64,000 nt of DNA from Halobaculum rubrum. Its GTDB lineage: Archaea; Halobacteriota; Halobacteria; Halobacteriales; Haloferacaceae. Numbering within the stretch: position 1 is the stretch's first letter; each line of letters opens with the position of its first letter. The position numbers and the translations under genes are program-made. Positions 1 to 64,000 of this stretch are shown in pieces. Under the pieces are notes generated by a model. It saw nothing but the letters and a program-made list of their open reading frames with translations. It did no database searches and had not been told where the DNA came from. The stretch spans positions 992,001-1,056,000 of the forward strand of contig NZ_CP082284.1 in the NCBI RefSeq assembly GCF_019880225.1. The letters are read 5' to 3'.

Positions 1-1245
1 CGCGTCCCACACGGCCGACAGCGCGTCGATCACGGGCCCCGCAGCCGGCGACCCGACGGGCGTCTTCATCGGCGGGAAGCCGGTGCCCTTGGTGACCTCC
101 ACGTCCGGGTGTACGCCGGCGACGTGCTCCTCGATCCGCTCGAAGACCGTGTCGGGGTCCTGTCCGGGGACGAGCCGGGAGTCGAGCTTCGCGGTCGCGG
201 TCCGCGGGATGGCGGTCTTGCTCCCCTCGCCCTGATAGCCGGCGTCGAGACCGTTCACCGTGACTGTCGGCTCCAACAGCAGGCGCTCGTAGTAGTCGCG
301 CTCGGTCGCGAAGTGGGTGAGGTCCAACTCCTCGCGCACCTCGTCGGCGTCGTTCGGGAGGCGCTCGACCAGCTCGCGGTCGGCGTCGGTCAGCTCGATG
401 CCGTCGTGGAAGCCGTCGACGGCGACGCGGTCGCCGCCGCTGGGGTAGCCCCGGTCTGGATCCGTACCCTCGCCGTACTCGGTGAAGGACGCGACGACCT
501 CCGCGAGTTCGGTGGCGGCGTTCGGAACCGGCCCGCCGAAGTTGCCGGAGTGGAGGTCCGCGTTCGCGGTCTCGAGCTCCAACTGGAACGTGAGGATCCC
601 GCGGTTCCCGTAGATGAGCGTCGGTCGCCCCGAGCGGTGCTGTGGGCCGTCGGCGACGTATATGAGATCCGCGTCGCGAACGGCGGCGGCCGCGGGAGCG
701 TCCGAGTCGGCGCCGGGGTCGTCGACGCCGGTTTCTCCATCCAGATACGCCTTCAACCCGAGGCTCCCGCTCTCCTCGCCGCCCTCGACGAGCAGCTTCA
801 CCGTCACCTCCGGCACCGCGTCGGCGGCCGCAAGCGCGTCCAGCGCGAACGCGTGGGTCGTGAACTGCCCCTTGTTGTCGCCGGCGCCGCGGCAGTAGAC
901 GCTCCCATCGCGAACCGTCGGCTCGAACGGCGACGAGTCCCACTGCCCGGGGTGCTCGGCCGGCTGCACGTCGTAGTGGCCGTAGAACAAGACCGTCGGG
1001 GCGTCCGGGTCGGCGGCGACACGCTCGCCGTACACGAGGGGATAGCGATCCGTCTCGATCCGCCGGGCGTCGAGGCCGTGGTCGGCGAGCAGGTCCCGGA
1101 CGGCGTCCGCGCCGGCGTCCATCCCCTCGCCCGTGGCGCTCACCGTCGGCAGTCGCAGGAGGTCGAACAGCGACTCGCGGTAGTCGTCGAGGCGCTCGGC
1201 GATCGCCGGATCGGCGGCGGTCGCGGACGCGGATGCGTCGGACAT
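1..1245 (-). CDS. M20 family metallopeptidase (dipeptidase-like), C-terminus beyond the window
   Basis: Zinc peptidase/deacylase of the M20 (ArgE/DapE/CNDP-like) family, probably a cytoplasmic dipeptidase. About 415 residues are visible from ATG 1245; the gene runs off the left edge, so the C-terminus is missing. Metal-ligand motifs are present in order: GHYDVQP near residues 89-95 (His and Asp ligands), AGDNKGQ near 121-127 (bridging Asp), and GGEESG near 155-160 (catalytic Glu pair). The HYDVQP signature places it with the CNDP/PepV-like branch rather than with DapE. It is divergent from the zinc transporter at 1387, with about 140 bp between starts. The substrate cannot be told from sequence. 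Confidence 0.9.
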   Translation of the reverse strand, partial: MSDASASATAADPAIAERLDDYRESLFDLLRLPTVSATGEGMDAGADAVRDLLADHGLDARRIETDRYPLVYGERVAADPDAPTVLFYGHYDVQPAEHPGQWDSSPFEPTVRDGSVYCRGAGDNKGQFTTHAFALDALAAADAVPEVTVKLLVEGGEESGSLGLKAYLDGETGVDDPGADSDAPAAAAVRDADLIYVADGPQHRSGRPTLIYGNRGILTFQLELETANADLHSGNFGGPVPNAATELAEVVASFTEYGEGTDPDRGYPSGGDRVAVDGFHDGIELTDADRELVERLPNDADEVREELDLTHFATERDYYERLLLEPTVTVNGLDAGYQGEGSKTAIPRTATAKLDSRLVPGQDPDTVFERIEEHVAGVHPDVEVTKGTGFPPMKTPVGSPAAGPVIDALSAVWDA

Positions 1246-1370
1246 ACCCGCTACTGTGCGACCGGAGCCTTCGCCCTTTGCCCGCCGGCGCGGCGTGCCG
1301 GTACCCCGAACCGAGGGTCGTTGCTAACACAGTACCACTTTCAATGCTAAAGTTAATATTCCAGTGGTCT

Positions 1371-1380
1371 TTATTAATAA
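1371..1380. promoter_or_regulatory. AT palindrome directly before znuA-like start; possible metal-regulator operator
   Basis: TTATTAATAA is a perfect 10-bp palindrome ending 6 nt before the ATG at 1387. A TATA-like AAGTTAATA lies about 30 nt upstream of that ATG, so the palindrome would fall between TATA box and start in a leaderless transcript, where a repressor would block transcription. A DtxR- or ArsR-type metal regulator is an inference from the neighbouring gene; no experiment is implied by the sequence. Confidence 0.4.
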
Positions 1381-1386
1381 CCAGAG

Positions 1387-2469
1387 ATGGAACACACGCG
1401 ACGAGCCGTCCTCGGAGCCGTCGGTGGGGTCGGCGCGGGCACAGTAGCCGGCTGTCTGGGTTCGCGCGCGGACGGCGGTGCGACCGCCGGCGACGACGCG
1501 GGAGCGGGCGATGCGGCGGTACAGGCGACGTTCTTCGTTTTCGGCGATCTCGCGAGCGCGGTCGCCGGCGACGCGACGAGCACTGACCTGTTGGTTCCGG
1601 TCGGACAGCACGGTCACGGCTGGGAGCCCGGGCCGCGTGTCCGCGAGTCGATCCGGGCCGCCGACCTCCTCGTCCACGGAATGTCGGGGTTCCAGCCGTG
1701 GGCCGACGACATCGCCGTCGACCTCGCGGCCGACGACGCCGGCGTCCGGACCGTCGACGCCAGCGCCGACGTGGACCTGCTGGCGCCCGACGAGGAGGGT
1801 GACCACGACCACGGCGCCGAGGAGGACCACAACCACGACGAACACGAAACCGAGACCGACCACCACAACGAACACGAAACCGAGACCGACCACCACGACG
1901 AGCACGAGGGCGATGAGGATCACGGCCACGGAGCCGGAACGGATCCTCACTTCTGGATGGACCCGCTGCGCGTCCGCACCGCGGTCGGAACCGTCCGGGA
2001 GGCGCTCTCGTCGGTCGACCCCGGCGGGGCCGACGCCCACGAGGCGAACGCCGCGGCGTTCCGAGTGGAACTCGACGCGCTCCACGAGCGCATCGACTCG
2101 ACGATCGCCGAGGCCGACCGCGACGTGCTTCTCGTTGCGGGCCACAACTCCGTCCGCTATCTTGGCGAGCGATACGGCCTCCACGTCGAGACGCTGACGG
2201 GATTGGCACCGGACGACCGCCCGACGACGCGCGACATCGAGCGCGCGCAGGCGGTCATCGCCGAGCACGACCTCCGCCACGTCTGTGCGGACCCGATCGA
2301 GTCGCAGCGGGCGGCCGACCAGCTCGTCGCCGAGACGGATGCCGAGGCGGTGCTGCCGCTGACAGCGATGCCCGGGCTGACCGACGAGTGGGCCGAACGC
2401 GACTGGGGCTACCTCGACGTGATGCGGGAGGTGAACGTCCCGACGCTGGAGCGGGCGCTGCGGCGATGA
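1387..2469 (+). CDS. znuA: Zinc/manganese ABC transporter substrate-binding lipoprotein (ZnuA-like)
   Basis: Cluster A-I (ZnuA/TroA) metal-binding protein of 360 aa, lipid-anchored outside the membrane, delivering Zn2+ (or Mn2+) to the ATPase and permease downstream. The N-terminus has a TRRAVLG twin-arginine stretch and an AGC lipobox with Cys at about residue 23. The typical His-rich loop of zinc binders spans about residues 139-183, made of repeats of HDEHETETDH type encoded by a 30-bp tandem repeat (1834-1923). Conserved His, Asp and Glu positions follow (TDPHFWMDP, AGHNS). The stop overlaps the ATPase start (ATGA). Zinc is favoured by the His loop, but manganese cannot be excluded. Confidence 0.88.
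   Translation: MEHTRRAVLGAVGGVGAGTVAGCLGSRADGGATAGDDAGAGDAAVQATFFVFGDLASAVAGDATSTDLLVPVGQHGHGWEPGPRVRESIRAADLLVHGMSGFQPWADDIAVDLAADDAGVRTVDASADVDLLAPDEEGDHDHGAEEDHNHDEHETETDHHNEHETETDHHDEHEGDEDHGHGAGTDPHFWMDPLRVRTAVGTVREALSSVDPGGADAHEANAAAFRVELDALHERIDSTIAEADRDVLLVAGHNSVRYLGERYGLHVETLTGLAPDDRPTTRDIERAQAVIAEHDLRHVCADPIESQRAADQLVAETDAEAVLPLTAMPGLTDEWAERDWGYLDVMREVNVPTLERALRR
1834..1923 (+). repeat. 30-bp in-frame tandem repeat encoding the His/Glu-rich metal loop
   Basis: Two almost identical 30-bp units and a degenerate third encode a 10-residue HDEHETETDH-like module. It is coding DNA inside the znuA-like gene. Copy number is likely to vary between strains by slippage. Confidence 0.75.
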
Positions 2470-3206
2470 CGGCGGCCGTCGACGTGCGCGAGGCGACGTT
2501 CGCCTACGGCGACCGACCGGTGATCGAGGACGTGTCGCTCACGGTCGAGGCCGGCGAGTTCCTCGGCCTCGTGGGCCCGAACGGGTCTGGGAAGACGACC
2601 CTCCTCGAACTGCTGATCGGCCTGCGCCGTCCGGACAGCGGCACGGTCTCGCTGTTCGGCGAACCGCCCCACGAGTTCGCCGACGGCGAGCGCGTCGGCT
2701 ACGTCCCGCAGGACGTGGGCGAGGCCGCCGGCGGGATGCCCGTGACCGTCGAGGAGGTGGTCCGGATGGGCCGGTACCCGCACCGGCTCTTCCGGCGGTT
2801 CCGCGACGAGGACCGCCGGGCGGTCGCGGCCGCGCTGGAGCGCGTCGGGATCGCCGACATCGCGGACCGGCGGATCGGCCGCCTCTCGGGCGGCCAACGT
2901 CAGCGGGCGTTCATCGCCCGGGCGCTCGCCGCCGAGGCGGACCTCCTCGCGCTCGACGAGCCGACCGTCGGCGTCGACGCCGAGTCGCGGGAGGCGTTCT
3001 ACGACCTCCTGCACGAACTGAACGACGAGGGAATGACGGTCGTGCTCATCGAGCACGACATCGGGGTCGTCACGACCCACGCCTCCGAGATCGCCTGTCT
3101 CAATCGGGAGCTGTTCTTCCACGGCGACCCCGAGACGTTCGTCGAGACGGACGCGCTCGCGGCGGCGTACGGGAACGCACAGCACGTCGTGGCCCACGAC
3201 CACTGA
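2466..3206 (+). CDS. znuC: Metal ABC transporter ATP-binding protein (ZnuC-like)
   Basis: ATPase subunit of the zinc/manganese importer, 246 aa, cytoplasmic face. Walker A GPNGSGKTT at about residues 37-45, signature LSGGQRQR, Walker B LLALDEP, and the switch His in VLIEHD. The ATG at 2466 overlaps the upstream stop by four bases (ATGA); the reading frame is open further upstream to 2388, but that part lies inside znuA and is not needed by the fold. The stop overlaps the permease ATG (TGATG), so the three genes form one translationally coupled operon. Confidence 0.92.
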   Translation: MTAAVDVREATFAYGDRPVIEDVSLTVEAGEFLGLVGPNGSGKTTLLELLIGLRRPDSGTVSLFGEPPHEFADGERVGYVPQDVGEAAGGMPVTVEEVVRMGRYPHRLFRRFRDEDRRAVAAALERVGIADIADRRIGRLSGGQRQRAFIARALAAEADLLALDEPTVGVDAESREAFYDLLHELNDEGMTVVLIEHDIGVVTTHASEIACLNRELFFHGDPETFVETDALAAAYGNAQHVVAHDH

Positions 3207-4258
3207 TGACGGCACCGACCATCCCGCTCACGGCCGCCGGAGGAGGCGTCGTCGACCGGGTGCTTGCGGTCCTGCTGGACGACCTGTGGGGCGGCCTCCT
3301 CGACGGTCTCGCGGGCGCGGCCGGCGTCGACGTGCTCTCGTTGCCGTTCATGCAGCGGGCGTATCTCGCTGCGGTGTGCGTCGCGATCGTCGGCCCGCTC
3401 GTCGGGAGCTTCCTCGTCCACCGCGAGATGGCGATGATCGGCGACACGCTGGCGCACGCGGCCTTCGCGGGCGTCGCCGCCGGCCTGTTCGTCAACGCGG
3501 TCCTCGCGGTCGCGGTGCCGCCGCTGGCGACCGCGCTGGTCGTCGCCGCCCTCGCCGCGCTGGTCGTCCAGACGCTCGTCGACTACGCCGGCGCCTACCG
3601 CGACACGTCGCTGGCGATCGTGCTCACCGGTTCGTTCGCGGTCGGGAGCGTGCTGATCACCGCCGCCGACGGCGGCATCGCCGTCGGGATCAACGCCTAC
3701 CTGTTCGGGTCGCTGGCGACCGTCTCGCGCGCGAACGCCGGGGTCCTGCTGGCGATGACGACCCTGGTCGGCCTCGCGGTCGGCGCCGCCTACCGGCCGC
3801 TGGTGTACGTCACCTTCGACGAGGTCGGCGCCCGCGCCGCCGGCATCGACGTGACGCGGTACAACCGCCTGCTCGCGGTGCTCACCGCGGTGGTCGTCGT
3901 CGGCGCGATGCAGATCATGGGCGTCATCCTCGTCGCCGCGATGCTCGTGATCCCCGTCGCCGCCGCGTCCCCCGTGACCGGCTTCAAGCGGTCGATCGCC
4001 GCGAGCGTCGCCGCCGGCCTCCTCGCCACCGTCGCGGGCGTCACGCTGTCGTACTGGTACGACGTCGCCGCCGGCGGGACGATCGTGCTCACCGCGATCG
4101 CCGTGTACGGGGTCGTTGTCGTCGGGTCGCGCCTGCGCGGTCGCCTCGCGTCCAGTCGTCGCGAACGGGGCGCGCGGGCCAACGCGGACGCGGTCGGTAC
4201 CGACGCGGGAACCGGATCCGGGACGGTCACGGCGGACGGCGGCGACGGCGCCGAGTGA
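3206..4258 (+). CDS. znuB: Metal ABC transporter permease (ZnuB-like)
   Basis: Membrane subunit of the zinc/manganese importer (ABC-3 family), 350 aa with about eight or nine hydrophobic helices. Family features visible are an N-terminal helix with FMQRAYLAAV, the HREMAMIGDTLAHAAFAG segment and the late MQIMGVILVAAMLVIPVAAA segment. The last ~35 residues form a Ser/Arg/Gly-rich then acidic cytoplasmic tail that looks unconserved. It starts one base into the znuC stop codon. Confidence 0.9.
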   Translation: MTAPTIPLTAAGGGVVDRVLAVLLDDLWGGLLDGLAGAAGVDVLSLPFMQRAYLAAVCVAIVGPLVGSFLVHREMAMIGDTLAHAAFAGVAAGLFVNAVLAVAVPPLATALVVAALAALVVQTLVDYAGAYRDTSLAIVLTGSFAVGSVLITAADGGIAVGINAYLFGSLATVSRANAGVLLAMTTLVGLAVGAAYRPLVYVTFDEVGARAAGIDVTRYNRLLAVLTAVVVVGAMQIMGVILVAAMLVIPVAAASPVTGFKRSIAASVAAGLLATVAGVTLSYWYDVAAGGTIVLTAIAVYGVVVVGSRLRGRLASSRRERGARANADAVGTDAGTGSGTVTADGGDGAE

Positions 4259-4310
4259 CTCGGTCGGTGGGATCGCCCCTTTCATGCCGGTTCCGGAACT
4301 GGCCAGCGCT

Positions 4311-5012
4311 ATGGACACCCGTTCGCGCGCCCGTCTCGCGCTCGCCCTCCTCCTCGTGACCGCGCCCCTGTGGGGGCCGCCGTTGGACCTCACCGGCACG
4401 GACTACGCCTATCGCACCGCCGAGATCGACGTCGACGGCGGCGAGGTCTCGATGACGGAACGAGACTACTGGCGGGGACCGACCGATCGGATCGCCTGTT
4501 TCTCGACGCTCGCTGCCATCGATCGCGACCGCGGCTGCTATCTCGAATCGCGCCTCCGCGACGGGAACGTCAGCGTCGACTATCCCGGAATGGGGAGTTA
4601 CGGCGGTGACCCGCAGGTATTCGGCCCGGACTACGTCGTCTTCGGGACCTCCGGCCCAGTCTACGAACGGACCGTCTCCCACGACGCGGCGAACGGGTCG
4701 TTCGTGCTCGGAGTCGACCGGGTCGACCCCGAAGTGGCCCTCGGCGACGTGGCGAGCAATCCCGAGGGTGCACCCCCCGCCGTCCGCGAGGCGCTCGACA
4801 CGGGTGAGGCTCGCCGCGACGACCCGATCCGGGGACACGATCCCGGACGGATCTATCGCGACGACGGCCGGTTCGTCGTCGTCTACGAGGAGGAGATCCA
4901 CGACGGATACTCCGAGCAACCCGGCGTCGAGCGCGCGTTGGAGGGGGTCGCGGTCCTGTTCGGCGCGCTCACCCTGTACCAGGTCGGGCGCGACAGCGTC
5001 CGGGAGTCGTAA
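4311..5012 (+). CDS. Exported/membrane-anchored hypothetical protein
   Basis: 233-aa protein that I do not recognise. An N-terminal hydrophobic stretch (RLALALLLVTAPLWGPP) looks like a signal peptide or anchor, and a second helix near the C-terminus (LEGVAVLFGALTLYQVG) would hold the protein in the membrane with the middle ~170 residues outside. The middle contains paired Cys (IACFST, RGCYLES) that could form a disulfide. ATG 4311 is chosen because the signal begins there; ATG 4284 would add nine residues. It lies 52 bp after the zinc operon but shows no metal motif. Confidence 0.65.
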   Translation: MDTRSRARLALALLLVTAPLWGPPLDLTGTDYAYRTAEIDVDGGEVSMTERDYWRGPTDRIACFSTLAAIDRDRGCYLESRLRDGNVSVDYPGMGSYGGDPQVFGPDYVVFGTSGPVYERTVSHDAANGSFVLGVDRVDPEVALGDVASNPEGAPPAVREALDTGEARRDDPIRGHDPGRIYRDDGRFVVVYEEEIHDGYSEQPGVERALEGVAVLFGALTLYQVGRDSVRES

Positions 5013-5116
5013 CGGCGGGTTCCACCTGAGGGACCGACGGGGGCCGGATTCCGGCCGCGACGACCGTCTCCACAACTGTTAGGCGCCAGCGAACCACCCG
5101 GACAGTAGACCCCTCC

Positions 5117-6631
5117 ATGCCGAACACCGACGCGCGCGTCGACATGACCGAGGGAGCGGTGGCGCCCCGGTTGTTCAGCCTCGCGTGGCCGCTCGTGCTC
5201 GGCAACCTCCTCCAGACCCTCTACAACCTCGCGGACGTGTTCTGGGTGGGCCGAGTCAGCCCCGAGGCCGTCGCCGCGGTGTCGCTCATGTTCCCGCTCT
5301 CGTGGATGTTCGTCTCCACGGCGATGGGCCTCACCGCGGCGACCATCGCGCTCGTCTCCCAGCACGTCGGCGCCGGCGAGGACCGCCGGGCCGACGAGGT
5401 GGTCGGCCAGACGACGCTGCTGGCGATCGGCGTCTCCGTCGTGTTGGCCGCCGTCGGACTGCTCGCGCGCCGCCCGCTGTTGAACTGGATCGGCGCCGAG
5501 GGCGTCGTGTTCACGGAGGCGCTGGCGTACATCGAGGTGATCTTCCTCACCCTCCCGCTCACGTTCCTCTTCTTCGCCTTTCGTGCCTCCCTGCAGGGCG
5601 CCGGCGACACCAAGACCGCGATGTGGCTCGTGGCCGCCTCCGCAGGCGTCAACATCGTCATCGACCCCGTGTTCATCCTCGGGGTCGGACCGATCCCCGC
5701 GATGGGGACGCGGGGCGCCGCCGTCGCGACGTTCATCTCCCGCGCGCTCGCCGCCGCGGCCGGGATCTACGTCCTCGTGAGGGGGGACTGGGGGATCCAG
5801 CTCCACCTCGGCGACCTCCGGCCAAACCCCGCGGTGCTGCGCAAGCTCGTCGATATCGGGTATCCGGGCACGCTGGACGGCTGGGCCCGCTCGTTTGCCG
5901 CGGTGGCGATGGCCGCGCTGGTCGCGCGGTTCGGCCCGGCCGCGACCGCCGCCTACGGCGTCGGCGTCCGCCTGATGTCCGTCTCCTGGAGCGTCGCCGG
6001 CGCGGTCGGGCAGGCGACGGCGACGGGCGTCGGGCAGAACCTCGGCGCCGACACGCCCGACCGCGCGAGCCGGGTCGCGTGGACCGCCACCGGCGGCACG
6101 ATGGCCGTCCTCGCGCTCGCGGGCGCCGTCGTCTGGTTCCTCCCCGCCCTCGCGATCCGCGTGTTCGTCAACGACGCCGCCGTCGTCGAGGAGGGCGTCT
6201 CGTTCCTCCGGATCACCGCGCCCGCGTGGGCCGCCTTCGGCGGGCTGATGGTGCTACAGGGGGCGTTCCGCGGCGCCGGCGACACCCGCACCGCGATGGG
6301 GCTGTCGCTGCTCTCGCGGTGGGGGCTGCGCATCCCCGCGGCCGTCGTGCTGGCGTACTCGTTCACCGTCGTCGTCCCCGGAGTCGGCCCGGTGTCGGGA
6401 CTGGGGCTCGGCCCCGACGGCCTCTGGTGGGCGTGGACGTTCGGCGCGGTCGGGTCGCTGATCGTGGGAGCGCTGTGGTTCCTCCGGGGGACGTGGACCG
6501 AGGGCGTGGTCGAACGAGACGAGGGGCCGGAACCCGGTCTCGACGCGGCGGGAGGCTCCGACCGCGACGGCGAAACGAGACCCGACCACGACGGCGACGA
6601 CGGCGATGGCGACCCCGCGACCGACGACTGA
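5117..6631 (+). CDS. MATE family efflux transporter
   Basis: Multidrug/toxin extrusion type membrane exporter of 504 aa with twelve predicted helices in two homologous halves. Halves begin with PRLFSLAWPLVLGNLLQTLY and PAVLRKLVDIGYP; the repeated motif GAGDTKTAM (first half) and GAGDTRTAM (second half) is diagnostic of the DinF/NorM-like archaeal branch. It probably uses a Na+ or H+ gradient. The last ~45 residues are an acidic Asp/Gly-rich tail. It stands alone with its own promoter; the substrate is unknown. Confidence 0.92.
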   Translation: MPNTDARVDMTEGAVAPRLFSLAWPLVLGNLLQTLYNLADVFWVGRVSPEAVAAVSLMFPLSWMFVSTAMGLTAATIALVSQHVGAGEDRRADEVVGQTTLLAIGVSVVLAAVGLLARRPLLNWIGAEGVVFTEALAYIEVIFLTLPLTFLFFAFRASLQGAGDTKTAMWLVAASAGVNIVIDPVFILGVGPIPAMGTRGAAVATFISRALAAAAGIYVLVRGDWGIQLHLGDLRPNPAVLRKLVDIGYPGTLDGWARSFAAVAMAALVARFGPAATAAYGVGVRLMSVSWSVAGAVGQATATGVGQNLGADTPDRASRVAWTATGGTMAVLALAGAVVWFLPALAIRVFVNDAAVVEEGVSFLRITAPAWAAFGGLMVLQGAFRGAGDTRTAMGLSLLSRWGLRIPAAVVLAYSFTVVVPGVGPVSGLGLGPDGLWWAWTFGAVGSLIVGALWFLRGTWTEGVVERDEGPEPGLDAAGGSDRDGETRPDHDGDDGDGDPATDD

Positions 6632-6691
6632 CCCGAGATCGCCGTCGTCGCGGCCGGTGTATCCAAGCGGGTGGCGCCCGAATCCGAGGAC

Positions 6692-7210
6692 ATGGACGGA
6701 TCGACGACGCGGCCGTACGGCGCGGCGATCGCGATCACCTCCGGCGTGTACTCGCTGGTGTCCGCGACCGTCGGCGGAACGATGACGGGGGCCGGCGGAG
6801 CGATGGGATCGGGCGGGATGACCGGATCCGGCGGAATGGCGGGGACGACCGGGATCGGGCTCGCGAGCTGGGTGATGCTCGCGATCGGCGTCGTCGTCGT
6901 GGTTCACGGCGCGGTCCTGCTGACGCCGGCGGTCAAGCGGCTCGGGAGCGCGAGCGGCCCCCTGATGATCGCCTACTCGCTCGTGATGCTGCTGCTCCAG
7001 GCGCTGGGAGGTGCCGGAATGACCGGCATGGGGATGACCGGCGGAACGGGGACGATGGGCAGCATGGGCTCGACCGCGACCGCCGGGATGGGCTGGGACC
7101 TCGGCATGGTCGCGCTCGCGGTGCTCATGCTGTTCAGCGGGATCGTCATGACGACACGCGAGGACGGGGAGCGCGGAATGTACCGCGACGTCGACGACGG
7201 CGGAACGTAG
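6692..7210 (+). CDS. Small Gly/Met-rich four-helix membrane protein, unknown
   Basis: 172 aa with four predicted helices (residues about 9-30, 55-80, 88-106, 138-155). Loops between helices 1-2 and 3-4 are built of Gly, Met, Ser and Thr (for example GGMTGSGGMAGTTG and GMTGMGMTGG). About 20 methionines in such loops recall Met-rich copper/silver-handling segments, but no Cys or His accompanies them. The C-terminus is charged and probably cytoplasmic. ATG 6692 is used because the coding pattern begins there. It follows the MATE gene by 60 bp in the same direction. Confidence 0.6.
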   Translation: MDGSTTRPYGAAIAITSGVYSLVSATVGGTMTGAGGAMGSGGMTGSGGMAGTTGIGLASWVMLAIGVVVVVHGAVLLTPAVKRLGSASGPLMIAYSLVMLLLQALGGAGMTGMGMTGGTGTMGSMGSTATAGMGWDLGMVALAVLMLFSGIVMTTREDGERGMYRDVDDGGT

Positions 7211-7256
7211 GCTGACGGATCGAGAGCGAAACGCGACGCACGGGTCGAGTCGCCGC

Positions 7257-8774
7257 CTACTCGTCCAGCCGCTCGCGCAGCATCGCGTTCACGTCACCCG
7301 GCGCCGCCGAGCCCCCGGTCTTGGCCATCACCTGCCCGACGAGGAAGTTGATCGCGCCGCCCTCGCCGGCGTGGTAGTCGTCGACCGCGTCGGGGTTCTC
7401 CTCGATCGCCTCCGCGACAGCCGTCGCGACCTCGTCGTCGCCGGCGGTCCCGAGCCCCTCGCGCTCGATGACCTCGTCGGGGGACAGGCCCTCGTCGAGC
7501 ATCGCGCGGAGGACGACCTCCTCGGCGTTCTTCGTCGTCACCTCCTCGCCGTCCACGAGCTCGATCAGGCGGGTGAACTCGTCGAGCCGGTCGGTCACGT
7601 CCTCGATCGCCATGTCGCGGTAGTTCAGCTCTCCGAGCAGGGTGTCGGCGACCCACGCGGCCGCCAGATCGGGGTCGAACTGGCCGGCGACGTCCTCGTA
7701 GAAGTCGGCGACGGCCTTGCGGGAGGTGAGCTTCGAGGCGGCCTCCGTGTCGAGGCCGTACGCCTCGCGGAAGCGCTCGCGGCGGGCGTCCGGCAGCTCC
7801 GGGATGGCGATTCGCTCCTTCCAGTCGGACACCTGCAGCGCGGGCAGATCCGCCTCCCGGAAGTAGCGGTAGTCCTTCTCCTCCTCCTTCGAGCGCATCG
7901 AGACGGTGTTACCGTGCGTCTCGTTGAAGTGGCGCGTCTCCTGTTCGACGGCCTTGTCGCGCTTGATGAGGTTCTCCTGTCGGTTCCGCTCGTAGCTGAG
8001 CGCCTGCTCGGCGCCCTTGTGGCTGGAGATGTTTTTGACCTCCGTGCGGTTGGCGGAGTCGAGCACGTCGTCGTCGATACGACCGTCGTCGCCGACCGCA
8101 CTCGCCTCGATCATCGAGAGGTTCGCGTCGATGCGGAGGCTGCCGTCGCGGCCGGCGTCGAACACGCCGAGGTACTCGAGGACCTCCTCCAGCTTCTCCA
8201 GGAAGGCGCGTACCTCCTTCGGGTCGCGGAAGTCGGGCTCGGTGACGACCTCCATCAGCGGCGTGCCCGCGCGGTTGTAGTCGACCAGCGAGTAGTCCGC
8301 GCGGTCGACGGACGTGGTGCGCACGTCGAGATCCGCCGGCCCCTCGCGGACGTGGCGCAGGCTCCCGGGGTCCTCCTCCAGATGGGCGCGGCGGACGCTG
8401 ACGGTGCGGCGCTCGCCCTCGTGGGAGAACTCCAGCTCGCCGTCGGCACACAGCGGCGCGTCGTACTGGGTGATCTGGAAGTTCTTCGGGAGGTCGGGGT
8501 AGTAGTAGTTCTTCCGGTGGAACCGGGTCTCCTCGGGGATGTCGGCGTCGAGCGCCTTCCCCACCTTGACGGCGGCCTCGACGGCCGCTTCGTTGAGCAC
8601 CGGGAGGGCTCCGGGGAGCCCGAGACAGGTGGGACAGACGCGCGTGTTGGGCTCCTCCTCCTCGACGGGGTCGGTGGAACATCCGCAGAAGATCTTGGTG
8701 TCCGTCTCGAGCTGGACGTGGACCTCCAGCCCGATGACGGGCACCAACTCGGCCCGTTCGGCTGCTCGTGCCAT
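7257..8774 (-). CDS. gatB: Asp-tRNA(Asn)/Glu-tRNA(Gln) amidotransferase subunit B
   Basis: GatB of the GatCAB amidotransferase, 505 aa, the kinase and tRNA-binding subunit that converts mischarged Glu-tRNA(Gln)/Asp-tRNA(Asn) in the cytoplasm. Hallmarks are VIGLEVHVQLET near the N-terminus, a zinc site with CGC and CPTC pairs (CGCSTDP, RVCPTCLGLPG), HRKNYYYPDLPKNFQITQYD, and the C-terminal YqeY-like tail (ITKTGG-type NFLVGQVMAKTGG). The ATG at 8774 gives the family's usual N-terminus; the open frame beyond it is GC-rich read-through over the next gene. gatA and gatC are not in the window. Confidence 0.97.
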   Translation of the reverse strand: MARAAERAELVPVIGLEVHVQLETDTKIFCGCSTDPVEEEEPNTRVCPTCLGLPGALPVLNEAAVEAAVKVGKALDADIPEETRFHRKNYYYPDLPKNFQITQYDAPLCADGELEFSHEGERRTVSVRRAHLEEDPGSLRHVREGPADLDVRTTSVDRADYSLVDYNRAGTPLMEVVTEPDFRDPKEVRAFLEKLEEVLEYLGVFDAGRDGSLRIDANLSMIEASAVGDDGRIDDDVLDSANRTEVKNISSHKGAEQALSYERNRQENLIKRDKAVEQETRHFNETHGNTVSMRSKEEEKDYRYFREADLPALQVSDWKERIAIPELPDARRERFREAYGLDTEAASKLTSRKAVADFYEDVAGQFDPDLAAAWVADTLLGELNYRDMAIEDVTDRLDEFTRLIELVDGEEVTTKNAEEVVLRAMLDEGLSPDEVIEREGLGTAGDDEVATAVAEAIEENPDAVDDYHAGEGGAINFLVGQVMAKTGGSAAPGDVNAMLRERLDE

Positions 8775-8926
8775 CGTTGAACCGAGATTTGCGACGCCGC
8801 AGGTAAAGCCTGACGGGACGGTCGCGGGGAGCGTGGCGGCCGCGCTGGCGAGGTGGACCGCGGCGGGCGCGAGCACGACGCGCCGGGGCGTGGCGCGTCC
8901 GCGGTCGCCGCGGCGACGGGCCGCAG

Positions 8927-9595
8927 TCAGTCGCTCCGGTCGGCGCCCCCGCGCATGAGGTTCAGCACCTCGTCGCTCACGTCGGATTGGGCGGCGACGA
9001 CGTACGACCGACCGGCTTCGAGCACCGTCTCCGAGCCGGCGATGCGCTCGCCGTCGGCGTCGGAGACGACGAGGCTCCCGCGGGGCAGCGTCACGTCGGT
9101 CAGCGATCGGCCCGCGACGGGCGCCCCGTCGACGACCTCGATCTCCATGATCTCGAGGGCCCCCGTGACGTCCTCCAGCGAGCGAACCCCGTGCTCGACG
9201 GAGTTGACCGCCGCACGGGCGCCGGCACGCTCCGGGAACACCACGGAGTCGACGAAGCGATGGTACTCGTCCCCGATCGCGTGGTCGGTGCGCATCACCG
9301 TCCACACCTCCGGCGCGAGTTGCGAGACGGCCAGACACACCGCGAGGTTCGTCCCGGTGTTGCCGGTCAGCGCCGTGACGACGTCGACCCGGTCGAGGCC
9401 GGCCTGTTCGAGGATGCTGGGGCGTGTCGCGTCGCCCTCGATGATGGTGGCGACGTACTCGTCGGAGAGTTCGTCCACGAGGTCGGGGTCCTGCTCGATG
9501 ACGACGATGTCGTGACCCCGATCGTCCAGCAGCTGGGCCACGTATGAACCGACGCGGCCGCCGCCGACGACGAGGACGCGAAGTGGTCCTGCCAT
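8927..9595 (-). CDS. TrkA-type RCK protein (TrkA-N/TrkA-C), likely regulator of the adjacent permease
   Basis: 222-aa cytoplasmic regulator of K+ or cation/amino-acid transport. A Rossmann TrkA-N domain (residues ~5-125) begins with RVLVVGGGRVGSYVA and carries the acidic ribose-binding residue in IVVIEQDPD; a TrkA-C domain follows (~140-215). It has no membrane segment, so it must act on a partner. Its start lies 3 bp behind the stop of the APC permease upstream, which makes that permease the obvious partner. It binds NAD(H) or ATP in related proteins; which applies here cannot be told. Confidence 0.88.
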   Translation of the reverse strand: MAGPLRVLVVGGGRVGSYVAQLLDDRGHDIVVIEQDPDLVDELSDEYVATIIEGDATRPSILEQAGLDRVDVVTALTGNTGTNLAVCLAVSQLAPEVWTVMRTDHAIGDEYHRFVDSVVFPERAGARAAVNSVEHGVRSLEDVTGALEIMEIEVVDGAPVAGRSLTDVTLPRGSLVVSDADGERIAGSETVLEAGRSYVVAAQSDVSDEVLNLMRGGADRSD

Positions 9596-9598
9596 ACC

Positions 9599-11089
9599 TC
9601 ACCCGTCCCGCTCGTCCGTGTTAGGCGCGTCGGCTGCGCCGTCCCTCGTCGCGCTCGCGTCGGCGTCGGCCGACCGCCCGCGGTACCGTTCCAGCGCGTA
9701 GTAGACGACGAGGCCGACGGCGATCCAGCCGGCGCTCAACGCGAGCGCGAGGCGGTCGGTACGGAGGAGGTACTCCACGAGCACCCCGGCCAGGATCGTG
9801 TTCAACGCGATCCCCAACAGCGGCGGGATCGGGTAGTAGGGGATCTCGTAGGGGCGCGCCATGTCGGGGCGGCGCCGGCGGAGCCGGATAACCGAGACGT
9901 TGACGACGATGAACGAGAGGAGGAAGAAGAGACTCGACATGTTGCCCGCGCTCGCAGTGGGAAGCGAGACGGACGCGAGCATCACGACCGCGCTGGCGAG
10001 GATGGCGACGAACGGCGTCCCGTAGCGGTGGTGGATGTCGCCGAAGGAGGGCAGCAGTTGCCCCTCCCGGCCCATCGAGAACGCCACGCGCGAGGAGGCG
10101 ATGACGACGGCGTTCAGCGCCGTGATCGTGGAGAACACCGCGCCGAAGACGATGACTGCGCCGCCGTTGCGGATGACCGGCAGGTCCGTCGGCATGAACG
10201 AGGTGGCCGCGCGGGCGATCCCGGCCTCGCCCGCCTGGGCCAACCCCTCGGCACCGAGCGTCCCGACGGCGACGGTGACGACCGCGAGATAGACGAGAAC
10301 CGTCGCCACGAGGCTGACGAAGATGGCCTTCGGGATGTTCTCGCGGGGGTTCTCGACCTCTTCGGTGACGGTCGTGATGAGGTCGTACCCCTCGAAGGCG
10401 ATGAATGTCAGCCCCATCGCCGGGAGGATGCTCGCGGCCCCTCCCGCGTCGGGGAACAGCGGGTCGAAGTTCTGGAACGTGAAGCTCGTCTCCCCACCGC
10501 CGCCGGCCGACAGCAGCCCGAAGGCGACGAACACGACCAGGATGGACACTTTCACGATCGTGAAGACGGTCTCGACGCTTCCGCTGGCGGCCGTCGACAC
10601 CGCGTTGACGAGGACGAGCAGGCCGACCGCGGTCATCGCGAGCGCGACCGCTGCGGGGATGTCGACGGGAACGACCGGGACCGCGATCGCGCTGACTGCC
10701 TCGGGCGGGGGGACGAACCCGTAGACGTGAAGCAGTTCCAGGAAGTTCGGGGCGAACCCCAGCGCGTACAGGCCGCCGGCGATCATGTACGCGAACCACA
10801 ACATCCACCCCATCACGAACGACCCCACGTCGTCGAACACCTCCCGAACGAAGGCGTAGCCGCCCCCGGACTTCGGGATAGCCGCCGCGAGCTCGGCGTA
10901 CGAGAGCCCAGTGAACGCGGTCACGACGCCGTTGAGTGTGAACACGAGCACAGCAGCGGGGCCGGATATCTCGGCAGCGAGACCTGTCAACACGAAGATC
11001 CCGGCACCGATCATCGCGCCCATGCCGATCATGGTCGCGTCGAGAAGCCCCAGTTCGGCCGCCGGCTGGCGGGTGCCTTCCCCGGACAT
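9599..11089 (-). CDS. APC family amino acid/cation permease
   Basis: Membrane permease of the amino acid-polyamine-organocation superfamily, 496 aa, about twelve helices. The N-terminal MIGMGAMIGAGIFVLTG is the family's substrate-site helix 1, and AFEGYDLITTVTEEVENPRENIPKAI is the typical helix 6-7 segment. The ATG at 11089 is preferred; an ATG at 11125 would add 12 residues without hydrophobic or conserved sequence. It forms a two-gene operon with the RCK protein 3 bp downstream, an arrangement that suggests nucleotide-dependent gating. The substrate is unknown. Confidence 0.9.
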   Translation of the reverse strand: MSGEGTRQPAAELGLLDATMIGMGAMIGAGIFVLTGLAAEISGPAAVLVFTLNGVVTAFTGLSYAELAAAIPKSGGGYAFVREVFDDVGSFVMGWMLWFAYMIAGGLYALGFAPNFLELLHVYGFVPPPEAVSAIAVPVVPVDIPAAVALAMTAVGLLVLVNAVSTAASGSVETVFTIVKVSILVVFVAFGLLSAGGGGETSFTFQNFDPLFPDAGGAASILPAMGLTFIAFEGYDLITTVTEEVENPRENIPKAIFVSLVATVLVYLAVVTVAVGTLGAEGLAQAGEAGIARAATSFMPTDLPVIRNGGAVIVFGAVFSTITALNAVVIASSRVAFSMGREGQLLPSFGDIHHRYGTPFVAILASAVVMLASVSLPTASAGNMSSLFFLLSFIVVNVSVIRLRRRRPDMARPYEIPYYPIPPLLGIALNTILAGVLVEYLLRTDRLALALSAGWIAVGLVVYYALERYRGRSADADASATRDGAADAPNTDERDG

Positions 11090-11175
11090 GTATGTGCGTG
11101 CGAATTCGGAGGTAACGCGCAGCATAAAGTCCGGCGACTGCCGCGCGTCGGCGCGGCCGTCCGGACGCGGTCACC

Positions 11176-11406
11176 TCACCGCGCGTACAGCTTCGCGCCG
11201 AGCAACCCAGTCAGCCGCGAGCGGTCCGTCGGCGACACCGCGACGTAGGGACGCTCGACCGGGCCGAACACGTCGACGACGCGACCCGCCGTCGAAAGCG
11301 ACTCGTCGACGACCTCGCTGCCGATGCGAGCCGGGTCGGTCCCCTCGGGGACGCGCACGACCGCGAGCCCCTGGGCCGTGCGGACCACCTCGCCGACGCG
11401 CTTCAT
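11176..11406 (-). CDS. gar1: H/ACA ribonucleoprotein component Gar1-like
   Basis: 76-aa protein with the small beta-barrel sequence of archaeal Gar1, the H/ACA RNP subunit that assists Cbf5 in RNA-guided pseudouridylation. Visible pattern: VGEVVRTAQGLAVVRV, then VVDESLSTAGRVVDVFGPVERPYVAV, which is the Gar1 core strand order. It sits 20 bp behind srp19 on the same strand, a neighbourhood common in haloarchaea. Confidence 0.87.
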   Translation of the reverse strand: MKRVGEVVRTAQGLAVVRVPEGTDPARIGSEVVDESLSTAGRVVDVFGPVERPYVAVSPTDRSRLTGLLGAKLYAR

Positions 11407-11426
11407 GGGACCACCACGGCGCGGCG

Positions 11427-11708
11427 TCAGTCCCCGCGGATGACGCCGAGGTAGGCGCCAACCGCCTGTACGAGGTCGTTCTTGGCGGTCTCCTCGGTGC
11501 CCGTGACGATCACGCGCCCGCGGGGCTCGTACTCCCGGCTGTACGTCGTGTCCCGTTCGATCTTCGCGTCGTAGCCGACCTGCTGGACGGCCTGCGCGAT
11601 CTCGTCGACCGTCGGCTCCGACACCGCGAGGTCCTCGGGGACGCGTCGCCCCGCGGCGCGGGTGAGCGCCGCGTCGAAGTACGCGGGGTAGAGGACGTTC
11701 TCGACCAT
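11427..11708 (-). CDS. srp19: Signal recognition particle subunit SRP19
   Basis: 93-aa SRP19, which binds 7S RNA helices 6 and 8 and prepares it for SRP54. Family signature: [19 protein letters not shown] near the N-terminus (equivalent to the conserved IYPxYxDxxxxxxxGRR motif) and the [12 protein letters not shown] helix near the C-terminus. A TATA-like CCCTTTTTCC (complement of 11730-11739) lies about 27 nt before the ATG, consistent with a leaderless transcript carrying srp19 and gar1. Confidence 0.95.
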
Positions 11709-11779
11709 ACCGGAGGGGCGGCGCCCGCGCGGAAAAAGGGTGCTATCGGCGGACGGCGACCGCGGCCGCGACCGGCACG

Positions 11780-12241
11780 CTACTCCCGCTCGGCCTCGCG
11801 CCGCTCCCGCTCGCCCGTCCGGCGGTCACGCTCGACCCGGTCCTCCGCGTCCTCCAGCGACTCCGTCTCCAGGAGCCGGTCGAGCTTTCGCTCGAACTGC
11901 TCGTCGGTGAGTTCGCCGCGGGCGTAGCGGTCGCGGAGGGTCCCGAGGGCGTCACGCGTGTCGGGGTCGGCCGGCGGCTCCTCGGGGCGAGTGGTGGTCT
12001 CCCCGTCGACACCGTCGGGTCCCTCGACCCGCTTCGCCTCCTCGTTCCGCCACTCCTCGATGTCGTCCTCGTCGCCGAACAGCATCGCGGTGATCGGCAC
12101 GACGACGACGTATCCGAACAGCAGCGCCGCGAGCCACCAGTCCTGGCCGGTGAACATGGCGGCGAGCCAGATCCCGGTGACGACGGTGCTCACGACGCCA
12201 GTGAGGTTCTCCCGGAGGCGTTCGGCGGGGCTCGCGCTCAT
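11780..12241 (-). CDS. SHOCT-domain membrane protein
   Basis: 153 aa. Two helices at about residues 15-32 and 36-53 anchor it; a charged linker follows and then a SHOCT (short C-terminal) domain, [20 protein letters not shown], at about residues 98-117 followed by an acidic/basic tail. SHOCT domains are thought to mediate oligomerisation; no enzymatic function is known. A TATA-like GTTTTATTTT (complement near 12264-12273) lies about 25 nt before the ATG. Confidence 0.8.
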
Positions 12242-12285
12242 GGAAGAGCGGTCCCCGCAGGGGAAAATAAAACTCGTGGAGGGAG

Positions 12286-13506
12286 TTACCGGCCGCGCCG
12301 CGCCAGCAACGCCGAGCCGAGCACGGCTAGCACCGCGATCGCGACGCCGAATCCGGGACCGGAGGTCGCGGTCGCGCCGGCGCTGGTCGTTCGCGCCTCG
12401 TCCGTCGTCTCGGTCGCCGTGTCGGTGATCGGCTGACTCTCGGTCGCGGTCGGCGTCTCGGTCTCCATCGCGGCCACGGCTTCCTCGCGCGACTGGAAGT
12501 CAGCCTCGGCGGCCGCCTCGGGGTGGAAGCCCTCGGTCAGCGTCCGCACGCCCATGACGACCGAGCGCGGGGCGGGCTGGTTCATCCAGTTGCGGTCAAC
12601 GGAAACCGTGTTGTTGTTCTGCACCGCGGGCGTGCTCGCGTACGGCTCCTCACCGAGGAGGTACGACGAGTAGCCCGTGACGACGAGGTAGTCGGGCGCC
12701 AGCTCGAGGACGACCTCGTCGTTGATCTGCGGGTAGCCGGTGAGGTCGCGCTCGGCCGCGACGTTCGTGCCGCCGGCGGTGTCGATCATCGCGGAGATGA
12801 ACGTCTCGCTGCCGGCGATGTAGCCGCCGCCGAGCGGGTACAGCACGCGCCTGTCCTCGGCGTCGGCGGTCGCCTCACGGGCGGTTTCGACGTTCGCGGT
12901 CATCCACGCGTTCGCCTCGGCGGCGCCCTCACAGTTGCCGGTGAGCCGGCCGGTGAGCGTCGTCTTCTCGCGTACGTCCTCGATCGTCGTCGCCCCGGAG
13001 AAGTGGAACACCGTCACCCCCGCGTCGCGCAGCGCCTGGATGGTCCCGGCGGAGGTCGCGTTCGGAGCGAGCACGAGGTCGGGGTTCGTGCCCACGACCT
13101 TCTCGACGCTCACGCCGAAGCCGGCCGCCGAGACGTTCGTCCGGGAGTCGGCGCCGTCGAGGTACAGCGCGAACTGGCTCACGCCGACGACCTGCGACTC
13201 GCCGCCGATCTCCCACATGGTCTGTGCCGCGCTGGGGTTCAGCGTCGTGACCCGCTCGGGGCGCTCCTCGAGCGTCACATCGGTTCCCGTCGCGTCCGTG
13301 ACGGTGACCGGGAACTCGCAGGTCGCCCCCGTCTGTGCGCTCGATGCGTCGGCCGCGCCGAGCGCGGGGGACTCCCCGACGCCGCTCTGTCCGCCGTCCG
13401 ATGCCGTTCCGGCGGCCGTCCCCGCGGCCGCGGCCCCGACCGCCGGGACCGCCGCGGCGACGACCAACAGCGTCGCGATCAACAGCGTCCGTGTCCGTCG
13501 TGTCAC
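12286..13506 (-). CDS. btuF: Cobalamin ABC transporter substrate-binding protein with PGF-CTERM anchor
   Basis: BtuF/FhuD-like (cluster A-II) binding protein for vitamin B12 or corrinoids, 406 aa from GTG 13506. The start is fixed by a hydrophobic signal right after it (TLLIATLLVVAAAVPAVG) and by the promoter spacing. The binding domain (about residues 70-330) starts with VTVTDATGTDVTLEERPERVTTL and contains the ALRDAGVTVFHFSGATTIEDV segment. A Thr-rich linker then leads to a PGF-CTERM tripartite tail: PGF at about residue 384, a hydrophobic helix, and a final ARRGR. Such tails are processed and lipid-anchored by archaeosortase A, encoded at 36473. It is divergent from btuC. Confidence 0.9.
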   Translation of the reverse strand: MTRRTRTLLIATLLVVAAAVPAVGAAAAGTAAGTASDGGQSGVGESPALGAADASSAQTGATCEFPVTVTDATGTDVTLEERPERVTTLNPSAAQTMWEIGGESQVVGVSQFALYLDGADSRTNVSAAGFGVSVEKVVGTNPDLVLAPNATSAGTIQALRDAGVTVFHFSGATTIEDVREKTTLTGRLTGNCEGAAEANAWMTANVETAREATADAEDRRVLYPLGGGYIAGSETFISAMIDTAGGTNVAAERDLTGYPQINDEVVLELAPDYLVVTGYSSYLLGEEPYASTPAVQNNNTVSVDRNWMNQPAPRSVVMGVRTLTEGFHPEAAAEADFQSREEAVAAMETETPTATESQPITDTATETTDEARTTSAGATATSGPGFGVAIAVLAVLGSALLARRGR

Positions 13507-13529
13507 GTTCCCAGCGTCCGGATAAGACA

Positions 13530-13541
13530 ATAAATATTTAT
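13530..13541. promoter_or_regulatory. Palindromic TATA element shared by divergent btuF and btuC
   Basis: ATAAATATTTAT is a perfect 12-bp palindrome exactly midway between the GTG of btuF (13506) and the GTG of btuC (13565): 23 bases separate it from each. In both directions it falls at the distance expected of a TATA box for a leaderless transcript, so one symmetrical element can serve both genes. The AT-rich island stands out from the GC-rich surroundings. Confidence 0.75.
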
Positions 13542-13564
13542 CTAATGCAAGCGGCCTTGAGATC

Positions 13565-14703
13565 GTGACACGCGTCTGGCGCCGCACCGCCGGCTACTCG
13601 ACTGCCCTCCTCGGGCTCCTCGTCGGAGTCGTGACGGCGAGCGCCGGCATCGGACCGGTGTCGATCCCCGCCGGAACCGTGGCGGCCGTCGTCGCCAACG
13701 CCGTCGCGGTCCCGGTGGGCCTCGAGTGGGCAGCCGACGCCGTCGGGGGCGGCGGGCCGTTGACCGCCGGCCTCCCCCTCCGCGTCGAGTTCGCGCACCC
13801 GTTCGCGTTCCCGGTGTCGAGCACACACGAGGCGATCGTCATGCGGGTTCGCCTCCCGCGGATCCTGCTTGCGGCGTTCGTCGGCGTCGGCCTCGCGTCC
13901 GCCGGCACGGTGATGCAGGGGTTCTTCCGCAACCCGATGGCGGACCCGGGGATCATCGGCGTCTCCTCGGGCGCGGCCGTCGGCGCCGTCTCGTGGATCG
14001 TCGCCCCCGCCGGAGTGCTGGCGCTGCTCGGGCCGCTCCGGCCGCTCCTGACCGACGGTGCCGGGCTCCAGATCGCCGCCTTCTGCGGCGCGCTCCTCGC
14101 GGGCTTCGGCGTCTACCTGATCGCCAGTCGCGACGGCCGGACGCCCGTGGCGACGCTGCTGCTCGCGGGCGTCGCAGTACAGACGTTTCTGGGGGCCGTG
14201 GTCTCGTATCTCCTGTTGCACTCCGGGGAGTCGATCCGCCGGGTGACGTACTGGCTGATGGGCCACCTCAGCGGCGCGAGTTGGTCGGAGGTGACCGCCG
14301 CCGCGGTGGTCGTCCCCGCGCTGACGCTCGTGTTGTTCGCGTACGCCCGGGACCTGAACGTGCTCTTACTCGGCGAGACGGACGCCGTCGCGCTCGGCGT
14401 CGACGCCGAGCGGAGCAAGCGCGTCCTGCTGGCCGTCTCCTCGGTGTTGACCGGCGCCGCGGTCGCCGTCTCGGGCGTCATCGGCTTCGTCGGCCTCATC
14501 GTCCCCCACGGCGTCCGCCTGCTCGTCGGCCCGGATCACCGAGTGCTCCTGCCGACGAGCGCGCTCGCGGGCGGGAGCTTCCTCGTCGCCGCCGACACCT
14601 TCGCGCGCTCGGGCGTCGCGGAGCTGCCGGTCGGGATCGTCACCGCCGCCGTGGGCGCTCCCTTCTTCCTGTACCTGCTGCGGACTCGGGAGGTGTACGA
14701 CCT

Positions 14704-14707
<4 letters not shown>
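13565..14707 (+). CDS. btuC: Cobalamin ABC transporter permease (FecCD family)
   Basis: BtuC-type permease, 380 aa with about ten helices, forming the membrane pore for corrinoids with BtuF and BtuD. Family motifs: [49 protein letters not shown], of which RLPRILLA and [14 protein letters not shown] are the hallmark positions, and [21 protein letters not shown] near the C-terminus. An unusual ~60-residue periplasmic-side insertion separates helix 1 from the RLPR segment. The GTG at 13565 is supported by the palindromic TATA 23 nt upstream. Confidence 0.93.
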
Positions 14708-15567
<860 letters not shown>

Positions 15568-15606
15568 CGACGGGAGTCAATCGGATTTGTCCTAACGCAC
15601 TCACAA

Positions 15607-15614
15607 TTGTTATA
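15607..15614 (+). promoter_or_regulatory. TATA-like box of the cobalamin biosynthesis operon
   Basis: TTGTTATA lies in the only AT-rich patch of the btuD-cobT gap and is centred about 28 nt before the ATG at 15639, the distance of a haloarchaeal TATA box for a leaderless transcript. Confidence 0.5.
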
Positions 15615-15638
15615 CCGGGCGCCGTGTCTCCTACTGGC

Positions 15639-15704
15639 ATGCAGAAGTCATCGGCGACCCCACGCGGACCGGACTCACCCGAGCAGTCGGAGGTCGGTGC
15701 GTGA
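15639..15704 (+). CDS. Possible 21-aa leader peptide upstream of cobT
   Basis: A 22-codon frame begins with ATG about 28 nt after a TATA-like box and ends with a TGA that overlaps the cobT GTG (GTGA). The product would be hydrophilic ([11 protein letters not shown] then [10 protein letters not shown]). The same start/stop overlap used between the true cob genes suggests it is translated and coupled to cobT. It may be only a leader that sets translation of the operon. No homologue is known to me. Confidence 0.4.
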
Positions 15705-16759
15705 GACTCGTCCTCGTCGCCGGGACGACCGAGACCGCGGCGGAGCCGGGGATCAGCGCAGCCGGGGCCGACCCGGAGCTGATGCGTCACACGCCCGGAG
15801 CCGACCTCGACGTGGTCGTTCACGGCGAGCCGACGCTCGCGCCGGTCGTGCCGGTGAGCCCGACGGGCTGTCCCACGCCCGCGGTTGTGACGCGCGCGGC
15901 CAGGGAGCTGCTCGGGTTCGACGCGATCGGCGTCGACGCCGGGATCGCCGGCCGGACGGGGGCACCGGCCATCGACGTCGGCGAGGGACCCGGCGCGGAC
16001 GTGCGGGAGCCGACGGCGGTCCCCGGCGCCGAGGGGACGTACGAGCGGGCGCGCGAACTCGGGGGCGCGCTCCCGGACGACCGGATCGTGATCGGGGAGA
16101 CGATTCCGGGCGGCACGACCACCGCGCTCGGCGTGTTGACCGCGCTGGGCGAGGAGCCGGCGGTGTCGTCGTCGCTTCCGGAGAACCCCCTCGACCTGAA
16201 GCGGCGGGTCGTCGCCGCGGGACTCGACGCCGGCGGGCTCGCGCCCGGCGACGCTGCCGGCGACCCGCTTCGGGCGGTTACGGCCGTCGGCGACCCCGTA
16301 CTCGCGGCGGTCGCCGGCCTGACGGCGGGCGCCGTGGAGTCGGACACGGAGGTGACGCTCGCCGGCGGGACGCAACTCGCCGCCGCCGCGGCGCTGGTCC
16401 GTCACGCGGGCGTCGACGCGCCGCTGACGCTCGCGACCACGTCGTTCGTCGCGGACGACGGCTCCGCCGGGATCGCCGGGCTCGCCGACTCACTGAGCGT
16501 CGACCTGACCGTCACGGACCCCGGGTTCGACGGGGTCGAGCATCCCGCGATGGCGGCGTACGTCGCCGGCGAGGCGAAGGAGGGTGTCGGCATGGGCGGG
16601 GCGCTCCACCTCGTCGAGGAGTCGGCCGCCTCGATGGCCGACCTCCGCGAGCGGATCGTCGACGTGTACGACCGCCTGCTCGCGGGAGCCGACGCCTCCG
16701 AGGGGGCCGTTGAGGGGTCGCCCGATGGGGCGGGGACGGCGCCGGAGGGGGAGCCGTGA
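15701..16759 (+). CDS. cobT: Archaeal nicotinate-nucleotide:base phosphoribosyltransferase (CobT-like)
   Basis: 352-aa protein of the archaeal CobT-like (TIGR00303) family, which activates the lower ligand of cobamides by making alpha-riboside phosphate from NaMN. Features are the [19 protein letters not shown] start, a Gly-rich [23 protein letters not shown]-type segment ([15 protein letters not shown] is the most telling), and [13 protein letters not shown] near the C-terminus. The GTG at 15701 overlaps a short upstream frame; the stop overlaps the cbiA start (GTGA). Which base is used here is unknown. Confidence 0.87.
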
Positions 16760-18114
16760 GGGGACTCGTCCTCGGCGGCACCGCCTCCGGCGTGGGCAAG
16801 ACCGTCGCGACGCTGTCGGCCATCCGGGCGCTCGACGCCGCCGGCTACGCTGTCCAGCCGGCGAAGGCGGGCCCGGACTTCATCGACCCGAGCCACCACG
16901 AGCGCATCGCCGGCACCCCCTCTCGGACGCTCGACGTCTGGATGCAGGGAGAGGAGGGCCTCCGCCGGAACTACTATCGCGGCGGCTCCGACGGGTGCGA
17001 CCCGTCTTCGCGGGGGACGTCGTCCCCCGCCCTCTGCGTGGTCGAGGGCGTCATGGGGCTGTACGACGGCGACGGGTCCAGCACGGCCCGGGTCGCCGAG
17101 GCGCTCGACCTTCCGGTTGTGCTCGTCGTCGACGCGAGCGCGGGGATGGAAAGCGTCGCCGCGACGTCGCTGGGCTTTCGCGAGTACGCCGCCCACGCCG
17201 GCCGCGACATCGACGTGGCGGGCGTGATCGCCCAGCGCGCCCACGGCGGGCGCCACGAGCGGGGGATCCGCGACGCGCTGCCCGAGGGGATCGCCTACCT
17301 CGGACGGATCCCCCCGAACCCGGATCTGGCGATCCCCGACCGGCACCTCGGGCTCCACATGGGCGAGGAGTCGCCCCTTCCCGGCGAGGCGCTCGATTCC
17401 GCGGCCGACCACCTCGACGCCGAGGCGCTGGCCGACCTCGCGCGCGAGCCGCCGCGACCGATCGGGCGCGACTCGCGACCGCCCGAGCGTGACTCCGGAT
17501 CCCCGACCGGGAAGCGCGTCGCGGTCGCCGACGACGCCGCCTTCGCGTTCCACTACCCGGCGGCGCTGGAGCGCCTCCGGGAGCGCGCCGAGGTGGAGAC
17601 GTTCGCGCCGACCCGCGGCGACGCGCTGCCCGAGTGCGACGCCGTCTACCTCCCCGGGGGCTACCCCGAACTCCACGCGCCCGCGCTCGCCGACAGCGAC
17701 GCGCTCGACGACCTCGCGGACAGAGCGGCGGAGGGCCTCCCCGTGCTCGGGGAGTGCGGCGGACTGATGGCGCTCGCGGAGACGCTGACGACCGCCGACG
17801 GCGACACACACGGGATGGCAGGCGTCCTCCCGGCGGACGTGCGGATGCACGACCGGTATCAAGCGCTCGACCACGTCGAGCTTCGCGCCCGCGACGACAC
17901 GCTCACCGCCCGAGCGGGCGAGACCCGCCGCGGCCACGAGTTCCACTACTCCTCGGCCGAGGTGGCCGACGACGCCCGCTTCGCCTTCGAGGTGGTCCGG
18001 GGCGACGGCATCGCCGACGGAATGGACGGCCTGACCGAGCACCGGACGCTCGGCACGTACGCGCACGTCCACCCCGAGAGCGGCGCGTTCGACTCGTTCC
18101 TGGAGGCGATCTGA
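16756..18114 (+). CDS. cbiA: Cobyrinic acid a,c-diamide synthase
   Basis: CbiA/CobB amidotransferase, 452 aa, ATP- and glutamine-dependent amidation of the a and c side chains of cobyrinate. The N-terminal synthetase domain has P-loop [14 protein letters not shown] and [13 protein letters not shown]; the C-terminal class I glutaminase has the nucleophile in [11 protein letters not shown], the YLPGGYPEL motif and the late FHYSSAE His. GTG 16756 overlaps the cobT stop. One base separates its stop from the HAD gene. A linker of about 40 residues between domains is Arg/Pro-rich. Confidence 0.95.
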
Positions 18115-18115
18115 G

Positions 18116-18814
18116 GTGGGGGCGGGCGGGTCGGGCGGCGCCGTCGAGGACGACGCGGGCGGTCACGGCGGCATCGCCGCCGTCTCGTTCGACCTGTTCG
18201 GCACCCTCGTCGACGCCGACACGCCCGACGATCCGGCCGCGGCCGTCGCCGCCGAGCTCCGCGATCGGGGCGTCGCCGTCCCCGACGACTGGGCCGACGC
18301 GTACGCCGAGCCACACTTGGAGTACACGGCGGGGGTCGAACGACCGCTCCATCACCACGTCGCGGCCGCGCTGGCGAGCCGCGGCCCCGAGCACGAGGCG
18401 CGTCCGTTCGTGGACGACGCCGCGGTGGCCGTCCGCGCGGCGTTCGATCGCCCGGTCGAGACGCGACCCGGCGCCGCCGAGGCGGTCGCGACGCTGTCCG
18501 AAACGTACCCCGTCGGCGTCCTGTCGAACTGCAGCGTTCCCGGGCTCGTCGGGCGGACGCTGGAGCGGTCGGTCGTGGACGCCGGGGACCTCGACGCCGT
18601 GACCGCCAGCGTCGAGTGCGGGTGGCGAAAGCCCGACGCGCGGGCGTTCGAGGCGGTCGCCGCCGACCTCGGCACACCAGTCGGGCGGCTGCTCCACGTC
18701 GGCGACGACCCGGAGACCGACGGCGGGGCGACCGACGCCGGCGCGCGGTTCGTCCCGGTCGGGGAGGTGTCGCTTCCGGAACTGCCGTCGGTCGTCGCGG
18801 AGCGATGGGGCTGA
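18116..18814 (+). CDS. HAD-superfamily hydrolase embedded in the cobalamin operon
   Basis: 232-aa HAD phosphatase-like enzyme. Motif I is FDLFGTLVDAD (nucleophile Asp and acid/base Asp spaced D-x-F-G-T rather than DxD, as in the haloacid dehalogenase/phosphatase subgroup), motif II is VLSNCS, motif III Lys in GWRKPDARAF, motif IV GDDPETD. It starts 2 bp after cbiA and overlaps cbiB by ten bases, so it is tightly bound to the pathway. A role as alpha-ribazole-phosphate or cobalamin-5'-phosphate phosphatase is an inference: no cobC or cobZ is seen in the island. Confidence 0.85.
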   Translation: MGAGGSGGAVEDDAGGHGGIAAVSFDLFGTLVDADTPDDPAAAVAAELRDRGVAVPDDWADAYAEPHLEYTAGVERPLHHHVAAALASRGPEHEARPFVDDAAVAVRAAFDRPVETRPGAAEAVATLSETYPVGVLSNCSVPGLVGRTLERSVVDAGDLDAVTASVECGWRKPDARAFEAVAADLGTPVGRLLHVGDDPETDGGATDAGARFVPVGEVSLPELPSVVAERWG

Positions 18815-19740
18815 CCGCCCTCGCTGCCGTCGGGCTGGCGGCGACGCTCGACGCCGCGTTCGCGGAGCCGCCGAGTCGCGTGCATCCGATCGCGCTGTTC
18901 GGGCGGGTCGTCGGCGCCGTCGAGCGCGAGTGGACCCGACCGCGGGCCGTCGGGGTCGCCGTCGCGGTCGTCCTGCCGCTGGCGGTCGCGGCGGTCGCGT
19001 GGGGGGTCGTCACCGGCGCCGGTGTTCTCGGGGGCAGCGGGGGCGTCACCCCCGTCGCCACTGCGGTGGTCGCGGGACTCGCGCTGTTCTCGCTCACGAG
19101 CCTGCGGATGCTCGTCGCCGTCGCGAGCGAGGTGGTCGACGCGGCCGAGCGCGACGCCGACGCCGCCCGCGAGTCGGCGATCGCGCTCGTCGGCCGGGAC
19201 ACGTCGTCGCTGTCGGCCGCGGAGATCCGGAGCGCCGCCGTCGAGAGCGCCGCCGAGAACCTCGCGGACGGACTCGTCGCACCCCTGCTGGCGTTCGCGA
19301 TCGGCGCGCAGGGCTCGGTCGCCGTCGGCGTCGCGGCCGCCGCCTGGGTGAAGGGCGTGAACACGCTCGACTCGATGCTCGGCTATCCTGACAGGCCGGT
19401 CGGCACCGCGAGCGCCCGCCTCGACGACGCGGTTATGTGGGTGCCCGCCCGCGTCTCGGCCGTGTTGCTCGCCGTCGCCGCCGGGTCGCCGCGGTCGCTC
19501 GTCGACGCCCGACGCTGGGTGCGCGTCCCCGCCTCGCCCAACTCCGGGTGGCCGATGGCGACCGCCGCGGCCGCCCTCGGCGTCCGACTTGAGAAGTCCG
19601 GCGCGTACACGCTGAACTCCGACGCCGCACTCCCCTCGCTCGACGAGGCGCGGCGAGGCGTCCGCGCGGTCGCCGTCGCGGGGGCGCTGGCGTTCCTGCT
19701 CGCCGGAGCGGCCGTGGCGGTGGCGAGGGTGGGGCCGTGA
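18805..19740 (+). CDS. cbiB: Adenosylcobinamide-phosphate synthase
   Basis: CbiB/CobD-type integral membrane enzyme, 311 aa, joining the aminopropanol phosphate side chain to adenosylcobyric acid. Typical sequence: LDAAFAEPPSRVHPIALFGRVV at the N-terminus, IALVGRDTSSLSAAEIRSAAVESAAENLADGL (of which GRDTSSL and AAVESAAEN-ADG are the signature), WVKGVNTLDSMLGY, and the late ASPNSGWPMATAAAALGV. ATG 18805 is inside the HAD gene by ten bases. Five or so helices are predicted. Confidence 0.95.
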   Translation: MGLTALAAVGLAATLDAAFAEPPSRVHPIALFGRVVGAVEREWTRPRAVGVAVAVVLPLAVAAVAWGVVTGAGVLGGSGGVTPVATAVVAGLALFSLTSLRMLVAVASEVVDAAERDADAARESAIALVGRDTSSLSAAEIRSAAVESAAENLADGLVAPLLAFAIGAQGSVAVGVAAAAWVKGVNTLDSMLGYPDRPVGTASARLDDAVMWVPARVSAVLLAVAAGSPRSLVDARRWVRVPASPNSGWPMATAAAALGVRLEKSGAYTLNSDAALPSLDEARRGVRAVAVAGALAFLLAGAAVAVARVGP

Positions 19741-20534
19741 CTCCGAGCCCCATCGCCGCCGTCGCGGGCGCGCTCGGGTTCCTCTCCCGCGTCCCCGTCG
19801 GCCACAGCGACGCGCGCTGGGACGCGTTCCGGCGGACGCCGGCAGCGATCCCGGCCGTCGGCTACCCGATCGGCGCGCTGCTCGCGCTCCCGATCGCGGC
19901 GGTCGCGCTGGCGCCCGGCGGGATCGGCGCCGCCGTCCCGACCGAGACGGTCGCGGTGGTGTTCGTCGCGTGGCTGTACGCAGTCACCGGGATCACCCAC
20001 CTCGACGGCGTCGCGGACCTGGGCGACGCGGCCGTCGTCCACGGCGACGCCGAGCGTCGTCTGGAGGTACTGAAGGACAGTTCCCTCGGCGTCGGCGGGG
20101 CGCTCGCGCTCGCGGTGGTCGTCCTCGGGCTCGCGGCCGGGGCCGCGCTGGTCGTCGACCTCGCACGGGTCGCCCCGCTGCCCGCCGTCGGCCTCGTGAT
20201 CGGCGCCGAGGTCGCCGCGAAGGCGGCGACGGCGGCGCTCGTCTGTGTCGGCGAGGCACCCCACGGGGGGCTCGGCTCCGCGCTGACGGCCGAGTCCGGA
20301 CCCCGTTCGCTCGTGTGGGTCGGGGCAGTGGCGGCGCCCGTCGCGCTCGTGGGGTGGCCCGCGCTTGCGCCCGGGATCGCCGTCCTCGTCGCCGCCGCCC
20401 TCGTCGCCGCCGCGGCGCTGTGGTGGGCGAGCGCTCGGATCGGCGGCGTCAGCGGCGACGTGCTCGGTGCGACGAACGAGATCTCCCGAGTCGTCGGGCT
20501 GCACATGGGGGTGATCGCGTGGACGCTCTCGTGA
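19737..20534 (+). CDS. cobS: Adenosylcobinamide-GDP ribazoletransferase (cobalamin synthase)
   Basis: CobS membrane enzyme, 265 aa, condensing AdoCbi-GDP with alpha-ribazole (or its phosphate). Family motifs are GFLSRVPVG at the N-terminus, PAVGYPIGALLALP, the acidic metal site GITHLDGVADLGDA, and LEVLKDSSLGVGGALAL. GTG 19737 overlaps the cbiB stop by four bases. About six helices are predicted. Stop overlaps cobY. Confidence 0.95.
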   Translation: MTPSPIAAVAGALGFLSRVPVGHSDARWDAFRRTPAAIPAVGYPIGALLALPIAAVALAPGGIGAAVPTETVAVVFVAWLYAVTGITHLDGVADLGDAAVVHGDAERRLEVLKDSSLGVGGALALAVVVLGLAAGAALVVDLARVAPLPAVGLVIGAEVAAKAATAALVCVGEAPHGGLGSALTAESGPRSLVWVGAVAAPVALVGWPALAPGIAVLVAAALVAAAALWWASARIGGVSGDVLGATNEISRVVGLHMGVIAWTLS

Positions 20535-21202
20535 TGTGCGGCGGCCGGGGCACCCGCCTCGGAGCGGTCGGCGCCGACACCGAGAAGCCGCTGGTCGAGA
20601 TCGGCGGCGTTCCGATGGTCGACCGTGTGCTCATGGCGCTCGCCGAAAGTCGGATCGAGGGCGTCCACGCCGTCGTCTCGCCGCACACGCCCGCGACCGC
20701 GACACACCTCATCGGACGTGATGACCTGACGGTCATCGAGGCCCCCGGCGACGGCTACGTTTCCGACCTCGGCTACGCGCTGGATCGGGTCGGCCGACCC
20801 GTGCTCACCGTCGCGAGCGACCTTCCGCTGCTCACGGCCGGGACGGTCGACCGCGCGGTCGACGCCGCCGGCGGCGACGATGCTTGCGCTTCCGGGTCCG
20901 GCGGCGCGGCCGCGTCGCTGACGGTGTACGTCCCCGTCGACCGCAAGCGGGAAGTCGGGGCGAGCGTCGACGAGCGGACGACGACTGTCGACGGCCGCAA
21001 GGTCGTGCCCACCGGGCTGAACGTCGTCGGCGACGAGGACGGAGAGCCTGTCGACGAAAGCGCGCTCGTCGTCGCCGACGAGCGCCTCGCGGTGAACGTG
21101 AACCGCCCGCGAGACCTGCGCGTCGCCGAGGCGCTCCTGCGTCGTCGACGCGAGAGAACCGAGACAGTGCCCGACCACCACGACCACGGAGACCACCCAT
21201 GA
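20519..21202 (+). CDS. cobY: GTP:adenosylcobinamide-phosphate guanylyltransferase
   Basis: Archaeal CobY nucleotidyltransferase, 227 aa, making AdoCbi-GDP; it replaces bacterial CobU. The nucleotide-binding start VMCGGRGTRLG is followed by EKPLVEIGGVPMVDRVL and the RPVLTVASDLPLLT metal site. The GTG at 20519 overlaps cobS by 16 bases and keeps the first beta strand (DALVM), whereas the ATG at 20534 would cut it off. The last residues form a small His/Asp tail (PDHHDHGDHP), unusual for the family. Confidence 0.9.
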   Translation: MDALVMCGGRGTRLGAVGADTEKPLVEIGGVPMVDRVLMALAESRIEGVHAVVSPHTPATATHLIGRDDLTVIEAPGDGYVSDLGYALDRVGRPVLTVASDLPLLTAGTVDRAVDAAGGDDACASGSGGAAASLTVYVPVDRKREVGASVDERTTTVDGRKVVPTGLNVVGDEDGEPVDESALVVADERLAVNVNRPRDLRVAEALLRRRRERTETVPDHHDHGDHP

Positions 21203-22212
21203 ACTTCGATACCGCACGCGACACGCCCCGAACACCCCACGGCAGCAGCGACGACCCCGACGTGCTCGACTTCAGCGCGAACACCAACCCGCACGTCCCC
21301 GACGGCGCCGAGGCGGCCTACCGCGACGCCTTCGAGGCGGCCCGGACGTACCCACGGGAGCCGCCCGCGGAGTATCGCCGGGCGGCCGCCGAGTACGTCG
21401 ACTGCGACCGGAAGGAGGTGATCCCCACACCCGGGGGGCTGGCGGCGATCCGGCTGACGATCGATCTCGCCGTGGAGCCGGGCGACTCGGTCGCGGTGCC
21501 GTCCCCGAGCTTCGGGGAGTACGCCCGCGAGGTGCGCCTGCAGGGCGGCGAGCAGTCGTTCGTTCCGCAAGACGAGATACTGGAGACCGACCCCGCCGAA
21601 CACGCGCTCGCGATCGTCTGTAACCCGAACAACCCGACCGGGAACGCCTACGGGGACGACGACCTGCGGGCGTTCGCCGCGCGGTGCCGGAAGGCGGGGA
21701 CGCCGCTGCTGGTCGACGAGGCGTTCCTCGGGTTCACCGACCGCCCGTCGCTGTCGGGGATGGACGGCGTGATCGTCGCTCGCTCGCTGACGAAGCTGTT
21801 CGGGCTGCCGGGCATCCGCGCGGGGTTCGCCGTCGCGACCGGCGACTGGGGGGAGATGCTGGCGAACGCCCGTCGCACCTGGAACCTCGGGGCGCCAGCG
21901 CTCGCGACCGGCGCCCACTGCATGCGACAGACGGCGTTCGTCGAGCGCGCTCGCGAGCGCGTCGCCGCCGAGCGCGAGCGCATGCGCGCGGCGCTTTCGG
22001 AGGCGGGATACGGCGTCCACCCCTCGGACGCGCCGTATCTCCTGCTCGATGTCGGCGACCGCGGGGTCGACGCGGTCGTCGAGGGCGCCGGCGAGGCCGG
22101 GATCGCGATCCGCGACGCGACGACGTTCCGCGGGCTCGACTCCCACGTCCGGGTGGCGGTCCGGACGCCCGCCGAGAACGACCGCCTGTTGGAGGTGCTC
22201 CGTGGGCTTTGA
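21199..22212 (+). CDS. cobD: L-threonine-phosphate decarboxylase-like aminotransferase-fold enzyme
   Basis: PLP enzyme of the CobD/HisC branch, 337 aa, expected to decarboxylate L-threonine-O-3-phosphate to (R)-1-amino-2-propanol phosphate for CbiB. It has LDFSANTNPHVP at the N-terminus (typical of CobD), AIVCNPNNPTGN, LLVDEAFLGF, the Schiff-base Lys in RSLTKLFGLPGIRAG and the late RVAVRTPAEND Arg. The ATG overlaps the cobY stop by four bases. HisC-type activity is possible by fold but unlikely in this position. Confidence 0.88.
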   Translation: MNFDTARDTPRTPHGSSDDPDVLDFSANTNPHVPDGAEAAYRDAFEAARTYPREPPAEYRRAAAEYVDCDRKEVIPTPGGLAAIRLTIDLAVEPGDSVAVPSPSFGEYAREVRLQGGEQSFVPQDEILETDPAEHALAIVCNPNNPTGNAYGDDDLRAFAARCRKAGTPLLVDEAFLGFTDRPSLSGMDGVIVARSLTKLFGLPGIRAGFAVATGDWGEMLANARRTWNLGAPALATGAHCMRQTAFVERARERVAAERERMRAALSEAGYGVHPSDAPYLLLDVGDRGVDAVVEGAGEAGIAIRDATTFRGLDSHVRVAVRTPAENDRLLEVLRGL

Positions 22213-22951
22213 GACCGCGGTCGCCGACGGCGTCCTCCGCCTGCGCCGCCCCGACACGCGCTGGCTCTCGACCGGCTGGGACGGCGGCTTCGCGGACGCC
22301 CCGGCGGCGTACAACGTCTCGGTCCCCGAGGGCTGGGAGCGGACCGACCTCGACGCGTACGCCACCGAAAGGCTCGCTGACGCCGGGTTCGCGGGAACGG
22401 GAGGCGACCCCGCGGGTCCGGCGCTCCTGACGGGCGTCGACATGCCCCACGCGCGGGTCGCGCGCTCCGGCTCCGTCGTCGCGGTCGCGACCGCGGGGGT
22501 GTCGAACCCCGCGGCGCTGCCGATGGCGGCGGACTCGGAGGACGCCGGCGCTCCCACGCCGGAGACGGACGCCGAACGCGGCAGCGACGGCGTCGGCCGT
22601 GGCACCGTGAACGTCCTCGTCGCGACGACCCGGCGGCTCGACGACGGCGCGCTCGCGAACCTCGTCGCGGTCGCCGCGGAGGCGAAGGCCGCGACCCTGC
22701 TCGCGACGACGGGCTTCCCGGGCACGACGACCGACGCGGTCGTCGCCGGCAGCGCGCGCGACGGCGAACCCGCGACGTTCTCGGGGAGCGCGACGCCGGT
22801 CGGGAGCGCCGCCCGGGTGTGCGTCCGCGACGCCGTTCGCGCGAGCCTCGAGTCACGGTACGCCGCCGGCGACGCGACCGTTCCGGACTCAGTCGCCGAC
22901 GCCGAGCACGGCGTCGTTACCGACCGCGAGGCGGAGGTGACGCGACCGTGA
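22202..22951 (+). CDS. cbiZ: Adenosylcobinamide amidohydrolase
   Basis: CbiZ, 249 aa, which cleaves adenosylcobinamide to adenosylcobyric acid so archaea can salvage incomplete corrinoids lacking CobU. Recognisable segments are LSTGWDGGF, TGVDMPHARVA, VVAVATAGVSNPA and GTVNVLVATTRRL, with a Gly/Thr-rich core TLLATTGFPGTTTDAVV. GTG 22202 overlaps the cobD stop by 11 bases. A 25-residue acidic insertion (around residues 105-130) interrupts the catalytic domain. Its stop ends the tightly packed set; 88 bp follow before cobA. Confidence 0.9.
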   Translation: MGFETAVADGVLRLRRPDTRWLSTGWDGGFADAPAAYNVSVPEGWERTDLDAYATERLADAGFAGTGGDPAGPALLTGVDMPHARVARSGSVVAVATAGVSNPAALPMAADSEDAGAPTPETDAERGSDGVGRGTVNVLVATTRRLDDGALANLVAVAAEAKAATLLATTGFPGTTTDAVVAGSARDGEPATFSGSATPVGSAARVCVRDAVRASLESRYAAGDATVPDSVADAEHGVVTDREAEVTRP

Positions 22952-23039
22952 GCCGCCCCCGGCGGACCGACTGCATCCGAACTGGCCCCGTCCTCGCCGA
23001 CCCGGGATCGTTTGCCGATCCACACCGTACGAGACACCC

Positions 23040-23774
23040 ATGACAGACACGAACGCCGCCCCCGACGACGAGGAACGTACCGCCGACCGAGACGAAGAAC
23101 GCGACGGGGATCCTCGCGCCCGGACGCCCGGGAAAGGGGTTACTCCCGCCGCACGCGACATCGACGCGAGTGCGCCCGAGGAGTTCGGGCTGGTGCAGAC
23201 GTGGTGGGGCGACGGGAAGGGCAAGACGACGGCCGCGTTGGGGATGGCGTTCCGTGCCGCCGGCCACGGCTACCGGGTGCACCTCCTCCAGTTCATGAAA
23301 GGCGGCGCCGACAGCGTCGAGGACGTCCGCGGCGAGTACAACGCCATCGCCGCGATCCCGGGGATCACCTACGAGAACTCCGGCCACTACGGCTGGCACG
23401 CGATGGCCGACGGCACCGACGAGGACGACCACGCCGCCCGCGCTGCTGCGGGGTTCGAGCGTGCCCGCGAACTGGTCGACGGCTGGGCGGACGCCGACCT
23501 GACCGCGCCGCTTCCGCTCGACGGCGACCCGGAGGACGGCGCGCACATGCTCGTCCTCGACGAGGTGGTGTACGCCGTCAACCGCGGGTTGGTCGACCCG
23601 GACGACCTGCTCGAACTGGTCGAGTCCAAACCCGACGCCCTCGAACTCGTCCTCACGGGCGGCCACGAGGAGCCCGAGTACCTCGCCGACGCCTCGGACC
23701 TGATCACGAACGTTCGCAAGGTGAAACACCCCTTCGACGAGGGCCACCGCGCCCGCAAGGGCACCGAGTACTGA
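23040..23774 (+). CDS. cobA: Corrinoid adenosyltransferase (CobA/CobO type)
   Basis: Cob(I)yrinic acid a,c-diamide adenosyltransferase, 244 aa, putting the adenosyl group on Co(I) corrinoids. The P-loop [29 protein letters not shown], the [11 protein letters not shown] Walker B-like strand and LVLTGGHE are typical of CobO/CobA. About 50 acidic residues precede the domain. ATG 23040 follows an 88-bp gap in which I see no clear promoter; it overlaps cbiP by one or two bases (TGATG). Confidence 0.94.
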
Positions 23775-25390
23775 TGGCCGGGGGTGAGCGCGGGAGCGCG
23801 GAGGACGGCGACGGGGTTCTCGGGGACGCGGCCGGTCGCTGCGACGCCGGCGACGGTGACCGCGACCACGCCGCCACCCTCCTCGTCGCCGGCACGGCGA
23901 GCCACGTCGGCAAGAGCACCGTCGTGGCGGGGCTGTGCCGTCGCCTCGCCGACGCCGGCGTGTCGGTCGCGCCGTTCAAGGCGCAGAACATGAGCAACAA
24001 CGCCCGCGCGGCGCTCACGGCCGACGGCGACTGGGGAGAGATCGGCGTCTCGCAGTTCGTGCAGGCTCGTGCGGCGAGGATCACGCCGACGACGGACACG
24101 AACCCCGTCCTGCTCAAGCCCCGCGGCGAGGGCGAGAGCCAGCTCGTGATCGACGGCGAAGCGATCGGCCACTACGGGGCCGGAACCTACTACGACGAGC
24201 ACTGGGAGATCTCGCGGGGGGCCGCGCGCAATGCGTACGACCGACTCGCGGCCGACCACGACGTGATCGTCGCCGAGGGCGCCGGGTCGATCGCCGAGAT
24301 CAACCTCCACGACCGCGACCTCGCGAACGTCGAGACCGCCCGGTTCGGGGACGCGTCCATCCTCCTGCTGGGCGACATCGAGCGCGGCGGCGTGTTCGCC
24401 AGCCTCTACGGCACGCTCGAACTGCTGCCCGGGGACCTCCGCGGGCGCGTCGCGGCGACGGCGATCACGAAGTTCCGCGGCGACGCCTCCCTCCTCGAAC
24501 CGGGGATCGAGGAGCTGGAGGCGCGGACGGGCGTGCCCGTCGCGGCGGTGCTCCCGTACGACGACCCCGGGCTTCCCGAGGAGGACAGCGTCGCCCTCCC
24601 CGACGAGGACACCCGGGCGGTCGTCGGCGACGACGACGGCGTCGCCGACGCGGCCGCGGTGACGGTCGCGGTGCCGCGCCTCCCGCGAGTGTCGAACTTC
24701 TCCGACCTGGACCCGCTCGCGCGCACGCCTGGCGTCCGGGTCGCGTACGTCCCTCTCGACGCCGACCTCGCGGACGCCCACGCGGTTGTGCTCCCGGGCA
24801 CGAAGAACACCGTCGACGACCTGCTGGCGCTGCGGGATGCGGGCCTCGACGAGCGACTCCGGGCGTTCGACGGCCCGATCGTCGGGGTCTGCGGCGGCTA
24901 CCAGCTGCTCGGCGAGCGGATCACGAACGCGGCCATGGAGGGAACCGGCGACGCCGACGAGGTCGCCGGGATGGGCCTGCTCCCGGTCGAGACGCGCTTT
25001 CGCGAGGACAAGCGCGTCCGGGAGACGACCGTCCCGGCCGACGGCGCCGGCCCGCTCGCGGACGTGACCGGGACGGTGTCGGGCTACGAGATCCACATGG
25101 GACGGACGGAGCCCGTGGACGATGACGGCGTCGAGACGCCGCTTGAGCCGGGGAGCGCCGCCGTCGGCGACGTGCTCGGCACGTACCTCCACGACGTGTT
25201 CGCGACCGAGACCGTTCGGGAGGCGTTCGTCGACGCCGTCTTCGCCCACGCGGGTCGCGAGCGTCCCGCCGAGCCCACCGCCGCGCGCGACCCGTACGAG
25301 GCCGCCGCGGCGCTCGTCGCCGACCTCGACGTGTCGGCCCTGCTCGGCGGCGACGTGCACGCGATCTCGGAGTCGAACGCGGACCGGTAG
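23774..25390 (+). CDS. cbiP: Cobyric acid synthase
   Basis: CbiP/CobQ glutamine amidotransferase, 538 aa, amidating side chains b, d, e and g. Domain order: P-loop [19 protein letters not shown] (around residue 40), the diagnostic [11 protein letters not shown], synthetase domain with [18 protein letters not shown], then class I glutaminase with [12 protein letters not shown] (nucleophile Cys) and [11 protein letters not shown]. The ~35-residue Gly/Asp-rich N-terminal extension is unconserved. Last gene of the cobalamin island. Confidence 0.95.
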
Positions 25391-25420
25391 CCCTTTTCGC
25401 GCGGCCGGCCGAGGCCGGGT

Positions 25421-26410
25421 ATGCCCACGCCGTGCGTCCGCGCCCCCGTCCGCGAGGGCGAGGCGACGAGAGCCGCGCTCGCCGAGCGCGACCTGCTCGA
25501 CGGCGACCGCGAGATCGACGTCGAGGACGGCGATATTTTCGTTCCCGTCGTCGACGCGGCCGCCGCGCGCGACGCCGGCTACGAGGTCGTCGACCGCGAG
25601 ACCGCCGAGCGCGACGGACCGACGCCGCCCGCGGAGGTCCTCGGGTTCGAGCCCTCCTACGAGCGCCTCGGCGACATCGTGATCCTCGACGAGGACGATC
25701 CCGAACGTGCGCGGCGGATCGCCGAGGCGATCGTCGAGTCGGACGTGCCCTGCGAGACGGTCGTGAACCGCGCCTCGAAGGTCGCCGGCGAGTACCGCGT
25801 CCGCGAGTGGGACGTGCTCCACGGCGACAGTACCGAGACGGTCCATCGGGAGTACGGTCACGAGTTCGCCCTCGACGTCGCCGAGGTGTACTTCTCGCCG
25901 CGGCTCGCCACCGAGCGCCACCGCGTCACCGAGCAGGTCGAGTCGGGCGAGCGCGTGGTCGACATGTTCGCGGGCGTCGGCCCCTTTGCGGTGCCGATGG
26001 CCGCGCGCGGTGCCGAGGTGGTCGCCTGCGACGTGAACCCCGCCGCGATCGAGTACCTCCGGGCGAACGCCGAGCGCAACGGCGTCGGCGACCGCGTGAC
26101 CGCGCTGGAGGGCGACGTGCGCGAGACGACCGCCGACTACGACGGCTGGGCCGGCCGGGTCGTGATGAACCTCCCACACAGCGCCGACGAGTTCCTCGAC
26201 ACCGCGGTGCGGCTCGCGGGCGACGACTGCGTGCTCCACCTCTACGACATCGCCCACGAGGACGACCCCTTCGGCCCCGGCGAGCGCGCGATCCGGGCGG
26301 CCGCCGAGCCCGCGGGCTACGAGGTCGAGGTGGTGACGCGTCGGGGGGTGCGGTCGTACGCGCCCCACGAGGAGAACGTCTGTCTGGACGTGCGGATCCG
26401 CCGGTCGTAA
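25421..26410 (+). CDS. trm5: tRNA (guanine(37)-N1)-methyltransferase Trm5
   Basis: Trm5, 329 aa, AdoMet-dependent m1G37 methylation of tRNA, needed for reading-frame maintenance. D1 domain is N-terminal (~1-70), then a linking domain with VNRASKVAGEYRVREWDVLHGD, then a Rossmann methyltransferase with EVYFSPRLATERHRV, VVDMFAGVGPFAVPMA (AdoMet loop), the acidic ribose binder in VVACDVNPAA and MNLPHSADEFLD. A CCCTTTTC box lies about 30 nt before the ATG. The tRNA-Thr gene follows directly. Confidence 0.94.
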   Translation: MPTPCVRAPVREGEATRAALAERDLLDGDREIDVEDGDIFVPVVDAAAARDAGYEVVDRETAERDGPTPPAEVLGFEPSYERLGDIVILDEDDPERARRIAEAIVESDVPCETVVNRASKVAGEYRVREWDVLHGDSTETVHREYGHEFALDVAEVYFSPRLATERHRVTEQVESGERVVDMFAGVGPFAVPMAARGAEVVACDVNPAAIEYLRANAERNGVGDRVTALEGDVRETTADYDGWAGRVVMNLPHSADEFLDTAVRLAGDDCVLHLYDIAHEDDPFGPGERAIRAAAEPAGYEVEVVTRRGVRSYAPHEENVCLDVRIRRS

Positions 26411-26487
26411 CGGCGTGTCACTCCGAGTCACGGCGACGCACATTCGCAACCCTTATTCCCGTCATGGCAGTACGACTGATCGCACGC

Positions 26488-26560
26488 GCCGGTGTAGCTC
26501 AGCTGGCAGAGCGATTCCTTCGTAAGGAATAGGCCGAGGGTTCAAATCCCTCCACCGGCT
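26488..26560 (+). tRNA. tRNA-Thr (anticodon CGT)
   Basis: 73-nt cloverleaf without intron: acceptor GCCGGTG pairs with CACCGGC, D stem GCTC with GAGC, anticodon stem ATTCC with GGAAT, loop TTCGTAA giving anticodon CGT (Thr, ACG codons), T stem GAGGG with CCCTC and loop TTCAAAT, discriminator T. No CCA is encoded. Its 3' end is the left attachment site of the integrated element and is regenerated intact. Confidence 0.97.
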
Positions 26561-26562
26561 CT
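26548..26562 (+). repeat. Left attachment site core (attL)
   Basis: CCCTCCACCGGCTCT comprises the 3' half of the T stem, the 3' acceptor strand and discriminator of tRNA-Thr plus two bases. It is repeated exactly at 35318-35332. The preceding seven bases (TTCAAAT versus TTGAATG) are only partly alike. Confidence 0.85.
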
Positions 26563-26572
26563 CCTCATTTTG

Positions 26573-26587
26573 TTTACAATCCCACTA
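26573..26587 (+). repeat. Left arm of the element's terminal inverted repeat
   Basis: TTTACAATCCCACTA, 10 bp inside the attL core, occurs in perfect inverted orientation at 35289-35303 near attR. Such paired sites beside att cores are candidate integrase arm-binding sites. Confidence 0.7.
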
Positions 26588-26656
26588 CTTAACCCCGTAT
26601 AGCGGTTTCGAATGTTCATATCAGAATAATGTTATCGGTTGGGTGGGGTGGTCGGC

Positions 26657-28090
26657 GTGAGCCCCGCCGACGATGTCCCGGCTCACCCGCTTCTTGAGGG
26701 GCTTCTTGGCCGCCCGCAGGACCGCGCAGGCGGCTGTCAAAGACCCGGGGGTCCGCACACCCCCTGGGATGCGCCCTGGCGCGACACCGCCCGCGAAGCC
26801 GATAAGACCCGGCTCTACCGCTATACCCTGGATTCGCCGGAAGGAACGCCGCTATCGAAGGTCGTTGCCGACGTCTTCGGTGACGGCCCCGGCGACTACT
26901 CCAACACTGACTACCAGTTGGCCCGTCGGTTTTTCGAACGGCACGACTGTTTCCTAATCGCCCGACGTGGCGGGAATCTTTGGGTCGAACCCACCCCAGA
27001 TGCCTTTCACTTGACCGCTGTAAGCAAACGGCAAGAAACGCAGACGGCGTCGGGATCGGGCTGTCAGACGGGACGCGACGGTGACGGCGGGGGTGGTTCG
27101 GGGTCAGCGAAGGACCGCGCCCAGGGTCTGCTGTCGTCGGTGTCGACTATTGGGAGCGACAGCATCCGCGCCGATCTGCTGGGTGAACTAGCGACGGAAC
27201 TGGAGTCAATTGACGGACGGTACAACATCTTAGAGCGGATTCGGGGGACCGGCTCTGAGTACCTGCTGTGTCCGTACAAGAATCGGTTCAACAGTCAGGA
27301 CAGGGTGGCCGACCTACGAACGTCCTGGCGTCGTGCATGGCGTCGTGCGGCCCGTCAGTACGACGACGCTGTTTGCCTGACCCTGACGACGGATCCGGGG
27401 ATGCACGACTCTGTGATGGATGCGACGGCGTCTCTGCTGGAGAACAAGAACCGGCTGGGTGAGTGGTTGGCGTACGATCCGAAGAGTGACGACCGGCCTG
27501 ATCGACTGGGATACCGTCCGACGAATCTCTATGCTCTGGAGTTTACTGACTCCGGGTTGCCACATCTGCACGTTGTATACTTTGGCGTTCGGTGGCTGAC
27601 GACACAGGCGGCGCTATCGCGGTATTGGGGCGACCGACAGGGGAAGATTGTTCACGTCCGCCGGCTGGCGAAGCGCGATGATCGGTTCGTGATGTCGTCG
27701 ACAGTGGACGTCGACAACCGTGACCCGCGGACGGCCAGGGAATACCTGGGGAAGTCCCTGAGGACGCTGGATACGCTGGCCGGGATGCAGCCTGCTGATG
27801 TATCTGACACCGTCGATCAACGTCGGAACAGGGACACGGATGACAGAGACGCCGACCTCTGGAAAATGGCGATCTACTGGGCGACAGGCAAACAGTTCTG
27901 GGGCGGGTCACCGTCATTAACAGCGGATGAGTGCGATGATGGAGAGGGAATTTCTAGAGGTGACCTCCCGCATATCCCCTGCTATCGGTTCGTCGGGTCT
28001 GCACTCTTCGACCAAATCCCTGGACACGTCCGTCAGAACGCTCAGCTCATCGGAGGTAATTCAATTAAGAGATTACCACCACCTCGTTGA
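26657..28090 (+). CDS. rep: HUH-type rolling-circle replication initiator (Rep)
   Basis: 477-aa plasmid/virus replication protein. Motif 1 is VCLTLTTDP (about residue 239-247), motif 2 (HUH) is GLPHLHVVYFG with His 303 and 305, and motif 3 is REYLGKSL with Tyr 363 and Lys 366, the order of rolling-circle initiators. An N-terminal domain with DYSNTDYQLARRFFERHDCF (about 80-99) looks like a winged-helix DNA-binding part, as in haloarchaeal plasmid Reps. GTG 26657 is chosen because AATAATGTTAT lies about 27 nt upstream; TTG 26639 is possible. Composition turns from GC-rich to AT-rich in its last ~15 codons, where the cargo begins. Confidence 0.85.
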   Translation: MSPADDVPAHPLLEGLLGRPQDRAGGCQRPGGPHTPWDAPWRDTAREADKTRLYRYTLDSPEGTPLSKVVADVFGDGPGDYSNTDYQLARRFFERHDCFLIARRGGNLWVEPTPDAFHLTAVSKRQETQTASGSGCQTGRDGDGGGGSGSAKDRAQGLLSSVSTIGSDSIRADLLGELATELESIDGRYNILERIRGTGSEYLLCPYKNRFNSQDRVADLRTSWRRAWRRAARQYDDAVCLTLTTDPGMHDSVMDATASLLENKNRLGEWLAYDPKSDDRPDRLGYRPTNLYALEFTDSGLPHLHVVYFGVRWLTTQAALSRYWGDRQGKIVHVRRLAKRDDRFVMSSTVDVDNRDPRTAREYLGKSLRTLDTLAGMQPADVSDTVDQRRNRDTDDRDADLWKMAIYWATGKQFWGGSPSLTADECDDGEGISRGDLPHIPCYRFVGSALFDQIPGHVRQNAQLIGGNSIKRLPPPR

Positions 28091-29123
28091 TCAAATCCAA
28101 CTCAGTCCTTACCAAATCCATCAGCTGTATAGAATTGTGACCGGTTGGGGGATGAGCCGGGAACAACACTATGTTACAGCGGATTATCTGTCATTTGTGC
28201 TCAGTCACTGGAGAGAGATTGATGCTACAAAGTATAGTTACAGAGTCATACAAGTCATCGGATTCGGTGGAAACGCAGCTACGTACCACGTAATAAGGAA
28301 TCAGTTACTTGATGATCAGGACGGACCGCCAACACATGGAGTCGGAGCAAACTATGCGATGAAGTTAGCGCATGAAGACCTATCCGATGAAAGGTTGGAC
28401 CGGTTTGAGACAGAAAAAGAGTTTTTGAAAGATGTAGATCATCCACTAATTCTACCCTACTATGAGGAGGGTGAATTCTATGATTCTCCCTTCATGATCA
28501 TTGAATATCTGCCGAATACGATGGAAGAGATCATTTTGTCTGATAATGCGACTATCTCTGAGAAATTGAATTATGCCACACAGCTGATCTCATCTCTTGT
28601 TTATATCCATAATCTGGACGACCCTGTCGTTCATCGTGACATCAAACCTTCGAACATATTCGTGAGGCAAAACACCGCTTTCCTAGGAGACTTTGGATTA
28701 ATCAAGCGACAAAGCACAGACCCTGATGAAGATAACTTCGAAATGAATAAAGAGAGTGAGGAACGGGCAGTGCCATCTAAACATCCCACCCCGGACTTAA
28801 TAGAATATGAACAAGGAGGTGAGTTGACAACTGCTTCCGATATATACCAGATGGGGATTGTGCTAACTAAGTTATTTACTGGGAGCAATCAGAACCCTGT
28901 ACAAAACGTACACAATAGAGAAGAGGGAGACCCGGTGGTTACTGCGGAAATAGACAACGTGCCCGGGACAGTAGTGAGTGATGACATTCAGCGGTTACTA
29001 ACGGATATGACTATAGAGGATGCTGCTGACCGACCAAATGCTGAGGAGTTACTCTCCGACTGGAAGGAACTCCTCAGAGAAGCAACTTTGGAGGCACGAC
29101 GTCTGGACGGAAGAGTCCTGTAG
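27927..29123 (+). CDS. Eukaryotic-type serine/threonine protein kinase on the integrated element
   Basis: Hanks-type kinase, up to 398 aa. From ATG 27927: Gly-rich loop IGFGGNAATY at 111-120, ATP-binding Lys in YAMKLA (146), catalytic loop VVHRDIKPSN (Asp 238), DFG at 255-257, and TTASDIYQMGIVL of the F helix, so all catalytic residues are present. A ~100-residue helical region precedes the kinase domain. The usual APE motif is not clear and the activation segment is long and acidic. No membrane helix or PASTA domain is seen. The start is uncertain: 27927 overlaps rep by 164 bp, but low-GC coding pattern extends upstream of the next candidates, GTG 28137 and ATG 28152. It converges with the HEPN gene. 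Confidence 0.85.
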   Translation: MSAMMEREFLEVTSRISPAIGSSGLHSSTKSLDTSVRTLSSSEVIQLRDYHHLVDQIQLSPYQIHQLYRIVTGWGMSREQHYVTADYLSFVLSHWREIDATKYSYRVIQVIGFGGNAATYHVIRNQLLDDQDGPPTHGVGANYAMKLAHEDLSDERLDRFETEKEFLKDVDHPLILPYYEEGEFYDSPFMIIEYLPNTMEEIILSDNATISEKLNYATQLISSLVYIHNLDDPVVHRDIKPSNIFVRQNTAFLGDFGLIKRQSTDPDEDNFEMNKESEERAVPSKHPTPDLIEYEQGGELTTASDIYQMGIVLTKLFTGSNQNPVQNVHNREEGDPVVTAEIDNVPGTVVSDDIQRLLTDMTIEDAADRPNAEELLSDWKELLREATLEARRLDGRVL

Positions 29124-29292
29124 CGTCAGTCCGTTGCCAATCCTGTCTATTGAGGACGTTCAGGCAACGCCATTGTACGCTATCTAAGGAATTGGGGCGA
29201 TTCCGTTCCCCTTTCGGGACCCACATGTGGAGACTGCAGATGTCATCGGTCCTGGAGTAGCCAATCATCGTGTCGCTGGTCAGTATATACCG

Positions 29293-30849
29293 TCAAGACT
29301 CCCATTTTTTTGGGTCATAATCTCCTTTACGCCAGTCTCTGCGGGTTTTTGGTTTCATTGGGACCGGCTTGTGGACTATTGGATCAACCTCTGTGGACTC
29401 AAGATGCGTGTTGATTTCTCGCGTCAAGAGCTCTGATACAAAATGGTCAATATCTTCTGCCCTTTCTGCTGATACTGTTTCCATATCATGTACCACCTTG
29501 TTCCGCTTTTTCCGATGTCGATCTAATTCTGAATACAAGTCATCATCAATGACTCCCGTGATCTCGGCTAATTCGATTCGATGGCTGATGAACCAATTAT
29601 GTCCTTGAATCGTTTCACGCCGATCTCGATTCACTTCATACTCATCCCTAAGGGTGCGATTGAGAAGTTCCTCAATGTGTTGTTCGATAATGTTCCAATT
29701 CAACAGAAAGGACGCCGTATATTCGTCGTCGATAAAGTGAGTATGTGCCTGTAGATGGAGTGTCACCCGTTCACGCAGGTCTTCGACTTCGAACACGACT
29801 TCCGTAGCACGTAATAGATACTCGATTAGTTCGACACTGATCAGACTTCGCTCATGGTCAGCAGGACCTGACTCCCCATGCCACAATTGGTTCCTTCCTG
29901 ATGGCGTAGACAATTCTGCATGGCTATTGGCAAAACCGCCTGGTCCAGCCTGGCCTGAGATGAACTCTCTTGGTTGTAGTGATCTCCACTGAAAATGATC
30001 TCCGTAAATCCCGATCCCAAAAAAGGTATTCAACAACTTTAGGATATGGTCGCCATCGTCATCTAAAACCGCTAGCAGGCCATCTCTGAATGCCAAGAAA
30101 CCTTTACCAAGAATTTCATCTTGATATACAACCTCGTTTTCTCTGAAGTAGGACCCCCAGACCTTTTCTTCAAATTCTCTTTCTGGAGGTCTATCCACCC
30201 AGACTGCAGGGTATATGAATCCTCCACCCGCCGGCTGAGATTCCATCTCTTCATCTTGGTTATCGTGTCCGGAGCTACTGTCGTCATCAGATTCGGGCTC
30301 TACCTTAGACTCTTCATCTGATTCTGATTGATCATCATCGGAGGTGAATTCACCGGGTAGGTCAAAATCGACTACGTTACCCACTAGAACATGATATGAA
30401 CTATTTCCCCAGATTCGCTCCCCTTCCAAGAAACGGATCTGTGATGACGAAAAGTCGTTGAAAATCGATTCCTCAAGTCGACTGACCAACTTCGATATGA
30501 CGATAGCCAGTGCGTCCTCCCTAATTGGCTGCCGTCCTGGGGGTGTTTTGAGAGCCTGAGGAGGTAGTGCCTGTCGCCATCTTTCTTCCTGACCCACGGT
30601 AGCAACTTCTTCGATGAATCGATCTCCTTGATACGGCCCGTTGATCGTGATTTCCTTATCAGACCGATTTCTGTCGTGAGTGACCATAACCGCCTGCCCT
30701 TCGATTGGCTCTTGAATCCAGAATACCTCTACCTGTGCTGGCGAATTGAAATCTTGGAGTCCGTGGAACAGTGAACCCTCATTTTCCCGTATCTGGTCGA
30801 TGGATGATTCCCACCAATCTTCGACATCCTCTGCTGTAGTCTCAGACAT
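29293..30849 (-). CDS. Large acidic protein with C-terminal HEPN (Apea-like) domain
   Basis: 518 aa, not recognised as a whole. An N-terminal ~165-residue part (FWIQEPIEGQAVMVTHDRN) is followed by a highly acidic, Ser/Asp-rich linker (~168-205), a second globular part, and a C-terminal HEPN-like helical domain (~375-480). The last contains FLLNWNIIEQHIEELLNR and HRKKRNKVVHDME; Arg 449 and His 454 form the R-x4-H motif of HEPN ribonucleases. HEPN proteins in such contexts are often RNA-cleaving toxins of abortive-infection systems. It is the last gene of a five-gene minus-strand run and ends 170 bp from the convergent kinase. Confidence 0.7.
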   Translation of the reverse strand: MSETTAEDVEDWWESSIDQIRENEGSLFHGLQDFNSPAQVEVFWIQEPIEGQAVMVTHDRNRSDKEITINGPYQGDRFIEEVATVGQEERWRQALPPQALKTPPGRQPIREDALAIVISKLVSRLEESIFNDFSSSQIRFLEGERIWGNSSYHVLVGNVVDFDLPGEFTSDDDQSESDEESKVEPESDDDSSSGHDNQDEEMESQPAGGGFIYPAVWVDRPPEREFEEKVWGSYFRENEVVYQDEILGKGFLAFRDGLLAVLDDDGDHILKLLNTFFGIGIYGDHFQWRSLQPREFISGQAGPGGFANSHAELSTPSGRNQLWHGESGPADHERSLISVELIEYLLRATEVVFEVEDLRERVTLHLQAHTHFIDDEYTASFLLNWNIIEQHIEELLNRTLRDEYEVNRDRRETIQGHNWFISHRIELAEITGVIDDDLYSELDRHRKKRNKVVHDMETVSAERAEDIDHFVSELLTREINTHLESTEVDPIVHKPVPMKPKTRRDWRKGDYDPKKWES

Positions 30850-30925
30850 TATATCACATGATATTGCAGCAACCTGAACCTTTTTCGGGTTATCAAATAC
30901 CGCTACCAGCTGTAATCAGGCGCGC

Positions 30926-31750
30926 CTATGGACTTCCTCTGCGGTCATCCAATTTCTGTTTCAGTTTCCTGTTGAATTGCTTTCCCCGCCGACCGTGGTG
31001 CACCCTCTGATGACAGTTGGGACAGAGAGCAATAACAAAGTCTGGATGATCCGGTCCTCCATCTCCTAATCGATGTACGTGGTGGGCTTCCAGATACGGC
31101 TCACCATTGCGATTGGTAAACGGAGCCTCTTCCTCACACCCTTGGCAGACCCCGTCAGCCCAGTTGAGGGCATACTCTCTCACTGCTTCAGATGTTTCGT
31201 ACTCAGTTGTCGTGGACGTTCGATGACTGGGAATGTCTGATGCACTCTCTTTCGCTTCCTCCCAGAGTTCCTCTTCGGTGACTGTCTCAGGTTCTTCATC
31301 AGCAGAACCCCCGATCACCTGTTCCAGTCTAAATCTGATTGCGGATCGTTCGTCGCCGTTTTTGTCTGGGAGAGTTTCCCTGTGCCAATCAACACAAGAA
31401 TACTGACCAAGGTAGACTACGTGGGCGTCTTCAATGAGGGACTTTTCGAACAGATGGAGTTCATCGCCGTTTTCATCGTGGTCCCGGACATCAGAGTTCC
31501 ACCGGCCGGTATTCGTTGTCCGGTCGAACGTCATATCACCTTCCTGGCCGGCTCCGGTGTAGACGAACTTCCCATCCGGTTTGAATTCGTCCTTGTATCC
31601 ATACTTCTCCCCCTCTTCCCCCGTGAATATGAAAACGAAGGGGTTGTCTGCGGGCGATGAAATTCCCCCTCGACGTCCACCACCGTATCGGTCGTGGAGT
31701 TCGCCACGACGGATAACGTCACCAATGCTGTATGGAAGTCCTGACGTCAT
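30926..31750 (-). CDS. McrA-like HNH endonuclease with SRA-like N-terminus (type IV restriction)
   Basis: 274 aa. The N-terminal ~150 residues begin YSIGDVIRRGELHDRYGGG and contain PFVFIFTGEEGEKYGY and FVYTGAGQEGDM, the pattern of the SRA-like domain of Streptomyces ScoMcrA-type enzymes, which reads modified DNA (5-methylcytosine or phosphorothioate). The C-terminus is an HNH nuclease: zinc pair Cys 202/Cys 205, catalytic HH at 223-224 (LEAHHVHRLGDGG), second pair CPNC (243-246) and a final HH. It would cleave invading modified DNA. The modification recognised cannot be told. It lies 76 bp upstream of the HEPN gene on the same strand. Confidence 0.85.
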   Translation of the reverse strand: MTSGLPYSIGDVIRRGELHDRYGGGRRGGISSPADNPFVFIFTGEEGEKYGYKDEFKPDGKFVYTGAGQEGDMTFDRTTNTGRWNSDVRDHDENGDELHLFEKSLIEDAHVVYLGQYSCVDWHRETLPDKNGDERSAIRFRLEQVIGGSADEEPETVTEEELWEEAKESASDIPSHRTSTTTEYETSEAVREYALNWADGVCQGCEEEAPFTNRNGEPYLEAHHVHRLGDGGPDHPDFVIALCPNCHQRVHHGRRGKQFNRKLKQKLDDRRGSP

Positions 31751-31810
31751 GGCGTCGAAGACTCTCTGATGCTAGTTAGGTCTTGGGCGGGCAATGGGGA
31801 TTCCCCAAAC

Positions 31811-32110
31811 TCAACGCCGGTCCAACTCCTGATCTATCTCATCCAGAATCTCTCTGATACGGTCGTCAAGCTGCTCGACTGAGTAGGGATACGGCTCATA
31901 GCCAGCGGTATCAAGCTCCTCCGCCAATCCTTGAATCTGTTCGGAGATGCGATTTCTGGCCTGTCTCTGGCGTTGGCGTTCCTTCGCATTTCCATCGATC
32001 ATCACAGGCTGACCACACTCCTGGCATCGCCAATCCCACATCGTATCCGATTGGTTCACCGGGATCACCTCTACCTGATTTTCGCAAAACGAACAGACAG
32101 TCTCTGGCAT
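31811..32110 (-). CDS. Small zinc-ribbon protein with coiled-coil tail
   Basis: 99 aa, function unknown. Two Cys pairs (VCSFCENQ near residue 6-9 and WRCQECGQ near 29-32) form a probable zinc ribbon. The remainder (from about residue 42) is helical, rich in Arg, Gln and Glu and likely a coiled coil. It precedes the McrA-like gene by 60 bp in the same direction and may be an accessory nucleic-acid-binding subunit, which is a guess from position. Confidence 0.65.
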   Translation of the reverse strand: MPETVCSFCENQVEVIPVNQSDTMWDWRCQECGQPVMIDGNAKERQRQRQARNRISEQIQGLAEELDTAGYEPYPYSVEQLDDRIREILDEIDQELDRR

Positions 32111-32128
32111 GTCTTCAAATCTGTCGGC

Positions 32129-32464
32129 CTACCATTTGTAGAGTTGTCCCTCCTCAGGCGGGAATTCAGTTAGGTCAATGTCGCTAGGGTACGGGTCAGA
32201 AACAATCTCACGGTGATCACGGATGATCCTCATCTCCTCATCCTCTAACGTTTCTGAACCGAAAGTTCCGATGTATGCCCCTTCGGGGTACTGTTCGATA
32301 TTGTGACCCGACAGAACCCGTCGTATGCGGACTTCTGCGTCAGCCGGAAGTCTGTCGATGTGTCGTGGTAATCCGTAAGCGACCAGATCGTCATCATCGT
32401 CACTCCCGGCCCGGATGTGGATACGAAGTCGATTATCCTTCGTGTCTATTCCAATGATCTTCAT
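32129..32464 (-). CDS. Hypothetical protein of the element
   Basis: 111 aa from ATG 32464 (MKIIGIDTKDNRLRI); an ATG at 32491 would add nine residues. It is acidic, mixed alpha/beta, without membrane helices or motif I recognise. Eighteen bp separate it from the zinc-ribbon gene downstream, so the two are probably cotranscribed. Confidence 0.6.
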   Translation of the reverse strand: MKIIGIDTKDNRLRIHIRAGSDDDDDLVAYGLPRHIDRLPADAEVRIRRVLSGHNIEQYPEGAYIGTFGSETLEDEEMRIIRDHREIVSDPYPSDIDLTEFPPEEGQLYKW

Positions 32465-32509
32465 GGAGGATACTACATACATGCCGAACAATATTCGTTT
32501 GGCTAGTAG

Positions 32510-33076
32510 TCACTGTATTTCCTCAAAATAAGCCTCAACATCCGATGACGTGATCCGCCCCTGGTTGAAGAGCATCTGCATCTCTAATGTAGTGACTTGT
32601 TCTCTTGCTTCGAAACGCTCCTCAACCTGTTCCAAGCGCCCCTGAAGAATGTCGGAGCCGAACAAATTCACTCTCTGCTGATCCACGGTTACATCGACAG
32701 AGTCGATCTGGGGCATCCGTTGTAGTGAAGCCTGAAATAGATCCTCCACTTCTATGCCCATATCATCGGCACACTGGGAAGCAAAGGCGACCATGCTCAT
32801 CAGCCCCTCTGCGAATATTTGGCTGTCCCGTAGTTCTTCTTCCCGGTCAGCTGTGGTGAACTCCGATTCGTGGTCGAAGTCCGTTAGTTGCTCCCGGTCA
32901 CGGGCTTCCAGATGATTGAATACGATATCGAAATCTCCAATACCAGCTTTGATCCGCTCCCGAATCCGACCACGTTTGACCCGTTCGTTGGCCTTCGAAA
33001 TTTCGCTGGGTTTGTCTCTAAGGTATTCCCGCTGATCAGGCGTGAGTATGGAACTGACCTTTGGACCACTTTCCAT
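32510..33076 (-). CDS. Helical protein of unknown function, first gene of the cargo operon
   Basis: 188 aa, almost wholly helical. The start (SSILTPDQREYLRDKPSEIS) and the following KRGRIRERIKAGIGDFDIVF resemble a small domain frequent in haloarchaeal plasmid and provirus proteins, whose function I do not know. It is the first gene of the minus-strand run 33076 to 29293. An inverted repeat in its upstream region lies between it and a divergent antitoxin-like gene. Confidence 0.6.
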   Translation of the reverse strand: MESGPKVSSILTPDQREYLRDKPSEISKANERVKRGRIRERIKAGIGDFDIVFNHLEARDREQLTDFDHESEFTTADREEELRDSQIFAEGLMSMVAFASQCADDMGIEVEDLFQASLQRMPQIDSVDVTVDQQRVNLFGSDILQGRLEQVEERFEAREQVTTLEMQMLFNQGRITSSDVEAYFEEIQ

Positions 33077-33083
33077 AACGCCC

Positions 33084-33096
33084 TGGCGTTACGCCA
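33084..33096. promoter_or_regulatory. Inverted repeat between divergent genes; candidate operator
   Basis: TGGCGT-T-ACGCCA is a perfect 6-bp inverted repeat with a one-base spacer, 7 bp before the minus-strand ATG at 33076 and about 36 bp before the plus-strand ATG at 33132. In AT-rich DNA this GC-rich palindrome is unlikely by chance. It could control both transcription units of the element. Confidence 0.5.
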
Positions 33097-33131
33097 ATAC
33101 AATAATTGTTATGGTGGCCGTGGTGACGCAT

Positions 33132-33263
33132 ATGGGTTCAAAGAGTGAAACCACGCTCCCCTGCTCAGAATCTGTCCGTGACAGCATCAGGTCGTTCAAG
33201 ACTGGAGGAGAGTCCTATGACGACGTCCTTCGTCGAATGATCTCCTCATTGGAGGAAGAGTGA
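33132..33263 (+). CDS. Small VapB-like antitoxin/DNA-binding protein
   Basis: 43 aa from ATG 33132 (50 aa from ATG 33111). The sequence ETTLPCSESVRDSIRSFKTG followed by GESYDDVLRRMI has the short strand-helix-helix layout and the GESYxDVLRR pattern of haloarchaeal VapB-type antitoxins. No PIN or other toxin follows, so it may be the regulator of the element, perhaps acting at the inverted repeat just upstream. An AT-rich CAATAATTGTT lies about 27 nt before ATG 33132, supporting that start. Confidence 0.55.
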   Translation: MGSKSETTLPCSESVRDSIRSFKTGGESYDDVLRRMISSLEEE

Positions 33264-33265
33264 AA

Positions 33266-33475
33266 ATGTCGGGAGAGACGTCAGCCACCCTTCGAAAAGG
33301 CGACTTCAATGCGCCTGATGACGAACAAGTCGAAATCACGATAGAGGAACCGCTTGAGGCTCGATTGCTCTTGCCCCGCGCAGACATCGAACTTACCCGT
33401 CCAGGGGTTTCCTTTGTGACAATTTACGCCGACCTGACTGCTCCGGAAACAGGTGGCGCAGGGGAAGAACAGTGA
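33266..33475 (+). CDS. Small hypothetical protein of the element
   Basis: 69 aa from ATG 33266 (GTG 33260 also possible), 2 bp after the antitoxin-like gene. Acidic with a predicted beta-rich core (VEITIEEPLEARLLLP then GVSFVTIYADL). I do not recognise it. The tight spacing suggests cotranscription with the preceding gene. Confidence 0.5.
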   Translation: MSGETSATLRKGDFNAPDDEQVEITIEEPLEARLLLPRADIELTRPGVSFVTIYADLTAPETGGAGEEQ

Positions 33476-33744
33476 CCACGAAAACTTCCGGGCACTCTGA
33501 GACGGCAATACGGCCCTATGTTTGCTGGATACCACAATCTGCAAATTCCGGTTTAAAACAACGCCGTCATGCGGTTCAGAGAGCCACCAGTCCGCTGTAT
33601 AGTGACGTCACCCCGGGTACAAACAATCTGACCCGTGAATCATTCGACGCCGGCCAACTGACCCCCGCCAAGAGATCGGATGGCCGACGTCGGGACCGCC
33701 CCGCCAGATGGCAAGAGGCAATCCATGCAGAACAAGGATTCTAA
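33472..33744 (+). CDS. Doubtful small reading frame of the element
   Basis: 90 codons from a GTG that overlaps the preceding stop (GTGA), with Arg/Ser/Thr-rich sequence and no visible domain. It is kept only because the start overlap resembles a coupled gene and because this 250-bp stretch has no better candidate. It overlaps the next gene by 20 bases. Confidence 0.25.
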   Translation: MTTKTSGHSETAIRPYVCWIPQSANSGLKQRRHAVQRATSPLYSDVTPGTNNLTRESFDAGQLTPAKRSDGRRRDRPARWQEAIHAEQGF

Positions 33745-33979
33745 GCGAAATAAAACCAGCGTGGAGGTAGTACGGAACAAGAATAGTGGTGACGACGGAG
33801 TCACTGACGTCGACCAGTTCGTCAGTGAACATTCAGACTTTCTTGGACGGGTGCTGGCCCGTGGTGACAGGGAAGCCAGGGGTCATGCCTTGGCGCTGAT
33901 AGCGAACGGTGGGACGGTCAGCGACATCGACCGTATCCAGCAGGTGCTGGATGACCTGAAAGAACAGAAAGAGGAATGA
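33725..33979 (+). CDS. Small helical protein next to the integrase
   Basis: 84 aa from ATG 33725 (ATG 33680 would give 99). The N-terminal third is Lys/Asn-rich; residues ~30-84 are helical (DVDQFVSEHSDFLGRVLARG and DIDRIQQVLDDL). It converges with the integrase with 8 bp between stops. Small helper proteins are known beside integrases of the SNJ2 pleolipovirus type, and such a role is possible but not shown by sequence. Confidence 0.5.
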   Translation: MQNKDSKRNKTSVEVVRNKNSGDDGVTDVDQFVSEHSDFLGRVLARGDREARGHALALIANGGTVSDIDRIQQVLDDLKEQKEE

Positions 33980-33987
33980 CGGCGTCG

Positions 33988-35271
33988 TCAGTCGGTCGAC
34001 AGCGCGTCAACGAACTGCTGGGCTTCCGCTTCCAGTTCTGGATGCTGTTCAAACAGGTCCATGAGCGACTGGGCCTGATCGATTTCATCCAGCATATCGG
34101 GGTTTTCTTTCGCCAGCCGAAGGACCGCCCGGCGGACCTCCTGCTGTTCCTGACGCTTCTGTTGCAGGGATTCAGAGTCATATTCCAGCGCCTGTCCGCA
34201 GAAGACGCATTCGTCCCTGTCGTGCGGCGTGTCCTTCCCGCACCGGGGGCATTCGACGGGGGCGTGGCTCTCAGGTTCGTTGGTTTCGACTTCTTTCCCC
34301 TGGAGTCGGGCGTACTGGGCGTCGGTCGCCTCTCCGAACTTGGCGATATAGCGGGCTACCGCCTCACTCCCACGGCGTCGACCCTGTCGGTCTTCGATCA
34401 GCGAAGCCTTCGCGTCCCGCTGTTTCGCCAACCAATATGCGTTCGATTTCCTGAAGTTGGTCGGCGTCACCTTCTTGGTGACGTCCGCCCGGTCAGCCGC
34501 TTCTTTGAACGTCTGAAGGAACCGCTGGTAGGAGTAGCCTTCCGGCTTGCTGAGTTTCGACCACAGGGGCGCGTCGGGGTTATCGGGCGCGGGATGGCCC
34601 TGATTCCGGTCATTCAGCCACCGTTGGAGCGGGGGGATGCTGAAGTCCGCGGTCAGCAGTACCGACCGCTGTCCGGTCTTTCCGTCGACGCGAATGTGGA
34701 TGCCGTGATCGGCGTCGGAGACGTCCCCCACGGTCAGGTCGTAGAGTTCGCCACCTCTGAAGCCACCTTCGTACTGCACGCCGATCAGTGCGGCGTCCCG
34801 GGGGTTCGCCGTCTCTTCGATCATGGGTTTGACGTCGTCCTCCAGGTCCAGCATCTCCGCGGGGTCGGGCGACGGGTCGTAACTCCGCGACGTCTTCGAA
34901 GACACCCAGGAAACACTAGCAGGTGGGTCGCCGTCGTCGTCGGGGTTGACGCGCCTCCCGAACACTCTGAGCGCGACCCGGTAGTCCCGGTTCGTCTCTT
35001 CGTTATCGTAGGTGGTGTGAATCCAGCGAACGATATCTTCCGCGGCGTCCTTATCCTCCAGCGCGTCGGCCAGCCCGCCGACCTCTTCCGCCATGCGGGT
35101 GCAGTGACGCAACAGTTTGAGGTGTCGGTACGCGCCGTACTCTTCTTTGAGCAGGTCCAACTGCTTGCTGAAGTCGATCAGGACGTCAGCGTCGGCGTCG
35201 GACACGTCCCGGTCGCCGGCTTCGATGCGGGACCGCAACGTCTCTACCTCTTGGCGGGGGTCAGTCGTCAT
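33988..35271 (-). CDS. int: Tyrosine site-specific recombinase (integrase) with C-terminal zinc finger
   Basis: 427-aa integrase that would insert the element at tRNA-Thr. A core-binding SAM-like domain (~10-110) precedes the catalytic domain with Arg 172 (GGFRGGELYDL), Lys 198 (VDGKTGQ), the HxxR box as TPTNFRKS (Asn replacing His; Arg 274) and candidate nucleophile Tyr 308 in VARYIAKFG. A zinc finger with CPRCG and CVFCG (Cys 341-358) and a helical tail follow. Start ATG 35271 leaves 18 bp to the inverted repeat beside attR; a frame open to 35424 would run through attR and is rejected. The gene is whole, not split by integration, as in pNOB8/SNJ2-type elements. Confidence 0.9.
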   Translation of the reverse strand: MTTDPRQEVETLRSRIEAGDRDVSDADADVLIDFSKQLDLLKEEYGAYRHLKLLRHCTRMAEEVGGLADALEDKDAAEDIVRWIHTTYDNEETNRDYRVALRVFGRRVNPDDDGDPPASVSWVSSKTSRSYDPSPDPAEMLDLEDDVKPMIEETANPRDAALIGVQYEGGFRGGELYDLTVGDVSDADHGIHIRVDGKTGQRSVLLTADFSIPPLQRWLNDRNQGHPAPDNPDAPLWSKLSKPEGYSYQRFLQTFKEAADRADVTKKVTPTNFRKSNAYWLAKQRDAKASLIEDRQGRRRGSEAVARYIAKFGEATDAQYARLQGKEVETNEPESHAPVECPRCGKDTPHDRDECVFCGQALEYDSESLQQKRQEQQEVRRAVLRLAKENPDMLDEIDQAQSLMDLFEQHPELEAEAQQFVDALSTD

Positions 35272-35288
35272 GCCTCTAATAGTATTAA

Positions 35289-35303
35289 TAGTGGGATTGT
35301 AAA
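35289..35303 (-). repeat. Right arm of the element's terminal inverted repeat
   Basis: TAGTGGGATTGTAAA is the exact reverse complement of 26573-26587. It lies between the integrase start and attR, 14 bp from the att core, where it may also overlap the integrase promoter (AT-rich, TAATAGTATTAATAG). Confidence 0.7.
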
Positions 35304-35317
35304 GGTTAGGTTGAATG

Positions 35318-35332
35318 CCCTCCACCGGCTCT
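35318..35332 (+). repeat. Right attachment site core (attR)
   Basis: Exact copy of the 15-bp tRNA-Thr 3' end, CCCTCCACCGGCTCT. It marks the right end of the element; chromosomal sequence leading to dphB follows. Confidence 0.85.
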
Positions 35333-35637
35333 TCTGCCGAACGAAGTGAAGCTGGAGAGCCTCCAGTGGAGGGATTTGAGGTAGGTCGGAGCGAGCTCCG
35401 ACCGTGGTCCACAATTCCCTCCACCGCACTTCAACTTCGCTCCGTTCCACGAGGAAGTACGTTCGTCAGCGGCCTTGATACGGAGGGCACCGATCTGTAG
35501 TGCCTCCATCGTTCGTCGATGACAGGACGCGGAGCCGTGGTGACACCGGCGAACGACGGTGTCGGTTCAATCCCCGGTGACGGGGCGACGCCGCGCAGGA
35601 GCGAAACCGGGAAGCGCCGGGCGGGCGTTCTTCGGGC
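35333..35637. other. Gene-free region with tRNA-end remnants in an imperfect palindrome
   Basis: About 300 bp between attR and dphB with no convincing gene. From about 35340 to 35445 it forms a long imperfect inverted repeat centred on GGTCGGAGCGAGCTCCGACC (35384-35403, 9-bp arms). Each arm carries a tRNA T-arm-like piece: GGAGGGATTTGAG at 35368-35380 (complement of the tRNA TCAAATCCCTCC) and AATTCCCTCCACCG near 35413-35426. These look like scars of other integrations at the same tRNA or a small satellite element. Nothing recognisable lies in 35450-35637. Confidence 0.55.
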
Positions 35638-36450
35638 ATGCTCACCTTCATCGGCCTCGGCCTCTGGGACGAGCGCTCCGTCACCGTCGAGGGTCGAGAG
35701 GCGCTCCGGTCGGCCGACCGCGTCTTCGCGGAGTTCTACACCAGCCGGCTCGCGGGAACCACCGTCGAGAACCTCGAAGCCCACCACGGGATCGACATCG
35801 AGGTCCGCGATCGGGCGGGCGTCGAACAGGACCCGACACCGATCCTCGACGCCGCCGCCGAGGAGGACGTCGCCTTCTGCACCGCCGGCGACGCGATGAT
35901 CTCGACGACACACGTCGACCTCCGTGTCCGCGCGGCGGAACGCGGCATCGACACTCGGGTGATCCACGGGATCACCGCCCAGTCGGCCGCCTCGTCGCTG
36001 ACAGGGTTACAGAACTACCGCTTCGGCAAGGCCGTGACCCTGCCGTTCGAGTACGCCCACGGCGCCGACGGAACCCCTCGGAGCGTGATCGACGGGGTCG
36101 AGGCGAACCGAGAGCGCGGGCTTCACACGCTTGTGTATCTGGACATCAAGGTCGCGGGGTCGTCTCCGGCCGGGCCAGCCGATGGCGAGCCGGACGAGTT
36201 CATGACCGCCGACCACGCCGCCGCCGCGCTGGCGCGCGACTGGGACGAGGACGCCGTCGGGGTGGCAGTCGCGCGAGCCGGGAGCCCCGAGCCGGTCGTC
36301 GCCGCCGACACGCTCGCGGCCCTGGGCGAGCGCGACTTCGGCGACCCGCTGCACATGCTCGTGATCCCGGGAGAGTTGCACCACCTGGAGGCGGAGGCAC
36401 TCGCGGAGTTGGCCGGGTGTCCGCGGGACGCGTTGCCGGCGGTCGAGTGA
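35638..36450 (+). CDS. dphB: Diphthine synthase
   Basis: DphB/Dph5 methyltransferase, 270 aa, AdoMet-dependent trimethylation in diphthamide synthesis on elongation factor 2. The tetrapyrrole-methylase-like fold shows MLTFIGLGLWDERSVTVEG, AFCTAGDAMISTTHVDLRV and the IHGITAQSAASSLTGLQNYRFGKAVTLPF region (IHG-S-SLTGLQNYRFGK is characteristic). It was presumably the direct neighbour of tRNA-Thr before the element inserted. Confidence 0.95.
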   Translation: MLTFIGLGLWDERSVTVEGREALRSADRVFAEFYTSRLAGTTVENLEAHHGIDIEVRDRAGVEQDPTPILDAAAEEDVAFCTAGDAMISTTHVDLRVRAAERGIDTRVIHGITAQSAASSLTGLQNYRFGKAVTLPFEYAHGADGTPRSVIDGVEANRERGLHTLVYLDIKVAGSSPAGPADGEPDEFMTADHAAAALARDWDEDAVGVAVARAGSPEPVVAADTLAALGERDFGDPLHMLVIPGELHHLEAEALAELAGCPRDALPAVE

Positions 36451-36472
36451 GGCGTGACCGGGGCGAGTCGGA

Positions 36473-37465
36473 CTACTCCCGTCCGGTCCGGCCGCCGTCG
36501 GTCCGAACCGGCTCCCTCGGCAGGTCCAGCGACTCCAGCAGGTCGTACTCCTCGTTGGTGACCATGTACAGCACGTCCTCGATCACGGTGACGAGTTCGG
36601 GCAGTTCGCGGACGACGAGGTAGGTGACCCCCACGAGTGCGACGACCGCGAGCACCTGCGAGATGACCCGGTCCGAGAGGAAAAACGACACCATGTACGG
36701 GTCCGAGGAGCCGAACAGGAACAGCACCTCGTCGACGAACAGTTGGAGGTACTGGTTGCCGAAGGCGATCCCGATGAACGTGGTTCGAGCGATGTTGAGC
36801 AGCCAGATGATCGGGATCGAGACGGCCAGCGCGCGGATCTTTCGACCGAGGGGGGCATGCACCGCGGCGATGAGTCCCGCGAAGATGGCCATGCTCCCCA
36901 GCCCGGTGCACGCGAGGACGATCTCGAACAGGAGGCCGTGCCCGTCGGCGGTGACGAACCGGTAGGCGTTCCGATAGCCGAGGATCGGTCCCTCGACCAG
37001 CGCGGGCTCGTAGCCGAGCCGCGCCATCGTCCAGCCGGTCTGTCCGGTGACGACGAGGATGAGGGTGCGCTTGAGCGGCTCGATCGACTCGAACGGGAAG
37101 TAGACGATCCCCATGGCGGCGACCGCCCGCGAGAGCACGAGCAGGGAGTCGCGGCCGTTCCACAGCAGCCATCCGGCGTACAGGCTCGCGGGGACGGCGA
37201 ACAGGGAGAGTGCGCCCTCGACGTAGCTCTTCTGGGTGAACGCGAAGTGCGGGAACAGCGCCAGCCAGAAGGCGGCGAACAGCACCCAGCCGGCGGTCGC
37301 GAGCGTTCGCTCGGGGGGTGTCTCGAGCGCGTCGAGGCGGCCGCGGAGAGTTGCGAGCGCGCCGGCGTCGCCGCCGCGGTTACGGCGGACGTACTCGACG
37401 CCCGCGCCGGCGAGGAACGTCGCGATCACCACCCACCCGAGCAGGTCGGTGTAAATGCTCGCCAT
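36473..37465 (-). CDS. artA: Archaeosortase A
   Basis: Membrane cysteine peptidase/transpeptidase, 330 aa, that cleaves PGF-CTERM proteins and passes them to a lipid anchor. About seven to eight helices. Catalytic residues match the family: Cys 176 in LACTGLGS, Arg 217 in LLNIARTTF, Arg 256 in FFLSDRVIS. Relative spacing equals that of Haloferax volcanii ArtA as I recall it (173/214/253). The last ~50 residues are cytoplasmic and acidic. A TATA-like GGCTTTACC (complement near 37489-37497) lies about 26 nt before the ATG. One likely substrate, BtuF, is encoded in the window. Confidence 0.93.
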   Translation of the reverse strand: MASIYTDLLGWVVIATFLAGAGVEYVRRNRGGDAGALATLRGRLDALETPPERTLATAGWVLFAAFWLALFPHFAFTQKSYVEGALSLFAVPASLYAGWLLWNGRDSLLVLSRAVAAMGIVYFPFESIEPLKRTLILVVTGQTGWTMARLGYEPALVEGPILGYRNAYRFVTADGHGLLFEIVLACTGLGSMAIFAGLIAAVHAPLGRKIRALAVSIPIIWLLNIARTTFIGIAFGNQYLQLFVDEVLFLFGSSDPYMVSFFLSDRVISQVLAVVALVGVTYLVVRELPELVTVIEDVLYMVTNEEYDLLESLDLPREPVRTDGGRTGRE

Positions 37466-37559
37466 TCGTTCGGGGAAGGGTGCTGTCGGGTAAAGCCCTT
37501 GTCGTCTCGTGTGTGGCGGGTGTCGAGCCGCGGCTACCGGCGCGGGTCGTTCGGCGTGT

Positions 37560-37710
37560 CGAGTCGGGTTCGGCTCGCGCGCACTCCCCGATCGAGTCGT
37601 TTTGTGCCGAAACGGTACTGTCAGCGTCCGACGAGAAACGCGAGGAGGTCGCCGAGGAACTGTCGCGGCGGCTCCGCGACCGCCGCGACCACAACTACGG
37701 AGAGGCCTGA
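37560..37710 (+). pseudogene. Antitoxin C-terminal fragment
   Basis: A frame ending at 37710 encodes SASDEKREEVAEELSRRL followed by RDRRDHNYGEA, a charged helix like the toxin-binding end of VapB-type antitoxins. No plausible N-terminal DNA-binding part or start is seen upstream, so it appears to be a remnant. The following PIN fragment starts 2 bp later, the usual vapBC spacing. Confidence 0.4.
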
Positions 37711-37711
37711 C

Positions 37712-37907
37712 GTGGCGACGTACACCGCCGACGCCGTCACGCTGCTCGTCTATCTCGTCGATGCGCTTCCGGAGGCGGCCGAGCGGGCGTTCGCGGAAGC
37801 CGAGACCGGAGAAACTGTCGTACAGTCACCGAGCACGGGACGCGGACGCGACCCTCACGACCGCGGGCACCGTCCGCGACGCCGGCTATCGGACACTCTG
37901 GAATTGA
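37712..37907 (+). pseudogene. Degraded PIN-domain (VapC-like) toxin gene
   Basis: GTG 37712 opens VATYTADAVTLLVYLVDALP, the first strand and helix of a PIN toxin, which continues to about 37837. The end of such a protein, DATLTTAGTVRDAGYRTLW, is then found in another frame, stopping at 37907. The middle ~60-80 codons and two catalytic acids are gone, so an internal deletion with frameshift has inactivated it. Confidence 0.5.
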
Positions 37908-38134
37908 GTGCCCACAACGGATGGCCAACGAGTACACTGGCGTCGCGAGCACAGCCTCTACGCGTCGGCGCCGAAACGGGCGCAGTCGTCACCGAGGTCG
38001 TCGGTTCGATCGGAGAGCGTCAGTGAGTAGAGACGGAGTATCGCGATACCGGCCTCGCGGTCTCCTCGGACCGATCCCGAGCGAATCACGAACGGCCTGC
38101 CCACAGGATCACAGTCACTCGCGCTTCAGCGCCC

Positions 38135-39457
38135 TCACTCGCGTTCCAGCGTCCGCGCCACCGCGGCGCTGGCGTCGCCGACCGACCGCGCGACCGCCTC
38201 GATCCGGACGTAATCGCGCAGCTCCCAGTTCAGCCGCGCGAGCGCGATCTCGTCGTCGGCGTCGACGTGCGCCAACTGCTCGTCGACGTACCCCAACACG
38301 GCCGCGAGCCGGTGCGTCTGCAGCCGGTCGAGTCTCGGATGCTCCCCGTCGGCGTGGACCGCAACGACCGCCTCCCGGGCACGGGTACGGATCGTATCGA
38401 CGTCCTCGACCGATGCGGGGTCGATCGCGTCCCCGGCGTCGATCCGCGCCCGGAGCGTCTCGACGGCCCCGATCGTCGCGAGCGCGTTGTGTGCCCCGAC
38501 GATCGCCTGCGGGAACGCGCCGGCGTCCCGCGTCTCTGCGATGTCGCCGCGGCGAACGTCGTCGCGGAGGTCGCGCAGCGTCCGCTCGGCGGGTGTCGCC
38601 TCCCGGTCGGCCTCCGCAGTGAACACACCTTCATCGAGGCCCGTCGCGGCGCGGCCCTCGTCCACGCTGTCGACGAGCGCGTCGGCCGCCGCCGCGAGCG
38701 CGTCCCGACGGTCCCGAACCCCGTCGCGTTCGCGGAGGCGATCGAGGAGGTGGGCCGCGTCCTGTAGTTCCCCGCGGGCGGACGACAACCGCTCGTCGAC
38801 CTCGGCGACATCGAGCGCCGTCGTCGAGTCACGCTCGCGCACTGACAGCACATGGTTCAGATCTCCGATGCACGCCCGAACGAGCCCCGCGATCGCGGCG
38901 TTGACGACGACCGCCTCGATCGCGTCCGCGCCGAGGTACGTCCACCTCCGGCGCAACGAGTCGAGTTCGCCGCGAACGGCCTCCCCGTCTTCCCGTACGT
39001 CGGGGATCGTCCGACCGTCGTCGATCGCCGTCCAACCGCCGATCACGAACCCTGTCTCCCGACGCGCACGGCGGAGGCTGCCGGCGCGTTCCCAGGGTGT
39101 CGGCTCCTCGCCCGTACCGGCAAGCGCCTCGCGAGCGGTCTCCGACTGCCGGTTGAGCTGGGCGCGGATCGCGCCGTTGGGAATCTGCGCGGCGTCGAAC
39201 GGCGTCGGAACCGACGCCAGCGCCGACTCCAGTTCGTTCGCGATCTCGTCGAGATACGACGCTTCGATCCCGATCGGGATGCGATCGGGAATCGACGGCG
39301 GCGCCTCCTCGAGGACCTCTGAAAGCCGTTGGCCCGTGATCGTCGCCTCGTCGTCGTCGTCGAACGGGAGCCCCGAACAGCCCGCGAGCGACGCCGTGAC
39401 GGCCGCACCCGCGCCCGCGAGGACCGCGCGCCGCGTCCGCCCGGACGACTCACGCAT
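38135..39457 (-). CDS. Twin-arginine lipoprotein, helical, unknown function
   Basis: 440 aa from ATG 39457. Signal RTRRAVLAGAGAAVTASLAGC gives a Tat motif and lipobox (Cys about residue 26). The mature part is mainly alpha-helical, rich in Arg, Asp and Ala, with no motif I recognise. Its ATG lies inside the last codons of the upstream lipoprotein (8-bp overlap), so the two are translationally coupled. Confidence 0.75.
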   Translation of the reverse strand: MRESSGRTRRAVLAGAGAAVTASLAGCSGLPFDDDDEATITGQRLSEVLEEAPPSIPDRIPIGIEASYLDEIANELESALASVPTPFDAAQIPNGAIRAQLNRQSETAREALAGTGEEPTPWERAGSLRRARRETGFVIGGWTAIDDGRTIPDVREDGEAVRGELDSLRRRWTYLGADAIEAVVVNAAIAGLVRACIGDLNHVLSVRERDSTTALDVAEVDERLSSARGELQDAAHLLDRLRERDGVRDRRDALAAAADALVDSVDEGRAATGLDEGVFTAEADREATPAERTLRDLRDDVRRGDIAETRDAGAFPQAIVGAHNALATIGAVETLRARIDAGDAIDPASVEDVDTIRTRAREAVVAVHADGEHPRLDRLQTHRLAAVLGYVDEQLAHVDADDEIALARLNWELRDYVRIEAVARSVGDASAAVARTLERE

Positions 39458-40130
39458 CGTCGCCCTCCGCGGTCGCGTTCGGTGCCGGAACCGCGTCGGC
39501 GGTGATCGGGTGCTCGCGCTCGGGCGGGCGACGCCGCTCGCCACACGAACTCCCGCTCATGCCCGAACTGTAGCTCGTGATCCGCTCGGGATCGAGCGCC
39601 TCGGGGACGCGAACGAGCCACGCCGTCGAGTCGCGGGCGTCGTGCTCGCAGGCGACGTCGGCGTCGCGAACCACCCGGCCGAACTGCGTGTCGATGTCGG
39701 TCGCCGACCACGACACGTCACACAACTGGAGCTCGTAGCAACTCGGAACGGGAACCCGTTCGAGGAAGACCGTCTCCGAGTCGAACGCCGTCTCCTTGAG
39801 GAGCGCCCGGGCGGCCTCGACGCCCTCGACGTCGGCAAATCGGAGGCGGTCGACCTGATCGCGGGACGTGAGGAACGTGGGCGTCCGACGCCGCGGCTCT
39901 CCGTTGGTCTCGGTTTGCGTCTCGTCAGGCAGCCACACCAGCGGCCCGTCGATCGTCCCACGGAGGCGCCGGTGCGGAGGCACCGACTCGGGGTCGAACG
40001 GTTCGCGTGCAGGCTCGGTCGGCGTCACGCGGTCACCGCTGCTGTCGCTTCCGCTGCAGCCCGCAAGCGCCGCGAGCGCCCCGGCGGCGCCGAGGAGGGT
40101 TCGGCGTCGAGTGAGTTTGGAGGGGACCAT
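39450..40130 (-). CDS. Twin-arginine lipoprotein, unknown function
   Basis: 226 aa from ATG 40130 (an ATG at 40145 is possible). Signal TRRRTLLGAAGALAALAGC has the RR pair and lipobox. The mature region contains several Cys (PSCYELQLCDVSW, VACEHD, GSSCGE) that could be disulfide-bonded outside the cell. The pair with the next lipoprotein suggests two partners of one extracytoplasmic complex; the role is unknown. Confidence 0.75.
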   Translation of the reverse strand: MVPSKLTRRRTLLGAAGALAALAGCSGSDSSGDRVTPTEPAREPFDPESVPPHRRLRGTIDGPLVWLPDETQTETNGEPRRRTPTFLTSRDQVDRLRFADVEGVEAARALLKETAFDSETVFLERVPVPSCYELQLCDVSWSATDIDTQFGRVVRDADVACEHDARDSTAWLVRVPEALDPERITSYSSGMSGSSCGERRRPPEREHPITADAVPAPNATAEGDDA

Positions 40131-40214
40131 CGCCCGGAACTGCACGCGAGCGTGCCAAGTGTCTTGTTCTTCGGTAGCCCGCGTGTCCGGTTCGGCGGAA
40201 GTCGTTCGTGTCGG

Positions 40215-41429
40215 CTACCCGGTCGGGTCGGGATCGACGCCAGCGCCGTCGTCGACATCCGCGCCCGCCCCGTCGTCCACGTCCGTGCCGGCTCCGTCGT
40301 CGACGCGTGGGTCCGTATCGTCGTCGCGCTCACGGTCGCCCTCGGGGTCGTCGGCCCCGGACAGCGTCGTCCGGGCGTCGTCAGCGCCGAGCAGCCGCGG
40401 GAGGGCGGTGTTCGCGAACGTGAGCCCGATCACGAGCACGATCGGCGCGAAGAACAGTCCGTAGAAGCCGAGCACGACCGGCCCGAGCGTGTACGCGAGC
40501 ATCAGCAGGCCGACGTGGGTCTCGTCGCCGCTCAACAGCGGCCGCAACACCAGATCCGGGACCGTGTCGACGACGACGACCGCGACAACGAGGAACGCGA
40601 GGACGTACCCCAGTTCCGCGAACGCCCCGTCGAGCAGCGGCGGGACCGCCATCGCCGCGGTCACCGGGAGATAGACGATCTTCATCCCGACGATCGGAAC
40701 GAGGCTCGCGATCCCGGTGATCGCGCCCGCGAGGGCGGGGTACGGCACGCGGACGCCCGCGGGAGCGAGCGCGTTGTACGTGCTGAACGTCGCGATCGCG
40801 ATGAGCGAGATGGCGACCACGTTCAGGAGGTTGCCGAACAGCACCGCCTCGAGTTCGCGGTCGACGGCCTCCAGGTACTCGCGGACGATGGCGTCGTCGT
40901 CGAACCGGAGCAGCCAGTCGCTGATGCGGTCGCCGTCGACGAGCAGGTAGTAGGTGACGATGGTGACGACGAGGAGGTTGAGCGCGAACTCCGAGACGAC
41001 CGTCGTGAGGAAGGCGGCGTTCTCGGTCGCGAACTCGACGAACGGCTCCAGATCGCCCGAGCGATACGCCTCGTAGATCCCCTGAACGGTGAACTCCGGG
41101 ATGCGCTCGATCGCGGCGAACCACGCGATGTTCGACGCCGCCGCGCTCACCAGCGCGGTGTCGGCGACGAACTGCCGCGCCTCGACGACGAGCAGGACGC
41201 CCGCGTAGCTGATGAGCAAGATCAGCGGGATCGCCAGCGACGCGAGCACGACCCCCGCCCGCACTCGCGGCGGGACCCGGAATCGCGCCAGGAACCGGTG
41301 ATACCGCCGCGTCGAGTAGTAGAGGAACACCGAGACGGTGAACGCCGCGATGAATCGGTACGCGAGCGCCCCGATGACGACCGCGACCGCGACCCCGAAC
41401 AGCGCGACGACGAGCCGCTTCTCGTTCAC
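40215..41429 (-). CDS. AI-2E family (PerM-like) transporter
   Basis: 404-aa membrane protein of the AI-2E/PerM (TqsA) family with about seven helices. Typical segments: FLYYSTRRYHRFLARF near helix 2, the long amphipathic central region, the pore-like IASLVPIVGMKIVYLP, and the C-terminal LLSGDETHVGLLMLAYTLGP. In haloarchaea some relatives act as Na+/H+ antiporters; the substrate here is unknown. The last ~60 residues are acidic and end in three copies of an 8-residue VDDGAGxD unit (DNA near 40220-40300). Confidence 0.88.
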   Translation of the reverse strand: MNEKRLVVALFGVAVAVVIGALAYRFIAAFTVSVFLYYSTRRYHRFLARFRVPPRVRAGVVLASLAIPLILLISYAGVLLVVEARQFVADTALVSAAASNIAWFAAIERIPEFTVQGIYEAYRSGDLEPFVEFATENAAFLTTVVSEFALNLLVVTIVTYYLLVDGDRISDWLLRFDDDAIVREYLEAVDRELEAVLFGNLLNVVAISLIAIATFSTYNALAPAGVRVPYPALAGAITGIASLVPIVGMKIVYLPVTAAMAVPPLLDGAFAELGYVLAFLVVAVVVVDTVPDLVLRPLLSGDETHVGLLMLAYTLGPVVLGFYGLFFAPIVLVIGLTFANTALPRLLGADDARTTLSGADDPEGDRERDDDTDPRVDDGAGTDVDDGAGADVDDGAGVDPDPTG

Positions 41430-41485
41430 GTCATACGGAGGTCAGCAGTTTGACTTAACTGATTCGGAGGCGAGCGCGAAGACCA

Positions 41486-41914
41486 CTACAGCGTCGCCGG
41501 GTCGAACCGCTCGACGAGCCCGTCGAAGTCGTCGTCGAAACTCAGTACGCCGTCGAAGCCGTGGCGCCGCACCGCCGCGATCGTCGCCGCGTCCGTGAAG
41601 CTGAGCCCCTGGTCGTCGTACCGTTCGAACACGTCGACCGCCTCGTCGAAGGTCGACTCCGAGAGGTGGAGTTGCTCGTACGCCTGCGGGAACGGCTCGA
41701 CGCCGCGAAGTCGCTCGCCGAGTCGCTTCGCGGCCGAAAACGACCCTCGTCGAAGCGTGAGCGTGATCGCCTCGTCGTACACGTAGTCGCTCACGTACGG
41801 CTGTCCGAGTGCACCGTCGTACACCGCATCGAGCGAATCGACCGCGGCCTCGTGGCGCGCGGCGTCGGTATCGTGGTCGGCGTAGATCACGCCGGTGTCC
41901 ACGAGCACACTCAT
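41486..41914 (-). CDS. vapC: PIN-domain ribonuclease toxin (VapC)
   Basis: 142-aa PIN toxin. Catalytic acids are visible in order: Asp in SVLVDTGVIYADHD, Glu in YVYDEAITL, Asp in LSFTDAATI and FDDDFDG near the C-terminus. It overlaps the upstream antitoxin by four bases (ATGA), giving the classic antitoxin-first operon. The likely activity is tRNA or rRNA cleavage. Confidence 0.92.
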   Translation of the reverse strand: MSVLVDTGVIYADHDTDAARHEAAVDSLDAVYDGALGQPYVSDYVYDEAITLTLRRGSFSAAKRLGERLRGVEPFPQAYEQLHLSESTFDEAVDVFERYDDQGLSFTDAATIAAVRRHGFDGVLSFDDDFDGLVERFDPATL

Positions 41915-42186
41915 CCGTAGAGGATCCCGTCGATATCGTCCTCGTCCGTCTCGACGCCCGAAGAGAATCGTCCCTCAGCCATGGCTTCCTTCTCTTCGGC
42001 CGACAGCGGGACGGTCGTGTCTCTGAACGAGTCGATCACCGCTTCCCGCGAGGTGTACGCATCGTCGATGATCCGCGAGAGCAGTTCCTGTTGGGTGACG
42101 CGTGTTCCGGTTTCGAGCCTGATCTCGGCCTGTAACTCCTCCAACCGGGATTTCGCGTCCTCGTCTACTTTGACCGCGGTCGTCAT
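41911..42186 (-). CDS. vapB: VapB-type antitoxin
   Basis: 91 aa. The N-terminus TTAVKVDEDAKSRLEELQAE fits a ribbon-helix-helix/VapB DNA-binding fold, and the acidic C-terminus (GVETDEDDIDGILYG) would wrap the VapC active site. A TATA-like CGTTTACT (complement near 42212-42219) precedes it by about 28 nt. Confidence 0.85.
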   Translation of the reverse strand: MTTAVKVDEDAKSRLEELQAEIRLETGTRVTQQELLSRIIDDAYTSREAVIDSFRDTTVPLSAEEKEAMAEGRFSSGVETDEDDIDGILYG

Positions 42187-42194
42187 GATCGATA

Positions 42195-42208
42195 GTAGCT
42201 GTTGCTAC
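42195..42208. promoter_or_regulatory. Inverted repeat upstream of vapB; candidate autoregulatory operator
   Basis: GTAGC-TGTT-GCTAC lies between the vapB ATG (42186) and its TATA-like box. Toxin-antitoxin complexes usually repress their own promoters at such sites, so this is a reasonable operator candidate. Confidence 0.4.
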
Positions 42209-42298
42209 CGAGTAAACGTTTCCACAAGGAAACCAGGGGATGCGGATCGGTGCTGATCGCGAACTGACGGCGCCAGAACCCGGACGGACAGGGATGCC

Positions 42299-43051
42299 CT
42301 ACCGCTCCAGCAGCTCGATCTCGTGCCCGTCCGGGTCCTTCGTGAACCCGTAGGCGTAGTCGCACGACTCGGGGTCGCGGTAGTCCTCGGTCTCGCGCGT
42401 CATCAGGGTCTCCCAGTCGTCCGTCAAGTCGTCCGCGCGGACGCACACGTGCCCCCACGCGTCGCCCAACGTGTAGCTCCGGCCGTCGTAGTTGTACGTG
42501 AGCTCGATCGCCATCGCCTCGTCGGCGGCGTCCTCGGGCTTCATGAAGTAGTTCGCGAACGTGTCGGCCTCCCAGCGCCCGGTGTGTTCGTACTCGAACG
42601 TGCGCGTCCAGTAGCCGAGCGCCTCGGTGGCGTCCTCGACGCGGATCATGGTGTGATCGATCGACCAGCGGGCGCCGTGGTCGCGCTCGACGATCTCGAT
42701 CTCGTGGCCGTCGGGGTCCGTCACGAACGCGTATCCGGGGTTCTCCTCGGGCGGGCGATAGTCCTCGACGCCCTCGTCCATCAGCTCGTAGTACGCCTCC
42801 TCCACGTCCTCGACGCGAACGGCGATGTGCCCCCACGCGTCGCCCAGCTCGTAGGTGTGGTCGCCGTGGTTGTAGGTGAGCTCCAGCAGCGCGCCCTCGT
42901 CGTGCACGTTCTCGGGCCCGAGGTAGTAGTTCGTGAAGTCGCCGCCGTCCATCTCGCCTTTGATCTCGTAGTCGAGATGCTCGGTGTACCAGTCGAGGGA
43001 TTCCTCCTCGTCCTCGATCCGCATCATCACGTGGTCGAGCGTGTACGCCAT
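42299..43051 (-). CDS. VOC-family glyoxalase with two fused domains
   Basis: 250 aa from ATG 43051, composed of two homologous vicinal-oxygen-chelate domains: residues ~3-124 (YTLDHVMMRIEDEEESLDWY to DPDGHEIEIVERD) and ~130-250 (SIDHTMIRVEDATEALGYW to DPDGHEIELLER). Each has the His and Glu metal ligands of glyoxalase I type enzymes, so the fused chain could form a complete active site. Methylglyoxal detoxification is likely, but haloarchaea lack glutathione and the thiol cofactor is unknown. A CCTTTTCGAG box lies about 25 nt upstream. Confidence 0.85.
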   Translation of the reverse strand: MAYTLDHVMMRIEDEEESLDWYTEHLDYEIKGEMDGGDFTNYYLGPENVHDEGALLELTYNHGDHTYELGDAWGHIAVRVEDVEEAYYELMDEGVEDYRPPEENPGYAFVTDPDGHEIEIVERDHGARWSIDHTMIRVEDATEALGYWTRTFEYEHTGRWEADTFANYFMKPEDAADEAMAIELTYNYDGRSYTLGDAWGHVCVRADDLTDDWETLMTRETEDYRDPESCDYAYGFTKDPDGHEIELLER

Positions 43052-43153
43052 ACACGAGACACCGGCCGCGCGCTCGAAAAGGATACCGGACGGGGAAGCG
43101 ACCGTGTCGCACACGGCGGAGCCTCACACAACAAGGGAGTCCGAGCTGTCCGC

Positions 43154-44236
43154 TCAGAACCGCTTTTTCCGTTTCTCCGGTACGTACCCCGGATCGACCC
43201 CGCCCATGACCTCGGCGGCCGAGTCGTGAGCGAACGACGGCTCCTCGGTGAGCGAGAAGGTGTCCGCCCGCGTGCCCGTCTCGTATCGGAGCGCCGCGCC
43301 CGCGACCCCGGTCGAGAACGGCGTCAGCGACGCGCCGAACTCGTCGGCCAGCGTCTCGAGGAACTCCCCGCGCGTCGCCGCCACCTCGTCTTCGTACGCC
43401 GGCTCGGTCTCGTTGCGCGCGATCGCGGCGAACCGCTCGTCCGTCTCGCCGTGGCGGACGTGCCAGAGGTGGCTCGCGTACCGCCACCGGAGCCGGGCCG
43501 TGTCGCGCAACGCGAGCGTGAGCGACTCGTCCAGCGACCGGGCCGCGTCCTCGGGGGGCGCGTAGTCGAGAAACAGCAGGTCGCGGTCGATGCGTTTGAG
43601 CGCGCCGGTGTCGAGCAGGTCCAGACACAACACGCCGTCGCCGTCGCGGACGCGCATCGTCGGGTGGTCGCCGTCCGTATTCACGACGCCGGTCCGGGGA
43701 CCGACCGCGAGCCGGTAGGCGGCCTGCAGCGCGAACAGGTGGAACCACTCGATCCGGCCGCCGGCGGCCGCTTCCCCCGACAGCGGCGGATCGAACGCGT
43801 CGGTGTCGACGACACGCGTCGGCGTCGCGTCCGGCCCCGGAGCCAGCGTCGGATCCGAACCGTCGGTGTCGCAGTCGCTCGCGGCGTACTCGCGGGTTCG
43901 AAGTCCGCCCGCGAGGACGGGCACGATCTCGATCGCCATCGGCACGACCAACAGCGGCCGGACCGTCTTGTGCGTGACCACGTACACGTCGGGCGTCGTG
44001 AACGGGACGAGGTTCTCGCCCAGCTCCGCGAGGCGGCACTTCCCCTCGGGGCCGTCGGCCGTGTCGAACCAGTGGGGCGCCGTGACGGGGCCGTCGAAGT
44101 GCGTCCGACGGACGTACTCCCCCATTCGGTCGACGAAGCCGTCGGGGGAGTCGACGCCGACGCGGTACACCTTGTACCACCGCTCGCCGGTCCCCCGGCG
44201 AGTCTGCTGAAAACACACGAGCGCGTCGGACTCCAT
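43154..44236 (-). CDS. Hypothetical cytoplasmic protein
   Basis: 360 aa from ATG 44236 (ATG 44266 adds ten residues). No membrane helices and no motif I recognise. An ordered N-terminal part (CFQQTRRGTGERWYKVYRVG) is followed by a Pro/Asp-rich stretch and helices with many Arg, Leu and Ala; the C-terminus is basic (VPEKRKKRF). Single-copy layout with flanking genes on both strands. Confidence 0.65.
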   Translation of the reverse strand: MESDALVCFQQTRRGTGERWYKVYRVGVDSPDGFVDRMGEYVRRTHFDGPVTAPHWFDTADGPEGKCRLAELGENLVPFTTPDVYVVTHKTVRPLLVVPMAIEIVPVLAGGLRTREYAASDCDTDGSDPTLAPGPDATPTRVVDTDAFDPPLSGEAAAGGRIEWFHLFALQAAYRLAVGPRTGVVNTDGDHPTMRVRDGDGVLCLDLLDTGALKRIDRDLLFLDYAPPEDAARSLDESLTLALRDTARLRWRYASHLWHVRHGETDERFAAIARNETEPAYEDEVAATRGEFLETLADEFGASLTPFSTGVAGAALRYETGTRADTFSLTEEPSFAHDSAAEVMGGVDPGYVPEKRKKRF

Positions 44237-44385
44237 TCGATCCGAGAGAGCCGGGCGGGCGGGCATAACGCTTCGGCGCCGAATGTCACGACTGATTCTC
44301 GCACCGGCGCCGGGGGGGAGGAGCGGTTGCGCGACGAGCGATCAGTGTCGTGGGATTTTGTGGCGTCACCTCGTCGGCACCCGGC

Positions 44386-44886
44386 ATGTACTCTCGCCAC
44401 CACGCGGCGATCTCGGGCGTCGTCGCCGGCGGGCTGGGTCTCGTGTTGCCGCTCGGGACGACGCCCGCCGTCGCGGCGGGCTGGTGGGCGCTGCTCACCG
44501 CCGCCGGCGTCGTGATCGACCTCGATCACTTCCTGATGGCGCGGCTCGTCCGGGGGGACTGGGCCAACACGCGCCGAGCACTCGCGAACCCGCGCGTGGC
44601 AGTCGTCGACCAGTCCGAGCTGTTCGATCCCGGCGACTTGTGGCCGCTCCACCGCCTGCTCAGCCACGCGATACTCGCCCCGATCGCCGTGTTCGGGGCG
44701 TGGCTCCTCGGCGCCGCGCTCGGCGGCGCCGGCCTAGGCGTGACCGCGACCGCGGCCGCGCTGTCGACGGCGACGGTGCTGTACGTGCACGTACTCACGG
44801 ACCTGATATGGGACGTGTGGCGCCTGGACCGGTACCACGAGGACGTTCGCCGCGTCGCGGCCGACGACGACGCGTCGGGACCGTGA
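44386..44886 (+). CDS. Membrane-bound metal-dependent hydrolase-like protein
   Basis: 166 aa with four helices. The N-terminal RHHAAISGVVAGG, the GVVIDLDHF motif after helix 2 and WPLHRLLSHAIL resemble the YdjM/DUF457 family of membrane proteins with His/Asp metal ligands, where HRxxTHS is replaced by HRLLSHA. The substrate is unknown. Start ATG 44386 matches the conserved N-terminus. Confidence 0.65.
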   Translation: MYSRHHAAISGVVAGGLGLVLPLGTTPAVAAGWWALLTAAGVVIDLDHFLMARLVRGDWANTRRALANPRVAVVDQSELFDPGDLWPLHRLLSHAILAPIAVFGAWLLGAALGGAGLGVTATAAALSTATVLYVHVLTDLIWDVWRLDRYHEDVRRVAADDDASGP

Positions 44887-44936
44887 ATCGTCCAACCCCC
44901 ACAAAACACATCCCAGCGGCCCGGGACACTCCCGAC

Positions 44937-45800
44937 ATGGTCCCCACACGACGCAGATCCCTCCTCGCCGCCCTCGGAGCGCTCGGGGCGACCGCCGTCG
45001 CGGGCTGTCTCGGGGATACGCCGACCGAGTTGTCGGACGGGAACCCCTTGGCGACAGTCGATACCCTCCGACTCTCCGCTGCCGACGGACTGCCGACCGA
45101 CCGCCCGGTCCGAGTCCACCCGCGCCCGCTCGCGTCGCTTCTCGAACGCGGCGCGACCACGGGCGATCGGGTTCGAGCGACCGGTTCGATCCTCCTGACC
45201 GGACGACCCCCCCTCCTCTCGGGCGAGCGGACGGTCAGGCTCACGGGCGAGGGGGTCGACGACGGCGCGTACGTGCTCGACATCGACGGCGGCCTCCTGT
45301 ACGAGTGGCTCCTCGGCGCGACCGCCGTCGAGGATCCGCCGACGGACGCCGATATCGTGGCCGTCGACGACCTCGACGACGACCGCCGGTCGCTCGTGGT
45401 CGAGGCCATCGAGGGTCGTCGTGCGACCGTGGAACCGCAGACGCCGCTGGGGACGTGGGCAAGAACGGAGTTCGTCGACGGCTACGTTCGCCACGAAGGA
45501 ACTGTGTATCGGGGGCGCGAGCGGCAGCAGACCGACGCCGCGTTCTTCTCGAACGAGGTGTGGTACGTCGCGAGTGTGACGCCGGCCGACGCCGCACCCG
45601 ACGACGCGCTGACGCTGCACCTCGACCCGCTCCCCCCGGCGGCCCGCAGGGCGGTCGACGACCTGCTCGGGGACTGGGCGTCGACCCGTGACCTCGTCGA
45701 GGCGGACGTGTCCGATCTCGGCGACCGATCCCGGCGGGCGCTCGCGGAGACCGACCGGCTCCTCGCCCACGTCGCAGTACTCGAAGTGAGTCTCTCGTGA
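44937..45800 (+). CDS. Twin-arginine lipoprotein, unknown function
   Basis: 287 aa. Signal TRRRSLLAALGALGATAVAGC has an RR pair and lipobox, then a mature domain rich in Asp, Arg and Leu with predicted beta strands (TVRLTGEGVDDGAYVLDIDG). Not recognised. It begins 50 bp after the membrane hydrolase-like gene in the same direction. Confidence 0.7.
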   Translation: MVPTRRRSLLAALGALGATAVAGCLGDTPTELSDGNPLATVDTLRLSAADGLPTDRPVRVHPRPLASLLERGATTGDRVRATGSILLTGRPPLLSGERTVRLTGEGVDDGAYVLDIDGGLLYEWLLGATAVEDPPTDADIVAVDDLDDDRRSLVVEAIEGRRATVEPQTPLGTWARTEFVDGYVRHEGTVYRGRERQQTDAAFFSNEVWYVASVTPADAAPDDALTLHLDPLPPAARRAVDDLLGDWASTRDLVEADVSDLGDRSRRALAETDRLLAHVAVLEVSLS

Positions 45801-45824
45801 ACCGCGGTGAAAGCCGACCGAGGA

Positions 45825-46274
45825 TCACTCCCGCTCCCACGCCCGGTACCGCCACGCCGCGACCGCCCACAGCACGAGCGTCCCGACCGGGTAGCCCGTC
45901 CGCAGCGGCTGAAGCCCGAAGCGGACGGCGACAGAAGCGTTCACCGCGCCCGCAAGCACGAGCAGGCCGGCGGTGACCCGCAGGTCCTCACGGTCAACGA
46001 GCCCCAGCGACGCGGACGCGACCGCGAGGAGCCAACACGCCGCGGCGACGACCCACGGAACCAGCAGCGGCGACCCCGACAGCGCGAGATATCCGGGAAG
46101 CGTCCGCGCGTACAGGACCGGCGTGAACGAGAGGCCGCCCCACGCGAACCGGAGGAACGGAACGCCGCTGTCCGCGAACGTCTGCACCGACCACGGGACG
46201 AGCCCGCACGAGAGGACCGCCACGAGGACGCGCCACGGCGTCGGTCGTGGGAGCCGCGGGGGCGTGTGGGTCAC
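45825..46274 (-). CDS. Small four-helix membrane protein
   Basis: 149 aa from GTG 46274. Hydrophobic segments at about 14-30, 48-80, 85-105 and 120-140. The frame is open further upstream inside the GTPase gene, but that part is not conserved-looking. It starts one base after the stop of the GTPase, so the two are likely cotranscribed. Function unknown. Confidence 0.6.
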   Translation of the reverse strand: MTHTPPRLPRPTPWRVLVAVLSCGLVPWSVQTFADSGVPFLRFAWGGLSFTPVLYARTLPGYLALSGSPLLVPWVVAAACWLLAVASASLGLVDREDLRVTAGLLVLAGAVNASVAVRFGLQPLRTGYPVGTLVLWAVAAWRYRAWERE

Positions 46275-46275
46275 G

Positions 46276-47385
46276 CTACTTGCGGGCGACGATCCGGAGC
46301 ACGTCCTCGTCGGCGAGTTCGTGTCCCTGCCCGACCTGCTGGTCGTCGTGTTTGGCGGAGTCGCCGGAGACGCGGGCGAACTTGAACCGGTCGTCGAAGC
46401 TTCCCCCGAGCTTCGAGCAGGCGTCGCCGACGGTGTCACCCTCGCGCAACACGAGCGGCTCCTCGTAGTCGATTCCCCGGCCGGGCTTGTCCATGTAGAT
46501 TCGGATGAGCCCCAGCTTCTCGAAGATCCGCTCCGTCAGGGCGTCGAGCCCTTTCTCCTCCTCGGCGGAGATGAACGTCGCCTCCTCGGGGTCGATGCCG
46601 TGCTCCCGGAGGTCCTCGTACACCGTCGGGAGGTAGTCCTCGTCGATGAGGTCGGCCTTGTTCACCGCGACCATCGAGGGGAGGTACTCCCGGTTGTCCA
46701 TCACGCCGTCGATGAGCTCGTCGATGGTCAGGTCGTGGGGGATCGTCACGTCCGCGTTGACGAAGTTGTGCTCCCGAAGGACGTCTTTCACCGTCCCCTC
46801 GTCGAGCGACACGTCGTCGCCCATCGTCACCCGGATGCCGTCCTTGTGCGTCTTGCGCACCGAGATGTTCGGCGGCTCCGTGTCGAGGCGGATCTTGTTC
46901 TCGTACAGTTCGTGGGCGAGGCGCTCGTACTGGTCGATCTCGAACACCGACAGGAGGTACACGACGAGGTCCGCGGTGCGCACGACCGACAGCACCTCCT
47001 TGCCGCCGCCGCGACCGCCGGCGGCGCCCTCGATGAGGCCGGGCACGTCGAGGATCTGGATGTTCGCGCCCCGGTATTTGAGCATCCCGGGGTTGACGTT
47101 GAGCGTGGTGAACTCGTAGGCGGCGGTCTCGCTGTCGGCGTTGGTGAGCGCGTTGATCAGCGTGGACTTACCCACGGAGGGGAAGCCGACGAGCGCGACC
47201 GTCGCGTCGCCGGTCTTCTCGACGGCGTACCCGTGGCCGCCGCCGGAGGAGGACTGGTTCTCCAGTTTCTCTTTCTTCTGGGCGAGCTTCGACTTCAGCC
47301 GGCCGATGTGGGCCTCGGTGGACTTGTTGTACGGGGTTTCGGCGATCTCCTCGCGGAGTTCCTCGATCTCGTCCTCCAGTCCCAT
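46276..47385 (-). CDS. drg: DRG/OBG-family GTP-binding protein
   Basis: 369-aa GTPase of the developmentally regulated (DRG) branch, thought to act on ribosomes. An N-terminal helical hairpin (EIEELREEIAETPYNKSTEA) is followed by the G domain: G1 GFPSVGKST, G3 DVPGLIEGA, G4 VNKADL, and a C-terminal TGS domain (~295-369) with PLVLREGDTVGDACSKLG and the FARVSGDSAKHDDQQVGQGH end. ATG 47385 is the family start. Confidence 0.95.
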   Translation of the reverse strand: MGLEDEIEELREEIAETPYNKSTEAHIGRLKSKLAQKKEKLENQSSSGGGHGYAVEKTGDATVALVGFPSVGKSTLINALTNADSETAAYEFTTLNVNPGMLKYRGANIQILDVPGLIEGAAGGRGGGKEVLSVVRTADLVVYLLSVFEIDQYERLAHELYENKIRLDTEPPNISVRKTHKDGIRVTMGDDVSLDEGTVKDVLREHNFVNADVTIPHDLTIDELIDGVMDNREYLPSMVAVNKADLIDEDYLPTVYEDLREHGIDPEEATFISAEEEKGLDALTERIFEKLGLIRIYMDKPGRGIDYEEPLVLREGDTVGDACSKLGGSFDDRFKFARVSGDSAKHDDQQVGQGHELADEDVLRIVARK

Positions 47386-47650
47386 CACTAGCCGGTGGGC
47401 CGTCCGCGCGCCTAAACGCTTCCCTTCGGCGGACACCTCCCTTCGGCAGGCGGCCCTCGGCGGACAGCAGCCACCGACGCACCCTCCACGGCTGGGTGCT
47501 CCGCCCGCGGACGACGGTGACGGGACGAACGGTTCGAACCGTGCCGGACGGACGCGATCGGAGAAGTCGACCGTCCGTCGCTGTTCCGCCCGCGAGACGG
47601 ACTTCGGTACCACTATATCACGGCGGACGCGATATGAATTCAAGGACGGC

Positions 47651-47851
47651 ATGCCGGACCCCTCCAGCCTCCGAGACAGCACGCAGATCGTTCTTCCGAA
47701 GCGGGAACTGGACGGGATCCGGTCGTCGATCGAGTCGGAGTTCACCGTCACGGTGTTCACGTCGGGCGATCAGTACCGGATCATCGGCAGCCCCGTCGAG
47801 ATCAAGGCGGTGTCGAAGTTCCTCGCCCGTCACGGCGTCACCATCCCCTGA
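47651..47851 (+). CDS. Small conserved-looking haloarchaeal protein
   Basis: 66 aa: LRDSTQIVLPKRELDGIRSS then VTVFTSGDQYRIIGSPVEIK and a final LARHGVTIP. The compact alpha/beta pattern and clean promoter (CCACTATATC about 37 nt before the ATG) argue for a real gene. I recall similar small haloarchaeal proteins without known function. Confidence 0.65.
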   Translation: MPDPSSLRDSTQIVLPKRELDGIRSSIESEFTVTVFTSGDQYRIIGSPVEIKAVSKFLARHGVTIP

Positions 47852-47906
47852 TCGAGACAGCCGGGACGACCGACAGGCTTTGGACGTACAGGCCCGTCGA
47901 TGTGAT

Positions 47907-48284
47907 ATGGACGAGACTCCGGGGTTGAGCGAGGAGTACCGGATGGTCAGCCCGTGGCCGCTGTTCGTCGCGTTGGGGCTCCCGATCGCCGAAATCGGGA
48001 TCCTGTTCGGTCTGATCCCGCTGGCCGTGGGCGGTCTGCTCCTGTTTTGCGGGTCGATCGCCGGGATCCTCCGCGAGAACGGGTACGTGTCCTCGACTTG
48101 GCGCGGGCTCGCCGGGCTGTCGGTGCTCGTCGTCGCCGGGGGACTGGCGCTGTGGTACGCCGACATGACGACCGCCTCCGACCTGCTGATCCGGGCGTAC
48201 GCGATGATCGGCACCGGCGTGTTGATGCTGCTCGCCGGGGTCGGCGGCGATCTGTTCGCGCGCGACGCCGAACCGGGTGTGTAG
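47907..48284 (+). CDS. Small four-helix membrane protein of the cox cluster
   Basis: 125 aa with four hydrophobic segments (~18-36, 38-55, 66-84, 93-112). It belongs by position and size to the small membrane proteins found beside cytochrome oxidase genes in haloarchaea. Function unknown; an assembly role is only inferred from position. Confidence 0.65.
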   Translation: MDETPGLSEEYRMVSPWPLFVALGLPIAEIGILFGLIPLAVGGLLLFCGSIAGILRENGYVSSTWRGLAGLSVLVVAGGLALWYADMTTASDLLIRAYAMIGTGVLMLLAGVGGDLFARDAEPGV

Positions 48285-48393
48285 ACCGATACGAGCCGGC
48301 CGCCGCGAGCGCTGGCGCCACGGGCCGACCGGAGTGTCGCCGCGAGCGCCGAAATGGGCAAGGTATTAGGTCGGGACGGTGTACGTTCCGCGC

Positions 48394-48897
48394 ATGGCAG
48401 AGATCTTCGACAGGGACACCCTGCTGGATCTGACGGTCAACGTCATCCCGCTGGCCATCCTCCTGTTCTTCGTCGCGGCGTTCGTCCTCGTCGACCCGTT
48501 CGGCGGACTGGATTTCTACGGCCGCGTGCTCCAGATGGGGCTGTTGGCGTTCCCCTTCGTCGCGCTGGCCATCCTGACGTACGTCTCCGGGAAGGCGATC
48601 GCGGGCGACGAGAAGCGCTCGGCGGTGTTCTTCCAGGGGCAGGCGACGCTCGAGGGCGCACCCGAGAAACACGAAGTCGAGGAGGCGATCGAGGCGGAGG
48701 CGACCGGCGAGGCCGACGTCGAGGACCCGTACGACGACGCCGGCGACGACGAAGCTGACGACGCCGACAGCGACGATGCGGCCGACGAACCCGACACCGA
48801 CGACGACGCCGGCGACGACGAAGCTGACGACGCCGACACTGGCGACGATGAAGCCGAGGGGACCGATGCTGAGGAAGCCGGCGACGACGAAGCGTAG
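48394..48897 (+). CDS. Two-helix membrane protein with acidic repeat tail (cox cluster)
   Basis: 167 aa. Two helices at about 14-33 and 48-66, a short conserved region (GKAIAGDEKRSAVFFQGQAT), then ~85 residues of almost only Asp, Glu, Ala and Gly. Within the tail a unit DDAGDDEADDADxxDD is encoded twice by near-identical DNA (48734-48770 and 48803-48839). It lies 92 bp before coxA and resembles the DUF6684-type partners of haloarchaeal oxidases. Confidence 0.7.
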   Translation: MAEIFDRDTLLDLTVNVIPLAILLFFVAAFVLVDPFGGLDFYGRVLQMGLLAFPFVALAILTYVSGKAIAGDEKRSAVFFQGQATLEGAPEKHEVEEAIEAEATGEADVEDPYDDAGDDEADDADSDDAADEPDTDDDAGDDEADDADTGDDEAEGTDAEEAGDDEA

Positions 48898-48988
48898 TCG
48901 AATCTGACCTCCGACCGAGCCCGGAACCGGGGGCCCTGACCGGAATCGACCCGAATCTTTCTTGTGCATTCGCTGCTGAACCGTGTCC

Positions 48989-50773
48989 ATGGAGACTACC
49001 GGCCAACTACTGCTGACGGTGCTCATGGGGGCGTTCCTCCTGGGCGTGGCCGCCTTCCTCGCGCGGGTCGAGGACTGGCGGTCCTACACGCCCCTGGGTA
49101 CCGGCGGCGGCGCAGTCGGCGAGTCCGGCTACGGGCACTCGGAGAAGCCCGCAGGGCTCATTCGCTGGTTCACGACGGTCGACCACAAGGACATCGGGTT
49201 ACTGTACGGCGCGTACGCGACGCTCGCGTTCGTCGTCGGCGGACTGATGGTGGTGCTGATGCGGGCGGAGCTCACCACCCCGGCGACGGACGTGCTGGGG
49301 TCGGCGACGTTCTACAACTCGCTGCTCACCAGCCACGGCATCACGATGCTGTTCCTGTTCGGGACGCCGATCATCGCGGCGTTCTCGAACTACCTCATCC
49401 CGCTGATCATCGGCGCCGACGACATGGCGTTCCCGCGGATCAACGCCATCGCGTTCTGGCTGCTGCCGCCGGCGGCGCTGCTCATCTGGGCCGGCTTCTT
49501 CCCGCTTCCGGAGGTCATCCCCGCCCAGACCGCCTGGACGATGTACACGCCGCTGTCGGCGGGCGTCGGCAACGGCAACCAGGCGAACGTCGGAGTTGAC
49601 CTGATGCTGCTTGGCCTGCACCTCTCGGGCGTCTCGGCGACGATGGGCGCGATCAACTTCATCGCGACCATCTTCACCGAGCGCGCCGAGGAGGTCACCT
49701 GGGCGAACCTCGACATCTTCTCGTGGACCGTCCTCACGCAGTCGGGGCTCATCCTGTTCGCGTTCCCCCTGCTCGGGAGCGCGCTGGTGATGCTCCTGCT
49801 CGACCGCAACTTCGCGACGACGTTTTTCGCCGTCGACGGCGGTGGCCCCATCCTGTGGCAGCACCTGTTCTGGTTCTTCGGCCACCCCGAGGTGTACATC
49901 CTCGTGCTCCCGCCGATGGGGATCGTGAGCTACGTGCTCCCGCGGTTCGCCGGGCGGAAGCTGTTCGGGTTCAAGTTCGTCGTCTACTCCACGCTCGCGA
50001 TCGGGGTGCTCTCCTTCGGCGTCTGGGCACACCACATGTTCGCGACGGGGATCGACCCGCGGCTGCGCGCCTCGTTCATGGCTGTCTCGTTGGCCATCGC
50101 GATACCATCCGCGGTGAAGACGTTCAACTGGATCACGACGATGTGGAACGGGAAGATCCGCCTCACGGCGCCGATGCTGTTCTGTATCGGCTTCGTGAGT
50201 AACTTCATCATCGGCGGCGTGACTGGCGTGTTCCTCGCGTCCATCCCCGTCGACCTCGTGCTCCACGACACCTACTACGTCGTCGGCCACTTCCACTACG
50301 TCGTGATGGGCGCCATCACCTTCGCCGGGATGGCCGGGATCTACTACTGGTTCCCGCTCATCACCGGTCGCTGGTACCAGCGTCGGCTCGCGAAGGCGCA
50401 CTTCTGGCTGTGGATGATCGGCACGAACATCACGTTCTTCGCGATGGTGCTGCTCGGCTACGGCGGCATGCCGCGCCGGTACGCGACGTACCTCCCGAAG
50501 TTCGCGACGCTGCACCAGATCGCGTCGCTCGGGGCGCTCCTGCTCCTCGTCGGCGGCATCATCTGGGTGTACAACGTCTTCGTCTCGTGGATGGAGGGCA
50601 CCCGCGTCGAGTCGGGCGACCCGTGGAAGCTCGACGAGACGGACCTCAACACCGCCGAGTGGGACTGGTTCGACGCGAAGCGTGAGACCGCGCTGGCGGC
50701 GACCGACGGCGGCGAGGAAGTGACGACCGACGGCGGGCGGGAGATCGAGGGCGACGACGACGCAGCCGAGTAA
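48989..50773 (+). CDS. coxA: Cytochrome c oxidase subunit I
   Basis: Heme-copper oxidase catalytic subunit, 594 aa with about twelve to fourteen helices. Ligands are visible: LTSHGITMLFLF (low-spin heme His), the CuB/tyrosine loop WQHLFWFFGHPEVYILVLPP, and YVVGHFHYVVMGA with the heme a3 and heme a His pair. An extra N-terminal helix with a Gly-rich loop precedes the core. ATG 48989 is used (GTG 48983 is possible). Subunits II and III are not in the window. Confidence 0.95.
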   Translation: METTGQLLLTVLMGAFLLGVAAFLARVEDWRSYTPLGTGGGAVGESGYGHSEKPAGLIRWFTTVDHKDIGLLYGAYATLAFVVGGLMVVLMRAELTTPATDVLGSATFYNSLLTSHGITMLFLFGTPIIAAFSNYLIPLIIGADDMAFPRINAIAFWLLPPAALLIWAGFFPLPEVIPAQTAWTMYTPLSAGVGNGNQANVGVDLMLLGLHLSGVSATMGAINFIATIFTERAEEVTWANLDIFSWTVLTQSGLILFAFPLLGSALVMLLLDRNFATTFFAVDGGGPILWQHLFWFFGHPEVYILVLPPMGIVSYVLPRFAGRKLFGFKFVVYSTLAIGVLSFGVWAHHMFATGIDPRLRASFMAVSLAIAIPSAVKTFNWITTMWNGKIRLTAPMLFCIGFVSNFIIGGVTGVFLASIPVDLVLHDTYYVVGHFHYVVMGAITFAGMAGIYYWFPLITGRWYQRRLAKAHFWLWMIGTNITFFAMVLLGYGGMPRRYATYLPKFATLHQIASLGALLLLVGGIIWVYNVFVSWMEGTRVESGDPWKLDETDLNTAEWDWFDAKRETALAATDGGEEVTTDGGREIEGDDDAAE

Positions 50774-50834
50774 GCGACGCGTTCGCGCCGGCCGCGACGG
50801 CGGGGCTTTTGTTCGCGCGGCCCCGAGCGGGGGT

Positions 50835-50921
50835 ATGAGCGACAAGGACCTCCTCGGATTCGTGCTCGGCGGCATCGCCCTGCTCATGTTCGCGACCGGC
50901 CTGATCCTCGTATTACAGTGA
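50835..50921 (+). CDS. 28-aa single-helix membrane peptide (cox cluster)
   Basis: MSDKDLLGFVLGGIALLMFA continues TGLILVLQ and stops: a charged four-residue start then one transmembrane helix, like the tiny accessory subunits of heme-copper oxidases. It lies 61 bp after coxA and its stop overlaps the next start (GTGA), which argues that it is translated. Confidence 0.6.
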   Translation: MSDKDLLGFVLGGIALLMFATGLILVLQ

Positions 50922-51226
50922 CGGCGCCCCGAAACGACGCGACCGAGGACGACCGGGCACGAGGCGAACGGTTCGACGGACCGCGGCTGGTGATCGTCCT
51001 CTACGTCCTCCTCACGGCCGTCGGCGGCGTCGGCGGCGTACTCGTCGCCACGTTCGTCGACGGCCTCACCGCGCCCGCGCTGTACGCGGTGATCCCCCTG
51101 CCGCCGACGGCGCTGGGGTTCGGAGTGTACGGCGCCGTCACGATCGCGACGGTCCTCGGGATCCCGCTCGCGCTCGTGGTGTACGTCTCGCGGCGGATCG
51201 ACGATCCGAACGCGGTCGACGAGTGA
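50918..51226 (+). CDS. Two-helix membrane protein of the cox cluster
   Basis: 102 aa. An acidic N-terminal 20 residues, helices at about 25-45 and 67-90, and a short cytoplasmic tail. GTG 50918 overlaps the preceding 28-aa gene by four bases. Probably an oxidase accessory protein by position; no motif shows a function. Confidence 0.65.
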   Translation: MTAPRNDATEDDRARGERFDGPRLVIVLYVLLTAVGGVGGVLVATFVDGLTAPALYAVIPLPPTALGFGVYGAVTIATVLGIPLALVVYVSRRIDDPNAVDE

Positions 51227-51331
51227 GGAGACTACACTCGAACGGCTGGTGACGACGCCGGAAGGCGGAACGAGACTCGCAGCGTCGCCGGCGGCGAAAG
51301 GACTAATCCCTACCCGGGAGTGGTGCGGTGT

Positions 51332-51733
51332 ATGTATCATGCAGTACTCGGTGTCGACGAAGACGAGGAGCACGCACGCGCCACCGCAAAGGAGATCGTA
51401 AACCTGCCGGGCGACGGAAGCGAAACCGAGGTCACGATCGTCCACGTCTTTCAGGACAACCCCAGCGGCGCCTCCGCGACGCAGGTCGCGTCCGTCCGCG
51501 CGGCGCAGAAGATCCTCGAGAACGCGGGGATCACCGTCGACGTGACCGAGTCCAGCGGCGACCCCGCGGACGCGATCATCGAAGTGAGCGAGGAGGCGGA
51601 CGCGGACCTGATCGTCGTCGGCGGGCGCAAGCGCTCGCCGGCGGGCAAGGCGCTGTTCGGGTCGGTGACCCAGACGGTCATCCTCAACGGCGGCTGTCCG
51701 GTGATGGTGACCGGCGTCATCGACGACGAGTAA
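51332..51733 (+). CDS. Universal stress protein (UspA family)
   Basis: 133-aa UspA-fold protein. YHAVLGVDEDEEHARATAKE begins the fold, and the ATP-binding signature VGGRKRSPAGKALFGSVTQT (G-2x-G-9x-G-S/T type) lies at about residues 91-110, so it should bind ATP. Start ATG 51332 matches the first strand. Single gene. Confidence 0.92.
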   Translation: MYHAVLGVDEDEEHARATAKEIVNLPGDGSETEVTIVHVFQDNPSGASATQVASVRAAQKILENAGITVDVTESSGDPADAIIEVSEEADADLIVVGGRKRSPAGKALFGSVTQTVILNGGCPVMVTGVIDDE

Positions 51734-51820
51734 CGCACCGAGACGGGCACGTCGCGGTCCGCGGACGCCGCGACCGGCCCACACACGTATACTCACACAG
51801 CCTGTAGCGACCGCTGTGCG

Positions 51821-52015
51821 ATGCGGGTCAGGCTGATCGCGTTCGTCGCCATCGTCGTGTTCGCCCTCTTGGCCAGCGTCGCGGTCGACCCGTCGACGCC
51901 CGGAACGGGATTGGACCCGGCCCCTGAGCGTCTGTATGCGCCCGAAGGGACCGGCGATCACCTCTGGCCGTACACCAGTCGCACGCGGTCGGTCGACGGG
52001 CGGACGCTGGGGTGA
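51821..52015 (+). CDS. Small secreted or anchored peptide, uncertain
   Basis: 64 aa with a hydrophobic N-terminus (RLIAFVAIVVFALLASVAV) followed by a Pro/Gly/Asp-rich 45 residues. Nothing else marks it; the clear signal-like segment is the only support. Confidence 0.45.
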   Translation: MRVRLIAFVAIVVFALLASVAVDPSTPGTGLDPAPERLYAPEGTGDHLWPYTSRTRSVDGRTLG

Positions 52016-52028
52016 TCCGTCGACCGCG

Positions 52029-52736
52029 TCAGGCGACCGACCCGCCGACGTCCGGACGGGTCGTTCCGTCGGCCTCGGTGCGGGCGTCGGCGTAGCCGCC
52101 GGCCCACAGCCGCGCGGCCACGACCTGCGCGTAGAAGAACACGAACGCCCCGACGACCACGCCGAGGATCGGGATACCGTTCAACACGCCGACGAGCACG
52201 CTCGCCGCGAGGAAGACGACGAGCGAGAACACCCACGCGGTCGCGTACGCCCCGCTGAGGACGACCGGCTTGAGGATATCGAGGTCGAACGCCGCGCCGA
52301 CGCGCCGTTCGTCGGCGAAGGCGACGACCGCGGCCACGGCCACGTAGCCGAAGACGAGCGAGAGAAGGACCGTGAGCAGCCCGCCGATAACGAACCCGGC
52401 GATCCCGGTGGCTGTGCCGCCTCTCGTCCCCGTCGCGATAGCGACGAGCGAGCCGCCGACGGTCACCCCACCCACGATCCCGGGGATCAGCATGTACACC
52501 GCGCCGACGAGGACCGCCTTCGCGCCGTCGACGACGAGCTCCTCCCAGTCGCCGAACGTCGGCGGCCGGGGATCGCCCTCCAGCGAGTGTCGGATGACGC
52601 GAACGACGTAGCCGTACACCGGCAGCAACGGGAGCAGCAGGAATCCGAAGACCGACAGGACCCCGCCGATGAGGATCGTGGTCACCCAGTCGTCGTGTTC
52701 GGTCGGGTACGTGATCGCGTCGCTGATCTGTGGCAT
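52029..52736 (-). CDS. DUF4013-like membrane protein
   Basis: 235 aa with about six hydrophobic segments. The N-terminal ISDAITYPTEHDDWVTTILI and the region PVYGYVVRVIRHSLEGDPRP with GDWEELVVDGAKAVLV match the DUF4013 pattern common in haloarchaea. Function unknown. Start ATG 52736 fits the conserved N-terminus. Confidence 0.82.
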   Translation of the reverse strand: MPQISDAITYPTEHDDWVTTILIGGVLSVFGFLLLPLLPVYGYVVRVIRHSLEGDPRPPTFGDWEELVVDGAKAVLVGAVYMLIPGIVGGVTVGGSLVAIATGTRGGTATGIAGFVIGGLLTVLLSLVFGYVAVAAVVAFADERRVGAAFDLDILKPVVLSGAYATAWVFSLVVFLAASVLVGVLNGIPILGVVVGAFVFFYAQVVAARLWAGGYADARTEADGTTRPDVGGSVA

Positions 52737-52825
52737 GATCGGCCGACAGTTCGGCTTGAATGTCCTTAGTAAAGCGCAAAATACGGGAGTACGGAGGCGG
52801 TACCGTCCCGAATACGGCGACCGGG

Positions 52826-53545
52826 TCAGTCGTCGCCGAACGCGTCCGCAACCAGATCGGCGACGGCGGCCGGCGACTGGTACCCGGTCTCGATCCCCGC
52901 CCGCCGACCGTCGGCGACGCACACCACCGCGGGCGCCACGTCGACCTCGAACCGTTCGCGAACGGTCGGTACCGCCTCGCCGTCGACGCCCGCGACGGCC
53001 ACGTCGTCGGGGAGCAGACCGAGGGTCTCCTCGAGCTCGGCTTTCATCGACTCACACGGGTCACACCGGAGGCGCCAGACGAACACGACCGCGCGGTCGT
53101 TCGCGTCGAGGAACGACTCGACCTCGTCGTCCTCGAGTTCGCGCATCACCTGCGGGACGGGTGTCGCGGGCGCGATATCGACGACGAGGGACGCCATCGT
53201 CGCGCGTTCGAGGGAGTCGGGCACCGGCTCGTCCTCGTCCTCGAAGTGCGCGCGAAGCGAGAGATACGCGACGAACTCCTCGCGGGTGACGCCCTCCTCG
53301 TCGATCCTGCGGACCGCCTCCGAGTAGTCGAGGCCGAACGCGTCGGCGACGGCCTCCGTGAACTCCTGTTCGGGCAGGTCGCCGTAGCTTTGCTCGTACA
53401 GGTCGATGATGTCGTGAAGCGCCGCGGAGATCCGGAGCGTGCCGTCGTCGTCCTCGCGGATCGCGCCGACCTCGATGAGCCGATCGAGCATGGCTTCGGG
53501 GTCGGGCTGGTCGACCGGCGGACCGGGATTGGAGTTGGCGTTCAT
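52826..53545 (-). CDS. Thioredoxin-fold protein with helical N-terminal domain
   Basis: 239 aa. Residues ~14-130 are acidic and helical; residues ~145-235 have a thioredoxin fold with the redox site WRLRCDPCESMK (C-x2-C) and FEVDVAPAVVCVADG (with the cis-Pro position). It probably reduces or senses thiols in the cytoplasm. It lies 2 bp upstream of livF's stop on the same strand, so read as the last gene after the Liv operon it may be cotranscribed with it. Confidence 0.78.
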   Translation of the reverse strand: MNANSNPGPPVDQPDPEAMLDRLIEVGAIREDDDGTLRISAALHDIIDLYEQSYGDLPEQEFTEAVADAFGLDYSEAVRRIDEEGVTREEFVAYLSLRAHFEDEDEPVPDSLERATMASLVVDIAPATPVPQVMRELEDDEVESFLDANDRAVVFVWRLRCDPCESMKAELEETLGLLPDDVAVAGVDGEAVPTVRERFEVDVAPAVVCVADGRRAGIETGYQSPAAVADLVADAFGDD

Positions 53546-53547
53546 TC

Positions 53548-54420
53548 TCAGACACCCAGATACCGCTCGCGGGTTTGCTCGTCGTCGCGCAGTTCATCGG
53601 AACTGCCGGCGAACACGATGCTTCCCTGGTCGATGACGTACGCGCGATCCGCGATGTTCATCGCCGCCACGGCGTTCTGTTCGACGAGCAGGATCGTCGT
53701 CCCGGCCTCGGCGATCCGCTCGATCGCCGCCGCGACCGTCTCGATGATCTGCGGTGCCAGCCCCTCGTAGGGTTCGTCGAGCATCAACAGGTCAGTGTCC
53801 TGCTTCAGCGCACGGGCGATCGCGAGCATCTGCTGTTCGCCGCCCGAGAGCGTTCCGGCCTTCTGTGATTCGCGCTCCTCCAGCCGTGGGAACACCTCGT
53901 ACACTTCCTCGGTGGACATGCCGGGGTGGTCCATCGAGACGTCGCGCCCGACGATGTTCGACCAGTTGCGCGCCACGTCGGACAGATGGAGGTTCTCTCC
54001 GACCGTGAGGTTCGGGAAGACGCGGCGCTCTTCGGGTACCAGCGAGATACCGAGCGAGGAGATGTCCTCGGTCGTTCGGTCGGTGATCTCGTCGCCCTTG
54101 AACCGGACGGCGCCGTCGCGAACGTCCGGCGGGCGAGCGCCGGCGATCGACCGCAGCGTCGTCGTCTTGCCCGCGCCGTTGCGCCCCAGCAGCGCACACA
54201 CCTCGCCCTCCTCGACGTGCAACGAGAGGTCCCGGAGGATGTGACTCTGGCCGTAGTAGGCGTCGACGTCCTCGACGGAGAGGATGTGGCCGCCCTCGGC
54301 GGCCGCGGCGGTCGCGCGCGCGGCGTGATCGTCGGCGACCTCGGTGGCCGCAGCGTCGGCGACGGCCTCCGCAGCGTCCTCGGGCGTGTCCTCGGCCGGC
54401 CCGGAGGCGTCGGAGCTCAC
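53548..54420 (-). CDS. livF: Branched-chain amino acid ABC transporter ATPase (LivF)
   Basis: 290 aa from GTG 54420. About 45 acidic residues precede the ATPase domain: VEDVDAYYGQSHILRDLSL, Walker A GRNGAGKTT, signature LSGGEQQML, Walker B LLMLDEPYEGLAP, switch LLVEQN. The GTG overlaps the livG stop by four bases; a frame open back to 55185 runs over livG and is rejected. It energises uptake with LivG, LivH and LivM. Confidence 0.92.
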   Translation of the reverse strand: MSSDASGPAEDTPEDAAEAVADAAATEVADDHAARATAAAAEGGHILSVEDVDAYYGQSHILRDLSLHVEEGEVCALLGRNGAGKTTTLRSIAGARPPDVRDGAVRFKGDEITDRTTEDISSLGISLVPEERRVFPNLTVGENLHLSDVARNWSNIVGRDVSMDHPGMSTEEVYEVFPRLEERESQKAGTLSGGEQQMLAIARALKQDTDLLMLDEPYEGLAPQIIETVAAAIERIAEAGTTILLVEQNAVAAMNIADRAYVIDQGSIVFAGSSDELRDDEQTRERYLGV

Positions 54421-55175
54421 AGCTCCACCCCCCCGAGGTACGCCTCCTGGACCTCCTCGCTTTCCTGTACCTGTTCGGGAGTGCCGTCGGCGATGACCTG
54501 CCCACGATTCAACACGAGGATGCGGTCGGCGATTTGGAAGATGATCTCCATGTCGTGTTCGACGATGAGGATGGTGAGGTCGAGTTCGTCCTGGAGCTGC
54601 TCCACGAGGTCCACGGTCGCGGCGGTCTCGTCCGGCGACATGCCGGCGGTCGGTTCGTCCATCAGCAACAGGTCCGGCTCGGACGCCAGCGCGATCGCGA
54701 TCTCCAGGCGACGCTTGTCGCCGTACGGGAGGCTCGCGGCCTCGACGTCGGCGTCCCCGAGCAGTTCGACGGACTCCAGCATGCGGTCCGTGATCTCGTG
54801 GACCCCGTCGAACCCCGACAGCCGCTTGAGGAAGTCGAAGCTGAACGAGCCGTGTTCGGCCGCGATCGCCGAGATCTCGACGTTCTCCCGGACGGTCATC
54901 TCGGGGAAGATCGACGCCGTCTGGAACGACTTCGAGACGCCCGCCTGCACCGTCTCGTGCGGTTCCAGGTCCGTGATGTCCTCTCCGGAGAACTCCACGC
55001 TTCCGGCCGTCGGTTCGAGCGCGCCCGTGATGCAGTTGATGAGCGTCGACTTGCCGGCCCCGTTGGGCCCGATGACCGCGCGGGTCTCGCCGGAGTCGAC
55101 CTCGAAGCTCACCTCGTCGACCGCGACGAGGCCGCCGAACTGTTTCGTGAGCCCGTCCGTGCGGAGAAGGCTCAT
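54417..55175 (-). CDS. livG: Branched-chain amino acid ABC transporter ATPase (LivG)
   Basis: 252 aa. Begins LLRTDGLTKQFGGLVAVDEV, Walker A GPNGAGKST, NCITGALEPTAGSV typical of LivG. The usual signature has no match to LSxGxxR: the corresponding stretch reads ASLPYGDKRRLEIA, which is the normal LivG form. Walker B is LLLMDEPTAGMSP. ATG 55175 overlaps the livM stop by four bases. Confidence 0.93.
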   Translation of the reverse strand: MSLLRTDGLTKQFGGLVAVDEVSFEVDSGETRAVIGPNGAGKSTLINCITGALEPTAGSVEFSGEDITDLEPHETVQAGVSKSFQTASIFPEMTVRENVEISAIAAEHGSFSFDFLKRLSGFDGVHEITDRMLESVELLGDADVEAASLPYGDKRRLEIAIALASEPDLLLMDEPTAGMSPDETAATVDLVEQLQDELDLTILIVEHDMEIIFQIADRILVLNRGQVIADGTPEQVQESEEVQEAYLGGVEL

Positions 55176-56353
55176 TCGTGCTCACCTCCGTCGGCCGCGG
55201 CGGATTCCTCGCTGCCCCCGCCGAGGAGGCGCGAGCCCAGATCGGAGAACGCGCCGTAGATGCCCCGCGGGAACACCCACACGATGAACACGAACACGGC
55301 GCCGAGCACGAACCGCCACAACGACCCGATCGAGCCGACCACCGGCAGGGTGACGCCGGAGATGACGTTCGCGACGTACTCGAACACGAGCGCGCCGAAC
55401 ACCGGTCCGACGAGGCTGCCGGTGCCGCCGAGAACGGTCATGATGACGAAGTCGCCCGACTGGATCCAGTACAGCCCCGTCGTCGGGTGGATGTACTGCT
55501 CGTGGATGACGAACATCGCGCCGCCCACGCCCGCGAACACGGCGGAGATGACGAACGCCATCAGCTTGTAGCGGAACACGTTGAGCCCGACGAACTCGAC
55601 GCGCTCCTCGTTCTCGCCCAGCGCCTCGAAGATGAGGCCGTACGGCGAGTTGATGATCCGGTTTGCGACCCAGACTGCGATGAGCATCACGACCGCCGCG
55701 AACGCGTACATCACCGTGTACGAGTCGAAGACCGGGATCAGTTGGGCGTCCAGCGGGATCGCCCCGACGAACAGTCCGTGTGCCTCGATCCCCGAGAAGC
55801 CGTTGTCGCCGTTGGTGAGCCACGCACCCGGGCCGAGCGCGTAGAAGTACAGCGCCTGTCCGAACGTCAGCGTCAGGACGGCGAAGTACACGCCCGAGCG
55901 ACGGATCGACACGAACCCGATCGGCCACGCGAGCAGCGTCGCCACGATCGTCCCGACGATCACCATGAGGATCGGGCTCGGGACGACCTGGCTGAACAGC
56001 GCCGCGGAGTACGCCGCCGAGCCGAAGAAGGCCGCATGGCCGAACGACAGCAGGCCGGTGTACCCCAGCAGGAGGTTGAAGCCGATGACGATGATGCCGT
56101 AGATGAGCACCAGCGACGGCAGCCCGGAGTAGCCGCCGATGGAGATGCCGATCACCTCGCCGATCGCACCGAGGACGTCGATCAGCAGGAACGGGAACAC
56201 GACCAGCGCCGCCGCCATCGCGACGACGACGAAGTCGTCGCGGTCGCGCAGCCCGGCCAGCGCGGAGCCGCCGGAGCCGCCCGCGGTCCCCTCGGTCACG
56301 GTGCCGCCGTCGGGCACCACATCGGTTCCACCGTCGGAGCGGTCGCCGCTCAT
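55172..56353 (-). CDS. livM: Branched-chain amino acid ABC transporter permease (LivM)
   Basis: 393 aa with about ten helices. A ~40-residue Gly/Thr-rich N-terminus precedes the core, which has LVLIYGIIVIGFNLLLGYTG, GLLSFGHAAFFGSAAYSAAL and the EAA-like EALGENEERVEFVGLNVFRYK. ATG 56353 overlaps the livH stop by four bases. Confidence 0.93.
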   Translation of the reverse strand: MSGDRSDGGTDVVPDGGTVTEGTAGGSGGSALAGLRDRDDFVVVAMAAALVVFPFLLIDVLGAIGEVIGISIGGYSGLPSLVLIYGIIVIGFNLLLGYTGLLSFGHAAFFGSAAYSAALFSQVVPSPILMVIVGTIVATLLAWPIGFVSIRRSGVYFAVLTLTFGQALYFYALGPGAWLTNGDNGFSGIEAHGLFVGAIPLDAQLIPVFDSYTVMYAFAAVVMLIAVWVANRIINSPYGLIFEALGENEERVEFVGLNVFRYKLMAFVISAVFAGVGGAMFVIHEQYIHPTTGLYWIQSGDFVIMTVLGGTGSLVGPVFGALVFEYVANVISGVTLPVVGSIGSLWRFVLGAVFVFIVWVFPRGIYGAFSDLGSRLLGGGSEESAAADGGEHE

Positions 56354-57306
56354 TCGCCCACCTCCCCCGAGCCGAACAGTCCCTCGGGACGGAAGACGAG
56401 CATGAGCGCGACGAACAGGTAGAGGACGATCTGCGCCCACTGACTGTACGTCTGTGTCATCGCCGAGATGATGAGCCCCAACACCAGCCCGCCGGCGATG
56501 GCCCCGCGAACGGAGCCGGCGCCGCCGACGACGATGGTGAGGAACGCCGGCAACAGCGCCTGGTCGGTTCCGATCTGTGGGCTGAGCGTCTGGATGGACG
56601 CGCCGATGAGGCCCGCGAACGCGGCGAGGGCCGCGCCGAGAGCGAACACGAGGCTGTACGAGCGGTTGATCGGGATCCCGAGGATTCGGACCATCTCGGA
56701 GTCGTGGGTGCCCGCCTGGACGACGAGCCCGAAGTCCGTCCGCTCGATTGCCAGCCACGTCGCCGCGATGACGACGAACGCGATCACGATGATGAACAGC
56801 CGCCACGAGGGAAACAGTCCGACCACCGGGAGGTTCACCGGCTGGGAGACGTTGACCCCGAATATCGTCTGTGGCGCGATCGACTGAAAGGTGTTCCCGC
56901 CGATCACGTTCTTGATGGTCTCCTCGACGATCAGCGCGAGCCCGAACGTCACGAGGAGCTGGTCCGTCTCCGGACGATCGTAGAACGGCTCGGCGACGAA
57001 CCGTTCCATGAGAAGCCCGACGCCGAACCCGACGATCGGGACGACGATCAGCGCGGCGAGAAACCCACCCTCGAACCCGATCGTCGTGATTCCGGAACTG
57101 TACAACAGCCCGTTCGTGAGGGCCGTCTCCTGAAACACGATCAGTCCCGTGTACGCGCCGACGAGATAGAGCGCGCCGTGCGCGAGGTTCAGGAACTCCA
57201 TCGTCCCCAGGATGATCGTGAGGCCGATACCCAACAGCGCGTATATCGCGCCCTGCTGGAGGCCGTTGAGGAGTATCGATGCGATGTCTAGCTGTAAAGG
57301 CAACAT
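56350..57306 (-). CDS. livH: Branched-chain amino acid ABC transporter permease (LivH)
   Basis: 318 aa, about eight helices. LLNGLQQGAIYALLGIGLTI and MEFLNLAHGALYLVGAYTG are the LivH hallmarks, and the cytoplasmic ATPase-contact loop contains GTHDSEMVRILGIPINRSY. First permease after livJ, with a 128-bp gap between them. Confidence 0.94.
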   Translation of the reverse strand: MLPLQLDIASILLNGLQQGAIYALLGIGLTIILGTMEFLNLAHGALYLVGAYTGLIVFQETALTNGLLYSSGITTIGFEGGFLAALIVVPIVGFGVGLLMERFVAEPFYDRPETDQLLVTFGLALIVEETIKNVIGGNTFQSIAPQTIFGVNVSQPVNLPVVGLFPSWRLFIIVIAFVVIAATWLAIERTDFGLVVQAGTHDSEMVRILGIPINRSYSLVFALGAALAAFAGLIGASIQTLSPQIGTDQALLPAFLTIVVGGAGSVRGAIAGGLVLGLIISAMTQTYSQWAQIVLYLFVALMLVFRPEGLFGSGEVGE

Positions 57307-57434
57307 TATTGATCGTGTACGTTCAGTGTGTCGGTCCGCTTGATAGTAGTTGTCGATGGTGTCATTCGTTGACGGGATCCGCTGGTCGACCGAAGAAAGT
57401 ACCGATGTGACGGCCGGGGCCGTCGCGTCGGTCG

Positions 57435-58784
57435 TTACTCGTCGCCGTACTCGCCCAACTCACACTCGGCCGCGGGACCGGCGTCGCACGCGTACCCGAG
57501 CTTGTCGCGGGAGGTCTGGTTGACTACCTCAAGCAGCCGGTCTTCCGTCTGCTCTCCGGACGGTAGCCCGCGCGTTACGAGCACGTCTCGCTGGCCCTGA
57601 TGATCGCACTTGCGCAGGGTCTCCGAGCCGAGCCCGGCGTTGTCGTACTCGTACCCCTCCATGGCGCGGATGACCTCCGGCGGGTAGAACGTTCCGGCCC
57701 GTTCGGCGGCCGCGGCGTACTGCATCGTCTGCGTGTACGCGATCCGCGCGGCGTAGCTGGGTGCGCGGTCGTGCTCCGCACGGTACTCCTCGACGAACGC
57801 TTGACTGGGGCTGTTGTCCAGCTGCCAGCTCCAGTCGACCGTGCCGAAGATCCCGCCGATGGAGTCCGCCGCAGCCTCGGCCATCAGGCGGTTGTACAGC
57901 GGAACGACGATCTCCATGTCCTGGTCGAGGCCGGCCTCGAGCGCCTGCGGGAGGGAGTTCGCCGCGTCCAGCCCGTAGTGGTTGAGCACGAGCACGTCCG
58001 TCTCGTCGCGGGGCACGTCCGAGAGGTACGACGAGTAGTCGGAGGTGCCCAGCGGCGTCGCGACCGACTCGAGCTGGCTCCAGTTACCCACCTCGGTGAA
58101 GAACTTCTCCATCGACGCCTGCTGGGTCTGCCCCCACGAGTAGTCGGCGTACAGCTGGTAGAAGTTCAGGTCCTCACCGTACTCCTCGGAGAGCACGGGC
58201 GCGAGGGCCTGTCCGGTCATGTACGCGTTGAACATCTCCCGGAAGGAGTAACGGACACACTCCGGTCCGGTCGTGTCGTTCGAGTGGGTGACGCAACACT
58301 GGAACTGGACCTTCTCCTCTTGACACAGCCCCTGGACGGCGATAGCGACCGCCGACGAGGATCCGCCGGAGATCATGACCGCGTTGTCGCGGTCGATCAT
58401 CCGCTGGGCGGACTGTCGTGCGGTGTCCGGGTTCGTCGCCGTGTCACCTTCGACGGACGTGACGGTCTTGCCGAGGACGCCGTCCCCGGAGAGGTCCGAC
58501 CAGGTGTCGGCCCAGCCGCCGCCGTTGTTCAGGTGGTCGACCGCGAGGTTGTAGCCGCGCAGTTCGTCGGCACCCTCCTGGGAGTACGATCCCGACTGCG
58601 GAACGTTGAAGCCGAAGACGACCTCGTCGCCCTCGACCGGGTAGTTCCCGAGGGAGGGATACTCCGAATCGCCGCCGCCGCCGCCGCCGGCACAACCGGC
58701 CAGTCCTGTCAATCCTGCGGCGCCGGCCGCTCCGGACGCCTTGAGCACGTCACGTCTGCTGAGTGCGGTGGTCTCTCGCGCCAT
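57435..58784 (-). CDS. livJ: Branched-chain amino acid ABC transporter substrate-binding lipoprotein (LivJ)
   Basis: 449 aa periplasmic-binding-type protein anchored outside the cell. Tat signal SRRDVLKASGAAGAAGLTGL and lipobox LAGC (Cys about 30) lead into a Gly-rich linker; the ligand domain has VVFGFNVPQSGSYSQEGADE, a pattern of the LivJ/amide-urea branch. Several Cys near the C-terminus may be bridged. It heads the liv operon; the gap to livH allows a separate promoter or processing. The ligand (branched-chain amino acids, amide or urea) is not certain. Confidence 0.88.
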   Translation of the reverse strand: MARETTALSRRDVLKASGAAGAAGLTGLAGCAGGGGGGDSEYPSLGNYPVEGDEVVFGFNVPQSGSYSQEGADELRGYNLAVDHLNNGGGWADTWSDLSGDGVLGKTVTSVEGDTATNPDTARQSAQRMIDRDNAVMISGGSSSAVAIAVQGLCQEEKVQFQCCVTHSNDTTGPECVRYSFREMFNAYMTGQALAPVLSEEYGEDLNFYQLYADYSWGQTQQASMEKFFTEVGNWSQLESVATPLGTSDYSSYLSDVPRDETDVLVLNHYGLDAANSLPQALEAGLDQDMEIVVPLYNRLMAEAAADSIGGIFGTVDWSWQLDNSPSQAFVEEYRAEHDRAPSYAARIAYTQTMQYAAAAERAGTFYPPEVIRAMEGYEYDNAGLGSETLRKCDHQGQRDVLVTRGLPSGEQTEDRLLEVVNQTSRDKLGYACDAGPAAECELGEYGDE

Positions 58785-58876
58785 GGCCGGATCGGCGGAT
58801 GCAACCTTAATGAACGTTCCGCCATATCTCCTTAAATTATGTTAATATTGATAATATGTGTTGCCGAGATTCCCCA

Positions 58877-58891
58877 TGATAATGGTTATCA
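58877..58891. promoter_or_regulatory. Inverted repeat upstream of livJ; candidate operator
   Basis: TGATAA-TGG-TTATCA is a perfect 6-bp inverted repeat with a 3-bp spacer, about 93 bp before the livJ ATG in an AT-rich stretch (58800-58890) that also carries livJ promoter-like sequence. It is also about 230 bp from the convergent neighbour's end and controls nothing else obvious. Confidence 0.4.
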
Positions 58892-58971
58892 CACGTAGGA
58901 CGTTTCAGTCGGCCGATCAAAGAGGGAATGAGGGGATCGCTCGACGTGCGGTTCCCGGCCGAGCGCGCCGA

Positions 58972-59646
58972 TCAGGCGAGTTCGTCGGCGACGCCGGCCA
59001 GCCCCGTTACCTCGAGCGAGGGGCCGACGCCGATCTCCTCAAACGGGTCGTTCGCTCGGTTCACCCAGGCGGTCCGCATCCCCGCGGTCCCGGCGCCCGC
59101 GACGTCCCAGGCGTTGCCGGAAACCAGCCGACAGCGGTCGATCGGCGTGTCGGTCCGAGCGGCCGCGTTCTCGTACACCGCGGGGTTCGGCTTGAACGTC
59201 GACACCTCGTCGGCGCTGATCACGTCGTCGAGATGCGGGGCGAGCCCCGCGTTGTCGGCGAGCGTCTCCAGCATCTCGGGGTTGCCGTTCGACAGCACCG
59301 TCACCGTGTGGCCGGCCTCCGAGAGCCGGGTCAGCGTCTCGATCGCGTCGGGGTACGGGTCGAGGTGCTCGTAGGCGGCCAGGATCCGCTCGCGGGTCGC
59401 CCCGTCGGCGTCGACGCCCCACTGGTCGAGCGCGTACGCGAGCGCGTCGCCCGTCACCTCCCAGAACGGCCGGTACTCCTCCATCAGCGCCGACTGGTAG
59501 GAGTACTGGAGCTGCTTCGCCCGCCAGGTCGCGTCCAGTTCCGCCACGAGCGCGTCGGGCGCATCGAGCTCGTCCGCGAGCGTGCTCGTCACGCTACTCG
59601 TGTCACACAGCGTTCCGTACATGTCGAAACAGAGCGTCTCGGGCAT
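58972..59646 (-). CDS. Haloacid dehalogenase type II
   Basis: 224-aa HAD enzyme of the L-2-haloacid dehalogenase type. Motif I LCFDMYGTLCDTS, motif II TVLSNGNPEML, motif III Lys in STFKPNPAVYE, motif IV SGNAWDVAGA (the SxNxxDxxGA form of dehalogenases). A cap domain lies between motifs I and II. True dehalogenase activity is likely by motif but not certain; phosphatase-like relatives exist. Confidence 0.88.
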   Translation of the reverse strand: MPETLCFDMYGTLCDTSSVTSTLADELDAPDALVAELDATWRAKQLQYSYQSALMEEYRPFWEVTGDALAYALDQWGVDADGATRERILAAYEHLDPYPDAIETLTRLSEAGHTVTVLSNGNPEMLETLADNAGLAPHLDDVISADEVSTFKPNPAVYENAAARTDTPIDRCRLVSGNAWDVAGAGTAGMRTAWVNRANDPFEEIGVGPSLEVTGLAGVADELA

Positions 59647-59830
59647 ACCTCACCGATCCGCATCGTGCGTCATAGTACCACGGGAGGCGGCGGTTCGTGA
59701 CGGTGGCGGCGACCCCGTCCGCGACGGCAGGGTGCCGACCCCGTCCGCGGCCGGTGGTATGCGGAGCGTACCGGGTCGACGGACGGGTAAGCGCCCGGAT
59801 GATTAAGTGGTATCCGTGTCACTCACCCAC

Positions 59831-60583
59831 ATGGACCTCAGAGACGCGACGACCGAGGACGTCGACGACATCCGTGAGACCGCACGCGCGTCGCTGTCGA
59901 CCTCCTACGGCCACGCGCTCTCGGCGGATCTCATCGCCGACGCGGTCGAGTCGTGGTACGACGCCGAGACGCTCGCCGACTCGCTCACCGACGAGGGCGC
60001 GGTGTTCGTCGTCGCCGTCGAGCACGGCGACATCGTCGGATTCGTACAGAGTCAGCTCGTCGAGCGGCGCGAGCCGGTCGGCGAGTTGGACTGGCTCCAC
60101 GTCCACCCGGACCACCGCGGGAAGGGGGTCGGCGACGACCTGCTCCGCCGGGCGGAGACGGAGCTGCTTGAGTTGGGCGCCGAGCGGCTCGAGGGGCGCG
60201 TGCTGGCGGCCAACGAGTCGGGTGGCGAGTTCTACGAGGGCGAGGGGTTCTCCGAGATCGGCGAGCGAACCGTCGAGATCGGCGGCGAGGAGTTCCTCGA
60301 GCGCGTGTTCGCTCGCTATCCCAGCGGCGACGGCGAGCAGGTGCTCACGGAGGCGCGCGTCACAGACGACGGCGAGCAGGTGTACGTCGCCTACGACGAG
60401 GCCGATCGCGCGTCGATGGCCCCCTTCTACGCGACGTACGGCGATCGCGAGCGAACCGAGCGGGAGGGCTACGTCTGCGGCAACTGCGGCGGGTTCGCGG
60501 TGAACGTCGACACCATGGACCGCGTGCAGTGCAGCGAGTGCGGGAACGAGCGAAAGGCGAGCCGCTGGGACGCGGGCTGGTGA
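59831..60583 (+). CDS. GNAT acetyltransferase fused to a C-terminal zinc ribbon
   Basis: 250 aa. The GNAT domain (~1-165) has LDWLHVHPDHRGKGVGDDLL, the acetyl-CoA-binding R/Q-x-x-G-x-G/A motif, and NESGGEFYEGEGFSEIGERT. Residues ~215-240 carry CGNCGG and CSECGN, a zinc ribbon. A leaderless TATA-like region (GATTAAGTGG) precedes ATG 59831 by about 30 nt. The acceptor substrate is unknown. Confidence 0.85.
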   Translation: MDLRDATTEDVDDIRETARASLSTSYGHALSADLIADAVESWYDAETLADSLTDEGAVFVVAVEHGDIVGFVQSQLVERREPVGELDWLHVHPDHRGKGVGDDLLRRAETELLELGAERLEGRVLAANESGGEFYEGEGFSEIGERTVEIGGEEFLERVFARYPSGDGEQVLTEARVTDDGEQVYVAYDEADRASMAPFYATYGDRERTEREGYVCGNCGGFAVNVDTMDRVQCSECGNERKASRWDAGW

Positions 60584-60718
60584 GGGCGGACACCGCGGCC
60601 GTCCGAGCCGGGGAGCGTCGCGAGTCTCGACCGGCGGGAGTCGACGGGCACACCGGACAGTCTCAGGCGCGATAGTTCGGGGGCGGCAGTTAAGTCACGG
60701 CGGCGTCGTCCGGGACAC

Positions 60719-61558
60719 ATGGACGGACGCGTGCTCGCCGTCGTCGGCGCGAAGGGGGGCGTCGGCAAGACGACGACGAGCCTCAACCTCGCGGCCGCGC
60801 TCGCGGAGGACGGTCGCGCCGTCGCGGTCGTCGAGGCGGATCTCGCGATGGCGAACGCGGTCGACTTCCTCGACATCCGCGTCAACGGCGGACGAACCCT
60901 TCACGACGTGCTCGCCGGCGGCGCCGGCGTCACGGACGCTACCTACCCCGCGCCGGGCGGCTTCGATGTGGTCCCCAGCGGCGTCACCCTCGACGGCTTC
61001 GTCGAGTCCGACCTCGACCGCTTCCCGTCGGCGATGGACGCGCTGAAGGCCCGCTACGACGCCGTGCTCGTCGACACCGCCGCCGGCGTCAGCAGCGAGA
61101 CGGTCGTGCCCATGTCGGGCGCGGACGCATCGGTGCTGGTGTCGACGCCGCGGGTGGCCTCCATCCGCGACGCCGACAAGACGATCACCGTCGCCGAGCG
61201 CGCGGACGCGCCCGTCGGCGGCGTCGTGCTCACGAAGTCGGGGACGGGGCGCTCGCCCCCGGCCGACCGGATCGCGAGCTTCCTCGACACCGAACTGCTC
61301 GGACACGTCCCCCACGACGAGTCGATCCCGGAGGCGCAGGACGCGGGGCAGCCGGCCGTCTCCTACCGCCCGCACAGCGACGCCGCAACCGCGTACCGCG
61401 AGGTCGCGGCCGCCCTCCGCAAGCGCCCGGACATGCTCGGGATGACGGTGACGACGAACGCCGGCGGGTTCCGCTTCGGCGACGGCGACGACGGGACGTT
61501 CGCCGACGGCGGCGCCGGCGAGGACGCGACCGACGGTTTCACCAACCCGTTCGGATAG
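60719..61558 (+). CDS. minD: MinD/ParA-family ATPase
   Basis: 279 aa deviant-Walker ATPase. Walker A is VVGAKGGVGKTTTSLNLA (KGGVGKTT with the signature Lys), A' motif AVVEADLAMAN and Walker B VLVDTAAG; GGVVLTKSG replaces the usual KxD switch. The C-terminus has no MinD amphipathic helix but a Gly/Asp-rich tail. It may place cell-division, archaellum or chemosensory complexes; the cargo is unknown. No parB- or minC-like gene is next to it. Confidence 0.85.
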   Translation: MDGRVLAVVGAKGGVGKTTTSLNLAAALAEDGRAVAVVEADLAMANAVDFLDIRVNGGRTLHDVLAGGAGVTDATYPAPGGFDVVPSGVTLDGFVESDLDRFPSAMDALKARYDAVLVDTAAGVSSETVVPMSGADASVLVSTPRVASIRDADKTITVAERADAPVGGVVLTKSGTGRSPPADRIASFLDTELLGHVPHDESIPEAQDAGQPAVSYRPHSDAATAYREVAAALRKRPDMLGMTVTTNAGGFRFGDGDDGTFADGGAGEDATDGFTNPFG

Positions 61559-61625
61559 TCGGCCACGCCACGGAGGTGCGACCCCGACCGGAACAGCTAC
61601 CCGGGAGCGCCCCGCTCGCGGCCAC

Positions 61626-62483
61626 GTGGACGAACGGATCCTCGCGGTCGTCGAACGCTGGGCCGGCTGTACCATCGACGACGCGACCCTCCTCGACGGC
61701 GGCGAGGTCGGGACGGTCCGCCGCCTCGACCTCGCGGACGGTCGCCGGGTCGTCGTCAAGACCGGCCCGACCGACCCGGACGTCGAGGCGGGGATGCTCC
61801 GCCACCTCCGCGAGGCGGGCGGGCCCCGCATGCCCGCGGTCCGTCACGCGGGCGACGGTGTGCTCGTGCTAGAGCACGTCCCGAACGACGGCGATGCGGC
61901 CGTCACGCCCGCCGTCGAACGGGACCTCGCCGAGCGGCTCGCGGCCCTCCACGCGACGACGCCCGACGCCGACGCCTTCGGCTTCCCGTTCGACACGCTC
62001 ACCGGCCCGTACACGCAGCCGAACCCGTGGACCGACTCGTGGCCGACGTTCTTCGGCGAGCATCGACTCGCGCACGCGGCGACACGGGCGCACGAGGAGG
62101 GCGTTCTGCCGGCGACGGACCGTGGACGGATCGAATCGCTCGTCGCCGACCTCCCGGCGCTCCTGGGTCACGAGCCGACGCCGTCGCTGATCCACGGCGA
62201 CGTGTGGCGCGGAAACGTCCTGATCGCCGACGGAGCGCTCGCGACGCTGCTCGACCCCGCCTGCTACTACGCCGATCCGGAGGTCGAGTTGGCCTACGTC
62301 GAGTGGACGGGAACCGGCGGCGACGCGTTCCTGGACCGCTACCGCGAGGTCGCCGGGATCGCCGACGGCTACCGGGACCGCGAGCCGACGTACCGACTGT
62401 ATCCGCTGCTCACGCACCTGCGGTATTTCGGCGACGAGTACCTCGACGACGTGCGGGCGACGCTGTCGGCGCTCGGGTACTGA
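61626..62483 (+). CDS. Fructosamine kinase family protein
   Basis: 285 aa from GTG 61626. Kinase-like fold with VVVKTGPTD (ATP Lys), GPYTQPNPWTDSWPTFFGEH (typical of fructosamine-3-kinase family), and catalytic LIHGDVWRGNVLI with LLDPACYYADPEVELAY. It would phosphorylate ketosamines for deglycation. A 67-bp gap separates it from minD. Confidence 0.87.
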   Translation: MDERILAVVERWAGCTIDDATLLDGGEVGTVRRLDLADGRRVVVKTGPTDPDVEAGMLRHLREAGGPRMPAVRHAGDGVLVLEHVPNDGDAAVTPAVERDLAERLAALHATTPDADAFGFPFDTLTGPYTQPNPWTDSWPTFFGEHRLAHAATRAHEEGVLPATDRGRIESLVADLPALLGHEPTPSLIHGDVWRGNVLIADGALATLLDPACYYADPEVELAYVEWTGTGGDAFLDRYREVAGIADGYRDREPTYRLYPLLTHLRYFGDEYLDDVRATLSALGY

Positions 62484-62567
62484 GTGTCGGCGTCGAAAGC
62501 TGGGAGCGATACGGTCGGCGGTCGGTATGATAGTCGATCGATTCGGCGTCGGTCGCCGGAGCGCGGA

Positions 62568-64000
62568 CTATCCCTCTCCGACCATCCGGTCTTCCTCTTC
62601 CCACTCCTCCTGCCGGAGCTCGTACTTCTGGACCTTCCCGGTGGAGGTCTTCGGGAGCTGTTTCACGAAGTCGATCCGCGTCGGCGCCTTGTAGTGGGCC
62701 ATGTTGTCGCGGGCGTACTGGATGAGGTCGTCGGCGGTGACGCCGGGGGTGTCGGGGTCGCCGCTGGTCGGAACGACGTACGCCTTCGGCGTCTCGCCCC
62801 AGTCGTCGTGCGGCGAGGGGATGACCGCCACGTCGTCGACCTCGTCGTGGCTGAAGAGGGTGTCCTCGACCTCGATCGACGAGATGTTCTCGCCGCCGGA
62901 GATGATGATGTCCTTCTTGCGGTCCTGGATCGATATCATCCCGTTCTCGTCGACGACCGCGAGGTCGCCCATGTGGTAGTACCCCTCGAGGCGGTCGGTG
63001 AACGCCTCCTCGGTCGCCTCGGGCTTGTTCCAGTAGCGGTCCATCACCTGGTTTCCACGGACGACGACCTCGCCGATCGTCTCGCCGTCCTCGGCGACGT
63101 CGTTGCCGTCGTCGTCGACGACGCGGATCTCCGTGCCGATGTAGCCGAACCCCTGGGTCTTCTTCACCGCGAACCGGTCCTCGGAGTCGTCGTCGAAGAA
63201 GCGGCGCGCGTCGCTGGTGGTGATGAGCGGCCCCGTCTCGGTCGCGCCGTACACGTGCTTGATGTACCAGCCGAACTCGTCTTCGGCCGTGCGGATCGTC
63301 GCCTCCGGCGGCGCCGCGCCGGCGACGGCGACGCGCACGTCCTGGCCGGCGTCGGGCTCGCCGCCGTGCTCCTCGAGGTGGTCGCCGAGCATCTTGACGA
63401 CCGTCGGCGCCGCACAGAAGTACGTCACGTCCTCGTTTCGGAGCCTGTCGAACACGTACTGGGCGTCGACGCCACGGGTGCACACGTGGCGTGCGCCCAT
63501 CCCGGTGATCGCGTAGATGTGTCCCCACCCGTTCACGTGGAACATCGGGAGCGTCCAGAGGTACGTGTCGTCGTCGCCGATCCCCTGGTGGATCGTGACG
63601 ATGTACGCGTGCAGCGTCTCCGTCCGGTGGGTCCGGCACACGCCCTTCGGGTCCCCGGTGGTGCCGGAGGTGTAGTTGATCGTGATGACCTCGTCCTCGG
63701 CCATCTCGGGGCGGTCGTAGTCGGTCGACTCCGCGATCACCTCGTCGAACGACTCCCAGTCGCCCTCGACGGCGTCGACGTCGTTCGTGATGAACGTCTC
63801 CGTGGGCACGTCGTCGCGGATCGCCTCGATCTTGTCGGCGTACGCGTGATCGGCGTAGACGGCGTCGACGCCGGCGTCGTTCAGGATGTACTCGAAGTCC
63901 GACTCGACGAGGCGATAGTTCAGCGGCGTGTGGACCGCACCCGCCTGAAAGCTCCCGTAGGCGGCCGCAAGGTGATAGTGCGTGTTCGGGTCCAGCACCG
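62568..64000 (-). CDS. Long-chain/medium-chain acyl-CoA synthetase (AMP-binding), N-terminus beyond the window
   Basis: The last ~477 residues of an adenylate-forming acyl-CoA ligase; the gene continues past the right edge. ATP-binding motif INYTSGTTGDPKG, YGATETGPLI and YHMGDLAVVDENGMISIQDRKKDIIISGGENIS (A8 and hinge) are complete, as is the C-terminal catalytic Lys in LPKTSTGKVQKYELR. It activates fatty or other carboxylic acids to acyl-CoA. The exact chain length cannot be told. Confidence 0.93.
   Translation of the reverse strand, partial: VLDPNTHYHLAAAYGSFQAGAVHTPLNYRLVESDFEYILNDAGVDAVYADHAYADKIEAIRDDVPTETFITNDVDAVEGDWESFDEVIAESTDYDRPEMAEDEVITINYTSGTTGDPKGVCRTHRTETLHAYIVTIHQGIGDDDTYLWTLPMFHVNGWGHIYAITGMGARHVCTRGVDAQYVFDRLRNEDVTYFCAAPTVVKMLGDHLEEHGGEPDAGQDVRVAVAGAAPPEATIRTAEDEFGWYIKHVYGATETGPLITTSDARRFFDDDSEDRFAVKKTQGFGYIGTEIRVVDDDGNDVAEDGETIGEVVVRGNQVMDRYWNKPEATEEAFTDRLEGYYHMGDLAVVDENGMISIQDRKKDIIISGGENISSIEVEDTLFSHDEVDDVAVIPSPHDDWGETPKAYVVPTSGDPDTPGVTADDLIQYARDNMAHYKAPTRIDFVKQLPKTSTGKVQKYELRQEEWEEEDRMVGEG

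What the first reader, a model, noticed from the sequence alone, without database searches (positions are those of the whole stretch)
18116..18814. HAD phosphatase locked into the cobalamin operon: candidate for the missing phosphatase step
The gene starts 2 bp after cbiA and overlaps cbiB by ten bases. The cluster has CobT, CobS and CobY but no CobC or CobZ phosphatase. Removing phosphate from alpha-ribazole phosphate or cobalamin phosphate needs such an enzyme, so this HAD protein may be a non-orthologous replacement.
Basis: inference. Interest (0 to 1): 0.55.

Follow-up and report, generated by a model that had tools for sequence, protein, structure and literature searches.

The report
HAD protein in haloarchaeal B12 operon
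A gene in the vitamin B12 operon of a salt-loving archaeon probably makes the enzyme that removes the last phosphate in B12 assembly, an idea already in print, but its active site lacks one residue that such phosphatases normally need.

Summary
A 232-aa HAD gene sits between cbiA (1 nt gap) and cbiB (10-nt overlap) in a haloarchaeal (Halobaculum-like) cobamide operon. The genome has no CobZ/PgpA and no CobC over the curated cut-off.

New evidence here, for: in 293 Halobacteriales genomes HAD and cobS co-occur (225 both, 38 neither, 30 discordant). HAD lies 0.9-1.3 kb upstream of cobS in 86 of 97 genomes compared. Catalytic or invariant residues are intact in 221 of 225 cobS+ genomes (2 more are cut by contig ends) but damaged in 7 of 13 cobS- genomes.

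Against: motif I is DxF, not DxD, in 240 of 240 copies, so the usual general acid/base is missing. Also 19 of 242 cobS+ genomes have no HAD or only a dead one.

So: very likely a cobamide-pathway gene; phosphatase is the best single guess (about 0.55), by an atypical mechanism. In passing: Halobaculum keeps a catalytically dead second copy that looks under purifying selection.

The parts
18116..18814 (+). HAD-IA hydrolase family protein, 232 aa; haloarchaeal cobamide-operon family (motif I FDLFGTL: D26, F28; motif II S137; motif III R171-K172; motif IV D197..D202)
16756..18114 (+). cbiA/cobB cobyrinate a,c-diamide synthase, upstream neighbour (1-nt gap)
   Evidence: NCBIfam NF010471 769.8 bits
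18805..19740 (+). cbiB adenosylcobinamide-phosphate synthase, downstream neighbour (10-nt overlap)
   Evidence: PF03186 231 bits
19737..20534 (+). cobS adenosylcobinamide-GDP ribazoletransferase (its product, cobalamin 5'-phosphate, needs a phosphatase)
   Evidence: PF02654, TIGR00317
20531..21202 (+). cobY-like adenosylcobinamide-phosphate guanylyltransferase
   Evidence: NF045495 93 bits, below its cut-off; position between cobS and cobD
15701..16759 (+). archaeal cobT (nicotinate mononucleotide-dependent phosphoribosyltransferase)
   Evidence: TIGR00303 246.4 bits over its cut-off of 240
21199..22212 (+). cobD-like aminotransferase/decarboxylase (label by reading; no family search run)
22049..22951 (+). 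cbiZ amidohydrolase, without the fused CobZ domain of CbiS (frame as listed; true start probably further in)
   Evidence: PF01955; NF038002 partial
23040..23774 (+). cobA cob(I)yrinic acid a,c-diamide adenosyltransferase
   Evidence: PF02572
23774..25390 (+). cbiP cobyric acid synthase (label by reading; homologues found next to cobA in related loci)

Best explanation
The HAD gene encodes a haloarchaea-specific HAD-IA hydrolase that works in the last part of cobamide assembly, most likely as the non-orthologous replacement of CobC/CobZ. It would remove the 5'-phosphate of cobalamin 5'-phosphate (the CobS product) and/or of alpha-ribazole phosphate. Shown here: the gene, its fold, its operon, its co-occurrence with cobS and its decay without cobS. 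Inferred: the chemistry. Asp26 would attack the phosphate with Mg2+ held by Asp26 and Asp197, and with Ser137 and Lys172 as stabilisers. Because Phe28 stands where phosphatases carry the second Asp, the leaving group must be protonated and the aspartyl phosphate hydrolysed by another group (conserved His81 or Arg171 are candidates) or slowly.
For: Locked in the operon between cbiA and cbiB. In 37 of 50 haloarchaeal loci from named genome records cbiB follows directly. Same-strand distance to cobS is 914-1312 nt in 86 of 97 genomes. Over 293 Halobacteriales genomes: both 225, HAD only 13, CobS only 17, neither 38, phi 0.655; the histidine-phosphatase control gives phi 0.07 with CobS. Core residues (D26, S137, R171, K172, D197) are intact in at least one copy in 221 of 225 cobS+ genomes, but damaged in 7 of 13 cobS- genomes; counting G086 and G259, cut by contig ends, as undamaged, damaged is 2 of 225 against 7 of 13, Fisher p 7.5e-9. 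All 8 nucleophile-dead copies lie outside the cobS operon. CobZ: 2 of 293 genomes at E <= 0.001, 1 over cut-off. CobC over cut-off: 0 of 293. Published prediction of the same step for the syntenic gene.
Against: Motif I is DxF in 240 of 240 covered copies, and in all 50 haloarchaeal loci plus the window, while 3 bacterial relatives have DxD. 17 of 242 cobS+ genomes have no HAD at E <= 1e-20; 11 of the 17 were read and have most or all of the other cob genes. 2 more (G104, G251) have only a dead one. 6 of 13 cobS- genomes keep an intact HAD (one of them, G160, is 87% complete). CbiB follows CobS: absent in all 13 HAD+ cobS- genomes and present in all 17 cobS+ HAD- genomes, so co-occurrence cannot separate the CobS step from others in the branch. 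No activity data. The genomes are related, so p-values overstate independence.
Confidence: 0.55

Rival explanations
1. The HAD protein works in nucleotide-loop assembly but is not a phosphomonoesterase: a D+2-less HAD hydrolase (as in dehalogenase or phosphonatase chemistry), or a scaffold/regulatory partner of the CbiB/CobS membrane steps. Another, unlinked phosphatase does the CobC step.
For: Invariant Phe at D+2. The closest solved sequence, 1x42 (PH0459), also lacks D+2 (FDFVGT) and is named hypothetical. The best fold matches mix haloacid dehalogenases, an azetidine-carboxylate hydrolase and epoxysuccinate hydrolases with phosphatases. 19 of 242 cobS+ genomes do without an active HAD. A nucleophile-dead paralogue is preserved in Halobaculum, so the fold can be kept without chemistry.
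Against: Motif IV GDDPxTD (phosphatase style, Mg-binding) and the nucleophile, Ser and Lys are conserved in every cobS-linked copy that is not cut by a contig end. No intermediate of this branch calls for non-phosphate hydrolysis by such an enzyme (pathway knowledge).
Confidence: 0.25
2. The CobC step is done by the histidine phosphatase elsewhere in the genome (C1:1458939-1459670), a sub-threshold CobC relative, and the HAD is accessory.
For: Its best NCBIfam match is TIGR03162 CobC, 102 bits. Relatives occur in 7 of the 17 cobS+ HAD- genomes.
Against: Below the 162.9-bit cut-off; 0 of 293 genomes exceed it. Present in only 102 of 293 genomes with no association with cobS (phi 0.07). Not in the operon. 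10 of the 17 cobS+ HAD- genomes lack it too.
Confidence: 0.1
3. The HAD is a general house-cleaning phosphatase that merely travels with the operon.
For: In 9 Halorubrum and 2 Halomarina loci, and in 10 of 97 compared genomes, all of one genus of the family (g2), it lies away from the cob genes. It stays intact in 6 of 13 cobS- genomes.
Against: Loss and damage follow the loss of cobS. It was found in no genome outside the order in the phylum sample: all 38 hits among 246 genomes are haloarchaeal.
Confidence: 0.1

Closest known systems
HVO_0586 / VNG_1577C (haloarchaeal gene before cbiB; predicted EC 3.1.3.73)
   Same: Same position before cbiB-cobS-cobY, same order of genes, same proposed step (PMC8305020 Table 3). 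Orthology is inferred from synteny; that record was not fetched.
   Different: This copy has a longer N-terminus and belongs to a separate Halobaculum clade. The DxF motif and the dead copies were not mentioned in the passages I read.
CobC (Salmonella), histidine phosphatase family
   Same: Proposed reaction
   Different: Different fold and family; no haloarchaeal protein passes its cut-off
CobZ (Methanosarcina mazei), PgpA-like (family recalled)
   Same: Proposed reaction, archaeal non-orthologous replacement
   Different: Different family; PF04608 in 2 of 293 haloarchaeal genomes
HAD-IA (C1-cap) phosphatases and L-2-haloacid dehalogenases
   Same: Fold (Z about 18-20); nucleophile Asp, Ser, Lys; acidic motif IV as in phosphatases
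   Different: Motif I DxF instead of DxD (phosphatases)

Membership tests
HAD superfamily, subfamily IA | Rossmannoid HAD fold and Pfam/NCBIfam match | tested here: met
   PF00702 40.9 bits, TIGR01549 over cut-off; model matches HAD-IA chains with Z about 18-20
HAD superfamily, subfamily IA | Nucleophile Asp (motif I), Ser/Thr (II), Lys (III), acidic motif IV | tested here: met
   D26, S137, K172, D197, D202 invariant in 51 of 51 aligned
HAD phosphatases | Second Asp in motif I (DxD), general acid/base (role: PMC8069645) | tested here: not met
   Phe in 240 of 240 covered copies
HAD phosphatases | Hydrolysis of a phosphomonoester | not testable with these tools
   needs an assay
CobC (EC 3.1.3.73, histidine phosphatase) | TIGR03162 over its cut-off | tested here: not met
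   not among the NCBIfam families matched by the HAD protein; 0 of 293 genomes over cut-off
CobZ (PgpA-like) | PF04608 match | tested here: not met
   not matched by the HAD protein; 0 in own genome
HVO_0586/VNG_1577C orthologue group | Gene directly before cbiB-cobS-cobY(-cobT-cobD) | tested here: met
   Order seen in loci such as L007, L043, L047 equals the locus-tag order in Table 3; sequence of HVO_0586 itself not compared
L-2-haloacid dehalogenase (TIGR01428) | Score over the curated cut-off | tested here: not met
   31.1 bits against 125.4

The most novel reading that the evidence does not exclude
A lineage-specific HAD family that does the last step of haloarchaeal cobamide synthesis with Phe in place of the general acid/base Asp, so a phosphatase that uses another acid (or substrate-assisted) route. 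In Halobaculum its displaced native copy was turned into a conserved, catalytically dead protein after a foreign cob operon brought in a second copy.
Probability: 0.25. Interest if true: 0.65.

Novelty: new member of a known kind. Interest (0 to 1): 0.4.

Why it matters
The CobC step is an open gap in haloarchaeal vitamin B12 synthesis. The genomic data make one gene family the clear test object and show that a real result would also be mechanistic: either a HAD phosphatase without its general acid/base Asp, or a cobamide protein with another function. The natural variants (dead copies, Arg171 variants, cobS+ genomes without HAD) are ready-made controls.

Tried and rejected
CobZ/PgpA elsewhere in the genome: none; 2 of 293 in the order. 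CobC elsewhere: a histidine phosphatase below cut-off, not associated with cobS. Hidden CobZ domain in CbiZ (CbiS type): not there. A replacement gene in the operon of the cobS+ HAD- genomes: none seen. cbiA and cbiB lie next to each other in L120, L121 and L123, and in g53 the gap before cbiB holds a btuF-like ORF in L129 (name by reading). 6 of those 17 genomes (G003, G012, G039, G069, G127, G185) were not read around cobS. What does the step in the 10 genomes without HAD or histidine-phosphatase relative (plus dead-only G104 and G251) is unexplained.

Deciding phosphatase against dehalogenase by fold: not possible, both appear among the best matches. The Foldseek and VIA lists are fold neighbours only.

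Limits: HAD presence was called at E <= 1e-20. The linkage count uses the 97 genomes for which both rows were listed and copied into, not all 225; listings were ordered by score, so the sample is not random. Handles and coordinates were copied by hand into scripts. dN/dS is by a self-written Nei-Gojobori script; support comes from the codon-position counts. Tree support for deep nodes is low.

Literature: PMC8305020 read as passages; its supplement was not read; the 2003 paper is not held, so its prediction is known only through Table 3. PMC3541065, PMC8069645 and PMC12632274 read as passages. That no test of this gene is in print rests in an open-access library only.

Full report
What is there. 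The window lies in a 3.06-Mb haloarchaeal genome. Its HAD protein is 83% and 86% identical to Halobaculum gomorrense and H. saliterrae copies. The gene spans 18116-18814 on the + strand, with a GTG start, one base after the cbiA stop, and overlaps cbiB by 10 bases. The operon reads cobT-cbiA-HAD-cbiB-cobS-cobY-cobD-cbiZ-cobA-cbiP, after btu-type transport genes (cobD, cbiP and btu are labels by reading). Third-position GC is 0.92, and close relatives exist in 50 haloarchaeal loci, so the ORF is a gene.

The missing phosphatase. CobZ (PF04608) is absent from the genome and present in 2 of 293 genomes of the order. CobC (TIGR03162) reaches its cut-off in 0 of 293. The genome has one histidine phosphatase whose best family is CobC at 102 bits. 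Its relatives occur in 102 of 293 genomes and are not associated with cobS (phi 0.07). The CbiZ lacks the CobZ part of CbiS.

Prior claim. PMC8305020, Table 3 (passages read), lists HVO_0586 as 'prediction ... EC 3.1.3.73; prediction for HSL01294 (VNG_1577C)', citing a 2003 comparative genomics paper that I could not read. It also says CobC has no homologue in haloarchaea. HVO_0586 is followed by cbiB, cobS, cobY, cobT and cobD1, the order seen in related loci, so it is by inference the same gene. Searches for its locus tags found only this paper.

Distribution. With a profile of 51 sequences, 238 of 293 Halobacteriales genomes have the HAD (E <= 1e-20) and 242 have CobS: both 225, HAD only 13, CobS only 17, neither 38. 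In a phylum sample of 246 genomes all 38 hits were haloarchaeal. HAD lies 914-1312 nt upstream of cobS on the same strand in 86 of the 97 genomes compared; 10 of the 11 exceptions are one genus (g2) and the other is G104. Among loci from named genome records, 37 of 50 have cbiB directly downstream; 9 Halorubrum, 2 Halomarina, L003 and L033 do not (L033 ends too soon to tell).

Integrity. I read residues from all 238 HAD+ genomes (243 copies). At least one copy with D26, S137, R171, K172 and D197 is present in 221 of 225 cobS+ genomes; two of the other four are cut by contig ends (G259, G086) and two are dead (G104, G251). Among the 13 cobS- genomes 6 are intact and 7 damaged: nucleophile lost in G234 and G082; Arg171 changed in G097, G124 and G245; one split pseudogene (G132); one truncated copy (G262). 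Fisher p is 7.5e-9 with the two contig-cut genomes counted as undamaged, without correction for kinship. All 8 nucleophile-dead copies are outside the cobS operon, beside a gene I read as an Xaa-Pro peptidase, and in 6 of 8 with a DUF2070-like gene seen on the other side (names recalled). This looks like the remnant of an older arrangement in which the cob genes stood between those two genes: L043 still has the peptidase before HAD-cbiB-cobS, and G245 has HAD-cobD-DUF2070. All 13 cobS- genomes also lack CbiB, so this coupling is to the whole loop-assembly branch, not to CobS alone.

The active-site problem. In HAD phosphatases the second Asp of motif I is the general acid/base (PMC8069645). 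Here it is Phe in 240 of 240 copies in which the position is covered, including the deep-branching G011 copy that still lies before cbiB and cobS. Three bacterial relatives have Asp there. The nearest solved sequence, 1x42, has Val. Motif IV is phosphatase-like (GDDPxTD). The AlphaFold2 model is confident (pLDDT 91.9, pTM 0.86) but its fold neighbours are both phosphatases and C-X hydrolases. Under a phosphatase reading another group must do the acid/base work; conserved His81 (Tyr in 4 genomes) and Arg171 are the candidates. This is inference.

Exceptions against the simple story. 17 cobS+ genomes lack the HAD; 11 of them were fetched around cobS and carry most or all of the other cob genes, some with cbiA directly before cbiB. 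Two more have only dead copies. Seven of the 17 have the histidine phosphatase, ten do not. So some haloarchaea solve the step otherwise, or the step does not need a dedicated enzyme.

A dead paralogue. The window's own genome carries a second copy (C1:901652-902257, 59% identical) without the nucleophile, motif II Ser and motif IV Asp. All five Halobaculum genomes in the sample have this copy in the same place (G234 has only this one and no cobS); they form one clade (support 0.974), apart from the operon copies (0.997). Differences among them fall at codon positions 285:269:782, against 173:187:342 for the active copies; pairwise dN/dS among these five is 0.18-0.37, against 0.35-0.46 for active copies. 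So it appears to be kept by selection as a non-catalytic protein. A non-catalytic HAD protein has an experimental precedent (PcrP, PMC12632274, passages).

Verdict. Observation confirmed; interpretation partly supported and already published as a prediction. Cobamide-branch function about 0.9; CobC-type phosphatase about 0.55.

Noticed in passing
own genome G000 C1:901652-902257 (locus L056:1501-2109 with stop); L100-L103: Catalytically dead second copy of the HAD in all five sampled Halobaculum genomes, same locus, apparently under purifying selection (codon-position differences 285:269:782; dN/dS 0.18-0.37).
   Followed up: partly
L149 (G104), L315 (G251), L106 (G082): Further nucleophile-dead copies at the peptidase-linked locus in other genera, by the tree independent losses; G104 and G251 have cobS but no active HAD.
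   Followed up: partly
G097, G124, G245 (loci L098, L096, L099): Arg171, invariant in every covered HAD copy of cobS+ genomes except the degraded G251 copy, is Ala, Glu or Cys in three cobS- genomes: a residue possibly tied to the cobamide substrate.
   Followed up: partly
L120-L130: cob operons without the HAD in cobS+ genomes; the enzyme that does the dephosphorylation there is unknown.
   Followed up: partly
own genome C1:1458939-1459670 (L054:1447-2181, -): Histidine phosphatase closest to CobC (102 bits, below cut-off) beside a LarE-like gene on the opposite strand (name recalled).
   Followed up: partly
window 26639-29123: After the tRNA-methyltransferase-like gene, ORFs that read like a rolling-circle Rep protein (26639-28090) and a protein kinase (27927-29123): possible integrated element.
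   Followed up: no
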